Positions 1 through 58,276 of a DNA stretch of 58,276 nucleotides are shown piece after piece. A program made the position numbers and the translations under genes. Numbering within the stretch: the first letter of the stretch is position 1; the number at the start of each line of letters is the position of its first letter. The notes beneath the pieces are model-generated. The model searched no databases, had not been told where the DNA came from, and worked only from the letters and a program-made list of their open reading frames with translations. The DNA comes from Pseudomonadota bacterium (GTDB lineage Bacteria > Pseudomonadota > Gammaproteobacteria > Acidiferrobacterales > Acidiferrobacteraceae), in assembly GCA_021784755.1 (NCBI GenBank), contig JAJYHM010000027.1, positions 1 to 58,276 on the forward strand, read 5' to 3'.

Positions 1-177
1 CTCATCTCCGCTACCACGACGGCGAAGGGGCTCAAGGTCACGTGCCGGCTGGATCGGCGGAAATATCCCACCGGCCGCGACGTCACCAACGAAGAGATGC
101 AACGCGTCAACCTGGAGCGCGACAAGTCTCACGGCGAGTGGAACTACGTCATTAAGCCAAACGCGAAGGCTCGATGA
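1..177 (+). pseudogene. 3' end of an ISAzo13-like transposase (cut by window start)
   Basis: The frame open from base 1 ends in TGA at 175-177 and encodes about 58 residues. They contain TGRDVTNEEM followed by SHGEWNYVIKP, a pattern I associate with the C-terminus of ISAzo13-type (IS630-related) DDE transposases. The AT-rich tail at 178-210 looks like a transposon end and is unlike the GC-rich surroundings. The gene may be complete upstream; only its tail is visible, so intact versus broken cannot be decided. Family assignment is from memory of motif shape. Confidence 0.6.
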
Positions 178-391
178 TTAAGTTGTTACCTTTATTTATT
201 AACGCAGCCTAACAGCGGCGATGGTCTGGTCGCGAAGTGACCGGGGGATGGCGCGAGGCATGAAACGCGAGCGCTCAGACAATGGCGTTTTGGTCATGAG
301 GTCGCGTAAACGCACCCGACACGGAGTTCCAAAAGAGCCCAATGGCCGCAATGGCTGCATCCCTATCGACGCACCGCGCGCGCCCTGCCCG

Positions 392-1063
392 CTACGTCGA
401 ATAGAAAGTAGCGGCGTAGCACCCCTGCATGAAGGAGACCCCCTGAGCCCGAAGCCACGAGACCTCATAGGCCCCGTCCACCCCCGTTGCCGTGACATCG
501 ATACGGAGGTCGCGGGCCACGGAAAGAACCCCCTTCACGACCGCTTGCTTGCTACGGCTTTCACCGATGCCGCGCACGAGAGAGGCATCGATCTTGATGA
601 AGTCGGGATGAAAATCCACGAGCACACCTAGCCCCGCGTAACCGACACCAAAATGATCCAAGGCGACACCGAATCCGGCGCCGCGATAGTCAGCCAAGAC
701 CTTGTGCACCATGGCTGGGCCGGGGCCCCATTCCTCGCGGGGTATCTCGAAAATCAACCGCTCCGCCGGGAGGCCCGCTCGCTGCGCCGCGTCAAGAACC
801 GTCTCCACGATCCCTGCCACCCCATGAGCCCCGGCCTGCGGGAGATCGATGGCAAGCCGCGTAGCCGCCCCAAGGTGTCGTGCCGCCTGGATGACGCCCT
901 CGGCCCAGTTATCGACTAAGCCCCCCGGAGGCGCGCCGGGATCCGCCGCGAGCCGCACCAATGCCTCTTGCGCGTAAATGCGCTGGCAAGCCACATCGAC
1001 GATGGGGTCGAGCCCCCATAAGCAGGGGGCGCACACGCGAGACCTGGGATCGGCGCGTCCCAT
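392..1063 (-). CDS. degenerate EAL-domain protein (c-di-GMP phosphodiesterase-like)
   Basis: A 223-residue EAL-only protein. It keeps the family frame: DPIVDV near the N-terminus, EALVRL (the EAL motif), FIKIDASLV (the K-I-D lysine segment) and QGCYAA near the end. Several active-site positions are changed: DDFGTG is DHFGVG, the usual acidic pair after the third strand reads FEIPREE, and AEGVET is ATGVDG, so a conserved metal or base glutamate is gone. It may therefore bind c-di-GMP or a protein partner without hydrolysis; that is inference. ATG at 1063 is chosen because the fold begins there; an in-frame extension upstream to 1180 has no recognisable domain. It stands alone, divergent from the large regulator at 1669. 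Confidence 0.75.
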   Translation of the reverse strand: MGRADPRSRVCAPCLWGLDPIVDVACQRIYAQEALVRLAADPGAPPGGLVDNWAEGVIQAARHLGAATRLAIDLPQAGAHGVAGIVETVLDAAQRAGLPAERLIFEIPREEWGPGPAMVHKVLADYRGAGFGVALDHFGVGYAGLGVLVDFHPDFIKIDASLVRGIGESRSKQAVVKGVLSVARDLRIDVTATGVDGAYEVSWLRAQGVSFMQGCYAATFYST

Positions 1064-1668
1064 AGTCGTTTCCGTCTCGCTTGCCGTCGCGCCGACCCAT
1101 GTCCTTTGGCACTGACGAACCGAAATATCGGACCGCGCGTCTGGTACCAAGGTCAGTATTCCGCTCATATTTGCCGGCACGGCGCATCACCTTGGGAGAA
1201 AGATCCCGAACCCGTTATTTAGGACAGACGATCATCGTCGACGTGACCCCTGGGAGCGACCTCAACAGAAGGAATCGACGCAGGTCCGCACTTTCCCGCA
1301 CAAACTCGCGCCTCATTACGCTCGGTTTTCACATCCTTGTGCCGGCTTATCACCCCGAATCCCGCGCATCCCTTTACAAAGCGGCTTGCGCGCCGAAACC
1401 TTGATACATGGGACACACTATACAGGGGCTGGTCTTGTCCACTATTGACTACGTTACACGCGATATATCAAAGTGTTACCATGAGCGTATCCGAATGAGT
1501 CAGGTCGCGGTCATGGGGAGTATCGGTGGCTATCTGGCGCACTGAGTGCCCGCAGGGCCCAGGGTCAAGCCCGGAAAGCGGCCCCACAGGCGGGGATCGG
1601 GCGCAACGCCAACATGCCGTGCGCTCCCGGGCAACCGATCGCGTCGGTATCATTCATTGTCATTAGGG
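1064..1668. other. 605-bp divergent intergenic region
   Basis: Lies between the EAL gene (minus) and the SARP-like regulator (plus), so it should carry both promoters. I see no convincing gene. A perfect 6-bp inverted repeat with a one-base centre (GACGAT-c-ATCGTC) sits at 1227-1239 and could be a regulator site. The stretch 1430-1500 is unusually AT-rich and contains TTGACT and TATATC elements, but not at standard spacing, so no promoter is called. Confidence 0.5.
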
Positions 1669-4600
1669 GTGGTCAGAATTAGGGAACGACGCAATCGCAC
1701 CGGGATCGTCGAGATCGCCATCCTCGGCCCGCTCGCATTGCGCGTAGATGGGCATGACCGGGCCGCTCCGCCGCCTGCGGCGCGCCGTCTGCTGATTTAC
1801 CTGGCCTTCGAGAACGACTTGCGCTCCCGCGACACCCTTACGTCGCTGCTCTGGCCGGGCATGGCGAAAGACCGCGCGCGACCGCGCCTAAGCCAGGCGC
1901 TCCATCAACTCAAATCCGCGCTCGGCCGTCATGGCAACCATATCCTGCGCGTAGAAGGCGACGCCGTCGGCCTCTGGTCCGACACCTATTCGTTCGATGC
2001 GCGGACCTTTCGGGAACTCGCAGTCTCGACCCGCGAGGACGATCATGCGCAGGCCCTCACGCTCGTGCGCGGGGAACTACGAGTTCACGCCGAACAGGAC
2101 AATACCCGCTGGCAGTCCTGGTTCGGGGCACACGCCAGCGCCCTCGAAGGGCTGGGCGCCGATCTCTTTCAAAAGGCGGTGCGCGATGCCCGCAAACGTG
2201 GGGAACCCGCGCGGGCTCGAGAGACTGCCGCCCAATGGATCGCGTTTTCTCCATTCGACGAAGCCGCGCATCTCGCCCTCATGGAGGCGCTTTCGGAATC
2301 GGGGCTCGAGAACGCGGCGCGGGCCCATGGAGAGATCTTCAGCCGGCGACTCATCGAGGAGCGCGGACAACGCCCGGGGGAGGCCCTTGCGAGCTTGCGT
2401 CGAAGGCTTGCGGAGAGATTAGGGCCATGCGCGCGCCAGGAAACCGCGGACGAGGGAGGAGCGCCAGGCTTCCACAAGGGCACGGTGGCGGTACTCGCCT
2501 GCCATTTGCACAAGACTCCCGAAAACGCGGAGACCCTGGTCGTGCGCCACTACCCCCTCTTGACCGATATGGCACGAATCTTTGGGGGGGCTGCCGTCTT
2601 GAATCCCAATGGCTCCCTGGAGATCCGCTTTTGCGACCAAGAAGACGGCGCGAGGCGGGCGGCAGAATGCGCGATGCGTATCCAGTCCAGACTCGGTCCG
2701 GATCTCATCCGTGGCCTGGGCGTCCATTGTGGCATAGCGCTCGTAATGGACGATGCAAGCCACCAGATCATGGGTGATGTTTCGTGGAATGCGCACGACC
2801 TCGCATTTCGAGGTGCGGGCCAGATCCTGGTCTCGGAGGCGATTCGCGCGGCCGCGCCGACGGCATTCCGCTATACCCCGGCCGAGCCGCGGAAGACCGC
2901 AGGCCTCGACGCCTTCCGAATCGCTGCAACCGGAAAACGGCCCGCAACGACGATCGTACGCACCTTCGGTCGCGAGAACGAGCAACGCGCGCTGCGCGCG
3001 GCCTGGGCACGGGCACTCAGATCCGGCTGTGGCATACTCATCCACATCTACGGCGAACCTGGCATCGGTAAGACCCACCTTTTGCGCCAGTTCTGCCAGG
3101 ACCTTCCGGCAGGCACCGTGATCCGCCACTACCATTGCACACCCGAACATCAAAGAAGCATCCTGGGGCCGATCGCTGAAGTCGTTCGGAATATCCTCAA
3201 GGGTCCGAGCGCGGCCGCCTTCGGCTATCAAGATCTCCAGGTGCGCCTTGGCGAACGAGGCATAGGCGATACATGGCTCGTGGAGGTATTGGCCGCCTGG
3301 CTCGGTATCGCCGTGCCCGCCCCCATGATCGAAACGCAGTCTGCGACCACAGATTACAAAGAGGTTTTGTATGAAAGCGTCCTGGATATCCTCGCGGGCG
3401 ACCTCGGGCGCGCGGCGCGCGTCGTCATCATCGACGATGCCCAATGGGCGGATCCGAGCTCGCTGGAGCTGCTATCGCTCTTCATAAAACGGATGGCAGC
3501 TATGCCCTGCCTTTTGGTTCTTGCCTCCCGCGAAAGCCCCATCATACCGAGCGCGACGGGTAGCGTGCCGATCGAAATGCCGTTGAAACCCCTGTCCGAG
3601 GTCGCGGCCGCACAGCTCATCCTGGATATCGCGCCCGAGACGCCGGTGGCAGTACGACGGGAAATCATCGAGCGAGGCGCGGGTACACCGCTATTCTTGA
3701 AGACCATAGCCGATCTCGCCAATTCCGCGAACAGCGTCGAAACGTCCGTCCCGAGCAGTCTCCAGGAAATATTGATCGGACGAATCTATGCACTCGGCCC
3801 GGCGGCGCGCGTCGCTCAGGCGGCGTCCGTACTTGGGCACTCCTTCCGCGCCGACCACCTTGTCCACATCCATGAATCCTCGCCATTGGACCTTGCTCGA
3901 TCCCTGCGGGCGCTCAAAGATGCCGGCATCGTGGCCTCTGGTGACGATCAGCACATGCGGTTTACGCACGCGCTCTATTTCGACGCAGCGAAGGCCACCG
4001 TGCCAGAAGAACAGGGACGCGCGTGGCACCACAAGGCGGCGCTCCTCTTCAGTCAAGATGCGCGCTGGAGCGCTACCTATCCCGAGCGCTTGGCCGAACA
4101 TTTCTACCGCGGCGGAGTGCTGAACGAAGCCCTTACCTACTGGCGTTTTGCCGCCCGGCGCGCAGCGACCCTGCTCGCGCCGCAAAGCGCTTTACTGCAC
4201 CTCACCGCCGCCCTCCAGGCGATCGAGGAATCCGCGACGCCCCAGGCCCTCTGGCATCAGGAATTGGCAATCCGTTGTGATTTCGCGGCAACCAGTTGGG
4301 GTGTCGAGGGGTTTTCCAGTGAACGCGTCCGGGCCAACCTGACCCGCCTGCTCACCCTCTGCGAACGACACGATGTGAGCGGGCCGGCCCGTTATCTCGT
4401 CTTGCGCAGCGTCTGGCTCGACGCCTTCGGGTTCGGAGATATGCGTGAGGCCGAACGCGCCGCCAATATACTGGCCGATGCCGCAGCGGAATGCGAGGAC
4501 CCGGAATTCGGAATCGCCGCCGGTCGTTTTGCACAAGGCGTCTCCCTTCTATGGCAGGGACGGATCGCCGATACCACGAAGGTCCTCGAAGACGGGATCC

Positions 4601-5328
4601 GGCACTGCCGACCCGAGTTCCACGCCCTGAGCCGCAAGCTCCTGGGCGAGGATGTCGCCGTAAGCCTGCGCGCCTATCGGGCGATAAGCCATTTCACTCA
4701 AGGTTACGTGGAACAAAGCCTCGCCGATATCGATGCCCTCATCGCCGAGGTGGAAGCCTCCGGCGTCCATGCCAGCATCGCCTATACTCTCACGATCAAC
4801 GGCGCACTGGCCTTTTTCCAACGCGATCTCCGTCGGGCCGCGCGGATCGTGGGGCGCCTCGAGCAGGTCTGCACCGAGGCCTCGCTCACTCTATGGGCCA
4901 CCGTGGCCTCCATCTACCGCGCATGGATGGAGGCCGAATCCGGCCGCTGGACACAAGACACGGCCGATCACCTGCGCACCGCTGTCGCGGGCATCGACGC
5001 CATATGGCGAAGCGGACTTTCCTTCTGCGCGACCATCCAATGCGCAGCCCTCCTCGCGGCGAGTGACCCGGGCTTCCCCGCCGCGGCGCGGGCCGCACGG
5101 GATCGCATCGAGGCCACAGGGGCGTTTTTCATGCTGCCGGACCTTCTACTCCAAGACGCGCTCTGGCACCGGCGACTGCGCGGTCCGCGGATAAGAGAGA
5201 AGGCGTTGGCGCTTGCACGAGAGGCCGAGACGCTGGCCCGCAATCAGGGCAACGACTCGCTTGCCAACCGGGCACGCGACACCGCCGAGCAATGGATGGA
5301 TCCCGCTCGGCGACGAGCGCGCCCATAG
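1669..5328 (+). CDS. large SARP/LAL-type regulator: BTAD DNA-binding domain, cyclase-like domain, AAA ATPase, TPR
   Basis: About 1219 residues. Residues 15-95 form a winged-helix BTAD/SARP domain (ILGPLALRVDG...LLWPG), followed by a BTAD helical-repeat region to about 250. Residues 268-420 resemble a class III nucleotide cyclase domain but lack the metal-binding aspartates (TVAVLACHLHKT instead of a V-x-x-AD pattern), so it is probably a sensor. An NTPase domain follows, with Walker A GEPGIGKT near 461 and Walker B VVIIDDAQWAD near 584. The C-terminal half is helical, TPR-like. This architecture matches STAND-type LAL/SARP regulators that multimerise on signal binding. The start is uncertain: GTG 1669 precedes the first domain closely; the frame stays open to 1546 without recognisable content. 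No neighbouring target operon is obvious. Confidence 0.8.
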   Translation: MVRIRERRNRTGIVEIAILGPLALRVDGHDRAAPPPAARRLLIYLAFENDLRSRDTLTSLLWPGMAKDRARPRLSQALHQLKSALGRHGNHILRVEGDAVGLWSDTYSFDARTFRELAVSTREDDHAQALTLVRGELRVHAEQDNTRWQSWFGAHASALEGLGADLFQKAVRDARKRGEPARARETAAQWIAFSPFDEAAHLALMEALSESGLENAARAHGEIFSRRLIEERGQRPGEALASLRRRLAERLGPCARQETADEGGAPGFHKGTVAVLACHLHKTPENAETLVVRHYPLLTDMARIFGGAAVLNPNGSLEIRFCDQEDGARRAAECAMRIQSRLGPDLIRGLGVHCGIALVMDDASHQIMGDVSWNAHDLAFRGAGQILVSEAIRAAAPTAFRYTPAEPRKTAGLDAFRIAATGKRPATTIVRTFGRENEQRALRAAWARALRSGCGILIHIYGEPGIGKTHLLRQFCQDLPAGTVIRHYHCTPEHQRSILGPIAEVVRNILKGPSAAAFGYQDLQVRLGERGIGDTWLVEVLAAWLGIAVPAPMIETQSATTDYKEVLYESVLDILAGDLGRAARVVIIDDAQWADPSSLELLSLFIKRMAAMPCLLVLASRESPIIPSATGSVPIEMPLKPLSEVAAAQLILDIAPETPVAVRREIIERGAGTPLFLKTIADLANSANSVETSVPSSLQEILIGRIYALGPAARVAQAASVLGHSFRADHLVHIHESSPLDLARSLRALKDAGIVASGDDQHMRFTHALYFDAAKATVPEEQGRAWHHKAALLFSQDARWSATYPERLAEHFYRGGVLNEALTYWRFAARRAATLLAPQSALLHLTAALQAIEESATPQALWHQELAIRCDFAATSWGVEGFSSERVRANLTRLLTLCERHDVSGPARYLVLRSVWLDAFGFGDMREAERAANILADAAAECEDPEFGIAAGRFAQGVSLLWQGRIADTTKVLEDGIRHCRPEFHALSRKLLGEDVAVSLRAYRAISHFTQGYVEQSLADIDALIAEVEASGVHASIAYTLTINGALAFFQRDLRRAARIVGRLEQVCTEASLTLWATVASIYRAWMEAESGRWTQDTADHLRTAVAGIDAIWRSGLSFCATIQCAALLAASDPGFPAAARAARDRIEATGAFFMLPDLLLQDALWHRRLRGPRIREKALALAREAETLARNQGNDSLANRARDTAEQWMDPARRRARP

Positions 5329-5957
5329 AGTCTCGGTTCGATCGGGCCTTCCGTAGACGCCTGATCCATCCGGTGCGCGCCGACACGCCCGGGGCTACCA
5401 CCACTCCAGGCCACGACCACCCAAGGCCCGCCGGGACCGGGAGCGCGATCAGACTATGGCTTAGCATCCTTGGTGTGCGAAATTACGCGCCTGACGTCCG
5501 CCGGAGCTCCGACTGGCCTGACGCTGCTTGCCGCACGCTGGCGGGAAGCACACAAAACACACCATAGCCTCATGACGGGCGTCTTGGCGGGCTCCATACC
5601 TCGACCCGATCTCGTCCGCGAGTGAGGAAAATGGCGACGCGTCGCAGCGACCCTCCTCGATACGCATCTCTTTGCTTGGTAGGCCTCGAACCAGAACAGC
5701 CTTTCCGCTGCGCGGGTCGCGGACATGATCGCGCGCAAAAACGAAGACGGCCCACTCCTGGTTTTGTCCCTATCGACCCGAGAACCCGGCACGCGTACGT
5801 CTCGTGCTGTCGCCTGAAATCCGCACGCGCTCGCAGACAACCTCCCCCGCTGACTTTCATGCGCACGGCAGGCGAGCTGGAAGGCGCCTTTACACAGGCC
5901 CCGGGCTCCGGCCGTTGCACCCTCCCAAAGACACGCGCCCAAACCATCGCCGTATGA
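5329..5957. other. 629-bp region without a recognisable gene
   Basis: Between the large regulator and the convergent Spy-like gene. Several overlapping frames stay open on both strands, as expected from high GC, but none gives a recognisable protein and none has a good ribosome binding site. I see no clear terminator or repeat. It could be decayed sequence. Confidence 0.5.
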
Positions 5958-6455
5958 TCAATGATGCATCATCATAAAGCGCATGGGCGGCATGTGCCGG
6001 TACATCCCCACGATCTTGTGCCACTGATCGGGCGAAAGCGTCTTGTGCACGATACGCACCTGGGCGACCTCAAGCCCCAAAAGCCGCATGTGATCACGTT
6101 CGAGACGCTCTACGAGCTCGTGCACCGTTCCCCGACCAGCCCCGCGCAGGAGCGCCGCATGAAGCGCCTTCTTGTCTTCCCGCACACGCTTCATAAGTGG
6201 CACGGCAATACGCATGTGACGGTTGTGCCAGATTGCGAGCGTGCTTACCTGTTGGTCGCTCAGATGCAGGCCATAGGACCGCATCTCGGCCAATGGCAAA
6301 AGCATCGGGATCATAGGATGGTGAAAGAAGCGATGAGGCATCGCCAGATGGCAACCCGGTGGCGCCGAGCCCATCGGTTTCATCGGTGGCATGGCGCACG
6401 CCACCTGCGTGGAAAATACACCGAGCAGAACGACCCAGAACCACGATTTCAGCAT
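5958..6455 (-). CDS. Spy/CpxP-like periplasmic protein (LTXXQ family)
   Basis: About 165 residues. It opens with a signal peptide (LKSWFWVVLLGVFSTQVACA) and contains two LTXXQ-like motifs, LSDQQVSTL and LSPDQWHKI, the hallmark of the Spy/CpxP family of periplasmic chaperones and metal or envelope-stress sensors. It is rich in Met and His at both ends (PPMKPM; MRFMMMHH), suggesting metal contact. ATG 6455 is fixed by AGGAGG six bases upstream; a longer frame to 6497 would place residues ahead of the signal peptide. It stands alone. The role in envelope stress is inferred from family. Confidence 0.8.
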   Translation of the reverse strand: MLKSWFWVVLLGVFSTQVACAMPPMKPMGSAPPGCHLAMPHRFFHHPMIPMLLPLAEMRSYGLHLSDQQVSTLAIWHNRHMRIAVPLMKRVREDKKALHAALLRGAGRGTVHELVERLERDHMRLLGLEVAQVRIVHKTLSPDQWHKIVGMYRHMPPMRFMMMHH

Positions 6456-6584
6456 GGAAACCTCCTTGATCGAGACGAACCCAAAACTCCATAACACCTA
6501 TTGCCATCATACCTGCCCGCAGACGCACACGGGATAGGCACAATTCAGGCGCCGAAACGATGGTCGCACTCGGACGATCGCGCC

Positions 6585-7502
6585 TCAGTTACGCGCACAA
6601 AGACCATCGGGCTTAGCGGTATATTCCTGCAAGCAATCGCGGAATGCGCGCGCCACAACGGATAGCGCCTTGCCTTTACGGTGCACAATGTACCACGACC
6701 GTGCGATCGGCAAACCCTCCACATCGAGTATGCCGAGATGCCCCGAGGCGAGCTCCATGGATATCGTGTGGCGCGACAGGATCGAAACACCGAAATGCAC
6801 CAAGATTGCCTGCTTAATCGCCTCATTGCTCTCGAGCTCCATGCGCGCGCGTGCCTTGAGGCCGTGCTCAGCAAAAAGGCGCTCCATCGCCGCCCGTGTG
6901 CCGGAACCGGGCTCCCGCAGAAGAAAGGGCTCTTCGGCCAAACGGCGCAACGGTATCCGTGCCTGACCCATCAGAGGGTGATCCTTCGACGCCACGGCCA
7001 CGAGCGGATTGTCAAGAAAGGCCTCGGCTTCGACCTCGATCTCCTCGGGCGGCTGACCCAAGATATAGAAATCGTCTTCATTTGCCGAAAGTCGCTCGAT
7101 AATGTGCGCCCGATTGCAGACCTTGAGGGACGCCTCGACGGCGGGGTGGCGTTCACAGAAACGGCCGAGGAGGCCTGGCGCGAAGTATTTGGCGGTGGTC
7201 ACGACAGCAAGACTCAAGGAGCCACTCTTTAGTCCCTCGAGGCTCGCGAGCGTCATATCGAAACGGGCCAGATCGCCGAATATCTCGCGCGCCGTCTTAT
7301 GCAGCTCGCGACCGATGTCGGTCGGGAAGATCCGCTTTCCAATATGTTCGAACAGCGGGTGCCCGACCGCGTCCGCAAGCTTCTTCATTTGCATGGAGAC
7401 GGTCGGCTGGGTCAAAAACAGGTGGTCGGCGGCTTTACGAAAACTGCCGAACCGCATGATCGCGTCAAACACTTCCAACTGCCGAATTGTGCCATGGCGC
7501 AT
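6585..7502 (-). CDS. cbbR: LysR-type regulator of the CO2-fixation operon, CbbR
   Basis: About 305 residues. The N-terminal helix-turn-helix (IRQLEVFDAIMRFGSFRKAA...FLTQPTVSMQMKKL) is typical of the LysR family, followed by a periplasmic-binding-like effector domain. It is divergent from cbbL with a 234-bp shared region, the standard CbbR arrangement; CbbR usually senses metabolites such as RuBP, PEP or NADPH. ATG 7502 (MRHGTIRQLE) is preferred over 7532 because it starts at the family's usual position. The identification combines family and context. Confidence 0.9.
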   Translation of the reverse strand: MRHGTIRQLEVFDAIMRFGSFRKAADHLFLTQPTVSMQMKKLADAVGHPLFEHIGKRIFPTDIGRELHKTAREIFGDLARFDMTLASLEGLKSGSLSLAVVTTAKYFAPGLLGRFCERHPAVEASLKVCNRAHIIERLSANEDDFYILGQPPEEIEVEAEAFLDNPLVAVASKDHPLMGQARIPLRRLAEEPFLLREPGSGTRAAMERLFAEHGLKARARMELESNEAIKQAILVHFGVSILSRHTISMELASGHLGILDVEGLPIARSWYIVHRKGKALSVVARAFRDCLQEYTAKPDGLCARN

Positions 7503-7589
7503 GACGGCTCCTTCAGGCCCTGACGGCCACACGGAACACGCTATACCCCCCGTATCCTTGGGAGACAGGTATTAGGGATAGCCTATCAT

Positions 7590-7604
7590 CTATCCTTTCG
7601 ATAG
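7590..7604. promoter_or_regulatory. candidate CbbR operator in the cbbR-cbbL intergenic region
   Basis: The 7503-7736 region holds an AT-richer block with the inverted repeat CTATC-CTTTC-GATAG, a T-N11-A type LysR site. Related TATC and GATA half-sites flank it (GGGATAGCCTATC at 7575-7587 and GACTATCG at 7613-7620). This arrangement fits CbbR recognition and activation sites between divergent genes. Binding is inferred from position and symmetry. Confidence 0.55.
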
Positions 7605-9209
<1,605 letters not shown>

Positions 9210-9234
9210 CCGCAACAATAAGGAGACCGCACCT

Positions 9235-9669
9235 ATGATGACCAATCCGGGAAACCGACTCACGCAGGGGCAATTCTCATTCCTTCCGGACCTGACGGAC
9301 GCACAGATCACGGCCCAGATCAAATACGCCCTGAAGCACGGTTGGGCTATCGGTGTCGAATACACGGACGATCCGCACCCGCGCAACGTCTATTGGGAAA
9401 TGTTCGGCATGCCCATGTTTGACCTGAAGGATCCGGCAGGCATCCTGATGGAGATCAATAACTGCCGCAAGACCTTCCCCAACCACTATGTGCGCGTCAC
9501 GGCCTTCGACTCGACGCAAGGGTGGGAGACCCCGCGCATGTCCTATATCGTTAATCGGCCAAAAACGGAGCCGGGCTTCGGGCTCGTGCGCCAGGAAGGG
9601 GACGGTCGCCGGATCCACTATACGGTCCATAGCTACGCTACGGACAAACCGGAGACCGAGCGGTATTGA
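9235..9669 (+). CDS. cbbS: RuBisCO small subunit, red-type
   Basis: 144 residues, starting [22 protein letters not shown], with the [16 protein letters not shown] opening and the [12 protein letters not shown] segment of red-type small subunits. The length fits the family, which has a longer C-terminal beta-hairpin than the green type. It lies 25 bp after cbbL with AAGGAG about nine bases before the tandem ATG pair at 9235 and 9238. The frame is open upstream to 9181, but that would overlap cbbL and lacks support. Confidence 0.96.
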
Positions 9670-9759
9670 CGCGGGCCGGGGGTACGGGCGACGGAAACGG
9701 CCGCGCAGCCGGCCGTCGCGTACGCCCGGTAAGGACTGGTCGCCGCCCGAGGAGGCACT

Positions 9760-10710
9760 ATGAGCGTTCGTGATGAATCGGAAAACTCGGGGGCCGCAGT
9801 CCCGGAGGACGACGCCGCAGTCGACCTTGAAGCGGAATTTCAGGATTCCCATGTCCAAGAGGTCCTCGATAAGCTCGATCGCGAACTCATCGGGCTCTTG
9901 CCGGTCAAGACGCGCATCCGCGAGATCGCAGCCCTCCTGCTCGTCGATCGGCTGCGCAAACGCTTTGCGCTGACGGCGGGCACCCCGACCCTGCACATGT
10001 CCTTCACCGGCAACCCCGGAACCGGTAAGACAACGGTCGCCATGCGGATGGCCGAAATCCTGCATCGTCTGGGCTACGTCCGCGAAGGCCATCTGATTGC
10101 GGTCACGCGCGACGACTTGGTGGGTCAATATATAGGGCACACCGCCCCCAAAACCCGCGAGGTCATCAAGAAGGCCATGGGCGGGGTGCTGTTCATTGAC
10201 GAAGCCTATTATCTCTACAAGCCCGAGAATGAACGCGACTATGGGCAGGAGTCGATCGAGATCCTGCTGCAGGTCATGGAAAACAATCGCGAGGATCTCG
10301 TGGTGATACTGGCCGGCTACAGGGACAAGATGGAGCGCTTTTTCCTGAGTAACCCCGGTATGCGGTCACGCGTCGCCCACCATGTGGACTTTCCGGACTA
10401 CTCGCCTGCGGAACTCATGGCGATCGGCAAACTCATGCTGGCGGAACAAAACTATCGATTCAGCCCCGAGGCCGAAAAGGCGTTTGCCGAATACATCCCG
10501 CTGCGCATGAAGCTTGGACAATTCGCCAATGCCCGTTCGATCCGCAACGCCCTCGACCGCGCGCGCCTGCGACAAGCCAATAGGCTCTTCGCCATAAAGC
10601 CCAAGCGCCTCACCAAGCGCGATCTCATGACCTTGGAGGCCACGGACATCACCGTAAGCCGCGTATTCCAGGAAGGCCTCGCCGACGCTGACGAAATCCT
10701 CAGACGCTAA
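9760..10710 (+). CDS. cbbX: red-type RuBisCO activase CbbX
   Basis: 316-residue AAA+ protein with Walker A GNPGTGKT at about residue 84, Walker [11 protein letters not shown] at about 143, and [17 protein letters not shown] after it. CbbX is a hexameric motor that pulls on the large-subunit C-terminus to release inhibitory sugar phosphates from red-type RuBisCO. It is third in cbbLSX, 90 bp after cbbS, with GAGGAGG just before the ATG. The acidic N-terminal tail of about 30 residues is longer than I expect. It stops at the base before the convergent deaminase gene stops. Confidence 0.95.
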
Positions 10711-11748
10711 TCAGGGCTTGATACCCACACTCACCGCAAAGCGCTCGATATCCGCGAGCCAGCGGGCCTTGTCAGCGGGTGCGGCGAAGCTTGCCTCGAT
10801 GCTGTTGCGCCCGATCGCAGCCCATGCTGCACCGTCGAAACCAAAGGCGGCATCCACGGCGCGAATGTTGTCGTTCATATAGCCGCCAAAATAGGCCGGA
10901 TCGTCACTATTGATGGTCACCCGAACGCCGGCGGCCATCAAGGCCGGCAAGACGTGATCCTTCATGGTGGGAAAGACGCACAGGCGTACGTTCGACAAGG
11001 GACATACGGTGAGCGCGATACCTTCCGCAGCTAGGCGCCGAACGACCGCTGGATCCTCGAGGGCGCGCACGCCATGATCAATGCGGACCGCCCCCAGGAG
11101 GTCAAGCGCCTCCGTGATATAGGAGGCCGGCCCCTCCTCTCCGGCGTGGGCCACAACCGGCTTCCCGAGCGCGCGTACGCGCGCGAACACGCGCGCGAAC
11201 TTCGAGGGCGGGTGACCACGCTCAGAGGAGTCGAGCCCGAACCCGTCAATGTCATCCAAAAACGGCTGCGCCTGAGCGAGCGTCGCGAACGCCTCATCCT
11301 CGCTCAAGTGACGCAGGAAGCAGAGGATCAAACGACTACCGATACCGAAGCGCCGCACACCCTCGACACGTCCGGCGTTCAATCCCTCCATGACGACATC
11401 GAAAGGGATGCCGCGCGCGGTATGGGTCTGGGGATCAAAGAATATCTCGGCGTGGACCACGCCGTCGCGGTGCGCCCGCTCGAGATAGGCAAACATGAGA
11501 TCAGCGAAGTCGCGACTCGTACGCAGCACATCGGCGCATGCGTAATAGAGGTCGAGGAACGATTGGAGATCAGTGAACGCCTTGGCGGCGTGCAGGGCCT
11601 CCTCGCTCGCATAGGGTAAGACAAGCCCGTTGCGCCGCGCAGCCGCGAACGCGAGATCAGGCTCGAGTGTCCCCTCGATGTGGACATGCAATTCGGCCTT
11701 GGGCATCCGGCACGCGAATTCGAGCGCAGACAAGACGGGCGTGGCCAT
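10711..11748 (-). CDS. adenosine deaminase family protein, possibly adenine deaminase
   Basis: 345 residues of the metal-dependent amidohydrolase family: HVH metal ligands at residues 21-23 in AELHVHIEG, a HAGE zinc/catalytic motif near 200, and INSDDPAYFGG near the end. The opening MPKAELHVHIEGTLEPDL is typical of the short bacterial and fungal group that includes enzymes acting on free adenine, so adenine to hypoxanthine is as likely as adenosine to inosine. It ends directly against cbbX with zero spacing, so the two are convergent. It acts in purine salvage. Confidence 0.88.
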   Translation of the reverse strand: MATPVLSALEFACRMPKAELHVHIEGTLEPDLAFAAARRNGLVLPYASEEALHAAKAFTDLQSFLDLYYACADVLRTSRDFADLMFAYLERAHRDGVVHAEIFFDPQTHTARGIPFDVVMEGLNAGRVEGVRRFGIGSRLILCFLRHLSEDEAFATLAQAQPFLDDIDGFGLDSSERGHPPSKFARVFARVRALGKPVVAHAGEEGPASYITEALDLLGAVRIDHGVRALEDPAVVRRLAAEGIALTVCPLSNVRLCVFPTMKDHVLPALMAAGVRVTINSDDPAYFGGYMNDNIRAVDAAFGFDGAAWAAIGRNSIEASFAAPADKARWLADIERFAVSVGIKP

Positions 11749-11895
11749 GATTCCTCCGGATAGTTTTCAAAACGCACATTATAGAGCGGCGCGGGCCACC
11801 CACCCCTTCCCGCGGATGATGGGGCGTCACGCGCGATCCGCTGAAGGAGCGGCCTCTCAGGCCCGCGCGCTCAAGAGTAACAGGTTTTTCCCAGG

Positions 11896-13551
11896 CTATC
11901 CCCCGATCGCTTCCCAATGGGCGGCACCCGGGGGCACGATCGGTAAGGCCTGCTCGCGGGCGTCTATGGGGACCCGCACGAGACTGGGACCGGGGGTGGT
12001 CAAGATCTCTTGCCAGAACCCCGGCTCTTCGCGGTCGCGCCCGAGATCGAAGGCCGGTAGGCCGAAACCCCGGGCGATCATGACGTAATCGGCCGCCTGC
12101 TCGAAACGGGAACAGAAGCCGGGCGATTGATAGAACAGCGCCTGTTGCTGGACGACGAGTCCGAGCGACTGATTGTCGAGGACAATGATCTTCACATTCG
12201 CGTCCAACTCGGCGACCGTGGCCAACTCCTGGATATTCATCAAAAGCCCGCCATCCCCCGTAAAACAGATCACCGGAGCACGGGGCCGCGCCAGCGCCGC
12301 GCCGATCGCCGCGGGCAGCCCGAAGCCCATGGTGCCAAGCCCTCCGGAGGTCAACCAGCGCCTGGGCCCCGGCAACGGGTAGTGCTGCGCCACCCACATC
12401 TGGTGCTGGCCGACGTCGCTCACGATGAGGGCCTCGGCGGGCGCTGCGGAGGCGATACGCGCCATGACCTTCCGGGGTTCGGCTTTGTCGTCGATCTCCG
12501 CGTAGCTCGCGCGCAGGGCCGCGATCCGCGCACGCCAGGCGGGACGTTGGCACGGCGTCAGCATCGGCACAAGCGCCGTCAAGACATCGCCCAGATCACC
12601 TTTAAGCGCGATGTCGGGCGCACGCAGTTTGCCAAGCTCACGCGCGTCGACGTCAACGTGAATCACTTTGGCGTGGGGACAAAAAGCGTCGAGCCTTCCA
12701 GTCGCGCGATCATCGAAACGCGCGCCCAACGCGATCAAGAGGTCAGTCTCGCGCAGCGCAGCGTGGCAGGCATGCGAACCATGCATACCCAACATCCCCA
12801 AGGACAAGGGATGGCCCTTGGGGAGTGTGCCGAGCGCCATCAAGGTCATGACAGAGGGTGCATCCTGGCTTTCGGCCAGGGCGCGGGCCTGCGCCGCGGC
12901 CTCGGCATGGATGAGTCCACCGCCGAGATAGAGGACCGGGCGCTTTGCGCCAGAGATGGCATCCGCCGCCTGCCTTAAAGCCGCGTCCGCCGGCACGGCG
13001 CGCGCCGCCGCACGCAGAGGCCGGGGGCGTTCGCGCCCGCACGACACGATCTCGGTCTGCACATCCTTCGGGATGTCGATCCACACAGGCCCGGGGCGGC
13101 CCGACAAGGCCTCGTGAAATGCGGTCGCGACGATGTCAGCGAGGTCGTCCACGCCTTCCACCATGGCGCTGAACTTGGTGACAACCCGCGCGAGAGCGCG
13201 GGTGTCGACCTCCTGGAAGGCATCGGTGCCGATCAGGGCGCGCGGTACCTGCCCTGTGATTGCCACCAAGGGAATGGAATCCCGCATGGCATCAGCAACT
13301 GCAGTCAGCAGATTCGTCGCGCCCGGGCCCGAGGAAGCGAGACACACGCCAACGCGACCGGTCGCGCGCGCATAGCCCTGGGCCAGGAAACCCGCCGCCT
13401 GCTCGTGGCGGACCAAAACATGGCGGATGCGCGTAGAGCGGGCTAGGGCATCGTAGATCGGAAGGACGGTCCCGCCCGGGATGCCAGCCACGAGACGCAC
13501 GTCGTGAGACTCGAGCAAGGTCACGAGCAGTTGGGCACCAGTGGTAGACAT
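11896..13551 (-). CDS. acetolactate synthase, large (catalytic) subunit-like
   Basis: 551 residues, a ThDP enzyme. Residues 1-170 form the PYR domain with catalytic Glu in VRHEQAAGF near 49; the central domain carries LYLGGG; the C-terminal PP domain has the ThDP/Mg motif CFTGDGGLLMN with the downstream DNQS. It resembles IlvB/IlvG, which condense pyruvate (or pyruvate plus 2-oxobutyrate) in branched-chain amino acid synthesis. No regulatory subunit gene is adjacent, so it may be a stand-alone ALS or a related carboligase. AAGGAG lies upstream of ATG 13551. A hairpin-rich leader precedes it. Confidence 0.85.
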   Translation of the reverse strand: MSTTGAQLLVTLLESHDVRLVAGIPGGTVLPIYDALARSTRIRHVLVRHEQAAGFLAQGYARATGRVGVCLASSGPGATNLLTAVADAMRDSIPLVAITGQVPRALIGTDAFQEVDTRALARVVTKFSAMVEGVDDLADIVATAFHEALSGRPGPVWIDIPKDVQTEIVSCGRERPRPLRAAARAVPADAALRQAADAISGAKRPVLYLGGGLIHAEAAAQARALAESQDAPSVMTLMALGTLPKGHPLSLGMLGMHGSHACHAALRETDLLIALGARFDDRATGRLDAFCPHAKVIHVDVDARELGKLRAPDIALKGDLGDVLTALVPMLTPCQRPAWRARIAALRASYAEIDDKAEPRKVMARIASAAPAEALIVSDVGQHQMWVAQHYPLPGPRRWLTSGGLGTMGFGLPAAIGAALARPRAPVICFTGDGGLLMNIQELATVAELDANVKIIVLDNQSLGLVVQQQALFYQSPGFCSRFEQAADYVMIARGFGLPAFDLGRDREEPGFWQEILTTPGPSLVRVPIDAREQALPIVPPGAAHWEAIGG

Positions 13552-13603
13552 ATTTCGACTCCTTAAGATGAAGCCGGAGTCCGCCGAACGGGTAAAGGGA
13601 GAT

Positions 13604-13629
13604 ATCCGCCGGCGGATGGGCCGGCGGAT
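13604..13629. promoter_or_regulatory. nested inverted repeats in the acetolactate synthase leader
   Basis: Bases 13604-13617 form a perfect 14-bp palindrome (ATCCGCCGGCGGAT). Its left 10 bases also pair perfectly with 13620-13629 (GCCGGCGGAT). On the minus strand this gives two mutually exclusive hairpins about 55 bases before the start codon, the layout expected of an attenuator or operator. There is no long T-run, so an intrinsic terminator is not proven. Confidence 0.45.
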
Positions 13630-13851
13630 TGAGAAGACGTTTTACAAAAGGTCGTTCTGGCCGCCGGCGTTCGCTACGCGTACGACCAGTACCACCCCGA
13701 TCAAACGGCGGGCGGGCACGAGACGGAGGCTAGGCGACCGGCAGGTCATGACTCTTCCCTTTTTGTATTTGACGGTATTCTGCACCCGTGCAAGCCCCGG
13801 CACAAGCGACTGTGGCGGCCTACACCAAAGCGTTCGGACAAGACAACCGCC

Positions 13852-13867
13852 CTTGACCGCGGTCAAG
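13852..13867. promoter_or_regulatory. 16-bp perfect palindrome upstream of the DUF2249 gene
   Basis: CTTGACCGCGGTCAAG is a perfect palindrome with an additional GGTCAAG half-site at 13885-13891. It resembles a CRP/FNR-superfamily site (TTGAC-N4-GTCAA) and sits 72 bp before the DUF2249 ATG. The regulator is not identified; site type is inferred from symmetry and from the frequent control of such genes by oxygen or NO sensors. Confidence 0.55.
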
Positions 13868-13938
13868 GATTACCTGACTTACACGGTCAAGTATTAGGCC
13901 CTGGACCGCACACGCCCCAAGGGGCACCGGTATTCATC

Positions 13939-14241
13939 ATGACCGATTGGAGACCCGCGCTTATGACTATCGCCCACAACCACGTCCGCGACGATCGCAC
14001 CTACCCCTTCGATGCCCGCGGGATCGCGAAACGCTTCCGTCACGCCGCTATTTTTGGCGCCCTGGACGCATTGAATCCCGGCGAGGCCATGGCGTTTCGC
14101 AACGATCACGATCCCGTTCCGCTCCTGCAACAGATGGAACAGCGCTACGGCCGCACCATTGCCATCGAGTATGTCGAACGCAACGCCGCGGGCGTCCTCA
14201 TACACTTCACCCGGCTTCCCGGCGCCGAGACAGCGCGCTGA
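13939..14241 (+). CDS. DUF2249-domain protein
   Basis: 100 residues. The sequence contains the DUF2249 hallmarks: FDARGI, RHAAIFGALDALNPGEAM, and NDHDPVPLLQQM, followed by a short C-terminal strand. Such domains occur near denitrification, NO-response and hemerythrin genes and are thought to be small redox or sulfur-relay-like (TusA fold) modules; exact function is unknown. ATG 13939 is the first start; ATG 13963 (MTIAHN) is also possible. It is convergent with the ferritin-like gene and preceded by a palindromic operator. Confidence 0.8.
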   Translation: MTDWRPALMTIAHNHVRDDRTYPFDARGIAKRFRHAAIFGALDALNPGEAMAFRNDHDPVPLLQQMEQRYGRTIAIEYVERNAAGVLIHFTRLPGAETAR

Positions 14242-14274
14242 TTGCGTCACTTTTCGACAAGCGCAGGGGGCCGC

Positions 14275-15099
14275 CTAGACAATGCGACGCACCCCTCCCA
14301 CGATCAAGGGAATCGCAAACCTCTGCAAAGGCCCCGGCAGGTCGAGCGGCTTCAGTAGCATCTTGACCGCCGACTGAAAGGGGTAATGGACCCGCATCCA
14401 GGCACGTATGCGGTCGCGGAAGGCGCGAAAATCTTCACGAGTGAACACGGCCCCCGGCTTATGCACGACACTCACATTCTTCACAGCCAGAAAGGCATCC
14501 TCGCTGTCGACCTCGACGACCCGCCGCCAAATCTCGCGCGTGACCCGCCACCGGGAATGAGGATCGCGCCTTTGATAGTCCCGGTAGAAGCGATAAAAAC
14601 CCTTGTAATGGCCGATCTCGTCGTCACGGATGTGGCCTGCCACGGTCGCGAGCACGGGCTCCGGGCTCGCGTCCCGCAGCATGGCATAAAAACTCGCGGT
14701 CCCGGTTTCCACCACGCAACGGGCCGCCATCTCTAAGGTGCGCGTCGGCCCAAGGAGCGCGGTCTGGCAATATGGCGTGTAATCCGCCTGGAAACCGTCG
14801 AATCCCCGTTGCCAGTCGAAGTCCGGCCACACGGTCTGCACATAACGCTTCAAGGCCTCGCCATGCTGTATCTCTTCGGGCCCCCATTTATGCGCAAGCC
14901 AAGCACAGGCATCTTCGTCCCCGGCATAATAATCCCCGAGATTCCGTGCATAGAGATCCGAAAGAATCTCGACGAAGGACGAGGCTGTCACGACATAAAA
15001 CCAATCGAGTTGATCTACGATCGCGGCCCGGTCGATCTGGTCGTAGGCGACATCATCCACTGACCATCGGGGTCCGCTGGACCCGGGAATAGCCTGCAT
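14275..15099 (-). CDS. ferritin-like di-iron protein (desaturase/oxygenase-like)
   Basis: About 274 residues, mostly helical. Two E/D-E-x-x-H motifs are visible, PEEIQHGEALKRY and RDDEIGHYKGFYRFY, with single glutamates one helix before each (SSFVEILSDLY; VVETGTASFY). That pattern makes a carboxylate-bridged di-iron site, as in acyl-ACP desaturase-like and AurF-like proteins. The substrate is unknown. ATG 15099 has GGAG ten bases upstream; a TTG at 15105 would add two residues. The C-terminal 50 residues are basic and hydrophobic and might touch the membrane. Convergent with the DUF2249 gene, 33 bp apart. Confidence 0.7.
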   Translation of the reverse strand: MQAIPGSSGPRWSVDDVAYDQIDRAAIVDQLDWFYVVTASSFVEILSDLYARNLGDYYAGDEDACAWLAHKWGPEEIQHGEALKRYVQTVWPDFDWQRGFDGFQADYTPYCQTALLGPTRTLEMAARCVVETGTASFYAMLRDASPEPVLATVAGHIRDDEIGHYKGFYRFYRDYQRRDPHSRWRVTREIWRRVVEVDSEDAFLAVKNVSVVHKPGAVFTREDFRAFRDRIRAWMRVHYPFQSAVKMLLKPLDLPGPLQRFAIPLIVGGVRRIV

Positions 15100-15116
15100 A
15101 CTCAAAGAACTCCACT

Positions 15117-15262
15117 AAAGCCTGCGCCACCCCCGTCAAGGGCGGGGCAGCAAAATGACACCCCCGCAGGCTCCCGGCCCCAGTGACCGATAAGCTTCGC
15201 GGTTCAACCCGTTTGCGCGGGAATCCCCGCCATTCATGGCGGGGAGGGATCGATGTTTGTCA
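15117..15262 (+). mobile_element. scar resembling an IS200/IS605 right end (TnpB tail plus terminal hairpin)
   Basis: Plus-strand codons ending in TPVKGGAAK and TGA (about 15126-15161) look like the extreme C-terminus of a TnpB/OrfB protein. They are followed by a GC-rich structured segment ending in GGGAATCCCCGCC-attcat-GGCGGGGAG (stem 15225-15231 with 15238-15244) and then GATGTTTGTCAA. That is the typical layout of an IS605-group right end, where omega-RNA is also encoded. The rest of tnpB is absent; its place is taken by the ferritin-like gene. Motif-level inference. Confidence 0.45.
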
Positions 15263-15733
15263 ACACAGGTGTCGTATGGAACACCTTCACCCCCGGCGGC
15301 TCCATGAGACTCGTTCTTGCCAGGCCCACGGTGGTTTTTCCGCCCGACCGCAAGTTGTCTATCCCAACACACGGTCCCGACATGCGCGGGCTCCACTTGC
15401 CCCTCTCGGATCATGGCTTGCAAAGGCCCGGAATCCCTTCCAGAAGCAGGATGTAGACTCGTTCCATGTCTGTTATTCTAGCCTTGCGCGCAATACCTTG
15501 CAAAGCGGGAGACCCTCGTGGACGCGCAATCCGAAGGTGTGGCGCTACACACGAATGCCGATGCGAGCCGACTCAGACGCGGGCGCGCTCGGGGGGTGGA
15601 GCCGGACACGTACGCGTGTCCGCAGGGCCGATCCGCCGATGGACACTGAAGCGCCAGGGCCAAGGGACACCATCATCCGCAACCTCCGGACGGGCAGGAT
15701 ATTCCCAGGGCACTCCATAAGGAGAAAAGGGAC
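15263..15733. other. 471-bp region without a recognisable gene
   Basis: No convincing protein in either strand. A perfect 7-bp inverted repeat with a four-base loop (GGACACG-tacg-CGTGTCC) lies at 15604-15621, about 110 bp before msrA, and could be an operator or a short RNA hairpin. AAGGAGAAAAGGG directly before 15734 is the msrA ribosome binding site. Confidence 0.5.
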
Positions 15734-16333
15734 ATGACCGAACCTCACAAGGCCACCCGCGGCAGCGCCCTTGAGGCTCCAGCGCAGATTGAGACTGCCA
15801 TCCTGGCCGGCGGCTGTTTTTGGTGCGTGGAGGCCGTCTTTCGGGAACTTGATGGCGTCGTGAAAGTCGAATCGGGATACTGTGGCGGAACGCGCGAGAC
15901 CGCGGACTATCAGCAGGTCTGCACGGGACGCACTGATCACGCGGAGGCCGTGCGTATCTCCTATGACGCGCGACGCATAAGCTACGAAGATCTACTCAAG
16001 GTGTTCTTCTCGGTGGCGCACGATCCGACCCAAAAGGATAGACAAGGCAATGATCGCGGGCGGCAATATCGCTCCGCCATCTTCTCTGTCGATGAGAAAC
16101 AAAGGGCCGCGGCCATGGCCGCCATCGAACGTCTAACGCGCGACCAATTCTTCAAGGACCCGATCGTGACTGAGGTCGTGACAGAACACCCCTTCTATCC
16201 GGCTGAGAACTACCATAACAATTACGCCGCCTGCCACCCGTCGCAGCCCTATATTGCGCATGTGGCAACCCCCAAAGTCGAGAAGCTGCGCCGGTATTTC
16301 GGGCACATGCTGCGCGACGAGCCCCTACCCTGA
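15734..16333 (+). CDS. msrA: peptide-methionine (S)-S-oxide reductase
   Basis: 199 residues. The catalytic motif GGCFWC (Cys about 28) is intact, followed by VEAVFRELDGVVKVESGYCGG and the conserved HDPTQKDRQGNDRGRQYRS block; the C-terminus ends KVEKLRRYF. It repairs S-methionine sulfoxide using thioredoxin. There is no signal peptide, so it is cytoplasmic. A strong purine-rich RBS fixes ATG 15734. It is followed 10 bp later by msrB, giving a two-gene oxidative-damage repair unit. Confidence 0.95.
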   Translation: MTEPHKATRGSALEAPAQIETAILAGGCFWCVEAVFRELDGVVKVESGYCGGTRETADYQQVCTGRTDHAEAVRISYDARRISYEDLLKVFFSVAHDPTQKDRQGNDRGRQYRSAIFSVDEKQRAAAMAAIERLTRDQFFKDPIVTEVVTEHPFYPAENYHNNYAACHPSQPYIAHVATPKVEKLRRYFGHMLRDEPLP

Positions 16334-16343
16334 GCCCACTGCC

Positions 16344-16817
16344 ATGAGTCATGACAAGCCTAAGCACTATTCGGCCTCCGGCTACGATCTCTCGCCGCTG
16401 CCATCGATCGTCTACGAGCGACGCGTGAAAGATCTGACCCCGGAGGAGCGCCGCGTGCTGCTCGCCTCGGGCACCGAGACCCCCTTCTGCGGCGGGTTGT
16501 TGCACGAACACGCCGCCGGGACCTTCGTCTGTCGGCTCTGCACCCTGCCTCTCTTTCGGTCCACCGACAAATTCGAGTCGGGGACCGGGTGGCCAAGCTT
16601 CAGCCGCCCCTTCGATCCCGAACACATAACGCGCAATGAGGATGCAAGCCACGGCATGAGCCGCGTGGAAATCCGCTGCGCGCGCTGCGCGGGACACCTC
16701 GGGCATGTGTTTCCCGACGGGCCGCCACCGACGGGCGAGCGTCACTGCGTGAATTCCGTCTCACTGCGTTTTTTGCCTGACACCGACCATGTGAGCCCCG
16801 ACGACACAGACGCATAG
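16344..16817 (+). CDS. msrB: peptide-methionine (R)-S-oxide reductase
   Basis: 157 residues. The four zinc cysteines appear as CRLC and CARC, followed by GHLGHVFPDGPPPTGERHCVNSVSLRF, where Cys in RHCVNS is the catalytic residue. It reduces R-methionine sulfoxide, complementing MsrA. ATG 16344 (MSHDKPKHYS) begins 10 bp after msrA stops. The region before the zinc motif (CGGLLHEHAAGTF) is consistent with the family. Confidence 0.93.
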   Translation: MSHDKPKHYSASGYDLSPLPSIVYERRVKDLTPEERRVLLASGTETPFCGGLLHEHAAGTFVCRLCTLPLFRSTDKFESGTGWPSFSRPFDPEHITRNEDASHGMSRVEIRCARCAGHLGHVFPDGPPPTGERHCVNSVSLRFLPDTDHVSPDDTDA

Positions 16818-16927
16818 CGACGCAGGCCTCGCAGCACCCGAATCCCTGGCGCCGGGACAGTGCCAAAGGTCTCTAGGTGCAGTTCGCCTGAGGCCCCTAG
16901 ACTGGCCCTTACAATGGAGGTAACGCC

Positions 16928-17395
16928 ATGCGGATCGTCATCAATGGCACCGACAGAGAAGTGCATTCGCCTCCGGACACGCCCTTGCTTTGGGTGATCC
17001 GCGATGAGTGGGGGCTGATCGGCACGAAATACGGCTGCGGTATCGGCGTCTGTGGCGCCTGCACGGTCCATCTCGACACCATACCCATCCGCGCCTGTTC
17101 GGTGCCCGTGGGATCTTTGGCCGGCCACCGTGTCACTACGATAGAAGGCCTATCACCCGATGGCCAGCACCCGGTCCAGAAGGCATGGATCGCGGAAGAT
17201 GTTCCGCAATGCGGCTACTGTCAGTCGGGGCAAATCATGAGCGCCGCCGCGCTCCTCGCGCGCCATCCGCGTCCGACTGATCGCGACATCGACACGGCCA
17301 TGTCGGGGAATCTGTGTCGCTGTGGGACCTATGCGCGGATCCGGCGCGCCATCCATCGTGCGGGCAAGGATGCCCCCTATGCCGAATCGTCGTGA
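16928..17395 (+). CDS. 2Fe-2S subunit of a molybdenum hydroxylase (isoquinoline 1-oxidoreductase alpha-like)
   Basis: 155 residues. An N-terminal plant-type ferredoxin motif ([14 protein letters not shown]) and a C-terminal second cluster (CGYCQSG...[11 protein letters not shown]) define the small iron-sulfur subunit of xanthine-oxidase-family enzymes such as IorA. It passes electrons from the molybdopterin subunit to an external acceptor. GGAGG lies eight bases before ATG 16928. It overlaps the catalytic-subunit gene by 17 bp. Substrate cannot be read from sequence; IorAB-type enzymes oxidise N-heterocycles or aldehydes. Confidence 0.88.
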
Positions 17396-19514
17396 GTTCT
17401 TCAAAATCGTGGGCACCGGCGCGGGTCTCCTGCTCGCGCTCGACACGCGCGCGGCAGGCGCCCATCAAGGCATGCGCAGTGCAAGACCGGAGCTGCGAAC
17501 CTTTGCGCCCAACGCTTGGGTGCGCATCGGATCGGACGACCAGATCGTCATCATCGTCGACAAATCAGAAATGGGGCAGGGCCCCCTCACTACCTTACCC
17601 ATGCTGGTCGCCGAGGAATTGGATGCCGACTGGGACCGACTTCGGATCGAACAAGCCCCCACTGCCCGCGCCTACATAAATCCCGCGCTCGGCGCGGAGG
17701 CCACCGGCGGCAGCTCCAGCGTACGCTCGAGCTATCTGCCACTGCGCGCCGCGGGCGCCACCACACGTCTCATGCTGCTTCAGGCAGCGCACCGCCGTAC
17801 CGGTATCGCGTACGCGCGGCTGCGCACGGCGCGCGGCGCCGTCTTGTTGCCAGATGGCCAACGGCTCTCCTACGGCGCGCTCGCCGACGCCGCGGCGCAG
17901 CTCCCCGTACCTCGCCACGTACGTCTCAAATCGCCGCGACGCTTTCAGATCATCGGCCGACCACTGCCACGCCTCGATACCCCAGCGAAGGTCACAGGAA
18001 GGGCAGTGTTCGGAATCGACGTACAGCGGCCAGGTCTTCTAATCGGCGTCGTGCGCAGACCCCCCATGATCGGCGGCCACCTCCACCACTACGACGACCA
18101 CGTGGCGCGAGCGATGGCAGGCGTCGTGCACGTTGCGCGCATCGATCAAGGACTCGGTGTGATTGCGACTAACACCTGGACTGCCTGGAAGGCCCTCGAT
18201 GCTATTCCCGTGCACTGGAAAGACGGGGACGGCGCCCGGACTTCGACACACGCCATCCGCGAAGAGTACCGCCGCGCAGCCGGCACCGAGGCTGCGATCG
18301 CCGAGCGCCGTGGCGATGTCCGCGCGACCCTCCGGCACGCCCCACGCGTCATCGCGGCCGATTATGAGATCCCGTTTGCCGCCCACGCGCCACTCGAGCC
18401 CATGAACTGCACGGCCCACATCCATGACGGTTTATGTGAAATCTCGGCACCTACGCAGGCACAGACCGGCGCCCAGGCGATCGCGGCGCACCTAACGGGC
18501 CTGCCCCTCGATCGGGTCGTAGTCCATACCACGCTGCTGGGCGGAGGCTTTGGCCGACGACTCGAACACGACTTCATCGCCGATGCCGTGAACCTCGCCC
18601 GCATGGTCCCTCAGCCGGTAAAGGTGGTGTGGTCACGCGAGGAAGACATGACGCACGACTTCTATCGTCCCTACAGCTACCACAGGGTCCAAGGCGCGCT
18701 CGATTCCCACGGTATGCCCATCGCCTGGAGGCAAACCATCGTTACCGCCTCGCTCATGCGTACGCGAGATCCCTCGGCCATAAAAGGCGGCGTCGACCCG
18801 ACCGCCGTGGGTGGTGCCGTCGGCATGCCTTATAGCATCCCCCACATCGAGATCGGGTACGTGGAACGCGATCCGAAAGTTCCGGTCGGATTCTGGCGCT
18901 CGGTGGCGGATTCCTATACCGCCTTCGTCAAGGAATCCTTTCTGGACGAACTCGCGCACGCCGCGGGTCGCGACCCGTTGGCGTTGCGATACGCCCTCCT
19001 CGCATCAGAACCGGCACAACGCCGCGTGCTCAAGGCCGCGGCGCGCGCCATAGGCTGGGACCGACCGCACGCGCGCGATCAGGGCCTCGGGGTTGCTGTC
19101 CATAGGTCCTTCGGCACTAGCATGGCGCAGGCCGCTTCCGTCAGCATACGGTCAGGGAAGCTCCATATCGACCGCCTCGTGTGCGTGTGCGATTGCGGGC
19201 TCGTGGTCAATCCGAATATCGCACGCGCCCAAATCGAGGGCGCCATCGTATTCGGTCTGCAGGCGGCCTTGAAGGGGCCCATCACCGTGGAAAACAGCCG
19301 TATTCAACAAGACAATTTCGACAGCTATTCGCTCTTGCGGATGGACGAGATGCCGCGCATCGATGTCCACTTCTTGAAAAACGTCCGCGCCCCGCAAGGC
19401 TTGGGCGAGCCGGCGGTACCGCCGGTGGCGCCAGCGCTGGCCAACGCGATCTTCGTCGCAAGCGGAATCCGCGTGCGCACACTCCCCTTCCCCGCGATCC
19501 TGAGCCATGCTTGA
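17379..19514 (+). CDS. Tat-exported molybdopterin catalytic subunit (isoquinoline 1-oxidoreductase beta-like)
   Basis: About 711 residues. It starts with a twin-arginine signal ([20 protein letters not shown]), so the enzyme probably works in the periplasm or at the membrane. Molybdopterin-binding segments include [18 protein letters not shown] and the C-terminal [18 protein letters not shown] with the likely catalytic Glu. ATG 17379 is chosen because AGGA precedes it at good spacing and the RR motif follows; ATG 17370 and GTG 17322 are alternatives. It has no FAD domain, as in IorB. It overlaps xdhC-like by 8 bp. Confidence 0.88.
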
Positions 19515-20499
19515 GACTGTGCGCCGCGGCGATCTCGCCGTTCTCGACGCCCTCTGCGATTGGCACGCGCAAGGACTGGGCGTGACGCTCGCGACCATCG
19601 TCCATACCTACGGCTCGGCGCCACAGGAGATCGGAACCTTGTACGCGATCAACGCGCGTGGCGACCAAGCAGGCGCCCTCGCGGGGACCTGCCTCGGGGC
19701 ATGGATCAGGGATCGCATGAGCAGGATCTCAGGAGCGCGGCCGCGCGTCGAGACCGCAAGCGGCGCCGACGGACTCTTTTTGCCCTGTGGCGGGCGCGTG
19801 GAATTCCTGGTCGAAAACGACCCCGATCCCAGCCATCTCGACGCGTGGCGCTCAGCCATGGCCATGCGTACGAGCGTTTACCGCATCGTAGACGCGGAAA
19901 GCGGCGCATACACCCTGAACCCCGCACCCCCGCGTGCGCAATCCCTGTGGACGGGCCGCCTCTGGCGCGGGGCCTATGGCCCCACGTGGCGCGTACTACT
20001 CGTGGGAGGCGGAGCCGTGAGCGTGGAGCTTGCGCTCATAGCGCAATCCCTCGATTTTGCGATCACAGTCAGCGAACCCCGCACTGAGCTGCGCGCCACC
20101 TTCCCCCACGGCCTCGCCACGGTGACCGCGGCCATGCCCGACGATGCGGTCGCATCCATGAAGCCTGACTGCCGGATGGCCGTCCTGGCGCTTGCCCACG
20201 ATCCCCGTCTCGACGATCTGGCCCTCTGGGAGGCGGCACCGAGCGCGGCTTTTTATGTAGGGGCCCTCGGGTCCAAGGACACCCACTTCAGGCGACGTGC
20301 ACGACTCTTGGGGCTCGGCGTCGACCCCGCAGCCGTGGCGCGTATCCAAGGGCCCGCGGGCATCGCCATCCATAGCCGCACGCCCACAGAGATCGCCGTC
20401 GCGATTGCAGCGGCGCTCATTGCCGAAAAGCGGCGCGAACTGCCATTGGCAACCTACCGTTTGTCAAACCCTATCGACCACGAGGCCCTCATTCCATGA
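19507..20499 (+). CDS. XdhC/CoxI-family molybdenum cofactor insertion chaperone
   Basis: 330 residues. The N-terminal XdhC domain has HTYGSAPQEIGTLYA and GGRVEFLVE; the C-terminal Rossmann-like domain has VLLVGGGAVSVELALIA and FYVGALGSKDTHFRRRARL. This family sulfurates or protects Moco and inserts it into xanthine-oxidase-type enzymes. It overlaps the catalytic subunit by 8 bp (ATGCTTGA), so they are probably translationally coupled. The partner enzyme is presumably the upstream hydroxylase. Confidence 0.85.
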   Translation: MLETVRRGDLAVLDALCDWHAQGLGVTLATIVHTYGSAPQEIGTLYAINARGDQAGALAGTCLGAWIRDRMSRISGARPRVETASGADGLFLPCGGRVEFLVENDPDPSHLDAWRSAMAMRTSVYRIVDAESGAYTLNPAPPRAQSLWTGRLWRGAYGPTWRVLLVGGGAVSVELALIAQSLDFAITVSEPRTELRATFPHGLATVTAAMPDDAVASMKPDCRMAVLALAHDPRLDDLALWEAAPSAAFYVGALGSKDTHFRRRARLLGLGVDPAAVARIQGPAGIAIHSRTPTEIAVAIAAALIAEKRRELPLATYRLSNPIDHEALIP

Positions 20500-21104
20500 T
20501 TACAGGACTACTGTTGGCGGCGGGACGTAGCCGGCGTTTCGGATCTCCCAAACTTCTCCACCCCTTGAGCGACGGTACACCGCTCGCCGTTCATAGCGCG
20601 CGCTCCCTACGTGCCGCCGTCGATCGCGCCGTGGCGGTTATAAAGCCCGATGATCTCGCGCTTGCCACGCAACTGCGGCAAGCGGGATTCGAGATCGCGT
20701 GCTGCCCCGACACGCACAATGGCCAGGGTGCGTCGCTTGCCTTCGGTATACGCGTAACCGGCGGATCGACGGGCTGGCTTGTGGCACTTGCGGACATGCC
20801 ATACATAAGACCCGAGACCGCGCAAGCAGTGGCTGCCAAGCTGCGTGCAGGCGCCATCATCGCAGCACCCTATTTCCGGGGCCACCGCGGCCATCCCGTG
20901 GGATTCGGCCGGGCGCTCGGGCCACAACTTGGCGCCTTGACCGGCGATGCCGGGGCGCTCGCGCTGATCAAGGCGCACCGCCATCTTGTGGTCAAGGTAC
21001 AGTGCCTGGATGCGGGCGTCCTCGAAGATGTCGACACCCCTGATGATCTGCGCCATGCCCCTGACAGACGAGGCTTCGATCTGGCGGATGAAGCCGCTCC
21101 CTAG
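20496..21104 (+). CDS. MocA-like molybdenum cofactor nucleotidyltransferase
   Basis: 202 residues of the nucleotidyltransferase fold: LLLAAGRSRRFGSPKLLHPL at the N-terminus is the nucleotide-binding loop, VALADMPYIRPETA holds the metal-binding Asp, and GHRGHPVGF follows. MocA makes the cytosine (or MobA the guanine) dinucleotide form of Moco; xanthine-oxidase-family enzymes such as the upstream pair need the cytosine form. ATGA overlap with the XdhC-like gene makes a four-gene operon. Confidence 0.85.
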   Translation: MITGLLLAAGRSRRFGSPKLLHPLSDGTPLAVHSARSLRAAVDRAVAVIKPDDLALATQLRQAGFEIACCPDTHNGQGASLAFGIRVTGGSTGWLVALADMPYIRPETAQAVAAKLRAGAIIAAPYFRGHRGHPVGFGRALGPQLGALTGDAGALALIKAHRHLVVKVQCLDAGVLEDVDTPDDLRHAPDRRGFDLADEAAP

Positions 21105-21203
21105 GCCCACCTCCGGCTTTATGCACTGCCGCGCAGACGGCCGCCAGGCTTATAGTCCTGGACTACTGCAGGGGACCATAACAGCGAACAAGGAGGGCCG
21201 GCC

Positions 21204-21980
21204 ATGCTGACGAGACGGGAGTTATTCAGGCGCGCAAGCGCTTCGGCGATGGGCGTGGCATTGGCGGGCGGCGCAAGCGCCCGGGCCTTGTCGCCGCCGG
21301 ACCTAGAACCGCGCGGAGCGCGCGGTCTACGCGAACTCACCCAGGCCTTGGCGCGCGCGCCGCGCCGCCGCGACTTCAAGACCGTCCCCATGATCCTCAC
21401 AGACCGCGGCGACTGGGATAGCGAGGCCTTGGATCTGCTGCTGCACTACCGCGCCGGGGTGCGCCAGGTGTGGGACAACACGGCCATCGGAAGCCCGTGG
21501 CTTAACCTCATGCGCAATGCCATGAATACACAGATATGGTCCTTCCGCCACCCGGACTTCCTATGCGTTTCGGCGACCCATGGATCCGCACATCTGGCGC
21601 TCTACGATACGTTCATCTGGGACAAATACCATCTCGGCAAGCTCACAAAAGGAAAGGCCCCGACCGACACGTTTGTGAAGGAATCGGCGGCCGCACACGC
21701 CGATCCCCGGGACTATGAAGACGCGCAGGGTGTGTATTCACCGTACGACAACAGCATCCCGGTACTGCAAGAGCGAGGCGCGGTGTTCCTGGCTTGCCAT
21801 AACGAGATCTGGGAGCTCACTATGAAGCTACATAGGAAGGGTGTAAATCCGGAGCATCTGAGCCACGAACGCATGGGTGCGGAATTCACCAATCACCTCA
21901 TCCCCGGCGTGGTCCTCACCCCGGGGATCGTGGGGACGCTCCCTGAACTGGAGCGCGCGGGCTTCCAATACGCGAAATAG
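21204..21980 (+). CDS. Tat-exported DsrE-like protein
   Basis: 258 residues. The N-terminus has a twin-arginine signal (RRELFRRASASAMGVALAGG with an Ala-rich end). The C-terminal half resembles the DsrE/F fold: IPVLQERGAVFLACHNEIWEL followed by LIPGVVLTPGIVGTLPELERAGFQYAK, matching the usual 'V-x-C ... G-V ... G-x-x-x-L-x-x-L-Q-x-x-G-Y' ending. One conserved Cys remains (FLACHN). It may be a periplasmic sulfur carrier or sensor; function unknown. AAGGAGG precedes ATG 21204. It lies 99 bp after the Moco operon, same strand. Confidence 0.7.
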   Translation: MLTRRELFRRASASAMGVALAGGASARALSPPDLEPRGARGLRELTQALARAPRRRDFKTVPMILTDRGDWDSEALDLLLHYRAGVRQVWDNTAIGSPWLNLMRNAMNTQIWSFRHPDFLCVSATHGSAHLALYDTFIWDKYHLGKLTKGKAPTDTFVKESAAAHADPRDYEDAQGVYSPYDNSIPVLQERGAVFLACHNEIWELTMKLHRKGVNPEHLSHERMGAEFTNHLIPGVVLTPGIVGTLPELERAGFQYAK

Positions 21981-21984
21981 CCCG

Positions 21985-22446
21985 CTATGGTCGATGCGTG
22001 CGGGGTACGCCTGGGGTGCCTATGCCCTCCTCGACCGCCTCGAGGATGGGGCAGTGGCCCGCGTCATCGGCATGACGTCGGCAGTCTTCGAGCAAGGTCT
22101 CGAGCACCGACTCCATGAACCGCAAGGCCTCGCGCTTCTCGCGCAAAAGCGCGAGCTTGCCCTGCGCCATGCGCTGCACCTCGCCGCAGGTCGCGGGATC
22201 GTCACCCGAAAACGCAAGCATCTCCCCCACCTCTGCGAGCGTAAAGCCGAGCGACTTGGCGTGCCTTATGAACTCGATACGCCGTACCAGCGCCTCGGAA
22301 TAGCGACGCACCCCGCCGTAAGGTCGGAGTGGCTGCTCGATCAAACCACGCCGCTCGTAGAAACGCACCGCCTCGACCGAGATCCCCGCAGCCCGCGCAA
22401 GTTCGCCTATTAAAAGACCCCGGGGTCCTCCTTCGTGCGCTGCCAT
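21985..22446 (-). CDS. MerR-family metal-responsive regulator
   Basis: 153 residues. The N-terminal MerR helix-turn-helix (IGELARAAGISVEAVRFYERRGL...GGVRRYSEALVRRIEFI) is followed by a dimerisation helix. A cysteine triad (DPATCGEV, LEDCRRHADDAGHCP) matches the spacing type of Hg/Pb/Zn-sensing MerR, PbrR and ZntR proteins, so a soft metal ligand is likely. ATG 22446 is fixed by AGGAGG just upstream; the longer frame to 22533 is not supported. It is divergent from a secreted protein gene at 22639, its only obvious candidate target. Confidence 0.85.
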   Translation of the reverse strand: MAAHEGGPRGLLIGELARAAGISVEAVRFYERRGLIEQPLRPYGGVRRYSEALVRRIEFIRHAKSLGFTLAEVGEMLAFSGDDPATCGEVQRMAQGKLALLREKREALRFMESVLETLLEDCRRHADDAGHCPILEAVEEGIGTPGVPRTHRP

Positions 22447-22573
22447 CCACGCCTCCTTTGGTCTCCACGGTAAGCCCCGCCCCGAAACCGGCCCTGCGCC
22501 CAGGCCGTTTCTACCCGAACTGCCGCACGACACAGCCCCTATTCTAATCCATTGCCCATGCCCCGAAACCTCC

Positions 22574-22602
22574 TTGCCGGCAGCTCTAGCCTCGCCTATG
22601 CT
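22574..22602 (+). promoter_or_regulatory. candidate sigma-70 promoter for the secreted protein at 22639
   Basis: TTGCCG (22574-22579), a 17-bp spacer and TATGCT (22597-22602) face the gene at 22639. The spacing is normal, not the 19-20 bp typical of MerR-activated promoters, so control by the neighbouring MerR protein is not implied by this element. Confidence 0.4.
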
Positions 22603-22638
22603 TCAATCAAAAGACCGCGCCCGCGGCGAGGGAGGGGT

Positions 22639-23439
22639 ATGCGCATCACGCCGATACTCATTGGGCCCGTATTGCTATGGGCTACCGTGGCGGCACACGC
22701 TGCCCTGACCGGATCGTTAATCCCTCAAAATACCTGTCCGGCCCCCGCCCGCTACTGTCGGGCGGGGGCCCCGGAATCGGGTCTCCCGCACGACTATCCG
22801 CCACCGACCTTTCTGGCTCACCTGCGTATCCAGTGCACCCGCACCTTAAGGGAAAGGTTTGCGATGGGCCCGCAAACCCTCTTCGGTCCTGGATTCGCAC
22901 CGCGCCTCTGCCGGCTCACGTCGGCGTTTTTGGGGGCCACGCCCGGCGAGTGGCGCGCCGTCATCATCGCGCAAATGCGTAGCGGCAATCTCAAGCGGAC
23001 GGCGGCAGGACGGCAACTGAAGCGCCAGATCAAAGCGGCGGTCGCGGCAGAGGTGGCGCAAGCGTCGACAGCCGGCCGCCCGGTGCCCCCGTCGGGCGCG
23101 GGCGCCTTTGGGGGGCCGCAGCGCGCCTCCGCTGGCATGGTCGTGGCCGCCCGCCTGCGTGCAGTGCGGCTGGCGATGGAGCGGACGGCCATACGCCGCA
23201 CCGGTCATCCCGTCATGTTGCCCACCGGGGTCTGTAGTGCGGTACTCACGCTATCGCCGGCCGGGCGGGTCCGTCAGATGAAACGGCTCCATTGCTCCAA
23301 TGAGGGTTTGCAACAAGCCTTCTGGCAGGCGGTTTTCTCGGGGGGGCCACTCCATTTGCTCGCGAGCCCCGACGGTCGCCGCGTCGACGTGCACGTGTTC
23401 GCTCCCATAGCCGAGCCGGGTGTGACCTCCTTGCGCTGA
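22639..23439 (+). CDS. secreted protein with a TolA/TonB-like C-terminal domain
   Basis: 266 residues. A signal peptide (RITPILIGPVLLWATVAAHA) is followed by a Cys-containing region, a lysine- and alanine-rich helical stretch, and a C-terminal segment (VCSAVLTLSPAGRVRQMKRLHCS...LQQAFWQAVF) resembling the TolA/TonB C-terminal fold. It is therefore probably periplasmic. I do not recognise a specific family. GGGAGGGG precedes ATG 22639. A very strong hairpin is embedded in codons about 34-44. Confidence 0.55.
   Translation: MRITPILIGPVLLWATVAAHAALTGSLIPQNTCPAPARYCRAGAPESGLPHDYPPPTFLAHLRIQCTRTLRERFAMGPQTLFGPGFAPRLCRLTSAFLGATPGEWRAVIIAQMRSGNLKRTAAGRQLKRQIKAAVAAEVAQASTAGRPVPPSGAGAFGGPQRASAGMVVAARLRAVRLAMERTAIRRTGHPVMLPTGVCSAVLTLSPAGRVRQMKRLHCSNEGLQQAFWQAVFSGGPLHLLASPDGRRVDVHVFAPIAEPGVTSLR
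22740..22770. repeat. 12-bp perfect inverted repeat inside the secreted-protein gene
   Basis: GGCCCCCGCCCG, a 7-base loop, then CGGGCGGGGGCC. It sits about 100 bases after the start codon, within codons for PAPARYCRAGAP. Nothing like a T-run follows. It could slow ribosomes or RNA polymerase, or be a small inserted palindromic repeat. Confidence 0.6.
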
Positions 23440-23591
23440 ACGGAAGGCGTACCACACCCAGGCCGCAGACTGAAGCTATGGGTTTGCCCCCAGGGACCGG
23501 GTGTGTTTCGCGCGGGGCGCACTTACGTCAGGCCAGAGAGGCCCCGTCAATGCGCGTGCCCGGGCAGAGCCCTGAGCGCCCGCAGCCCCAC

Positions 23592-24125
23592 TCAGGCAGG
23601 CTGTGCCTCCAGACGCTTCACCATGGGAATCAGCTTGGAGTGCAGCTTCCGATAGCTGATCGGGCCCACGAACTTGTAGGCGATGATCCCCTGCTTATTG
23701 ACTACGAAGGTCTCAGGGACGCCGTAGATACCCCAGTTGATCGCGGTCATGCCTCGTTCGTCCGTCACGATCGTCGAATACGGATCCCCGAAAGCGCTCA
23801 GGTAATGGTGGAGGCCATGGGGCGTGTCCTTGTAATCGACACCGACCAGACGCACGAGGTGGAGAGCGTGCAGACGCATGAGGTTCGGCATCTCTTGTTT
23901 GCAGCTCACGCACCACGAGGCGAAGATATTCAGGAGCGTCACATGACCCTTCAGGTCGGCATTACTAAGATCCGTCTTCGGGTTCGCCGCGAAGGGTAGC
24001 GAGAACTGCGGCATGGGCTTACCGATGAGCGGCGACGGAATATAGGTCGGATTCAGGAACAGACCGCGCCCAAGCGCTATCCCGATCGCAATGAAGAGCG
24101 CGACGGGAATCAGAAACTTCTTCAC
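23592..24125 (-). CDS. ccmG: cytochrome c maturation thioredoxin CcmG/DsbE
   Basis: 177 residues. One N-terminal membrane anchor (FLIPVALFIAIGIALGRGLF) is followed by a thioredoxin fold with active site ASWCVSCKQEMP and the cis-Pro segment YGVPETFV. It reduces apocytochrome c cysteines or CcmH in the periplasm before heme ligation. Last gene of the ccm operon, overlapping ccmE by four bases (ATGA). Confidence 0.93.
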   Translation of the reverse strand: MKKFLIPVALFIAIGIALGRGLFLNPTYIPSPLIGKPMPQFSLPFAANPKTDLSNADLKGHVTLLNIFASWCVSCKQEMPNLMRLHALHLVRLVGVDYKDTPHGLHHYLSAFGDPYSTIVTDERGMTAINWGIYGVPETFVVNKQGIIAYKFVGPISYRKLHSKLIPMVKRLEAQPA

Positions 24126-24565
24126 GAGAGTGCCGCCTTGGCCTTCGCTGCCATGGAGCGTTTCAGTTCGGCCGCGACATCGGGCGGCATGTAATTCGCG
24201 CCGTGCTTTGCAAGCACCTGGCTTGCCATGAAGGTCGTCGCGCCATCGCGCCGTCCCTGCACCACCACACCCTGCCCCTGCCTAAAGAGGTCGGGAAGGA
24301 TGCCCTTATAGTGGACCACCATGCTATGACGCAGATCCGTCAGCGTGAACGTCGTTCTGAGGCCATCCTTCTTAATGCTCCCCTTCTCGACTATGCCGCC
24401 AAGGCGAAAGACGCCGTGACTGGGCGCCTTGCCGGCCAAGACCTGTGTCGGCGAGTAGAAGAACACGAGATTATGGCGGAAGGCCGACAAGACGAGCCAT
24501 ACCGCGACGCTTACGCCCGCAAGACCGATCAGGACGAACAAGAGTCTTTTATTCTGCTTCCTCAT
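24122..24565 (-). CDS. ccmE: heme chaperone CcmE
   Basis: 147 residues: an N-terminal membrane anchor, then an OB-fold ending in QVLAKHGANYMPPDV, where His is the covalent heme ligand and Tyr the axial ligand. It carries heme from CcmABCD to the CcmFH ligase. It overlaps ccmD by 17 bp and ccmG by 4 bp. Confidence 0.94.
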   Translation of the reverse strand: MRKQNKRLLFVLIGLAGVSVAVWLVLSAFRHNLVFFYSPTQVLAGKAPSHGVFRLGGIVEKGSIKKDGLRTTFTLTDLRHSMVVHYKGILPDLFRQGQGVVVQGRRDGATTFMASQVLAKHGANYMPPDVAAELKRSMAAKAKAALS

Positions 24566-24734
24566 GAATCTCCTCCTCGCCGTCGTCCAGGTTACGGCGC
24601 AGCCGCTCCCACACTTTCCGCCTCTGGATCAACGGTTGCACGATATTCCAGACAACCACGATGGCAGTGAACCCGTAAGCGCTCCAGATGAATACCGTAA
24701 ACCGCCCCATCTGCAGAAACGCCGGGAGGCTCAT
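24549..24734 (-). CDS. ccmD: heme exporter protein CcmD
   Basis: 61 residues: one membrane helix (FTVFIWSAYGFTAIVVVWNIV) followed by a charged tail ending in acidic residues. CcmD is a small subunit that helps release holo-CcmE from CcmABC. Its size and position between ccmC and ccmE support the call. ATGA overlap with ccmC. Confidence 0.85.
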   Translation of the reverse strand: MSLPAFLQMGRFTVFIWSAYGFTAIVVVWNIVQPLIQRRKVWERLRRNLDDGEEEIHEEAE

Positions 24735-25468
24735 GTCCGCGACCCAACGAGCTTACGAACCCAATCCGTGTTCCGTTCGCGCCAGAGAATCTCGCTGCGA
24801 GCGCGCACACAAAGCATGGTCAGATAGAAAAACGTGAAGGCGAGCGACATCATGATCAGCGGAATCAACATCGTGATATAAATCTTCGGCTGATTGGTCA
24901 GTGTCAGGGAGGCGGGCTGATGCAGCGTATGCCACCAATACACTGAATAATGGATGATGGGGACGTTCACAGCCCCCACGATCGCCAAAATGGCGCTCGC
25001 ATGCGCGGCCCTACGGGCGTCATCGATGCTCGCCTGCAGCGCCATGTACCCCACATACAGAAAGAACAGGATGAGCTCCGACGTGAGCCGCGCGTCCCAC
25101 ACCCAATATGTACCCCACATAGGCTTACCCCACAAGGAGCCGGTAACAAGCGCCGTGAGCGTAAACGAGGCACCCAGCGGCGCCGTCACCTTGGCGAGGA
25201 TGTCGGCAAGGCGCATATTCCAGATGTAACCCGCCGCCGCAAAGACCGCCATAGCGACGTAGGCCATCATCGACATCCAGGCGTTGGGCACATGAACGAA
25301 CATGATGCGGTAGGCATTGCCCTGCTGGTAATCGCGCGGCGCCCAAAAAAGCCCCAGATAGAGCCCCACGACCATCAACACCGTGGTAAGTGCCGCAAGC
25401 CACGGCACCACAGTGCCAGCGAGTTCATAGAACCGCTTGGGCGCGCCGTATTTATGGACTAACTTCAT
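24731..25468 (-). CDS. ccmC: heme exporter/handling protein CcmC
   Basis: 245 residues, six membrane helices, with the WGTYWVWDARLTSELILFF tryptophan-rich heme motif and flanking periplasmic His. CcmC loads heme onto CcmE. ATG 25468 (MKLVHKYGAP) overlaps the ccmB stop by one base (TGATG). The frame is open much further upstream, but that part overlaps ccmB and is not coding. Confidence 0.94.
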   Translation of the reverse strand: MKLVHKYGAPKRFYELAGTVVPWLAALTTVLMVVGLYLGLFWAPRDYQQGNAYRIMFVHVPNAWMSMMAYVAMAVFAAAGYIWNMRLADILAKVTAPLGASFTLTALVTGSLWGKPMWGTYWVWDARLTSELILFFLYVGYMALQASIDDARRAAHASAILAIVGAVNVPIIHYSVYWWHTLHQPASLTLTNQPKIYITMLIPLIMMSLAFTFFYLTMLCVRARSEILWRERNTDWVRKLVGSRT

Positions 25469-26151
25469 CAATCGAGTGACACACGCAAGGCTGCTGAACT
25501 CGCCCATGGGGCAAAACTTAAAGCCAGCGCCAAAAACGCCCCCAGTAACGATAAATGCGCAACCGACGCGAAGCCTTGCCCTGCTGACGCAGCGACCGCC
25601 TCGGCACCGAAGATCAGGACCGGAGTATACAACGGCAAAACCAGCAGGGAAACCAGCACGCCCCCGCCACGAACGCCAAGCGTCAATGCCGCGGGCACGG
25701 CGCCGATCAAGGTCAAAGTCGGCGTCCCCAATAATAGCGACCCCACGAGGGTGCCGATCGCCTTCATCGGTAGAGCCAATTGGATAGCGAGCAAGGGTGA
25801 CAGCAAGGCGAGCGGCAGCCCGGTCAGCACCCAATGCGCGGCAATCTTGGAGAACACCATGGCGGACAAGGGGTAGGGGCTCATGAGCATCTGCTCCAGG
25901 CTCCCGTCCTGATAGTCGCTCGCGAACAGGTGGTTGAGCGACAAGGTGGTCGCCAAGAGCGCCGCCACCCACAGTACGCCGGGGGCCACCAGCATGAGCT
26001 CACGGCGCTCGGGCCCAATCGCAAGCGGGAATAAGGTCGTGACGATCACAAAAAACACAAGCGCCGTCATGACCTCCGTACTGCGCCGCCAGAACACCAG
26101 CAGTTCGCGCACGAACACCGCACGCATCGCCCCCAGCAATCCGGCCATCAT
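25468..26151 (-). CDS. ccmB: heme ABC transporter permease CcmB
   Basis: 227 residues, six membrane helices, with the family's YQDGSLEQMLMSPYPL segment. It partners CcmA in the CcmABCD complex, which uses ATP to release holo-CcmE. Overlaps ccmA by four bases. Confidence 0.93.
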   Translation of the reverse strand: MMAGLLGAMRAVFVRELLVFWRRSTEVMTALVFFVIVTTLFPLAIGPERRELMLVAPGVLWVAALLATTLSLNHLFASDYQDGSLEQMLMSPYPLSAMVFSKIAAHWVLTGLPLALLSPLLAIQLALPMKAIGTLVGSLLLGTPTLTLIGAVPAALTLGVRGGGVLVSLLVLPLYTPVLIFGAEAVAASAGQGFASVAHLSLLGAFLALALSFAPWASSAALRVSLD

Positions 26152-26792
26152 TTACGCGCCTTACAGTAATGAGCAAGCTCGAAATCCCGAATCCCTGGAA
26201 GATCGAAAGCCTGATGCGAAACGATCAGCGCGAGCCCGCCTGTCGCCATATGTTCTCCGATCAGACACGAAAGGCTCGCCACCGAGGCCATATCGAGCGC
26301 CGTGAACGGCTCGTCGAGTACCCACAAGGGGCGGCGCAACACGAGCAGCCGCGCGAGCGCAAGCCTGCGCTTCTGGCCCTGGGATAAGTGGCGTGCCGGC
26401 CGGTCGGCTTGCGCGCGCAGACCGACGCGCTCGAGCGCCTCGCCGGCACTCACCCCTTGTTGCTTACGGCGCGTGAAGATCTGGCTTGTAAGCCGCAGAT
26501 TTTCCGATGCGGTGAGATCCCCTTGGATGCCGTTCAGGTGCCCGACATAGGCCACCTCCGCGGTGAATTCCTCGCCGAGGTCCGACACCTTCTGACCCCG
26601 CCAACGGATCTCGCCGCGCATGGGGCGCGAAAGCCCGCAAAGCGCGCGCAGCAGAGTGGTCTTACCAAGCCCGTTCGGCCCTCGGACATGCAAGGCCTCA
26701 CCCGGCGCGAGGTCGAGTGACAGCCCCGCAAAAAGCGTCCTATCGCCGCGCATGCACGACAATCCTCGCACGGCGAACAAGCCCTCACTCAT
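26148..26792 (-). CDS. ccmA: heme ABC transporter ATPase CcmA
   Basis: 214 residues. Walker A GPNGLGKTTLL, signature LSQGQKRRLALARL, and Walker B PLWVLDEPFTALD are all intact. Cytoplasmic ATPase of the CcmABCD complex. Overlaps ccmI and ccmB by four bases each. Confidence 0.95.
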   Translation of the reverse strand: MSEGLFAVRGLSCMRGDRTLFAGLSLDLAPGEALHVRGPNGLGKTTLLRALCGLSRPMRGEIRWRGQKVSDLGEEFTAEVAYVGHLNGIQGDLTASENLRLTSQIFTRRKQQGVSAGEALERVGLRAQADRPARHLSQGQKRRLALARLLVLRRPLWVLDEPFTALDMASVASLSCLIGEHMATGGLALIVSHQAFDLPGIRDFELAHYCKARK

Positions 26793-27730
26793 GGGGCGGC
26801 GGGCTTCCCAGTACCGTTGCCCGGGCCCTGCGGGGCAGTTGCGGCCCCCCGCCCGTGTTCGGCGGCGATGATGATCCGAATCTTGCTGACCGCCGTCTGC
26901 ACCCCGCTACGCGCCTTGCTGCCCGGGGGCAATTCCTTTTCGAGCTGGGCCCAATATTTCAAAGTCTTATGGAAATGATGCTGGTTGTAGGACGCAAGCC
27001 CGAGGAACCACAGGGCATCCTGCTGGCGCGGATCCTGTTTATAGAGGCGCTCGAACAAGGTGTGTACAAGCCCCGTGGTCTGGGACGGATTCGTGGAATA
27101 AAGAAGCCACGCATAATTCGCGAGCACGGTCTCGTCATCCGGGGCGAGCTTGTAGGCGTGGGCGTAGGCATCGCGCGCCCCTTTCGCTTTGCCCAACACG
27201 ACGTTGGCGCGCGCAAGCTCAAGCCAGCCCGCCGTATCGCGCGGATGGCGGACCAAGTGACGCTTCAGCTTCGCGACCATGCTCAACACCATGGGTGGGA
27301 AACCGTGGACGCCACGCATCTGCCCCTTCGAATTGAGCGTGGCGAAGGTCAAAAGTGCGGGTTTGTTCTGCCAATAATCCATGGTCGCGGCAAAAACCGT
27401 CAGGATCACGAGCAACCCCGCGAGCACAAAGCCCCGTCGGCGCAGCTTCTCCGATGGCCCTGACGCCACGCCCGTCTCGGCCTCCAAGGCCCGCAAGGTC
27501 TGCGCGAGCGCGTACTTCAGGCGAGCCGTCTCCTCATGAGCAACCGATTCATCGATGCGCCCATCGGTCCGATCTGCCTCGATCTCACGGATCTGCTTCA
27601 GGGTCTCTTCGCGGGTCAACTCGAGCGCAATACGGCCCCCTTCAGCCGCAGCCCACCCTTTCATGGGACGAGTAAGGAACCAAGCGGCAAATAAGACAAG
27701 AAAGGCCGCCAATATGACGATAATAAACAT
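26789..27730 (-). CDS. ccmI: CcmI-like apocytochrome chaperone (TPR)
   Basis: 313 residues. Two membrane helices (residues 1-20 and about 95-115) flank a cytoplasmic region, then a periplasmic TPR domain (WLELARANVVLGKAKGARDAYAHAYKL). CcmI (CycH) presents apocytochrome c to CcmFH. Its place after ccmH is usual. A Pro/Ala tail ends the protein. Confidence 0.88.
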   Translation of the reverse strand: MFIIVILAAFLVLFAAWFLTRPMKGWAAAEGGRIALELTREETLKQIREIEADRTDGRIDESVAHEETARLKYALAQTLRALEAETGVASGPSEKLRRRGFVLAGLLVILTVFAATMDYWQNKPALLTFATLNSKGQMRGVHGFPPMVLSMVAKLKRHLVRHPRDTAGWLELARANVVLGKAKGARDAYAHAYKLAPDDETVLANYAWLLYSTNPSQTTGLVHTLFERLYKQDPRQQDALWFLGLASYNQHHFHKTLKYWAQLEKELPPGSKARSGVQTAVSKIRIIIAAEHGRGAATAPQGPGNGTGKPAAP

Positions 27731-27732
27731 AG

Positions 27733-28188
27733 CTACTCCTGACGCGTAAGGGCCTCAACACGGGCTTGGTCTTCCGGTCCAAGCTCGGGGGCAGAGGGTG
27801 GCATAGGCGCGCGAGCGCGCCGCCGCATCACCGCGATAGCAACCCCGCCGAAGGCCGCGGCCAACGCGAACGGCCATATCCACAGAATGGCACCGAGCGG
27901 ATCGAAGGGGGGTTTAAGCAGGATGTAGTCGCCGTAACGCTTCACGAAATAGCTGCGAATCTGCGCGGGCGTCTCCCCGGCCCGCAGCTTTTCGCGAATG
28001 AGCTTGCGCATGTCCTGCGCTATGCCGGCTTGCGAGACAGCGAGCGACTCGGCCTGACAGACGGTACAGCGCAGCTTCTTCGCGATCGCGATTTCCTGGC
28101 GACGCACAGCGTTTTCATGAACGATCGTCGCCGCAAAGCACGGCCCAAGCCATGCCCACAGGACCACCAAAGCTGCGACCCGTCTCAT
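27733..28188 (-). CDS. ccmH: cytochrome c maturation protein CcmH
   Basis: 151 residues. A signal/anchor helix is followed by KLRCTVCQAESLAVS, the conserved LRCxxC redox motif, and a C-terminal membrane helix. It reduces or holds apocytochrome c at the ligase. ATG 28188 overlaps the ccmF stop (ATGA); the longer frame to 28338 lies inside ccmF. Confidence 0.92.
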   Translation of the reverse strand: MRRVAALVVLWAWLGPCFAATIVHENAVRRQEIAIAKKLRCTVCQAESLAVSQAGIAQDMRKLIREKLRAGETPAQIRSYFVKRYGDYILLKPPFDPLGAILWIWPFALAAAFGGVAIAVMRRRARAPMPPSAPELGPEDQARVEALTRQE

Positions 28189-30185
28189 GACTGGCTGGCC
28201 ACGACCTCGGAGGCTACGACGACGCGCTTGCGACGTCGCGCGTAATCGCTCAAAGAGAAGGCAAGACCGGCGATCACGATACCGCCACCCGTCCAGATGA
28301 AGTTCACGAGTGGGTTGATGAAAAGATGGATCTCCCACTTGCCGTTCTGGTGATCGCCGATATCCACATAGACGTCACGCAGTAGGGTCGAATTCACGCT
28401 TGGCCGCTCGACTTTCATCGGGCTCCCAAAAAAGACCCTCTGCTCGGGATACAGCTTCGCGCCATTATTCAGCACGGTAAGGCGCCCCTCGACCGCATTA
28501 TAGTCTGGACCGCGAACATTGCGCGTGCCGTCAAAGCGGACACGTTCATGCGCGAGATGCAGCACATCGCCCGGGGCCATCATCACAAGCTTGCTGGTCT
28601 TGAAGAGCCCGGAACCGACCAGACCTATGGTGATAACGAGTATACCCATATGGACGACCATGCCGCCGTAGTGGCGGCGATTACCAAGAACCGTGCTGGT
28701 AAACGCGCGCCCCACACCCTCATGGTGCTGCTTGCGGCGCTGACTCACGGCCCGCGCTACATTGCTGATGATGCTGACGGCGACGAAGGCCACGAGCCCT
28801 ACCGCCACGGGCGCCGTCCAATAGACGGGGGCCCAGACGACCGCCACCACCGCAGCGAACGCCACGCCTACGAGCGCCGGGACCACCAGACGACCACGCA
28901 GCTTCGGAAGGTTGGCCTTACGCCACGAGACAAGCGGTCCTATGGCCATGACGGCCAGCATGACCAGGAAGATCGGCACCATGACGAGATCGAAATACGG
29001 AGGACCGACGGTGATACGCGCGCCCGTCGCCGCCTGCAGGAACAAGGGATAGAGCGTACCCAACATCACCGACGCGCAAGCGATGGTAAAGATGACGTTG
29101 TTCCAGATGAACATGGATTCACGGGAGAGCGGCGAGACAAAGGACTCCTCCGCCTGCTGATAGCCGCCTTTAATGAGAAAGAGCCCAAAGGCCAGCGTCA
29201 ACACGATCACCATGAAGGTCAGCAAGTAGATGCCCTGTCCGGGCGCCGCCGAGAAGGTGTGCACCGAGGCCAGCACGCCGGATCGAACCAAAAAGGTGCC
29301 GAGCAGCGACAAGGCGAATGTCGTGATGATAAGAAAGATGTTCCAGGTATGGAGCATGCGACGCCGCTCCTGTACCGAGATCGAGTGGATCAGGGCGGTG
29401 CCCATGAGCCAGGGCATGAACGAGGCATTCTCGACCGGGTCCCATCCCCAATAGCCGCCCCAACCGAGTACATAGTATGACCACCACGCACCGAAGATGA
29501 TGCCGGCGGTCAGAAACCCCCAGCCGAAAAGGGCCCAGCGGCGTGTGTATCCGATCCACAGCTCGCTCCGCCAATTGGTGAGAAGCGCGGTCACCGCGAA
29601 CGCGAAGGGGACAGAAAACCCGACATAGCCCATGTAGAGCATGGGCGGATGGATGACCATGCCCGGATCCTGGAGCAGCGGGTTCATGTTCTGGCCCTGC
29701 GGCGGAATCGGGAAGACACGCGTAAACGGATCGGAGAGGAACAGAATGAGGCCGTAGAAGCCTGCGATGAGTGCACCCTGTACGGCCATGATCACCGCGA
29801 GGCGGTCCGGGTAGCGCGACCGGCCATGATAGGCGACAGCCGCGGTGTAGCCTGTCAGTATCCAGACCCAGAGAAACAGAGAGCCGCGATGACCACCCCA
29901 TAAGGCCGCGATTTTATAAAAGACGGGTAGATGCGTATTGGAGTTGTTTACGACGTAGAGGACCGAAAAATTATTCGTGAGCAGCGAATAGACGATGCTC
30001 AGGGCCCCGATGGTCGTCAGCAGAAACAGGAGCGGAGCGGCATTGATGGACACAACGCGCAAACCCGGGATCTTGAAAGCCCGGCCCGCGAGAGGCGCCA
30101 AGGCCTGGGTAATAGCCACGAAAAACGCAAGATAAGCCGCGAAGTGACCAAGCTCAATGAGATTCAGCGAAACACCTGATACCAT
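28185..30185 (-). CDS. ccmF: heme lyase subunit CcmF
   Basis: 666 residues with many membrane helices and the WGGYWGWDPVENASFMPWL motif that coordinates heme from CcmE, plus the large C-terminal periplasmic loop. It is the first gene of the operon here, giving the order F-H-I-A-B-C-D-E-G instead of the common A-to-I order. Promoter expected in 30186-30411. Confidence 0.95.
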   Translation of the reverse strand: MVSGVSLNLIELGHFAAYLAFFVAITQALAPLAGRAFKIPGLRVVSINAAPLLFLLTTIGALSIVYSLLTNNFSVLYVVNNSNTHLPVFYKIAALWGGHRGSLFLWVWILTGYTAAVAYHGRSRYPDRLAVIMAVQGALIAGFYGLILFLSDPFTRVFPIPPQGQNMNPLLQDPGMVIHPPMLYMGYVGFSVPFAFAVTALLTNWRSELWIGYTRRWALFGWGFLTAGIIFGAWWSYYVLGWGGYWGWDPVENASFMPWLMGTALIHSISVQERRRMLHTWNIFLIITTFALSLLGTFLVRSGVLASVHTFSAAPGQGIYLLTFMVIVLTLAFGLFLIKGGYQQAEESFVSPLSRESMFIWNNVIFTIACASVMLGTLYPLFLQAATGARITVGPPYFDLVMVPIFLVMLAVMAIGPLVSWRKANLPKLRGRLVVPALVGVAFAAVVAVVWAPVYWTAPVAVGLVAFVAVSIISNVARAVSQRRKQHHEGVGRAFTSTVLGNRRHYGGMVVHMGILVITIGLVGSGLFKTSKLVMMAPGDVLHLAHERVRFDGTRNVRGPDYNAVEGRLTVLNNGAKLYPEQRVFFGSPMKVERPSVNSTLLRDVYVDIGDHQNGKWEIHLFINPLVNFIWTGGGIVIAGLAFSLSDYARRRKRVVVASEVVASQS

Positions 30186-30274
30186 ACTGCACCCCTATAT
30201 AGCGGAAACTTGAAACGACCCGAGGAGAGCGCCACTTATGGCCACGAGCCGGTCGCAAGGGTAACGCAAACAAC

Positions 30275-30300
30275 GCGCCTCGTACAGTGTGAGGCGCCTC
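30275..30300. promoter_or_regulatory. hairpin in the ccmF-RDD divergent region
   Basis: GCGCCTC (30275-30281) pairs with GAGGCGC (30291-30297); the latter is also part of the 10-bp palindrome GAGGCGCCTC. It lies in the 226-bp region between divergent genes and could be an operator. No T-run follows on either strand. Confidence 0.35.
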
Positions 30301-30411
30301 TGAGACAAACAGGAAGATATCGACAAAAATGGTGCGTAACCCTGTGCATAAACCCGGTGTTGGTCAAGCGGAGCCGCCTACCTCCTTCGCTTCTCTCGGA
30401 TTGATTACGCT

Positions 30412-30966
30412 TTGAACACGGCCGAGACTGTTGGTTCCCCTCCTGGCCGCACAAGCGCCCTGCTTCGGCGTCTGGCTGCGAATACTTACGATGCGCTTCT
30501 CCTGTTTGCCCTCTGGGTGGCAGCCGCGGCACCACTCGCCATCGCCTTCACCGTGGCTCATGATTCGCAAAGCCCGCTGCTGCAGGACATCCTGCGCGGC
30601 TATCTGCCGGTGGTTGGCCTCATCTACTTCAGCCGGGCCTGGCTTAAGTCCGGCCAGACCCAAGGCATGCGCGCCTGGGGCCTTACGGTACGGGGCGCGC
30701 GCGGGCGCCTCAGTATCGGTCGCGCGCTCGCGCGCTATGTCCTGGCGCTCGCCTGGTGGGTAGCACTCGTCGAAGGTCTCACGCTCTCCTTCCGTGGCGA
30801 TTATCTCGCCGCGACCGCCCTGCTCGCCCTCTTTGGTAGCGCCTATTTCTGGATCTTCATCGATCCCGAATCCCAGTGCCTGCATGACCGTCTGAGCGGG
30901 ACCCGCGTCCTGTTCATGCCGAAATCAGCCCACGCGCGCCAAAAACCACAGACAAGCGAGGCCTAG
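30412..30966 (+). CDS. RDD-family membrane protein
   Basis: About 184 residues. LLRRLAANTYDALLLFALW is the RDD motif helix (R-x-x-A-x-x-x-D), followed by further membrane helices and GMRAWGLTV and LHDRLSGTRVLF, both usual for the family. Function is unknown; some RDD proteins act as ion exchangers. The start is a TTG with no clear RBS, so it is uncertain. It overlaps the 3' end of convergent lptG by 42 bp. Confidence 0.8.
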   Translation: MNTAETVGSPPGRTSALLRRLAANTYDALLLFALWVAAAAPLAIAFTVAHDSQSPLLQDILRGYLPVVGLIYFSRAWLKSGQTQGMRAWGLTVRGARGRLSIGRALARYVLALAWWVALVEGLTLSFRGDYLAATALLALFGSAYFWIFIDPESQCLHDRLSGTRVLFMPKSAHARQKPQTSEA

Positions 30967-31977
30967 CGCTAACGTGGGAACGCCTGCCCCAAGCAGGGGT
31001 GGCCAGTGATAGAGCAGCGTGAGATCGCCGAAGCCCCGATTGAACACGTAGAAGATGAGGCCCAGCACGACCGCTGTGAATAAACGAAAGCCAAGCCCCC
31101 CTTGGCGCCCGTGACGGAACACAAAAGGCACCGCCAGCAACACCATGGCGGCGGTCGTGAGAGGCGCCAGGACCTTGTACCAAAACACCAGCTCATAATG
31201 CCGTGTGGCCTGCCGGTTACGCTGCAAATGCCGGATATAGCGGAACAGATCGACCAGAGACAGGGTATGCGGGTTGACCGCGAAGACCGAGAGTAGACTG
31301 GGCGCTATGCCCTTCCAGTATCCCCGGGGGCTGGTCTTCACGATCAGTCTTTGCTTTTGGAATACGGTCTCGGACACGCCCCGCAGACGCCACCGTCCGT
31401 TACGATAGCGGCCACTCGCCGCGAACAGTTCGTGCGCCAAACGCCCATGGCGAAAACGGTAAATCGTAAGCCGCAGGATGCTGAGGTCCGGTAGCACCTC
31501 GCCTATATCCACAAAACTGTGACCCTCCCGTAGCCAGAGCCCCTGGGCATTCACGGCCCCGCCGATGCCGGCGGCCTGAGCCTGGGCGCGGCGCGCGAGC
31601 GAGTCGGCCTTGGGTCCGAGAAAATCCCCGAGTAGTGCCGCGACCAACCCCAGTGCCAGCGCAGCCCGCAATGCCGCGTAAGCGATGCGCCCCACCGAGA
31701 CGCCGGCGGCGCGCATGGCGGTCAATTCCCCGTCGATGGCCAGAGACGATAGGCCGAGTGTGGCCCCCACCAGCGCTGACATAGGAAAGAGCATGGAGAT
31801 CTTGGCCGGGACCCCAAGCATCAGGATGACAAAAAGCCTGGAAAAACCGCCATGACGGATATGGTCGACGGTAGTCACGAGATCAAAGAACAGGAACAAG
31901 CCCACGAACACGCTCAAAACGAGACCCGTGCTCATGATCAGGCGGCGCCCAATATAGTTATAAAGAAGGCGCATCAA
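30925..31977 (-). CDS. lptG: LPS export permease LptG
   Basis: 350 residues of the YjgP/YjgQ family: N-terminal helices (YIGRRLIMSTGLVLSVFVGLF), a central periplasmic jellyroll domain, and C-terminal helices. With LptF and LptB it extracts LPS from the inner membrane. It overlaps lptF by four bases (ATGA). LptG is assigned as the second gene by convention; the pair are paralogues. Confidence 0.9.
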   Translation of the reverse strand: MMRLLYNYIGRRLIMSTGLVLSVFVGLFLFFDLVTTVDHIRHGGFSRLFVILMLGVPAKISMLFPMSALVGATLGLSSLAIDGELTAMRAAGVSVGRIAYAALRAALALGLVAALLGDFLGPKADSLARRAQAQAAGIGGAVNAQGLWLREGHSFVDIGEVLPDLSILRLTIYRFRHGRLAHELFAASGRYRNGRWRLRGVSETVFQKQRLIVKTSPRGYWKGIAPSLLSVFAVNPHTLSLVDLFRYIRHLQRNRQATRHYELVFWYKVLAPLTTAAMVLLAVPFVFRHGRQGGLGFRLFTAVVLGLIFYVFNRGFGDLTLLYHWPPLLGAGVPTLALGLACLWFLARVG

Positions 31978-33062
31978 CGGAGGGCGCGGCGCGGCAGGAG
32001 CGTCTTACCGGCCGCCCGGCGTGCAAAAAACAAAGCCGCGAGCGCCGCAAAAAGGCCGTGCACCCACCAGAGTCCAAGCCAGAGAGGCTCGTGGCCACGC
32101 GCGAGCAGGGCGTGCGCGACACTCAAGAGATTGGCGTAGGAAAAATACGCAAGCACCGCGCCAAAGAGTGGCGCAAAGGCGCCCCGGCGTGAATCGGTAT
32201 AAGCGAAAACGAGCGCAAGCGGTGCCAAGATGAACAGAGACAGCGGCTGAGCGAGACGCCACTGCCATTCGGCGATCGCGCGCGGATCCGACGAACGCAT
32301 AAGACGCAAGGTCGGAATCTCGTCGCGGGTCAGATCGGCCATAAGCGGCGTAAAGGGCCGCCGTTTGATCCGCAGCGCATAGGTGCGATAGCGCAGGATG
32401 CGATAATTGGCGCGGCCCGGGAGACCCTGGTACCGCCGTCCGTTCAAGAGCACGAGAAAGCGCGCGCCACTACGCCGATCCTTGAACTCATAGCCACGCT
32501 TGGCGATGAGTACGCCGCCCTTTCCAAACTGCGTACGGCTCACGAAGATATTGTGGAGGCGACCACTTGCGCCGACCCGCTCGACATAGAAGATCGCCCG
32601 GCCGTTGCGTGTGTGGTTGAAGCGCCCCGGAATGATACCCGCCGTATAGGCCGAGGTGTTCTCGAGCTTGATCTTATGGAGCAAAAGCGCCGCCATCGGC
32701 GCAAGATAAAAGGCGACGGTGGCGACCAGGGCCGCCACGGCGCAGGTCCAGATCATCGCTGGCCGCAGAATGCGCCCCAAACCGATGCCGCAGGCCGCCA
32801 GCACGGTCACCTCACTGTCTCGATACCAGCGCGCCATCGTCAATAAGAGCCCGATGAAGACCGTGAGCGGCAGTATCATGGCCAGGTTCTTCAAGAGTTC
32901 CAAGGCGAGGAGCAGGAACACGATATGCGCCGGGAATTCGCCGCTTGCCGCCTCACTCAGGAGCTTTACAAGACTGACCACAAGGTAGAGGGTCAGGAAC
33001 GTCAGGGTCACGAGCAACGTGGTCTGTGTTGCCTCGCGATAAAAGGCTCGATGGACTATCAC
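31974..33062 (-). CDS. lptF: LPS export permease LptF
   Basis: 362 residues: membrane helices at both ends and a periplasmic domain in the middle (FYVERVGASGRLHNIFVSR), as in LptF. GTG start at 33062. It is divergent from pepA, the arrangement common in gammaproteobacteria, which supports the call. Confidence 0.9.
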   Translation of the reverse strand: MIVHRAFYREATQTTLLVTLTFLTLYLVVSLVKLLSEAASGEFPAHIVFLLLALELLKNLAMILPLTVFIGLLLTMARWYRDSEVTVLAACGIGLGRILRPAMIWTCAVAALVATVAFYLAPMAALLLHKIKLENTSAYTAGIIPGRFNHTRNGRAIFYVERVGASGRLHNIFVSRTQFGKGGVLIAKRGYEFKDRRSGARFLVLLNGRRYQGLPGRANYRILRYRTYALRIKRRPFTPLMADLTRDEIPTLRLMRSSDPRAIAEWQWRLAQPLSLFILAPLALVFAYTDSRRGAFAPLFGAVLAYFSYANLLSVAHALLARGHEPLWLGLWWVHGLFAALAALFFARRAAGKTLLPRRALR

Positions 33063-33152
33063 GGCTTTTGCTGACGACGCAGGCGGTTTATCATGACCCC
33101 AGACGCCTTAGGCGCCGACAAAACCCAAAATAGCCCGAGACCCCCGAGACCT

Positions 33153-34634
33153 ATGGAATACGCCCTCACTCAAGAAGCTCCTGATCAATTGGCCACGGAA
33201 TGCCTCATCGTGGCGATCCACGAAAATCGCGGGCTCTCAGAGGCGGCGACAGCCCTCGACAGACTCCTCGGCGGCGAGATTGCGGCCATTGTGCAACGCG
33301 GCGATATCGAAGGCAAACCGGGACAGACGCTGCCGCTCCTGCGGACGGTCGGCCGTGCCGAGCGCGTGCTGCTCGTCGGCATGGGCGTAGCCGGTGAATG
33401 CAAGCCCGCTCAGTACAAGGAGGCCGTCGCGCGCGCGACGCAGGCTGCGTCCGAGCTGCATGTAAAGACCATGGCGAGCTTTCTGCCCATGATCGAGATC
33501 AAGGACCGGTCGGCGGCCTGGGCCCTGGAACAGGCGGTGGTGGCCACCGAGGACGCACTCTACCGTTTCGACCGGCTGAAGACCCGCGCGAATGCGCGCT
33601 CGCTCCCACAATCCTGCCAGTTCGGGGCCGCAGGCACGCTCGGGTCCGCCGCGAACGAGGCGCTGTCGGCGGGCCGCGCAATCGCCCGCGCGATCACCTT
33701 GGCGAAAGACCTGGCCAATCTCCCCGGCAACATGTGCACACCATCCTACCTGGCCGAGCAGGCACAGGCGCTCGGCGCACGCGGCGGGCTCGAGGTCAAT
33801 GTGATCGAAGAGGCCGAGATGCAGACCCTGGGGATGGGTGCCCTGCTGGCGGTGGCGCGCGGCAGCCACGAGTCGGCCAAACTCATTGTCCTCCAATACC
33901 GCGGAAACGGCAGCGCCCCCCCGCTTGCGCTCGTGGGCAAAGGGGTCACCTTCGACTCGGGTGGCATATCCTTGAAGCCGCCGGCCAATATGGACGAAAT
34001 GAAATTCGACATGTGCGGGGCGGCGACCGTGCTCGCGGTAATCCAAGCGGCCGCGGAGATGAAGCTGCCCATAAACCTAGTCGGCGTCATCCCGACGACC
34101 GAGAATCTCCCCGGTGGCAGCGCCGTCAAACCCGGTGACATCGTGACGAGCCTGTCCGGTCAGACCATCGAGATCTTGAACACCGATGCCGAGGGTCGCC
34201 TGATCCTCTGTGACGCGCTCACCTACACCGAACGCTTCAAGCCGGCCGCGGTCATCGATATCGCGACATTGACCGGTGCCTGCGTCATCGCTCTGGGCGG
34301 ACAAGCGGGCGGTCTCATGGGCAATGACGAGACTCTCACCCGGGAACTGGAGCAGGCGGGCCAAGCGGCGGCCGACCGGGTCTGGCCCCTGCCCTTATGG
34401 GAGGAGTATCAAAAGCAGCTCGACTCGAATTTCGCCGACATGGCCAACATCGGCGGTCGCGAAGCCGGCACCATCACCGCGGCCTGTTTCCTCTCGCGCT
34501 TCGCCGAAAAATACCCCTGGGCGCACCTCGACATCGCCGGCATCGCCTACAAAAGCGGCAAGGAAAAGGGGGCGACCGGACGGCCGATCCCCCTGCTCGT
34601 GGAATTTCTGAGGCGCCGCGCGAAACCCGCATGA
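33153..34634 (+). CDS. pepA: cytosol aminopeptidase (leucyl aminopeptidase) PepA
   Basis: About 493 residues, M17 family. The C-terminal catalytic domain has VGKGVTFDSGGISLKP, metal-binding NTDAEGRL and the TLTGACVIALG segment. It cleaves N-terminal residues and in many bacteria also binds DNA at regulatory or recombination sites. ATG 33153 (MEYALTQEAP) matches the family's usual start; ATG 33093 would add 20 residues. Overlaps holC by ATGA. Confidence 0.94.
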   Translation: MEYALTQEAPDQLATECLIVAIHENRGLSEAATALDRLLGGEIAAIVQRGDIEGKPGQTLPLLRTVGRAERVLLVGMGVAGECKPAQYKEAVARATQAASELHVKTMASFLPMIEIKDRSAAWALEQAVVATEDALYRFDRLKTRANARSLPQSCQFGAAGTLGSAANEALSAGRAIARAITLAKDLANLPGNMCTPSYLAEQAQALGARGGLEVNVIEEAEMQTLGMGALLAVARGSHESAKLIVLQYRGNGSAPPLALVGKGVTFDSGGISLKPPANMDEMKFDMCGAATVLAVIQAAAEMKLPINLVGVIPTTENLPGGSAVKPGDIVTSLSGQTIEILNTDAEGRLILCDALTYTERFKPAAVIDIATLTGACVIALGGQAGGLMGNDETLTRELEQAGQAAADRVWPLPLWEEYQKQLDSNFADMANIGGREAGTITAACFLSRFAEKYPWAHLDIAGIAYKSGKEKGATGRPIPLLVEFLRRRAKPA

Positions 34635-35035
34635 CCCGCGTCGACTTTTACTTAGGGGGCGAAGATGCGGTGCGCGACGGACTCGCCGTGAAGCTCGTGG
34701 AGACGGCTTACAAACATGGGCACCGCGTCTTCCTTTGGGTACCGGAAGATGAGATCGGCGCCTGGGACGAAAGGCTCTGGACGTTCTCCGACACGAGTTT
34801 TATTCCGCACGGCCCGGAAGGCGCCACGCAAGAACCCGTGCTCATAGGCGCGCGGCTTCCCGACGGCGGGGATGTCCTGATCCCGCTGATGGCCGACCCG
34901 CCGCCCTCGGTCGCGGGCTTTGCGCGCGTCCTCGAACCCGTGGGCGGCGCCGATGCCGAGAAGGAGCGCTCACGCGCACGGTTCCGTCACTACCGACGGC
35001 AGGGCCTCGAGCCCGCCGTTCACAACCTCCCGTGA
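34631..35035 (+). CDS. holC: DNA polymerase III chi subunit
   Basis: 134 residues beginning MTRVDFYLGG, with LVETAYKHGHRVFLWVPED and LWTFSDTSFIPHGPEG, the HolC pattern. Chi links the clamp loader to SSB. Its place between pepA and valS is the standard gammaproteobacterial order. The start overlaps the pepA stop and the end overlaps the next gene by four bases (GTGA). Confidence 0.93.
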   Translation: MTRVDFYLGGEDAVRDGLAVKLVETAYKHGHRVFLWVPEDEIGAWDERLWTFSDTSFIPHGPEGATQEPVLIGARLPDGGDVLIPLMADPPPSVAGFARVLEPVGGADAEKERSRARFRHYRRQGLEPAVHNLP

Positions 35036-35424
35036 GCCGCGAATCGGGCGAATCGCTGCCGGATATCCTGGCTGGATTGCGGGCGCTCGCGGCCGACCTC
35101 CAGAACGATGCGCAAGTGGGGGACGATGGAATCCCAGTTTTGACCGCGGCGATCGCAAGCCCGACGCGACCCGAAGGGCGGCCGCAGGCCATCGGTGCCC
35201 CCCTGCCGACCTTGAGCGCAGTCGTGGCGCGCCCCGAAAAGGACGCCACTCCCGACCTGTTCGAGGCGTCCAAGGGTGCGGCCCTGAGCGCCCAGATCCG
35301 GGCCACCGCGATCACGCGGCGGGTCGATGCCCTCTGGCGCGCGGCTGGGAACCGGGCCCTCGACCCTGTTATGATGGCGGCCCTCGAACGCGCCCTGACT
35401 GAAGCCCTCCAAGAGTTGACCTGA
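35032..35424 (+). CDS. hypothetical protein between holC and valS
   Basis: 130 residues from a GTG overlapping the holC stop. It contains [19 protein letters not shown] and a C-terminal helix ([35 protein letters not shown]). The pattern 'LFEASKGA' in the middle and helical ends suggest a small adaptor; no family is recognised. Similar uncharacterised genes occur at this spot in some relatives of this group. Gap to valS is 7 bp, so it belongs to the pepA-holC-valS operon. Confidence 0.65.
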
Positions 35425-35431
35425 CATCAAA

Positions 35432-38206
35432 ATGACTGAATCTTCGCAGACCCTGGCCAAGAGCTACGAGCCCGGAGAGATCGAAAAGACCATTTACGCT
35501 CAGTGGGAGGCAAGCGGCGTGTTCGCGCCGTCCGGGCAAGGGCCCGGGTATTGCATCGTGATCCCGCCGCCCAATGTGACGGGCAGCCTGCACATGGGGC
35601 ATGCCTTCCAGGACACCATCATGGATGCGCTCACGCGCTACCATAGGATGCGTGGCGACGACACCCTGTGGCAACCGGGCACCGATCACGCCGGCATCGC
35701 CACTCAGATGGTTGTCGAGAGACAACTGGAGGCCGCCGGCGAGAGCCGCGCGGCCCTCGGTCGCGAGCGGTTCCTGCAGACCGTCTGGGAATGGAAGGGC
35801 CGCTCGGGCGGACGTATCAGCGAACAGCTGCGGCGCATAGGCGCCTCGGTGGACTGGTCGCGCGAACGCTTCACGCTGGACGAAGGCCTCTCGCACGCAG
35901 TCGGCGAGGTCTTCGTGCGGCTCTACGACGAGGGCCTCATCTACCGAGGCCAGCGACTCGTCAACTGGGATCCGCAACTCCAGACGGCGGTCTCCGATCT
36001 CGAGGTCACGGGCGAAGAGGAAGATGGCCATCTCTGGCACATCCGTTACCCGCTGGCCTCCGGCGGCCACCTGATCGTCGCCACAACACGCCCCGAAACC
36101 CTGCTCGGCGACGAAGCCGTCGCAGTGCACCCGGAGGATCCGCGCTATCGGCATCTGGTTGGGAAGACCGCACGACTTCCCCTCACAGGACGGGACATCC
36201 CCATCATAGCCGACGAGTATGTGGACCCGGCCTTCGGATCGGGCTGCGTCAAGATCACGCCGGCGCACGACTTCAACGACTACGAGGTCGGGCGGCGTCA
36301 CGGGCTTGCACTCACCAACATCCTGGATAAGGCCGCTCGCATCCAACTGCCGGGCTCCCCCTACCACGGCTTGAGTCGCGAGGAAGCGCGCACGCGGGTG
36401 CTCGCCGACCTCGAGGCCGAGGGGCTCCTCGAGCGCGCCGAGGCCCATAAACTCAAGGTCCCGCGCGGCGAACGGACCGGGGCTGTGATCGAGCCGTGGC
36501 TTACCGATCAATGGTATGTGCGCACAGCGGATCTCGCCGCGCCCGCAGTCGCAGCGGTCGAGGACGGCCGCATTCGGTTCGTGCCGGAAAACTGGGACAA
36601 GACGTATTACGAATGGATGCGCAACATCAAGGACTGGTGTATCTCACGCCAGATCTGGTGGGGTCACCGCATCCCTGCCTGGTATGACGCGTCGGGGCAG
36701 GTCTACGTCGCACGCAGCGAAGAGGAGGCACGCGCGCGTCATGGGCTCTCCGCGGATGTCGCCCTCTCCCAGGACCCCGACGTCCTCGACACATGGTTCT
36801 CATCTGCACTCTGGCCCTTCTCGACGCTCGGTTGGCCGGAAAAGAGCGAGGCCATGGCGCGCTTCTACCCCACCCAGGTCCTCGTGACCGGATTCGACAT
36901 CATCTTCTTCTGGGTGGCGCGGATGATCATGATGGGACTCAAGTTCACGGGCGACGTCCCGTTTCGGGAGGTCTACGTCCACGGTCTCGTGCTGGACGCC
37001 AAAGGCCAGAAGATGTCGAAATCACGGGGCAACGTGATCGACCCCATCGACCTCATAGACGGGATCAGCCTCCCCGACCTCATCACCAAACGCACGACCG
37101 GCCTCATGCAGCCTGGCCGGGCCGAAGAGATTCGCAAGGCCACCGAGCGCGAATACCCCGAAGGTATCCCGTCTTACGGAACCGATGCCCTGCGCATGAC
37201 GTTCGCAAGCCTCGCCACCCAAGGGCGCAACATCAACTTCGACCTTGCACGCGTCGACGGCTATCGCAACTTCTGCAACAAGCTCTGGAATGCCACGCGC
37301 TTTGTGCTCTTGAATACGGAGAAGGCGGACTGCGGGAACGAGGGCGACTACACCCTCAACGTGGGTGATCGCTGGATCGTGTCGCGCCTCCAGGAAACCG
37401 AACGGGCCGTCGAAGAGGCCTTCAGTGTCTACCGCTTCGATCTCGCCGTGCAGGCCCTCTACGGTTTCGTGTGGGACGAATACTGCAGCTGGTATGTCGA
37501 GTGGTCGAAAACGGTCCTGGCCGATGCCGATCCTCTCACGGCGCGAGGGACCAGACGCACGCTCGTGCGGGTCCTTGAGACCGCGCTGCGCCTCCTGCAC
37601 CCCCTCATGCCCTTCATCACCGAGATCCTCTGGAATCGCGTGGCGCCGCTCTGCGGCCGGGGCGGGCCTACCATCATGCGCGCACCCTACCCGCATTGCG
37701 ACACAAGCCGCATCGTTCCCCGGGCAACGGCTGACATGCAGATACTCATGGGCATCATAAGCGCCGTGCGCACGATCCGGGGTGAGATGAACATCGCGCC
37801 CGGCGCCCGCATCCCAGTACTGCTGGACGGCGCAAGCGACGTAGCGGATCTCGTCGGTGCCAACGAAGGGACGATCATGGCGCTTGCGCGACTCTCGGCC
37901 ATCACCTTGCTCCCATCGGGTGGAAAGGCGCCCGAATCCGCGGTAGGACTCGTGGGTACGATGCGCGTCTTAGTCCCCCTGGAGGGATTGATCGACAAGA
38001 CCGCCGAACTTCGCCGTCTCGCCAAGGAGATCGAGAAGATCGACCGCGAGATCGAACGCGCTCGCGCCAAACTTGAGCGGCCGGATTTCGTCGCGCGCGC
38101 GCCAGCAGTGGTGGTCGAGGAGGAGCGTCGACGACTCGCGGATTTCGAGGAGCGCCAGCGCAAGCTCCGCGAACAAGAGACACGGATCGCGGCCCTCACG
38201 CGCTAG
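35432..38206 (+). CDS. valS: valyl-tRNA synthetase
   Basis: 924 residues. The class I HIGH motif is HMGH in [15 protein letters not shown], and KMSKSRGN is present near residue 530. An editing domain lies between, and the C-terminal arm is a coiled coil ([33 protein letters not shown]). It charges tRNA-Val and edits threonine. A diverged copy of its last ~105 bases lies 1.9 kb downstream. Confidence 0.96.
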
Positions 38207-38356
38207 CCTTTCTCGACGGATGCGCCAGCGCGTGGAGCTAAGCCACGTGCGGCACGGGGAGCGGATCCGGTGATATTGAATCCGCGCCCTTGCATTCCGA
38301 AGTGTCACCGTATGGTGCGCGTGGCCGGAAATCTCCAGTCTAGGATGCGGTTAGCC

Positions 38357-38385
38357 GCAATAGCCCCGGTCTCCGGGGCTATTGC
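38357..38385 (+). terminator. strong hairpin terminator downstream of valS
   Basis: GCAATAGCCCCGG, loop TCT, CCGGGGCTATTGC: a perfect 13-bp stem, then GTTTGTGG. It lies 150 bp after the valS stop. The T-tract is short, so it may be bidirectional or weak, but no other terminator is visible for the operon. Confidence 0.65.
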
Positions 38386-38511
38386 GTTTGTGGTCCCCGA
38401 GCCATGAATTTTCACACGGGTCTTTGGGAGATACCCTGCTTTATGCCCGAACGGCATCGCCGGCCGAATGGCCGGTCACAGTAGGGTGGCCTAGCTCTGG
38501 CTTGGGCTCAT

Positions 38512-38720
38512 TACGCTTCTGGGTGTCAACCTCGCGAAACCGGGAGAGCCCTCCCGTCCCATGGAAGGGCTCTCTCCCGAGCACCTCAGGCGGAAGCCAT
38601 AGCGCTCCCGCTGGGCAGGGGGCTCCGGTCCGGCGCCGCTGGATGTCAAGAAATGAGTGTTGACACATCTCGCATAAGAACATACGCTTTTAGGTGCCAA
38701 CCTCGGGAAACCGGGTGAGC
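38512..38720. repeat. pair of 38-bp direct repeats with inverted motifs, possible IS end remnant
   Basis: Copy A (38512-38549) and copy B (38683-38720) match at 33 of 38 positions; both contain GGTGTCAACC or GGTGCCAACC followed by an AAACCGGG block. Between them lies TGTTGACAC (38659-38667), the inverse of the GTGTCAAC core. Repeated terminal motifs of this kind resemble the multiple terminal repeats of IS21-type elements. No transposase is left; assignment is tentative. Confidence 0.45.
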
Positions 38721-38890
38721 GAACCTGCCTTCTGGCGGTAGGCTTCAGCAACACGGGCGATGATAAGCCCGCTGAGGCCCTGGAAAGCATCGTATAGAAA
38801 AACCAGGCCGCCCGCGCGCCACAATCCAAGAGGGTTCCGCTACAAGCGGGCTCCGCGCGCGTAAGCGGCCACCCTTATTAGGCCAGCCCG

Positions 38891-39643
38891 ATGCGGCGTT
38901 ACGCCATACTCGTTGACGGTGGTTTCCTCAAAAGGAAGCTCGGCTCGCAACGGTCTCCGTTGGACGGCACCCGCTTTGACGCTTTCCTAAAGGCACTCAA
39001 AGAAGAATCGGCGCTGTCTACCCTGCTACTCCACCGCATTTACTACTACGACGCCCCGCCGTTCGAGGAAAGCGCGAACAAACCCCTGAACGGCGGCAAG
39101 GTGAATTTTGGGACAACGTCCTTAGCGCGCCAGAACAAGGCCTTGTTTGAGCGGCTCAAGGAAACTCCATTTGTGTCCCTTCGACTCGGAGAATTGGCAT
39201 TTCGCGGCTGGCAACTCGCACAAAAGCGCCTCAGCGGAGCTTCTGGGTCCGACATGACCGTGCGCGCGGCCGACCTGAAACCTGACATCCAGCAAAAAGG
39301 TGTTGATATGCGCATTGGTCTGGACATAGCGTCGCTCACCCTCAAACGCCACGTCGATGTCATCGTCTTGGTCACGGGCGACAGCGACTTCATTCCCGCC
39401 ATGAAGTTTGCTCGACGTGAAGGTGCTCAGCTATTTCTCGTACCCCTTGGGCACGGTATAAAACCGGGTTTGAAAGAGCACGCCGACCTCATTTTGGATA
39501 AAATCACACTATCACACCTCACCGCGCCGGAACCCACCAATGGCAGCCTCGGAGCCAGCGAAGCTAGGCCGGAACCAGTCGAGCAGATCCACCCGCAAGC
39601 CGTTAATGCAGGCGCCGGGCTCCTCAGTGAAATTCGTGGGTAA
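38891..39643 (+). CDS. NYN-domain (LabA/PIN-like) putative RNase
   Basis: 250 residues. The NYN fold is seen as YAILVDGGFLKRKL (first Asp), KGVDMRIGLDIASL (second acidic pair) and VLVTGDSDFIPAMKFARREG (third acidic group), then a C-terminal segment of low similarity. These are Mg-dependent RNase-like proteins. The last codons overlap the 3' end of an ISL3 transposase remnant on the other strand, so the native C-terminus may have been replaced. It sits in a rearranged patch, which suggests horizontal origin. No clear RBS. Confidence 0.78.
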   Translation: MRRYAILVDGGFLKRKLGSQRSPLDGTRFDAFLKALKEESALSTLLLHRIYYYDAPPFEESANKPLNGGKVNFGTTSLARQNKALFERLKETPFVSLRLGELAFRGWQLAQKRLSGASGSDMTVRAADLKPDIQQKGVDMRIGLDIASLTLKRHVDVIVLVTGDSDFIPAMKFARREGAQLFLVPLGHGIKPGLKEHADLILDKITLSHLTAPEPTNGSLGASEARPEPVEQIHPQAVNAGAGLLSEIRG

Positions 39644-39889
39644 GCTTTGGCTCGGGAAGCTTGCCTAAAACGTGGTGTAACGCCATTTCCAGGATCCCCG
39701 GGAATCGGAAACCAACGATTTTCTGATGGTTAGTGTGGCCTTGTTGTTCAGACCCTCAACAACGCCATTCGATATGCTGCCTTTGGCCTTAAACCAGGTC
39801 AGGATGAGCGGTCTGTGACGCAGGCACATCCGGGCAATCTTCTTCACTGGCGACGCCAAGCCGCGACTCAGAATGTTGTCCTTGCGCAA
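39624..39889 (-). pseudogene. frameshifted C-terminal fragment of an ISL3-family transposase
   Basis: Minus-strand codons give PVKKIARMCLRHRPLILTWF, then KGSISNGVVEGLNNKATLTIRKS, the ISL3 C-terminal signature. After that the frame must shift by one base to continue FRFPGILEMALHHVLGKLP and end at TGA 39624-39626. A missing base in the expected YGFR codons (about 39720) explains the shift. The N-terminal two-thirds of the transposase is absent. Confidence 0.8.
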
Positions 39890-40022
39890 TATAATCTAAG
39901 AGAGCAGCGCCATCTTCTGTTGCCACAGCGCTCAAGGACTCAGGGTGCGCGACACGAGCCGCAGACCGGGGGTACTACCCAAAAAACCGCCACCTCCTCG
40001 ACGCAAGGGCCGGTGACTCCTG

Positions 40023-40128
40023 GCACGCGCCGACGATGGTGGAAAAGCGCCGGCGGCTTAGGGATTTCGATGAGCGGGGGCGTAAGCCCCGCGAACAAGA
40101 GATACGGATCGCGGCCCTTGCGAGCGAG
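40023..40128 (+). pseudogene. diverged second copy of the valS 3' end
   Basis: The plus strand encodes MVEKRRRLRDFDERGRKPRE and then EIRIAAL, clearly related to the valS C-terminus ([20 protein letters not shown], then ETRIAAL). The nucleotides GCGAACAAGAGA-ACGGATCGCGGCCCT are shared. It corresponds to 38093-38200, at roughly three-quarters identity by eye. No start or upstream valS part is present, so it is a relic of a duplication or of a recombination with another valS allele. Confidence 0.75.
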
Positions 40129-40294
40129 CGGATCTCGGCGAATTTGGCAAAACGACGCAACCGACGGCCAGCGCGCTGTAGTAGTTTCCAATCCCTTTTA
40201 GACACAAGCCCCCCTCTCGTCCAGGCTCACCCCGTGTTGGAAGAGGGTCGCGCTTGCGCCCGCCGTGTGCGCCCTGTAGACTCACCGCCGTTTT

Positions 40295-40347
40295 GGAGGA
40301 GATGGCATTCTCCCTATAACCGCCCTCGCGGCTGATGATGCCTACCG
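40295..40347 (+). ncRNA. fluoride riboswitch (crcB motif)
   Basis: The sequence GGAGGAGATGGCATTCTCC, then AACCGCC-ctcgc-GGCTGATGATGCCTACCG, matches the crcB-motif aptamer: GGNGAUGG core, the AACNGCC/GGCUGAUG stem and the CCUAC pseudoknot partner. It is followed by a hairpin TTTCCG-gaaat-CGGAAA (40348-40364) and a T-rich stretch as a likely expression platform. It lies 115 bp before crcB, so it should switch the fluoride exporter genes on. Confidence 0.9.
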
Positions 40348-40461
40348 TTTCCGGAAATCGGAAAATGTGGGTATTTTCGCCCTCGCGTCGAACGCTCACC
40401 GACTGATCTCCGGGCCCATCAAGGACCCAAGCCGTCATACATCGGCCGCTGAGGAGGGACG

Positions 40462-40833
40462 GTGACGTTTTTTTGGATAGCCTGTTTTGCCGTACTAGGG
40501 GCTTGGCTGCGCTACGGCCAAAACCTCGCCGTACAACGCCTTTTTGGACGGGCCTTCCCCTGGGCTACGCTCTCGATCAACGTCGCGGGCTCGTTTCTCA
40601 TAGGCCTCCTCTCCTATCTGTTCGTCCACGTGACACATATGAGTGCGGCCATGCGTACAGGCATCATCGTGGGCGGTATCGGCACCTATACGACCTTCTC
40701 GACCTTCTCGCTCGAGACACTGCTGCTGCTCGAAGACGGGCAGACGATCCGGGCCGTAAGCTATCTTGCGGCCTCGCTCACCCTGGGGCTTGCTGCCGTC
40801 TTTCTCGGGGCGTTCGTGGCGCCCCATCTTTGA
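40462..40833 (+). CDS. crcB: fluoride channel CrcB/Fluc, first copy
   Basis: 123 residues, four membrane helices. Family motifs: GAWLRYGQN, SINVAGSFLIGL and GGIGTYTTFSTFSLE. Fluc proteins are dual-topology dimeric fluoride channels. GTG start with GAGGAGGG upstream. It is the first gene after the fluoride riboswitch. With the second copy it may form a heterodimer. Confidence 0.95.
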   Translation: MTFFWIACFAVLGAWLRYGQNLAVQRLFGRAFPWATLSINVAGSFLIGLLSYLFVHVTHMSAAMRTGIIVGGIGTYTTFSTFSLETLLLLEDGQTIRAVSYLAASLTLGLAAVFLGAFVAPHL

Positions 40834-40848
40834 TTCGGAGGATGTGAT

Positions 40849-41160
40849 ATGAAAGAAATCGCCGTGGTGCGCATCTATATCCGTGAGGGGGACCACTCGG
40901 ACGGCCGCGACCTCATGGGGCGGATCTTTGCGATCCTCCATGACCAGCACAAAGTCCATGGGGTCACGGTATTCCGCGGGATCGCCGGATTTGGCGCGCA
41001 CGGCGAGACCCACGCGGCCGACCTCCTACACATCACAGCCCACCTCCCGCTCATCGTGGAATTCTTCGACGCGCCCGAGGTGGTCGACGCGGCGCTTGCC
41101 GAGCTGCAAGGACTCATTCCTGCTGGACATACCGTAAGATGGTCTGCGCTATGCCTCTGA
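40849..41160 (+). CDS. DUF190-family protein in the fluoride operon
   Basis: 103 residues. IYIREGDHSDGRDLMGRIFAILH and GVTVFRGIAGFGAHGE are typical of DUF190, a PII-like small fold. DUF190 genes are often next to crcB; a regulatory role on the channel is plausible but unproven. It starts 15 bp after crcB with GGAGG upstream, and is followed 70 bp later by the second crcB. Confidence 0.85.
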   Translation: MKEIAVVRIYIREGDHSDGRDLMGRIFAILHDQHKVHGVTVFRGIAGFGAHGETHAADLLHITAHLPLIVEFFDAPEVVDAALAELQGLIPAGHTVRWSALCL

Positions 41161-41230
41161 TCGCCATGCCATTGGGCGCAGACGGCGAATCGAGTGGCGT
41201 CACACGCCGCGCCCACAGACGGGGCTTGCC

Positions 41231-41614
41231 TTGAAAACCCTGGGGTTCATCGCCCTATTCGCAATCCTCGGAGCCATCTCGCGCTACCTGCAGGCCGTGA
41301 TCGTCGCACGCATCGCAGGCGGTCCATTCCCTTGGGACATCCTTTCGATCAACGTCCTAGGCTCGTTCGCGATGGGCTTTTTGTTCTTTGAGACCTTGGA
41401 GCGCATCACCATAAGCCCCGAGTTGCGCACGGGCCTCCTCACGGGCTTTCTAGGCGCCTATACCACCTTCTCGACCTACGTCTTCGGCGCACTGCATCTT
41501 TTCAAGCACGGGGCATGGTTTGTCGGGGGCGCCTATCTCTTCGGATCCGTGGCACTGGGTCTTATCGCCACGGCCTTCGGCGCTTGGCTCTCACGCAACA
41601 TTGCGCGCGGCTGA
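41231..41614 (+). CDS. crcB: fluoride channel CrcB/Fluc, second copy
   Basis: 127 residues with AILGAISRYLQ, SINVLGSFAMGF and GFLGAYTTFSTYVFG. Same family as the first copy but clearly diverged, as expected for heterodimeric Fluc pairs. TTG start (MKTLGFIALF) with a weak RBS; 70 bp gap to DUF190. Stops 6 bp before the convergent rimI ends. Confidence 0.92.
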   Translation: MKTLGFIALFAILGAISRYLQAVIVARIAGGPFPWDILSINVLGSFAMGFLFFETLERITISPELRTGLLTGFLGAYTTFSTYVFGALHLFKHGAWFVGGAYLFGSVALGLIATAFGAWLSRNIARG

Positions 41615-41620
41615 GGGCCC

Positions 41621-42109
41621 TTACAGATCGCGCGCCAGGACCAGAGCGTCTTCGCGTCCGCGCCGCGCCGGATAGTAATTTTTGCGCAACCCAATCTCAT
41701 TGAACCCGAGGGCATAATAGAGGGCATAAGCGCCCTTGTTGGATCGCCGCACCTCGAGCAAGGCCACCCTGGCGTGACCGGCGCGCGCCACATCGAGCAG
41801 ATGCTTCAACATATAACGACCGAGGCCACGGCGCTGGTGGCGCGGATGAACGCAGAGATTTAAGACATGGCATTCGCCGGCGGCCACCGAGATGACTCCG
41901 TGCCCGACGAGGCGCCCGCGGTCCTCAAGCACGCGGCAGCAGTAACCGACCCGCAGACAATCGCGAAAAATCCCCTCGGTCCATGGGAACTCATAGGCCT
42001 GCCGCTCCACCTCCATGACAAACGGCAGATCCTCAGCGCGCATGGCACGCAGCTTGATGGCAGGAGCAGCGCTCCGTTCAGGAGGCGTCGGCAATCGCCA
42101 GCTACTCAT
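41621..42109 (-). CDS. rimI: ribosomal protein alanine N-acetyltransferase
   Basis: About 162 residues, GNAT fold. VLNLCVHPRHQRRGLGRYMLKHLL is the acetyl-CoA loop; the C-terminus (GFNEIGLRKNYYPARRGREDALVLARDL) is the RimI signature. It acetylates the N-terminus of ribosomal protein S18. ATG 42109 overlaps the udg stop; the frame upstream to 42202 is within udg. Confidence 0.9.
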   Translation of the reverse strand: MSSWRLPTPPERSAAPAIKLRAMRAEDLPFVMEVERQAYEFPWTEGIFRDCLRVGYCCRVLEDRGRLVGHGVISVAAGECHVLNLCVHPRHQRRGLGRYMLKHLLDVARAGHARVALLEVRRSNKGAYALYYALGFNEIGLRKNYYPARRGREDALVLARDL

Positions 42110-42758
42110 GGTGCACGATCCCCCTCGCGCGCTTGAGATCCGCCCACGCCGCCGCCTTATCCGCGGGGCGCCGCAAAAGATACGCCGGATGATAGGTCGC
42201 AATCACCGGAATGCCATCATACGCATGGACGCCCCCGCGCAGCCGGCTCAACGGTTGCTCGGTGGACAAAAGACTCTGGGCGGCAAAGCGGCCGAGCGCC
42301 ACGAGAACCCGCGGCCGGACGGCGGCAATCTGCGTGCGCAGAAAGGGTAGGCAGGAGGCGACTTCAGACGGTTCGGGGTCGCGATTGCCAGGCGGTCGGC
42401 ACTTCAAGACGTTCGCGATGAAGACCTCTTGCCGATCCAACCCAAGCGCGCGCAGCATCGCATCGAGCAGACGTCCCGCGCGTCCGACGAAGGGCTCACC
42501 CTGCCGGTCCTCCTCGGCGCCGGGCGCCTCGCCCACGAAAAACCACGAAGCACTGCGGGGCCCCACCCCGAAAACGGTTTGGGTGCGACCGACATGCAAG
42601 GGACACTGCGTGCAAGAGCGGATCTCCTCGCGCAATCGGTCCCAATCGCCGTCCGCGCCCTCGGAGAGCGGCTCCGGCGACGCCGCGGGCCTGTCGCGCC
42701 GCTCCCAGACGGTAACGCCCATGGCCTTGAGCCATGCCTGCCTTGTACTGTTGCCCAT
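42102..42758 (-). CDS. family 4 uracil-DNA glycosylase (4Fe-4S)
   Basis: 218 residues. Four cluster cysteines: CTQC near 50, and NVLKCRPPGN...SEVASC. Catalytic motifs: FVGEAPGAEEDRQGEPFVGRAG and ATYHPAYLLRRP. It removes uracil from DNA; family 4 enzymes carry an Fe-S cluster. Overlaps rimI by 8 bp (ATGAGTAG). Confidence 0.94.
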   Translation of the reverse strand: MGNSTRQAWLKAMGVTVWERRDRPAASPEPLSEGADGDWDRLREEIRSCTQCPLHVGRTQTVFGVGPRSASWFFVGEAPGAEEDRQGEPFVGRAGRLLDAMLRALGLDRQEVFIANVLKCRPPGNRDPEPSEVASCLPFLRTQIAAVRPRVLVALGRFAAQSLLSTEQPLSRLRGGVHAYDGIPVIATYHPAYLLRRPADKAAAWADLKRARGIVHHE

Positions 42759-42878
42759 GACCTAAGAGTATAACCGCGCACGGGGGGCCTTGGCGGAGAT
42801 TTTGCGGCCACGGGGGTATGGGCGGCGGCCGCACACCCCGTCCGGACCGCGGACCGGTGAGGTCAGCCGGGAGACCCC

Positions 42879-43574
42879 TCAATCGCCGGCATGACCCTCT
42901 GGCGGGCGATGGGCCCGGCCTTGCCCGGAGGCGCGCGCCCGCAGATAGGCGACAAGAGCGGCGACCTGCCGATCACTCAGGGGATCGGCGTAGGCCCGTT
43001 CCCGCGTACCCCGCACACCAGCCAGGATGTCGACCGCCAGATCAGCCGCCCCCTCGCGGCGCGCCAGCGCAAAGAGGTCAGGGGCCGGATTGCCCGCGCC
43101 TGGCGTGACGTGGCAGGCCGCACAGAGGCGCGTGTACAGAAAGGCGCCCTCCCGTAGGCGCCGGGCGCTGGAATGCCGCGGCACGAGGCCGCGGAGATCG
43201 AAAGGATACGCGACGCGCAGCGCATGCATCTCGCGCCATACGATGTTGATCGCCCCACTCTTCAGGGCACGACGGGCGCGCTCTATGCGGGCCTTTATGG
43301 GGGCCGGGGCGCACCCCGCCCGCTCGCAATAAGATCGTGCCTCGAACCCCAGCACACCAAGATCGCTTTGGATGCGCGCAGCAAGCCGCGGAGACTTGGC
43401 GCCTACATACGCGCGCTGCGCCTCCTGCGCCAAGAGTGCCACTTCCAAGCGAAAACCGGCCCCGAGGGCGATGGGTATCGGCTGTCCAAGCAAGACGCAG
43501 AGCACCAAAAGGATGCGGCGACGCACGCCCTGGGTAGGACCCGCAGGGCCTCGCGACGCGGCGTTCGCCCTCAC
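42879..43574 (-). CDS. periplasmic cytochrome c of the sulfur-relay operon, no obvious Met ligand
   Basis: About 231 residues. A hydrophobic segment (RRRILLVLCVLLGQPIPIALGA) targets it to the periplasm. The first half has two Cys (SYCERAGC) and no known domain. The second half has one heme site, TRLCAACHVTPGAG, and ends PLSDRQVAALVAYLRA. The expected Met in a 'MP' context before PLSD is absent, so the sixth ligand is unclear. GTG 43574 overlaps the previous stop (GTGA), which decides the start. Last gene of the operon. Confidence 0.82.
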   Translation of the reverse strand: MRANAASRGPAGPTQGVRRRILLVLCVLLGQPIPIALGAGFRLEVALLAQEAQRAYVGAKSPRLAARIQSDLGVLGFEARSYCERAGCAPAPIKARIERARRALKSGAINIVWREMHALRVAYPFDLRGLVPRHSSARRLREGAFLYTRLCAACHVTPGAGNPAPDLFALARREGAADLAVDILAGVRGTRERAYADPLSDRQVAALVAYLRARASGQGRAHRPPEGHAGD

Positions 43575-43765
43575 ACCGTCACAACCAAATCGGCCGTGAG
43601 GATGGCATCGAGCAGCCCATCGCATTCCTGCTCGGTCAGGATATGCCCACGCACATCGTGACGTGACAGGCTGTGTGCAGCCAGGTCCTCCTCAAGCCAC
43701 GCCACGGCCCCTTCCACGGTCTGCCGATCCGGAAACAGGCCGGTCTCCAAGATAACGATGCGCAT
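43571..43765 (-). CDS. small hypothetical protein in the sulfur-relay operon
   Basis: 64 residues with a beta-alpha pattern (MRIVILETGLFPDRQTVEGA ... GLLDAILTADLVVTV). No cysteine except one (EQECDGL). No family recognised. It sits between a DsrE-like gene and the cytochrome gene, with GTGA overlap to the latter, so it belongs to the operon. Confidence 0.6.
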   Translation of the reverse strand: MRIVILETGLFPDRQTVEGAVAWLEEDLAAHSLSRHDVRGHILTEQECDGLLDAILTADLVVTV

Positions 43766-43784
43766 AGCGGCCCCTTAAGTTGCC

Positions 43785-44060
43785 TTACAGCGAAATCACG
43801 GCATCCGCTTCGGCGAACGCCGCGCCTAGCCCTGCAACATCGAGACAGGGCAACCCTTGATCGGGCACAGTGGTCTCGATCGCCACCTCAGCGAGCTCAA
43901 GGGTCTCGACCTGTAAGGCATTCTCCGCGGTGTCGGCGACCGGTTCTGTCATCAGGATCAGCCGCACGGTGTGACCGAATATCGTCAATCCCGCGGCGAC
44001 GCGCATGGCCTCCGTGTGATCGCAACGCCCCAGAACGACGAGGTGCTTTTGCGCGCCCAT
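43785..44060 (-). CDS. DsrE-like small protein A
   Basis: 91 residues: HLVVLGRCDHTEAMRVAAGLTIFGHTVRLILMT is the DsrE-type beta-alpha-beta unit; LPCLDVAGLGAAFAEADAVISL ends it. Two cysteines (LGRC, LPC) could carry sulfur. The pairing with the next upstream DsrE-like gene recalls the DsrEFH heteromer, but these are shorter. Two-base gap to it. Confidence 0.7.
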   Translation of the reverse strand: MGAQKHLVVLGRCDHTEAMRVAAGLTIFGHTVRLILMTEPVADTAENALQVETLELAEVAIETTVPDQGLPCLDVAGLGAAFAEADAVISL

Positions 44061-44062
44061 AC

Positions 44063-44353
44063 TCAGAGGCTCACGATGCGTCGCGCCGAGGCGACCATGG
44101 CGCTATTGTCGGTCTGGCTTCCGAGCGCGTTGAGGCAAGACCCGCGCCCGAAGCGCTCCCAGGAATACTCGCAGACCGCCACGCGGGTGCACGCCCGCAA
44201 ATCGATATCGATCTGGGGATTACCGGCGAGCACCGCGGCCGGACCCGTCAGGAAAACTCCGCAGAGAATCTGACGCCGCGCGCAGGCACGCAGCAGGCCG
44301 GACAACACCGGCGCCGATTCGGCCCGTGACACCAAGAACAGGATATCCATCAA
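44063..44353 (-). CDS. DsrE-like small protein B
   Basis: 96 residues: MDILFLVSRAESAPVLSGLL, then ILCGVFLTGPAAVL and RVAVCEYSWERFG. The last contains a Cys at the position where DsrE/DsrF-like proteins carry persulfide. Overlaps the rhodanese-like gene by ATGA. It probably pairs with DsrE-like A. Function inferred from fold and context. Confidence 0.65.
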   Translation of the reverse strand: MMDILFLVSRAESAPVLSGLLRACARRQILCGVFLTGPAAVLAGNPQIDIDLRACTRVAVCEYSWERFGRGSCLNALGSQTDNSAMVASARRIVSL

Positions 44354-45183
44354 CGCCTCCTCGTCCTACGCCACGCCCACATCAGGATAACCACACTAAA
44401 CGCGGCTGCAGCCAGCGTGGGCAGTACCGCAAAATCGCCCCGTCGCCGCACGCGTGCGGCGTGCGCGTGCGCCGACCAGTCGCGCCAGCCGCCCAGGAAC
44501 ACCCGCGCCCGCACCCCGAGCATCCGCAGCCGCGCGAAATAGGCCACCGACTGGTAAGGGCCCTCGCCATAGGCGATAACGCCTCGCCCGGCGGCACGCA
44601 AAGGTCCCACGCCCATCCCTGTCCCCAGCGAGGCCATGGGCCGGGACCGGGCGCCCGGTATGCGCTGACCAGCCCGCAGTCCCCGCTTACGATCAGTCAA
44701 GCGGCCGTCCACCAAGTCTACAGGCGGGCCGTGATGCAAAGACGCGGCAAGCTCGCGGCGCAAGACCACTAGACGCGTACGTGGCCAAGCGGTGTAGATG
44801 GCCTCCCGAAAGACGCCGCGCGTCCGACCGGTCCCTACAGCACGCGGATGACGACTAAGCCAGCCCGTCAAAGGCTCCCGCACGACCTCCACCCGCCTTT
44901 GCCCGGCGAGGTACAAAAGACCCGCCACGAAATCCTCCGCCGTGCCATGATCCCCGGCCACCACGGCCGTCTCGGAACCCGTAAGCCCCATCGTCCCCAA
45001 AAGCCAGCGCAGGTTACGAAAGCTCACGAGTCCGCCCGATCGATCCTGAAAAACGCCGGGCGAGAGACAAAGCCCCCCTACGACCGAACGCCGCACACAG
45101 AGGGCTTGCCGCCGTGTATCCACGACCACCGTATGCCGCGGTACAGGCCACGGCATACGGGCATAAGCCACAAGGGTGGCCAC
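44350..45183 (-). CDS. tandem rhodanese-like protein without catalytic cysteine, C-terminal membrane anchor
   Basis: 277 residues. Domain 1 (1-115): TVVVDTRRQALC, TAVVAGDHGTAEDFVAGLLYLAG, VVREPLTGWL. Domain 2 (130-235): PVDLVDGRLTDRKRG, then QRIPGARS, and VIAYGEGPYQSVAYFARLRMLGVRARVFLGGW. In both, the Cys of the usual YC-x-x-G-x-R/S loop is replaced (AGDHG; AYGEG), so sulfurtransferase activity is unlikely. A membrane helix (VLPTLAAAAFSVVILMWAW) and RRTRRR end it. Start uncertain: GTG 45183; coding-like sequence continues upstream without a standard start codon. Confidence 0.75.
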   Translation of the reverse strand: MATLVAYARMPWPVPRHTVVVDTRRQALCVRRSVVGGLCLSPGVFQDRSGGLVSFRNLRWLLGTMGLTGSETAVVAGDHGTAEDFVAGLLYLAGQRRVEVVREPLTGWLSRHPRAVGTGRTRGVFREAIYTAWPRTRLVVLRRELAASLHHGPPVDLVDGRLTDRKRGLRAGQRIPGARSRPMASLGTGMGVGPLRAAGRGVIAYGEGPYQSVAYFARLRMLGVRARVFLGGWRDWSAHAHAARVRRRGDFAVLPTLAAAAFSVVILMWAWRRTRRR

Positions 45184-45224
45184 GGGCCCGTGCGCCTGCG
45201 CATCCAGGATTGCCGCATGCGCCG

Positions 45225-45587
45225 TCAGCAGCCGCCGACCTTCGGCAATGGCCGCGCCGACCCTGGACGCCCCGCTGGTGGCGGATTCTCAAGGTAGTAA
45301 TTCACAAGCTCGCGCACACTCACCGTCCCATAGAGGCCACCCATGGGTATGGGCGCGAAGCGGCCCATGGTCTGCGGGGTCTGCGCGCGCTTCATGAACT
45401 GCGGCGAGACCGAGGCTATGCGCATCAGAAGCGATATACCGATCACTACGAGAACGATGCACGAACCGCAGTAAAGCAGGATCTGGGATCGCGTCATTGC
45501 CCCGCTGCCGGTTTTCGTCACGCCTAGCGCTCGCGCACACCCCGCGTCCGGCATCACCCCACCGTGCGACGTTTCCTTGGTCGTCAT
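45225..45587 (-). CDS. small membrane protein in the sulfur-relay operon (paralogue 1)
   Basis: 120 residues. A hydrophilic N-terminus, one membrane helix (ILLYCGSCIVLVVIGISLLM), then a periplasmic-looking segment with GGLYGTVSVRELVNYYLENPP. The last motif resembles EALNIARLAAYYKGN of the other small membrane protein at 45702, so the two may be paralogues. AGGAGG five bases before ATG 45587. Function unknown. Confidence 0.65.
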   Translation of the reverse strand: MTTKETSHGGVMPDAGCARALGVTKTGSGAMTRSQILLYCGSCIVLVVIGISLLMRIASVSPQFMKRAQTPQTMGRFAPIPMGGLYGTVSVRELVNYYLENPPPAGRPGSARPLPKVGGC

Positions 45588-45600
45588 AATGCCTCCTCGC

Positions 45601-45693
45601 CTAGAACACGTCGGTTGTGAGAGCGATATAAAGTACACACATCATGACGATGAACATCACGATTTGCGCAATTGTCGGGAGATCGAGATCCAT
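45601..45693 (-). CDS. 30-residue membrane microprotein
   Basis: MDLDLPTIAQIVMFIVMMCV followed by LYIALTTDVF. It is almost one membrane helix with an acidic start. AGGAGG lies six bases before ATG 45693, and the gene fits between its neighbours with 8- and 13-bp gaps, which supports it being real. It may be a subunit like CcmD or CydX for a membrane complex. No homologue recalled. Confidence 0.6.
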   Translation of the reverse strand: MDLDLPTIAQIVMFIVMMCVLYIALTTDVF

Positions 45694-45701
45694 AAGTCCT
45701 C

Positions 45702-45971
45702 CTAGTGCCGGCCACCGGTGGCAACCAGCCTTTTCTCCACGGCATACCGGCCGGCTGCGACATTACCCTTGTAGTACGCGGCTAGGCGCGCGATATTCAG
45801 GGCTTCCCCATCGATCGGATTTATGACAGGCGGCGTGAAATACGCGACCCCGTCGCGGGTACGATGGAGCGAGGCCGGCGGGGCCACCAGCATATAAACA
45901 AGGGTCCCTACGGTCATGAAGCCGGTAAGCGACGCCAAAGCGAGCATAGTCTTTTGACCGATTGGCAACAT
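45702..45971 (-). CDS. small membrane protein in the sulfur-relay operon (paralogue 2)
   Basis: 89 residues: one N-terminal membrane helix (MLALASLTGFMTVGTLVYML) and a hydrophilic domain with TPPVINPIDGEALNIARLAAYYKGNVAAGRY. The IARLAAYYKGN motif matches VRELVNYYLEN of the protein at 45225. It may face the periplasm. Unknown family; 13 bp after tusA-like. Confidence 0.65.
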   Translation of the reverse strand: MLPIGQKTMLALASLTGFMTVGTLVYMLVAPPASLHRTRDGVAYFTPPVINPIDGEALNIARLAAYYKGNVAAGRYAVEKRLVATGGRH

Positions 45972-45984
45972 GGAACGGCCCTCC

Positions 45985-46293
45985 TCAGTTCTTGCGCACG
46001 AACACTCGCCAATGACGATCGGCCTTCACAGTGACAAGATGCGTGCCGCCGACCGCCCCGACCACCGTTGGCAAGGCCTCCATGGAGGTCGGGTTATCGA
46101 CCCTGACCTCGATCACGGCCCCCGAGACCGCCTCGCCCAGGGCCTTCTTGGTCATGAGCTGCGGACGCGGACAGGAATCGCCCAAGACGTCCACGACGCG
46201 ACTGATGTTTAGCACCGTCCCATCCTCCAAGGTCAACTGCCCAGCTGGCGTCGCAGCCTCGGAGGAGGGGGATTTGCGGTTGAATAGACCCAT
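45985..46293 (-). CDS. TusA-like sulfur carrier
   Basis: 102 residues. After about 25 extra N-terminal residues (MGLFNRKSPSSEAATPAG), the TusA/SirA fold appears with the catalytic motif DSCPRPQLMTKKAL (CPxP) and TSMEALPTVVGAVGG. TusA carries persulfide sulfur to other acceptors; near YeeE/YedE genes it probably takes imported sulfur. It lies 4 bp after the YedE-like gene. Confidence 0.85.
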   Translation of the reverse strand: MGLFNRKSPSSEAATPAGQLTLEDGTVLNISRVVDVLGDSCPRPQLMTKKALGEAVSGAVIEVRVDNPTSMEALPTVVGAVGGTHLVTVKADRHWRVFVRKN

Positions 46294-46297
46294 AACT

Positions 46298-47005
46298 TCA
46301 CTCTCCCAAAGTCGATAAGGTATCGCGTGCGCTCGATACCGGGTTGGCCACCGTAGCTGGGCGCCCTACGGAGGGGCTCACAGCGTACTCGATGGAAATC
46401 GGCGTCTCCTGTCCTTGGGGCGCGAGAGCAGCGCGCTCGCGACGCAGAATCCGGCGATATAGGGCATAGAGCGCGCCGGCCTGGATGACACCGAATACGA
46501 CCGCTGGCACCCCCGTATCGCGCTGCAAAGTCAGGGCGTCGGCAAAGCCCAACTGCAAGGCCGCGGCGTTGGCATGTCCGGTCATAGAGGGTCCCGCGAG
46601 CGGCCAAAACGAGAAGGACCAGACAAGTGAGGACACAAACAGTCCCACGATCAGAAAGAGCAGGGCCCACAAGGCGCCGATATTGCCCTCTCCGGTCTTG
46701 ACCCAGGATGACACGGTGCATGCCCCGGCAAACACCATGCCGATACCGAAGAGAAAGAGCCCGATGAATTGATTGATACCGACGTCGAAACGCATGGGAT
46801 TGCCGTTACCGATACTGATCATGGCCGTAAAGCCCACGGTCAGGATCATCATGGCAACCAAAAGGGCCTTAGTGTTGCGATAGCTCTTAAAGAGCATAGC
46901 GTCGCGCAAGGCCGCCGTGTTGCACCACCGCGAGCGTTGCACGAGTACCCCCACCGTGGTCCCGAACACGAAGGCCGCCGCGCATTGTCCGTAGACTGTG
47001 ATCAT
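46298..47005 (-). CDS. YeeE/YedE-family sulfur channel subunit B
   Basis: 235 residues, about five or six membrane helices, with the conserved SRWCNTAALRDAM segment and GIGMVFAGACTVSSWVKTGEGNIGALWALL, whose Cys residues match those used for thiosulfate relay in TsuA. It has a soluble Pro-rich tail of about 45 residues. It starts one base after subunit A. Two half-size proteins here replace the single full-length family member. Confidence 0.85.
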   Translation of the reverse strand: MITVYGQCAAAFVFGTTVGVLVQRSRWCNTAALRDAMLFKSYRNTKALLVAMMILTVGFTAMISIGNGNPMRFDVGINQFIGLFLFGIGMVFAGACTVSSWVKTGEGNIGALWALLFLIVGLFVSSLVWSFSFWPLAGPSMTGHANAAALQLGFADALTLQRDTGVPAVVFGVIQAGALYALYRRILRRERAALAPQGQETPISIEYAVSPSVGRPATVANPVSSARDTLSTLGE

Positions 47006-47006
47006 G

Positions 47007-47516
47007 TCAAGCCTCCAAGATCTTCTTGTACACGAGCGTTCCGACCCAGGCGCCGATCACAAGGCCACTCACCGCAAGATAGCCGCCGAGATTCATTTCC
47101 GGCGTAAGACCGAGAAAGGTGCTCACATTGCAGACGAAAGACAAGCGGATGCCGATCCCCATGAGCAGGCCGCCTATCGTGATCATGACCCACTCCGACA
47201 GATGCTTGGGCACACGCCAGTAGAATTCCTTGCTCAGGATCGCGCTCACGAGGGCGCCAAAGCCCATGCCGAGGCTAATGTAGATCTTCCAATAGGCCCA
47301 CGTTGGCTTGAATACCAAATGCCAAAACGGGATACGGTTCATCTCCTTGGCGCCCACCAAGGACTTCACGAACAGCCCCGCAAGCATGGTCTCCCCGCCG
47401 CCCACGGTCCAAGCGCCGACGATCAGGAACAAAAAAATGTCCAGCACGGCGATGATCGCCAACGCGACGATGGGATCCAGAGATTTCTTGAAAAAATCCA
47501 CGCGCCACCCCCTCAC
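47007..47516 (-). CDS. YeeE/YedE-family sulfur channel subunit A
   Basis: 169 residues, four or five membrane helices; conserved segment IGIRLSFVCNVSTFLGLTPE contains a single Cys in the place of the family's G-C motif. It probably associates with subunit B to make one thiosulfate/sulfide-type pore, as in two-part YeeE/YedE (PmpAB-like) systems. It is the first gene of the eleven-gene operon; 660 bp separate it from the DsrC-like gene upstream. Confidence 0.82.
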   Translation of the reverse strand: MRGWRVDFFKKSLDPIVALAIIAVLDIFLFLIVGAWTVGGGETMLAGLFVKSLVGAKEMNRIPFWHLVFKPTWAYWKIYISLGMGFGALVSAILSKEFYWRVPKHLSEWVMITIGGLLMGIGIRLSFVCNVSTFLGLTPEMNLGGYLAVSGLVIGAWVGTLVYKKILEA

Positions 47517-47706
47517 TCATGGTCAATCTGCAGCCGCGCCCGACCGGGACCTTAAGGCATCATCCCGCACCCGGTGGGCACCGTAGTGCCCGCATCGATC
47601 GGACCGAGCCCGCGCCACGACCTGCACGACTCTCCAGAGCAAAACTCGGGCCACGCGCGGGCTCTAGCGAATTGGCGGGTCCCATGCATTGGGCGCACGG
47701 GTGGTT

Positions 47707-47744
47707 ATCACCATCCTGGGAGATCGCGTCACCAGGATGGTGAT
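47707..47744. promoter_or_regulatory. 13-bp perfect inverted repeat upstream of the sulfur-relay operon
   Basis: ATCACCATCCTGG, a 12-base spacer, then CCAGGATGGTGAT. It lies 190 bp before the first YeeE/YedE start codon. Arm length and centre suit a dimeric regulator or a hairpin; no T-run follows either side. Confidence 0.5.
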
Positions 47745-48060
47745 GCGGCGGCGGCATGGCGCGACGGGGCGCGCCAACCGCTGGTGGAACGGGGATCTCA
47801 CGGATAGGCCAAGTTCGGACTTGCCGCCAGGGATACGGCCTGCCGCCGGCCGTGATACGGGGCCACGGCCGGGCGCAAGAACGCGACGACGCGCGCGGGG
47901 GGGGCCGAAAAAGGGTTTACGCAAGACGCCGTGGGGGATCGCTCTGGCCACCATCGTACTTTACGGTAGCTGCGGCGCGCCCCCGTCTCTCGTCCGCCCG
48001 TCCATCGAGCAGCAGCGGACGCCACCCGGAAACCCCAGGACGGCTATGCCGTCCGCACTA

Positions 48061-48108
48061 CGACCGAAGGAAGTCCCTGTGGGACGACCGAAGGAAGTCC
48101 CTGTGGGA
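48061..48108. repeat. two perfect tandem copies of a 24-bp unit
   Basis: The unit CGACCGAAGGAAGTCCCTGT plus GGGA occurs twice in a row, with a 9-base partial third copy (CGACCGACC). Each unit contains a small hairpin GTCCC-tgt-GGGAC and an unpaired GAAGGAAG. Located 70 bp beyond the 3' end of the DsrC-like gene. Confidence 0.85.
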
Positions 48109-48175
48109 CGACCGACCTGCCTTGATAAGCCGTGCGGCTGACAATGCAATGACGGCCGGGTGGGGCACATTCCGA

Positions 48176-48514
48176 TCAACCCGTACTCCAACCGCGCGGC
48201 CGGCGCATACCGGCCACCTTACAGGCCTGCTTGACGTAACCGTAGGGAAAGAGCTCGAAGAGCCGTGAGCGCGCCTTGGTGCCTAGCCCCTGATCGGCCA
48301 AGTGACGGATCGTAAATCGAGCATCAGGGATGACCTGGTGTTCTTCAAAGAAGCCCCGCATGAAGCGGATGACCTGCCAATGCTCATCGCCCAACACCAG
48401 ACCTTCGGAGTGCGCCAGCGCCTCGGCTACCGGCTCGCTCCAGTCCCCGGGATCGATCAAATAACCCTCCTCATCGATCGAGACGCGCGCACTGCCAGCC
48501 GAGATCTCCGCCAT
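48176..48514 (-). CDS. DsrC/TusE-family protein with altered C-terminal arm
   Basis: 112 residues. The fold is clear: GYLIDPGDWSEPVAEALAHSEGL, DEHWQVIRFMRGFFEEH, and LFELFPYGYVKQACKVAGMRRP. In DsrC the arm has Cys in QAC-x-I-AG and a second Cys just before the end (GCV). Here the first is present, but the penultimate position reads GWSTG, with no Cys. ATG 48514 (MAEISAGS) follows AGGGGG; longer frames are unsupported. Likely a sulfur carrier or regulator for the downstream operon. Confidence 0.85.
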   Translation of the reverse strand: MAEISAGSARVSIDEEGYLIDPGDWSEPVAEALAHSEGLVLGDEHWQVIRFMRGFFEEHQVIPDARFTIRHLADQGLGTKARSRLFELFPYGYVKQACKVAGMRRPRGWSTG

Positions 48515-48766
48515 TCCATACCCCCTACGAAATCGCTCATTACGGCATCGGAACGGGCCCGGCATATGAGCGGGTCCGCCCGACACTGGGCGCGCCGGGA
48601 ACCGGCGCCATGGCCAGACTTTTTCAGATGGGGGCCCGGGCGCGCCTTGACCCAAATCAAGACCGCGCGGCGCCGCGGGCCTTGCCGCGCGCGCCCTCCT
48701 GCGGCACTCTCTCCCAACTGCCCTGATCCATGGGCGCGAGAGTCCTTGCCTGCCGAGATCCGTCCG

Positions 48767-49045
48767 ATGCCGCCCCCCTGGTTCGTCTATATCCTAGAAT
48801 GCGAGAACGGCCGCCTGTATACGGGTATCACCACCGACGTCGCACGCCGTTATCGCGAACATGCGACAGGCAAGGGCGCAGCCTATACCCGCATGAACAA
48901 ACCGCGCCGCATGCTCGCGTTCACGTCCTGCGCGGACCGAGCGGCGGCGAGCCGCCTTGAGGCCCACATTAAGCGGCTTTCGGCGCCCCATAAAATGGCG
49001 TTAGGTGAATCCTGGAAGGGTACGGACGAACCATGCCCCTCTTGA
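48767..49045 (+). CDS. GIY-YIG nuclease-domain protein (UPF0213/YhbQ-like)
   Basis: 92 residues: WFVYILECENGRLYTGITTDVARRYREH is the GIY-YIG core, with KGAAYTRMNKPRRMLAF and EAHIKRLSAPHKMAL following. Small solo GIY-YIG proteins of this type act in DNA repair or are uncharacterised. ATG 48767 (MPPPWF) is at the usual family start. Divergent from the DsrC-like gene. Confidence 0.88.
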   Translation: MPPPWFVYILECENGRLYTGITTDVARRYREHATGKGAAYTRMNKPRRMLAFTSCADRAAASRLEAHIKRLSAPHKMALGESWKGTDEPCPS

Positions 49046-49146
49046 AGCCCTAGATTGTCTCGACACCATTAATATCCTGTGTATATCTCCAGATACTTAC
49101 CGGGATTTTCGATGGCTCTTTTCGATAACCTGTCCGTTATTCCAGG

Positions 49147-49176
49147 TTGACGGTATTGTGATCCCCCGCCGATAGT
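49147..49176 (+). promoter_or_regulatory. candidate promoter and operator for the GAF-LuxR regulator
   Basis: TTGACG (49147-49152), an 18-bp spacer and GATAGT (49171-49176) precede the gene by 121 bp. An inverted repeat AACCTG-n10-CAGGTT (49127-49148) overlaps the -35 element and could be an operator. Confidence 0.4.
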
Positions 49177-49297
49177 ATGCGCGCGGCCTCAAGGCCTGTC
49201 CCATGAAGGGGCATAGGAAGATATCCGGTACCGATGCCAAGAAGGCTCAGGTCCTCCCGTGCCCAGACATTGTCATTCACCTGGAAGCGGGGGAAAT

Positions 49298-50095
49298 ATG
49301 TGGAAATCAGTACAGTACTTGCAAACAGCGGATGCTCCGGACCTCATCCCGCCGGACTTGCTTGCGGAGTCATACGAACGATGTCGGATGTTCGACGTCC
49401 CTGAAGACCAGAAACGCCTAGGAGACGCGCTTGGGGAAGGGGAAACCCGGAATTTCCTCCAGCAAAACGGGCGTCTTGCCAGCTACGGGCATCTGGTGGT
49501 CGAGGAATATCGGGGCGACATCAAGGGATCTCATGACCTTTTCATCTTGACGAACGCAGAGGCGCGGATATTGGGTTTGTGGTCCCATCCAGAGATCGTG
49601 GCAGGCGCCGCCGAGATCAATCTCCGCCCTGGCGCATCGCTTTCGGAAGGCAGCGCGGGAACGAACGCCGTGGCGCTCGCGCTTGCCGCACAGGGTCCGG
49701 TCGTCTTGAAGGGCAAGGAGCACCTCTGTCGCATATTCCACGACTGGATGTGCGCCGCGGCCCCCATCATAAGCTCGGATGGGGACCTGGTCGGATGCCT
49801 CGACATCTCGGCCGCCGAGGGCCCGATCTACGAGAAGCTCGCCCTAACCCGATCGATCGCGCGCGAGATCGGACGTCTCGTGGGAAACAAGAGAACGACA
49901 AGGTTCCACATCACCATGCGTCAGAGGGAGGTGCTGACGCTCTTTGCTCAGGGGGCGAGCTACAAGGGAATCGCCAAGGAGCTTGGTATATCGATCAAGA
50001 CCGTGGAGGAACACTTGGACGCGGTGCGCGCAAAGATGGGAACCAAGAGCCGGCGGGCCTGCATCAAGAAGGCCATGGAGATCGGCGCACTTTGA
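49298..50095 (+). CDS. GAF-domain LuxR-type transcriptional regulator
   Basis: 265 residues. Residues 60-185 form a GAF-like sensor (LRPGASLSEGSAGTNAVALAL, PIISSDGDLVGCLDISAAEGP), similar to the input domain of AcoR-type regulators. The C-terminal LuxR helix-turn-helix is MRQREVLTLFAQGASYKGIA, ending GISIKTVEEHLDAVRAKMG. ATG 49298 (MWKSVQYL) has GGGGGA upstream; 49259 is an alternative start. The ligand is unknown. Convergent with dnaE2. Confidence 0.82.
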   Translation: MWKSVQYLQTADAPDLIPPDLLAESYERCRMFDVPEDQKRLGDALGEGETRNFLQQNGRLASYGHLVVEEYRGDIKGSHDLFILTNAEARILGLWSHPEIVAGAAEINLRPGASLSEGSAGTNAVALALAAQGPVVLKGKEHLCRIFHDWMCAAAPIISSDGDLVGCLDISAAEGPIYEKLALTRSIAREIGRLVGNKRTTRFHITMRQREVLTLFAQGASYKGIAKELGISIKTVEEHLDAVRAKMGTKSRRACIKKAMEIGAL

Positions 50096-50109
50096 GGAAG
50101 CAGCAACGC

Positions 50110-53100
50110 TTACGCGGATGTCGGGGATGGGCCCGGCATCCGCAGGAATTCCCGCGCGTGGATATGCTGGATCTTGTCGGGCGAGCGCTGCAGCACGCCC
50201 CGCACACGCACCAGGGCGGATCGCAGAACAAGCGGCCGAAAGGCCTCCGCCACATCCGCAGACACGATGATGTTCGCAGTGCCGGTCTCATCTTCCAGCA
50301 AGAGAAACATCAGGCCCTTGGCGGAACCGGGTCTCTGGCGACTGATCACAAGCCCGGCTATGGTCACGAGCGCGCCGGGTCTTACGCCCCCCAGGGCCGC
50401 AATCGACGTGACCTCGGGTCCAAGATGCGCACGCGCAAGCCCCACTGGATGGCCACGCAGGGAAAAGCCCAGGGCGCGGTAATCCGCCTGCATGTCCCCG
50501 GCATGAGAGCCCGGACGGCGCCATACCTCGGCCTCCTCCGGATCAGCAAAAAGCGGTAGCGGCGCTTGGGCTGCGAGGCTCCCCCACAAGGCCTGCGGGC
50601 GCGACCCTGAGAGGCCGTCCAGGGCCCCGCCTTCAGCGAGATGCCAACCGTCGGTCCGCGCAAGCCGCGCACCGCGTGTCAAGGCCGGCCATGAGGAGCG
50701 CTCTGACTGGGATAATTGCGTAAGCCGCACGGCTGCCTTGCGCTTAAGCCCCCCTATGAGGCCCAGGCCCAGACGTACAGCACGCCGACCACCAGCGTCC
50801 ACCTCCAGAATCGTATCGACTTGGCTCGAACGGACATCGGGCGCCAGGACACGCACCCCGTGGCGCCGTGCATCGGCTATGAGTTGCGACGGCGCATAGA
50901 AACCGAGCGGCTGGCTATTCAAGAGGGCGCATAAATAGACATCCGGGACATGGCATTTGAGCCAGGCGCTGGCATAGGCCAGGAGCGCGAAGCTCGCGGC
51001 ATGGGATTCCGGAAAGCCGTAGGCCCCGAAACCGTGTATCTGCCGATAGATATCGTTCGCGTAGTCCTCTCCATAGCCGCGCCCACGCATCCCCTCCAGA
51101 AAACGTCCCTTGAAGGCCTGCAGATCCCCATCCCTTTTCCAGGCCCCCATGGCACGCCTGAGCGCATCGGCCTCGCCCGGCGAGAAGCCGGCGGCCACCA
51201 CCGCAAGCTTGATCACTTGCTCCTGAAAGAGCGGTATGCCAAGCGTCCGCCCCAAGACCGCCTCGATGTCCCGGCTCGGATAAGACACGGCCTCGCGCCC
51301 TTGGCGTCGCCGCAGATAGGGATGGACCATATTCCCTTGAATGGGTCCCGGGCGCACGATTGCGATCTGCACGACAAGATCGTAGAAGGTGCGCGGCCTA
51401 AGACGCGGCAAGAGCGCCATCTGGGCGCGCGATTCGATCTGAAAGACACCGACCGTATCAGCCGCCGACACCATCTCGTAGACGGCGCGATCCTCGGCTG
51501 GTATCTCCCAGAGCGCGCCAGGCCCAAGCTTATGTTCGCGCATGATCGCAAAGGCCTTGCGCAACGCCGTCAGCATGCCAAGCCCCAGGCAATCGACCTT
51601 CATGATACGTAAGGCATCCAGGTCATCCTTATCCCACTGCAGGACCGTCCGTCCCGACATCGCCGCCTGCTCTATGGGGATGAGCCGCGTCAGGGACTCC
51701 TGCGACAACACCATGCCCCCGGTATGCTGCGAGAGATGACGCGGGCGGCCAGCCAATTCCCGCACCAAGGCGATGAGTTGACGAAAGGGCGGCTTGCGCA
51801 CATCCATCCCCTGCTCGGCCAGTCGCCCCTCCAAGACATCAACCCCCTCCCACCAACCGAGCAGACCCGCCAGCCGATCCACGAGTGCGGCCTCGCAGCC
51901 CAAGGCCTTCGCGACATCGCGCAATGCGCTGCGCGTCCGATAGGTGATGACGCTTGCCGTCATGGCGGCGCGATCACGTCCATAACGCTCATACAAATAT
52001 TGAATGACCTCCTCGCGCCGTTCGTGCTCGAAATCGATATCGATATCGGGCGGTTCGTTGCGTTCGCGCGAAATGAACCGTTCAAACAAGACCTCAAGAC
52101 GTGCGGGATCCACGGCAGTGATGCCCAGGGCATAACAGACTACGGAATTGGCCGCCGAGCCGCGCCCCTGACAGAGAATGCCGCGATCACGCGCGAACCG
52201 CACGAGGTCATGGACGGTCAGAAAGTAATCCGCATAGGCAAGCTCCCCTATGAGGGAGAGCTCATGACGCGCCAGGGACTGCACGGGGTCCGGCACGCCC
52301 CGCGGATAGCGTATGGCCAGCCCCTCGCGCGTCAACCGGATCAATTGCACAAGCGAATGGCGCGGGCTGCGGCCCTGACGCGGATAGCGGTAACGGAGGT
52401 CCTCCAGGGAAAATCGGCAGGCCGCGGTCACGACCTGCGTCTCCTCGAGCCACGCCTCGGGATAGAGCGCGCGCAAGGCCGGGATGTCCCGCAGGTGCCG
52501 CTCGCCGTTCGGGTACAGGGCCCATCCCGCGTCCGCCACCGAGGTCTTAAGCCGGATGGCGGTCATGGTGTCTTGCAGGGCGCGGCGCCCGCGCTTGTGC
52601 ATATGCACATCACCGCAGGCCACGACCGGCCTTGCCAGACGCGCGGACAGGGCATGGAGGCGCTCCCGGTGGCGATCGTCGAGCCCCGTCTTATGCAATT
52701 CCCCGGCGATCCAAAACCGCGACCCCAAGGACTGCGCGATCGATGCCGCAAGCGGATCCCGATCCGGGTTCTGGTCCGGACACCAGAGCACAAGGCAAGA
52801 TGAGAGCCCGGCGATATCGGCAAGACCGAGATCGTAACAGCCCTTGTCGACCCGCCGGCCGCGCGTTATGAGCTCGGAAAGCTCCGCATAGCCCGGCGCG
52901 CACCCCACGAGGACCACACACTTCAGACCCTCCCGGACCGTGATCTCGGAGCCCACGATCAAGTGGAGTCCATGCTCCCGGGCGGCCCTGTGGGCATGCA
53001 CGATGCCGGACAGGGAGCATTCATCCGTCAGGGCCAGGGCGCGATAGGACAAGGCGCAAGCGCGCAGGACGAGCTCCTGGGGGGAAGAGACTCCGCGCAG

Positions 53101-53145
53101 GAAGCTGAAATGACTCAGGCAATGCAGCTCGCTGTAGACGGTCAT
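50110..53145 (-). CDS. dnaE2: error-prone DNA polymerase DnaE2/ImuC
   Basis: About 1011 residues. Starts MTVYSELHCLSHFSFLRGVS (PHP domain), continues with the C-family polymerase core (GRGSAANSVVCYALGIT; PPDIDIDFEHERREEVIQYL with the catalytic Asp pair) and ends with an OB-fold. It lacks the extended tau-binding end of DnaE1. It performs SOS-induced translesion synthesis with ImuA and ImuB. ATG 53145 overlaps the imuB stop (ATGA). Confidence 0.96.
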   Translation of the reverse strand: MTVYSELHCLSHFSFLRGVSSPQELVLRACALSYRALALTDECSLSGIVHAHRAAREHGLHLIVGSEITVREGLKCVVLVGCAPGYAELSELITRGRRVDKGCYDLGLADIAGLSSCLVLWCPDQNPDRDPLAASIAQSLGSRFWIAGELHKTGLDDRHRERLHALSARLARPVVACGDVHMHKRGRRALQDTMTAIRLKTSVADAGWALYPNGERHLRDIPALRALYPEAWLEETQVVTAACRFSLEDLRYRYPRQGRSPRHSLVQLIRLTREGLAIRYPRGVPDPVQSLARHELSLIGELAYADYFLTVHDLVRFARDRGILCQGRGSAANSVVCYALGITAVDPARLEVLFERFISRERNEPPDIDIDFEHERREEVIQYLYERYGRDRAAMTASVITYRTRSALRDVAKALGCEAALVDRLAGLLGWWEGVDVLEGRLAEQGMDVRKPPFRQLIALVRELAGRPRHLSQHTGGMVLSQESLTRLIPIEQAAMSGRTVLQWDKDDLDALRIMKVDCLGLGMLTALRKAFAIMREHKLGPGALWEIPAEDRAVYEMVSAADTVGVFQIESRAQMALLPRLRPRTFYDLVVQIAIVRPGPIQGNMVHPYLRRRQGREAVSYPSRDIEAVLGRTLGIPLFQEQVIKLAVVAAGFSPGEADALRRAMGAWKRDGDLQAFKGRFLEGMRGRGYGEDYANDIYRQIHGFGAYGFPESHAASFALLAYASAWLKCHVPDVYLCALLNSQPLGFYAPSQLIADARRHGVRVLAPDVRSSQVDTILEVDAGGRRAVRLGLGLIGGLKRKAAVRLTQLSQSERSSWPALTRGARLARTDGWHLAEGGALDGLSGSRPQALWGSLAAQAPLPLFADPEEAEVWRRPGSHAGDMQADYRALGFSLRGHPVGLARAHLGPEVTSIAALGGVRPGALVTIAGLVISRQRPGSAKGLMFLLLEDETGTANIIVSADVAEAFRPLVLRSALVRVRGVLQRSPDKIQHIHAREFLRMPGPSPTSA

Positions 53146-54554
53146 GCAAAGTAGCCCTGCAGAAACCATTCATCTTGCGCGCTGCGGAACACCCAGAAAT
53201 ACTCGCAGGCGGGATTCACCGCCACGAAATAGTCGCGCACCACGGGTTCATCCCACCACCCGGTCTCCACCCGCTCGGGCCCGCGCGCAAGACGCAAAGG
53301 GCCGCGCAATGTCGGCATTCCGCAGATGACCTCGAGCCGCTCCGGGGGATCCATGAGCCATATCGGGCGCTCGGCCGCAACCGCCCCCGCGGACCCCTGC
53401 GGGCCCTGTGGCGGCCAGGGATCCTCGCGGCTTGCGCGTTCGGGCCTATGATCCGGGCGCACCGACAGCGCGCGCACCGCCTCACGACCGAGTCGCGCGC
53501 GCAGTCTGTCCACGAGCCCCCCGAAGCCCTGCTCATACCATTGCCCGTCGTGCCACAAGGGGAGGCTGCCTTCCGTCGAGGCCTCCAAGGGAGCCGATAA
53601 GGTGACTGCCGTTATGGGGGATGCGGGCCGCAAATCCCGCAGTCGTTCCCGTATGAGGCGCACCAAGACCTGGCCGTCCCGCTCCGGGCGTGTCAGCGTA
53701 AACGTCTCCGACCGGACACTGCCATCCTCATGGCTCATCTCGACTACGAACCCATCGGCGCGGGCGTCGCGGGCGCGCATGACCGCGACCCACTCGCGCA
53801 CGATCCGCGCCAAGGCGAACGCCAGGGCCTCCTCCGTCTCCGCGGAATGCGAAAAACAGAGCCTGCGTCGAAAGCGGGGTGCCGGCGCCCAGAAGCTCTC
53901 AACCTCTGGACGCTCACCCATGAGCTCCTCCAGTAAAGAAACGACCTCCCGACCAAAACGCCGGACCAGGCCCGAGCGCGGCATATCCAGGAGATCCCCC
54001 ACCCGCGTAAGCCCGAGCGCACGACAGGCCTCGCGTGCCGCGTCCGCCAGCGGCAACTGCGCTAAGGGTAAAGGACGCAGCAACGCACGCCAGGGGTCTT
54101 TGGGCGTCCATACGCAACGCATCGCAGCGCGCGCGCAAAGCCAGGCGGCGACGGCGGTCGGCGCCATGGCGATCTCGAACGCGTACCCCATATCAGCAAG
54201 CCCTCGCGCCACAGAGGCCACAAGCCTATGCGGGTCGCCTATGGGGCTTGCCTTGTCCGTGAATCGCATCAAGACGCCATCGGCCCGCAAGACCACCTGC
54301 GGTGTGAAGCCGTAGGCGAAGGCCGCCAGACCTTCCAGAAGGGCCTCCTCGGCAGCCCGATCGCGCGGCGCGAACACCAAGGACGGACACGAGGCGGCGG
54401 CCCGCACCACAGACAGGCCGGGCGTCAGGCCACGCTCCCGGGCGCACGCATTGCAGGCAACCAAGGTCTTGCCCTCGACCACCGCGAATGGGGTCTCGTG
54501 CGACGCAAAGACCTCCAGAGGCAACGCCGTCAGGACCACAGCCTGCCATAACAT
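53142..54554 (-). CDS. imuB: catalytically dead Y-family protein ImuB
   Basis: 470 residues with the Y-family palm and little finger folds (ACNACARERGLTPGLSVVRAAA; CRALGLTRVGDLLDMPRSGL). The catalytic acidic residues are missing: the first strand reads VVLTALPLEVF and the later one LRADGVLMRF. ImuB is the scaffold that links ImuA, DnaE2 and the beta clamp. 14 bp after imuA. Confidence 0.93.
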   Translation of the reverse strand: MLWQAVVLTALPLEVFASHETPFAVVEGKTLVACNACARERGLTPGLSVVRAAASCPSLVFAPRDRAAEEALLEGLAAFAYGFTPQVVLRADGVLMRFTDKASPIGDPHRLVASVARGLADMGYAFEIAMAPTAVAAWLCARAAMRCVWTPKDPWRALLRPLPLAQLPLADAAREACRALGLTRVGDLLDMPRSGLVRRFGREVVSLLEELMGERPEVESFWAPAPRFRRRLCFSHSAETEEALAFALARIVREWVAVMRARDARADGFVVEMSHEDGSVRSETFTLTRPERDGQVLVRLIRERLRDLRPASPITAVTLSAPLEASTEGSLPLWHDGQWYEQGFGGLVDRLRARLGREAVRALSVRPDHRPERASREDPWPPQGPQGSAGAVAAERPIWLMDPPERLEVICGMPTLRGPLRLARGPERVETGWWDEPVVRDYFVAVNPACEYFWVFRSAQDEWFLQGYFA

Positions 54555-54568
54555 GGGGAAATCCCGGA

Positions 54569-55162
54569 TTAGAGTGTGACGATCAGCGGCGCCACCGGAC
54601 GGCCGGCCTTACGCGCAAGAGTGACCCGCACACCCTTGGGCGCGGGCTCCAAGACGAGACGCAGGCGCGAAGGCTTGGGCGCAAGATTCCGGGGCAAAAA
54701 ACAAAAACTCCAATGTCCCCCTTCGGCGGCCTGGCGCTGCAAGGCGCGGAACTCCTGCTCCCGGATATCGGCAAACCAACTCACCACGGCCCCGACGGCG
54801 GGGCTCGCAAGCCCTTGGCTGACCGCCCACAAGGCCTCCTTGTGGGTCCTTGGGCGCACGATGACGAGATGATTCAGCGCGATGTCGTGCGCGGCAAGCG
54901 CCGGGGCGCAGGGCCTGTAGGGGGGCGCCACCCACATCAATCGGCCCTCGCGACCCAGGGTCGCCAAGACCGGCAACAGCAGGCGCATCTCGCCGATACC
55001 CGCCCGCCCCACACGTAACTCCGTCAGGACCCCGACCGGCCACCCTCCCCCTTCCAGGCATCGGTCGAGCTCCGCAAAGCCCGTGGACATGACGGTGGAC
55101 ACCGTCGACGCCGTCCCGCGGCGTACCCCGGCCCGCCCCCAGGCGTCCGCCAAGACGCTCAT
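54569..55162 (-). CDS. imuA: mutasome RecA-like protein ImuA
   Basis: About 197 residues. [24 protein letters not shown] and [21 protein letters not shown] follow the ImuA/SulA-like RecA fold; Walker A is degenerate (GRAGIGEM). It regulates the mutasome. ATG 55162 overlaps the lexA stop (ATGA), fixing the start; a longer frame to 55219 lies inside lexA. Confidence 0.92.
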
Positions 55163-55770
55163 GACGCGCCCTCCAGACCTTGGCGCAACACCCCCACCCC
55201 GATCCCCTCTATGACCCAATCCTCGCGATCCTGCAGGACGATCGGCTGATAGTCCGGATTCTCCGGCCGCAAAATGACCCGCCCCGCGCGACGCTGCAAG
55301 CGCTTGACCGTCACCTCGTCGTCCAAGCGCGCCACGACGATCTGCCCATCATGGGCGACGGGGGTCTTGTGGACCGCCAGGAGATCCCCATCCCGAATCC
55401 CGGCATCCCGCATGCTCTCGCCGACCACCGTCAGGAAATAATCCGCGCGTGGCCGGAACAGGGCCGGGTCTATCTGATGGCGGGCGGTGATGTGGGCCTG
55501 CGCGAGCAGGGGCTGGCCGGCCGCCACCCGCCCTATCACGGGAATACCCTCCTCACGCCGATCCGGGAGCCGGATGCCGCGCGCGCTCCCCGGGGTCAAA
55601 ACGATCACACCCTTGCGGGCCAAGGCCCGCACATGCTCCTCGGCGGCATTGACGGATCGGAAACCCAAGGCCGCGGCGATCTCCGCGCGCGTGGGCGGCC
55701 GGCCCGTGGCCTCGATCTGCCCCCGGATCCAATCCAGAACCTGCTGCTGGCGCCCTGTAAGAATCGACAT
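55159..55770 (-). CDS. lexA: LexA repressor
   Basis: 203 residues. N-terminal winged helix ([20 protein letters not shown]...[18 protein letters not shown]), cleavage site Ala-Gly in RVAAGQPLL, catalytic Ser in [10 protein letters not shown] and Lys in VTVKRLQ. It represses its own operon lexA-imuA-imuB-dnaE2 and is self-cleaved with RecA. First gene of the mutasome operon; such an arrangement is known for a second LexA in several proteobacteria. Confidence 0.96.
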
Positions 55771-55771
55771 A

Positions 55772-55787
55772 CTGTTAATATATACAG
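55772..55787. promoter_or_regulatory. LexA box
   Basis: CTGTTAATATATACAG matches CTG-N10-CAG perfectly with an AT-rich core. It starts 2 bp before the lexA start codon, so bound LexA would cover the transcription start or a nearly leaderless mRNA. Confidence 0.93.
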
Positions 55788-55797
55788 TTAATGGACG

Positions 55798-55833
55798 AAA
55801 AAAAAGGAGGGTGGCTTCCTTGCCACTCTCCTT
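55798..55833 (-). terminator. intrinsic terminator between the sRNA and lexA
   Basis: On the minus strand, AAGGAGAGTGGC, loop AAGGAA, GCCACCCTCCTT with one G-U-type mismatch, then eight T residues (A8 at 55798-55805 on the plus strand). It has the shape of a strong rho-independent terminator and points toward lexA, so a minus-strand transcript must come from upstream (55834 onward). Confidence 0.92.
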
Positions 55834-56010
55834 GCGCTACAGAAAGCACCCCGCTCAGCAATCCCTGCCGAGAACATCCCTGTACCCCTTGAGCATCCTT
55901 GCTCTGCGCTTCCCGCTTGCTCGACATCCTGTCGAAAATCCCTTTTCGCGATCAGCCATCCCAAGCGAAGTCAGGGTAAGCCCAAAGACGCCTCCGCCCC
56001 ATCCGCCAAA
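55798..56010 (-). ncRNA. CsrB/RsmZ-type CsrA-titrating small RNA (candidate)
   Basis: The minus strand from about 56010 to the terminator at 55798 has about eleven GGA triplets, many in hairpin loops: CGAAAAGGGATTTTCG (55933-55948), TCGACAGGATGTCGA (55921-55935), GAGCAAGGATGCTC (55891-55904), GTACAGGGATGTTC (55872-55885) and CGGCAGGGATTGCTG (55856-55870). The CsrA consensus RUACARGGAUGU is matched almost exactly by two. It ends in a T8 terminator and has no better protein reading. This is the signature of CsrB, RsmY and RsmZ RNAs, which sequester CsrA/RsmA. The 5' end is not defined. Confidence 0.78.
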
Positions 56011-56267
56011 GGTCGGAGACAGTAGAGCCTGGTGCGCCCGCTGAGGCTCGTACGATACTCCCACGACGCCACGCGCCAGCGCAGGCCAAGCCCCTAGCAC
56101 ACTCTTCGAGTGCGATACGCCGCATAGGTTCCGATCACGCCCCAAGAATTGCATCACCACGGCAAAGGACGGTGCGCCCGCTCTACGCGCCCCGTGCTCC
56201 GGCAGGCTTGTATGGCCTCCCTCTGTTTGCCATAGTGACCCGACTACCCGAGGAGGGAGCGGACGGC

Positions 56268-57251
56268 ATGCGCTACATCGACTATGGGCCTACCGGCGGT
56301 GCCGACACACTGCGGCTCACCGAGGGCCCAACCCCCGTCCCGCGCGCCGGAGAGATCTTGATCGAGGTCGCCTACGCCGGCGTCAACCGTCCGGACATCC
56401 TGCAGCGGTCCGGACGCTATCCGCCACCACCAGATGCCTCCCCGATCCTCGGCCTGGAGGTCTCCGGGCACGTCATCGAATTGGGGGCCGGCGTGCGGGA
56501 ATGGCAAATCGGTGACGCCGTCACAGCGCTCGTACCCGGCGGTGGTTACGCCGAATACTGCGTCACGCCCGCCGATCAGGCCTTACGCATCCCCATCCAT
56601 ATGGACCTCGCCTCCGCCGCCGGCCTCCCCGAGAACTGGTTTACGGTATGGGCCAACCTCGCCGACATGGGGGCCCTGAAAGCAGGCGAGCGCCTGCTCA
56701 TGCACGGCGGCACAAGCGGCATTGGGCTTACAGCCATCCAACTGGCGAAGTTTCTTGGTGCCACGTGCTGGGCTACAGTCGGCGACGAAGACAAGGCCGC
56801 CTTCTGTCACGCCTTCGGCGCCCACCACGTCATCAATTATCGGACCACTGATTTCGCGCAAGCGGTGATGGCCGCGACCGACCACGAAGGCGTCGACGTG
56901 ATCCAAGACATCGTGGGCATCCCTTATCTGGAACGTCACCTCACCATCCTAAGGCATGACGGCCGGCTCGTCTTCATCGCGTTCTCCGGTGGCAACCGGG
57001 GCGCCATCGACCTCACCCCCATCATGGCCAAGCGCCTGCGTCTTACCGGCTCCGCGATGCGCCCACGCACGGTTCAGGAAAAACGCGCCATCCGCGATGC
57101 GCTCGCCGCCCGCATCTGGCCCGAACTCGATCAGGGCCGTCTGCTCCCCCATATCGGCGCGCAATTTCCGCTGAACGAGGTCGCGCGCGCCCACGCGCTC
57201 ATGGAAAGCGGCGACCATCGCGGCAAGATCGTACTGGCCGTAAAGCCCTAA
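56268..57251 (+). CDS. NAD(P)H quinone oxidoreductase, PIG3/QOR family
   Basis: About 327 residues of the zinc-free MDR superfamily. The N-terminal GroES-like domain (VAYAGVNRPDILQRSGRYPP) and the Rossmann domain (LLMHGGTSGIGLTAIQLAKF) are typical of PIG3-like quinone reductases. FSGGNRGAIDL is the substrate-side motif. ATG 56268 (MRYIDYG) has GGAGGGAG upstream; the frame is open to 56172 but that part has no RBS. A monocistronic gene ending before a hairpin. Confidence 0.9.
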   Translation: MRYIDYGPTGGADTLRLTEGPTPVPRAGEILIEVAYAGVNRPDILQRSGRYPPPPDASPILGLEVSGHVIELGAGVREWQIGDAVTALVPGGGYAEYCVTPADQALRIPIHMDLASAAGLPENWFTVWANLADMGALKAGERLLMHGGTSGIGLTAIQLAKFLGATCWATVGDEDKAAFCHAFGAHHVINYRTTDFAQAVMAATDHEGVDVIQDIVGIPYLERHLTILRHDGRLVFIAFSGGNRGAIDLTPIMAKRLRLTGSAMRPRTVQEKRAIRDALAARIWPELDQGRLLPHIGAQFPLNEVARAHALMESGDHRGKIVLAVKP

Positions 57252-57255
57252 ATCT

Positions 57256-57300
57256 CCGATCTCACGCCTCATTTCGATCAATGTGGGGCGTGATCGGGAA
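57256..57300. terminator. imperfect hairpin after the quinone oxidoreductase gene
   Basis: CCGATC-t-CACGCCTC pairs with GGGGCGTGATCGGG across a 14-base loop with one bulge. No T-run follows; it may be a terminator without U-tract or an mRNA-stabilising structure. Confidence 0.4.
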
Positions 57301-57413
57301 CAGAGAACATGGGCCGTAAAACAGGCCCTTCGGCGTCCCCTATGGGGCCTCTTGTCGTCCGTGATGCCGGTGCCTGTCTTTGGCGCTATGATCGCGGTTT
57401 TGTGGGAACCGGC

Positions 57414-58276
57414 ATGGATTTCAAGCCAAATCTCCCCGTGGCGGGCATGACACTCGCGGTCTTGGTCGGCATGGCCGCCAACAGCCTGCTCGCGCGCGCG
57501 GCCCTATCTGGCCATGCGATCGACCCCACGCTCTTTACCCTTATACGCTTGGTCGGCGGCGCACTCATGCTTGCGATCCTGTCGGTGATCCGCCGCGTCC
57601 CGCTTAGGCGTCCGCAGCTGAACGCGTTCTGGCTGTTCCTCTACGCCGCCGCATTCTCCTACACCTACGTCGTGCTGGGCGCCGCCATGGGCGCGCTGCT
57701 GCTCTTTTTCGCGGTGCAACTCACGATGTTTGCGTCAGCCCTGGTCGGGGGCGAGCGGCCAACCGCAAGCCACATAGTAGGCGGCCTCCTGGCACTCGCC
57801 GGCCTCTATATCCTGGTGGCCCTGCAACTCCATCGCCCGGCCCCCTGGGCGGTGGTCGGCATGCTCGCCGCAGGCGCCGCCTGGGGCCTCTATTCGGTCG
57901 GCGGACGCGGGTTACGCGATCCGCTGGCGCATACCGCGAGCAATTTCGTCTATGCCACCTTGCTTGCCATTGGCCTTACGTTTTACCGTCTCGGCTGGCA
58001 TACCGGGTCGCGGACTGTGCCGCACATGAGCGGGGTGCTGGAAGCGCTCATCTCAGGGGCTGCAACTTCAGCGCCTATCTACCTGCTCTGGTATGCGCTG
58101 CTGCCGAAACTGCGCACCGTGTTCGCGGCTACCGTGCAGCTTGCGGTGCCAGTGATCGTCGCCGTGGGGGGCTGGGCCCTCCTGGGGGAACCGATAAGCG
58201 CGCGGCTTGTGGTCGCCGGGGTCCTGGTTCTGGCGGGGGTAGGCCTTACTATGCGCAGAACCGGCCACAAAGCGCC
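57414..58276 (+). CDS. EamA/DMT-family transporter (cut by window end)
   Basis: 287 codons visible with no stop. Ten or so hydrophobic segments (LVGMAANSLLARAALSGH, ASALVGGERPTASHIVGGLL) and the second repeat (QLAVPVIVAVGGWALLGEPI) are typical of EamA drug/metabolite transporters of about 290-300 residues, so the gene is nearly complete. Start ATG 57414 (MDFKPNLPVAG). The substrate is unknown. Upstream frames do not extend it usefully. Confidence 0.85.
   Translation, partial: MDFKPNLPVAGMTLAVLVGMAANSLLARAALSGHAIDPTLFTLIRLVGGALMLAILSVIRRVPLRRPQLNAFWLFLYAAAFSYTYVVLGAAMGALLLFFAVQLTMFASALVGGERPTASHIVGGLLALAGLYILVALQLHRPAPWAVVGMLAAGAAWGLYSVGGRGLRDPLAHTASNFVYATLLAIGLTFYRLGWHTGSRTVPHMSGVLEALISGAATSAPIYLLWYALLPKLRTVFAATVQLAVPVIVAVGGWALLGEPISARLVVAGVLVLAGVGLTMRRTGHKA

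Follow-up and report, generated by a model that had tools for sequence, protein, structure and literature searches.

The route by which the second sulfur of thiosulfate enters the cytoplasm is described as unknown (PMC11582611), and several characterized systems share parts with the locus reported here. The closest is the YTD / dsrEFH type II cluster (PMC13293266; PMC13047784), presented as a syntenic group of about five genes for YedE, TusA, a DsrE-type protein with a conserved cysteine, and two further small proteins; sulfur transfer between its recombinant proteins has been reported (PMC13293266). TsuA–TsuB (YeeE–YeeD) pairs a single-chain channel containing conserved cysteines with a TusA-type partner. 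The SoxT1A module of Hyphomicrobium denitrificans includes a YeeE-like importer, a proposed cytoplasmic rhodanese/DsrE/TusA chain, and, nearby, a small single-helix protein of 56 residues without cysteine (PMC11582611). In SoxXA–SoxYZ, the cysteine of the SoxY GGCGG ending is an established sulfur carrier (PMC6067878), and a c-type cytochrome takes part.

We analyzed a 58,276-nt stretch of DNA (the window), whose ORF list contains eleven close-packed ORFs on the minus strand between 42879 and 47516 (genes A–K; Table 1). Relative to the YTD cluster as published, YedE is split in two, genes D, E, F, G, and K are interleaved in a fixed order, and a second rhodanese, L, is often added. The split channel, inside an energy-metabolism-like operon, likewise differs from TsuA–TsuB, and the SoxT1A module, as described, is without an F-like tail, a cytochrome c, or a DsrEFH trio. 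The probable task of the operon is to bring sulfur atoms from beyond the inner membrane into the cell.

Table 1. Genes of the eleven-gene operon, with positions in the window and the main basis or remark for each.
Gene	Assignment	Position	Strand	Basis or remark
A	YedE half 1	47007..47501	-	Likely GTG start 47501; ORF open to 47516
B	YedE half 2	46298..47005	-	PF04143 E=2.6e-22
C	TusA with N-terminal extension, CPRP motif	45985..46293	-	PF01206 E=1.1e-15
D	Single-helix protein, motif common to F	45702..45971	-	No terminal Cys here
E	30-residue single-helix membrane peptide	45601..45693	-	AGGAGG upstream
F	Single-helix protein, flexible tail, C-terminal Gly-Gly-Cys	45225..45587	-	Likely ATG start 45587
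G	Tandem rhodanese-like protein, C-terminal hydrophobic anchor here	44350..45183	-	Start uncertain, frame open to 45288
H	DsrE-type protein, invariant Cys	44063..44350	-	Predicted fold
I	Probable DsrF-type protein	43785..44060	-	Weak profile match and operon position
J	Possible DsrH-type protein, 64 aa	43571..43765	-	Position
K	Monohaem cytochrome c	42879..43526	-	Likely GTG start 43526; PF13442/PF00034

A preliminary description of this DNA had proposed one tightly spaced eleven-gene set and had named scattering of the genes in close relatives as evidence against it. All eleven ORFs are present, and scattering is not what the relatives display: among 17 relatives fetched from the same order, 16 carry the same eleven genes in the same order, and the contig of the 17th is cut. 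A wider scan, which required two short peptide patterns to match exactly, took in 80 of 122 relatives, 58 of which were long enough for gene order to be counted (the 22 with less than 6 kb past the start of A were excluded); the order is identical in 55 of these 58, all with proteobacterial titles. The locus HMMs were retrained on their own matches, so their E-values are flattered, and the locus sets overlap partly, some genomes being common to several. Because the order recurs in both sets, and because the 30-residue ORF E is conserved and preceded by AGGAGG, we regard the operon as more than a chance arrangement.

The channel and TusA components are identified by homology. Gene A matches PF04143 (E=3e-20, covering model positions 167–310) and the first half of the NCBIfam YedE/FdhT model, with profile matches to the TsuA structures 6leo and 8j4c at about 1e-10. 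A cysteine of A is conserved in 81/81 sequences, two of B in 79/79 each, and the C41-P-R-P motif of C in 77/77. The resemblance of A/B to TsuA, together with reports that YeeD (TsuB) cleaves thiosulfate (PMC11073785; PMC11582611; PMC13047784), would fit import of whole thiosulfate as by YeeE–YeeD, followed by cleavage inside by TusA, with D, E, F, G, and K as accessory or assembly proteins and no carrier role. We consider this unlikely: A and B score far under the NCBIfam TsuA cut-off (54.6 and 57.6 vs 400 bits), although partly because each is half a protein; the rhodaneses, the cytochrome, and the invariant cysteine of F described below are left unexplained; and thiosulfate is reported to have failed to load cable-bacterial TusA, DsrEFH type II, or DsrC (PMC13293266).

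The downstream carriers are more divergent, and the two DsrE-like proteins of the preliminary description fared unequally. For H, the support comes from structure prediction: the model reaches a pLDDT of 97, and chains titled DsrE or DsrE/DsrF-like make up three of its first five PDB matches (TM-scores 0.66–0.73; best E-value of the structure matches 0.011). Cys61 of H is conserved in 71/71. The profile of I matches DsrF from A. vinosum (2hy5_B) weakly, at E=0.12 and ranked after an unrelated match at 0.014. J is found in 57/58 long loci, and hhalign aligns it only weakly with I. Membership of H, I, and J in type I DsrEFH was rejected, since none matches the Pfam DsrE family (PF02635) at E<=1; kinship between H and I likewise found no support from hhalign. 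The proposed relay from YedE channel to TusA to DsrE-type carriers is backed by homology and by its published YTD / dsrEFH type II parallel (PMC13293266), with DsrF- and DsrH-like roles for I and J that remain presumptive.

An ordinary YTD cluster was considered as a full account of the locus and rejected, since the five additional genes (D, E, F, G, and K) recur about as regularly as the core, each being found in 56–58 of the 58 long loci. Their absence from Desulfobacterota and Nitrospirota YTD clusters is judged from published descriptions, and the literature searched contained no described link between D, E, F, G, K, or L and sulfur import. The preliminary view of this combination as unfamiliar stands for the full set within that literature, and does not extend to the YedE–TusA–DsrE core, which has been published as YTD.

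The sequence of F is very divergent (19–87% identity to F of the window), yet it ends in Gly-Cys in 73/73 loci, or 74/74 counting the window, after an Ala/Pro/Gly-rich linker. This ending is reminiscent of the swinging arm of SoxY, and SoxXA–SoxYZ likewise combines a cysteine close to a C-terminus that contains glycine with a cytochrome of c type. Identity of F with SoxY was nevertheless rejected: F is a single-helix membrane protein that ends in xGC, never GGCGG, and has no NCBIfam match at E<=1, SoxY included. Membership in a SoxYZ–XA system is ruled out by that ending and by the model scores, K lying far under the NCBIfam SoxX cut-off (17.8 vs 61 bits). The earlier reading mentioned neither the invariant cysteine at the end of F nor L, which often occurs as a twelfth member.

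D is present in 58/58 long loci and E in 57/58, the latter with 63–93% identity within the order. D has no Pfam match at E<=1 and a single NCBIfam match, at 0.07. Kinship between D and F was tried and rejected, the profile match being weak (hhalign probability 15%).

K carries a CxxCH motif conserved in 63/63, a signal-like N-terminus judged by eye, and an N-terminal four-helix bundle in its predicted model; the best fold match is cytochrome c552 (7o9u, E=0.026), and none among the matches listed explains the bundle. This conserved cytochrome is the one feature that suggests coupling to periplasmic electron transfer, as the preliminary description had proposed.

G was initially called a membrane-anchored tandem rhodanese-like protein, which describes the window and not the family at large: 21/69 G proteins are short (188–229 residues), and a crude rule finds the C-terminal anchor in 40/69. 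Its PF00581 match is weak (E=5.5e-4; 20.8 bits vs a cut-off of 22.2), and the usual catalytic sites are without cysteine. Cys 43 and 53, in the first domain, are invariant in 69/69, with no further cysteine conserved at 70%. The frame has no ATG, GTG, or TTG start above 45183, so a signal peptide is not visible here; by a similarly crude rule, a signal-like start is missing from 28/68 relatives, including all ten Acidiferrobacter-type loci. L, a rhodanese of catalytic type, is encoded elsewhere in the genome from which the window comes. Within the genus it occurs in 10/11 cassette-positive vs 0/3 cassette-negative genomes, and its gene is separate from the cassette in nine of the ten L-bearing, cassette-positive ones.

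We propose a membrane machine in which periplasmic sulfane sulfur would be carried by F, passed across the inner membrane, and delivered to cytoplasmic sulfur-oxidation enzymes, a reading to which we give an even chance. In the periplasm, L and G would supply or shape sulfane sulfur, and F would act as a tethered swinging arm bearing it on the C-terminal cysteine, F and D presumably facing outward; K may accept electrons upon sulfur binding, and D and E could keep F beside the channel. The A/B pair would pass sulfur through its conserved cysteines to TusA (C) in the cytoplasm, and from there it would move through H–I–J, resembling DsrEFH type II, to DsrC and reverse Dsr or to sHdr as putative final acceptors. 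Homology or predicted fold establishes the families of A/B, C, H, K, and L, and the remaining assignments in this scheme are inferred. More tentatively, and with the balance somewhat against it, F may be the founding member of a novel type of sulfur carrier, tethered to the membrane by one helix, whose flexible tail would offer a persulfide on its terminal Gly-Cys to the split YedE channel; with the cytochrome and rhodaneses, F would form a complete oxidative sulfur-import machine replacing or following SoxYZ. If true, the machine would supply the missing step from periplasmic sulfur to the cytoplasm, and that step becomes testable through a fixed-order operon in which the candidate carrier residue is one specified cysteine. 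Six little-known families (D, E, F, G, K, and L) gain a common context, and the YTD core is placed within a larger system in Pseudomonadota.

We compared the cassette's occurrence with that of sulfur-oxidation genes. In a class sample, dsrA is present in 9/11 cassette genomes vs 107/358 others (Fisher p about 7e-4, kinship ignored). A tight tie between cassette and Dsr, suggested by that sample, fails within the order, where dsrA exceeds the cut-off in 13/18 cassette genomes vs 9/10 tested cassette-free genomes. Five cassette genomes are without dsrA (G000, G003, G008, G012, and G014), G003, G008, and G014 being 91–99% complete; a further genome that is 100% complete (G317) has all eleven genes and no dsrA. 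The genome of the window has an sHdr/lipoate-like locus whose genes score under curated cut-offs, and SoxY is missing from 3/14 cassette genomes.

A part in sulfur disproportionation, as proposed for Desulfobacterota YTD clusters, would draw on a core of the same kind, whose proteins are reported as more abundant during thiosulfate disproportionation in Desulfolithobacter (PMC9751629); we hold it improbable, given that type II occurs in only 25/63 known disproportionators and that PMC13293266 argues for oxidation. Slightly less probable still is a sensing module importing sulfur for a regulator, after the model of SoxT1B, which serves signaling (PMC11582611). A divergent ribbon-helix-helix regulator lies upstream of the operon in 37/80 loci, and some of the others have a binding-protein/kinase/sigma-54 set, which would suit sensing; these regulators differ between lineages while the eleven genes stay constant, and a long operon with DsrE-type carriers exceeds a sensor's needs.

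The 80 relatives covered by the scan all have proteobacterial titles, with records labeled gamma-, beta-, and alphaproteobacteria. Among the cassette-bearing records are names of sulfur bacteria, several of them known sulfur oxidizers. These names, the dsrA association in the class sample, and the DsrE-type fold of H speak against selenium or tellurium as the element handled, which we judge very improbable; NCBIfam matches to YedE/FdhT, YedE-type selenium transporters, YedF, and ExtH (for L) point that way, all under cut-off. Spread by plasmids was considered and rejected, B having no match at E<=1e-10 among 72,556 plasmid records. At one divergent locus (L057), E, J, and K are without detectable match. 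A search with the H profile, scoring at most 12 candidates per genome, recovered at least two of 398 genomes in a phylum sample, the genome of the window included; the second (G673) carries C to J plus L around H.

The eleven-gene operon proposed in the preliminary description is real and broadly conserved: eleven minus-strand open reading frames run from 47501 to 42879, and the same gene order recurs in relatives. The source genome is a 2.36-Mb assembly of 73 contigs, 85.65% complete. An AGGAGG motif precedes each of D, E, and F. No convincing family match was obtained for D, E, F, H, I, or J in Pfam, or for the first five of these in NCBIfam.

Features of the operon, its surroundings, and related loci
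Feature	Location	Strand	Description
A, B			YedE halves; Pfam support strong
C			TusA; Pfam support strong
D			single-helix protein
E			30 residues
F			single-helix protein
G			rhodanese-like; Pfam support weak
H, I			DsrE-type proteins
J			64 residues
K			c-type cytochrome
DsrC/TusE-family gene	window 48176-48655	-	PF04358, E=9e-30; ~660 bp upstream of the operon, same strand
CrcB-family genes, tandem	window 40462-40833, 41231-41614	+	two genes
Putative mutagenesis cassette	window 50110-55770	-	presumably LexA-ImuA-ImuB-DnaE2, judged from translations
Putative RuBisCO large-subunit gene	window 7737-9209	+	judged from translations; small-subunit-like and CbbX-like ORFs come next
L, second rhodanese	G000:C45:80833 (own genome)		
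Additional F pieces	L026:7384-7982 (congener)		flank an intact F copy on both sides
DsbB-like and DsbA-like genes	L076:1772-2859 (Sedimenticola)		~5 kb upstream of the cassette

With D as the marker, the cassette was found in 18 of 57 genomes of the order, own genome counted; 16 of 17 fetched order loci hold all eleven genes in identical order, and in the remaining one (L037) the contig ends within G. Across the class, D occurs in 11 of 369 genomes spread over 8 genera, the own genome and one congener among them. Six of nine other fetched class loci are complete (L049, L050, L051, L053, L054, and L055), two are truncated at contig ends (L052 and L056), and one (L057) has no detectable E, J, or K. 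An A-profile scan of 84,980 species genomes returned 122 relatives, of which 80 form our locus set; the titles of these 80 are proteobacterial throughout. These 80 include Sedimenticola, Thiorhodococcus, Sulfuritalea, Thiobacillus, and a Thioglobus MAG, as well as Maritimibacter, Marimonas, Sinisalibacter, and Magnetovibrio. Among the 58 of 80 loci extending at least 6 kb beyond the start of A, 55 carry the complete ordered set; in the exceptions, E and J went undetected (L128) or G and K did (L130 and L137). The extra F pieces in the congener reflect either partial duplication or an assembly fault.

Upstream regulators vary. A divergent ribbon-helix-helix (RHH_4-type) regulator, PF13467 in the one tested, lies upstream of A in 37 of the 80 loci (L058-L137); in some of the others, such as Sedimenticola L076, this place is taken by a histidine kinase and a sigma-54 response regulator together with a phosphonate-type binding protein. 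Because the regulators differ while the eleven genes stay the same, the cassette appears to be a portable functional unit; the regulator sets are possible sulfur sensors. The DsbB- and DsbA-like genes of the Sedimenticola locus recall the thiol-disulfide partners proposed for SoxT.

The operon core is of the published YedE-TusA-DsrE (YTD) kind. As far as their accessible text goes, two 2026 papers model the YTD dsrE and two hypothetical proteins as a DsrEFH-like trio (PMC13293266; PMC13047784), the former assays the recombinant trio and reports type II subtype 1 from Pseudomonadota with no mention there of further genes, and a third confines the complete YTD cluster to Desulfobacterota and Nitrospirota among 111 proteomes (PMC12998232). 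A full-text literature search whose coverage excludes most subscription journals gave no title dealing with the eleven-gene set. Of the combination, whose families the preliminary description called known separately, the core was already known; its extension beyond that core and the cysteine tail of F are undescribed as far as could be found.

F is highly variable (identity to the window protein 19-87%; mean column identity 37% over 36 sequences), and its C-terminus is Gly-Cys in 73/73 loci, or 74/74 counting the window. Across the 73 loci the endings are GGC (57), QGC (11), EGC (3), SGC (1), and HGC (1). Before the ending lies a stretch of median 13 residues, of which Ala makes up 28%, Pro 13%, and Gly 12%. 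None of 75 D sequences has a terminal Cys, a count that leaves aside L057; in that divergent cassette Gly-Cys closes D as well as F, which sets its D apart from the others examined. In SoxY, according to the accessible text of PMC6067878, sulfur is carried by the Cys of a carboxy-terminal GGCGG, whereas the F tail terminates at Gly-Cys. F gave no match to SoxY models, and the parallel is one of design, not descent. It is plausible that F is a new kind of carrier. Cysteines are also invariant elsewhere: one in A (81/81), two in B (79/79 each), the CPRP Cys of TusA (77/77), one in H (71/71), and the CxxCH of K (63/63).

We propose that the cassette is a sulfane-sulfur import relay. Sulfane sulfur would be loaded onto F on the periplasmic side while K takes away electrons; A/B would transfer it from F to TusA, and H-I-J would receive it next, ahead of Dsr or sHdr enzymes. 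The protein families imply the path from YedE to DsrE-type carriers, and the roles of D, E, F, and G are proposed from conservation and position. The tail of F may face outward, given its short N-terminus and a small charge bias (0.59 vs. 0.19); the values for D are 0.80 vs. 0.76. If the F tail instead faces inward, F would receive sulfur between YedE and TusA, a role that would still be new.

The H model, built from a 45-sequence alignment, reached pLDDT 97.1 and pTM 0.89. Its first five Foldseek matches in the PDB were 3pnx (two chains), 2pd2, 8uja, and 2qs7 (probability 0.99-1.00; query TM-score 0.66-0.73; best E-value only 0.011). Titles of 3pnx and 2qs7 read DsrE or DsrE/DsrF-like, and the other two entries are a conserved hypothetical (2pd2) and a designed cage (8uja); a profile sequence search with H found no DsrE chain. 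The I profile matched A. vinosum DsrF weakly (E=0.12), behind an unrelated match at 0.014. The K model (pLDDT 87.6) has an N-terminal bundle of four helices ahead of its cytochrome c part, and structure matches to the bundle were uninformative.

The rhodanese-like G has two invariant cysteines in its first domain (69/69). Because no other Cys reaches 70%, the usual rhodanese active-site Cys is not conserved. Its form varies: 21/69 proteins have 188-229 residues, and crude rules assign a charged C-terminal anchor to 40/69 and a signal-like start to 40/68, the latter in 0/10 Acidiferrobacter-type loci. A second rhodanese, L, lies on the same strand in 56 of the 80 loci, between H and K in 51 of those. 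It keeps a catalytic-type Cys (56/56), matches PF00581 across two domains in all three tested, and looks signal-bearing by a crude rule in 44/56. L was not found within the window; the own genome carries it elsewhere. Within the genus, L matched strongly (E<1e-70) in 10/11 genomes with D, G010 being the exception, vs. 0/3 without, and L adjoins the cassette only in G006. Adding G014 and G016 gives 12/13 vs. 0/3 (Fisher p=0.007, not corrected for kinship).

In the class sample, dsrA (E<=1e-60) was found in 116/369 genomes and in 9/11 carrying D; the remaining two D carriers, the window genome and G317, are without it, and G317 is 100% complete with all eleven genes. Within the order the tie between cassette and dsrA does not hold: dsrA passed the cut-off in 13/18 cassette genomes vs. 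9/10 tested without the cassette. Cassette genomes lacking it above cut-off yet fairly complete are G003 (92%), G008 (91%), and G014 (99%), where a fragment of 37 positions was seen. Completeness is lower for the own genome, and dsrA is present in its relatives G005 and G009. The DsrC/TusE-family protein near the operon has one Cys near its C-terminus and is without the near-terminal Cys typical of DsrC. Of 14 cassette genomes tested, 11 have SoxY (9 above cut-off); the tested set includes G673, whose cassette was seen only over 3.3 kb, with genes C to J plus L. Since SoxY is absent from the own genome, G007 (99% complete), and G111 (93%), it is apparently not required by the cassette in every host. 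The own genome also carries, at L172 on contig C56, LipS1-, LipS2-, lipoate-ligase-, and HdrB-like genes together with DsrE genes; each of the four scores under its equivalog cut-off, and by the look of its sequence the locus fits expectation for sHdr-type sulfur oxidation. Both dsr and hdr genes are cited for Acidiferrobacter strains in the accessible text of PMC6397845.
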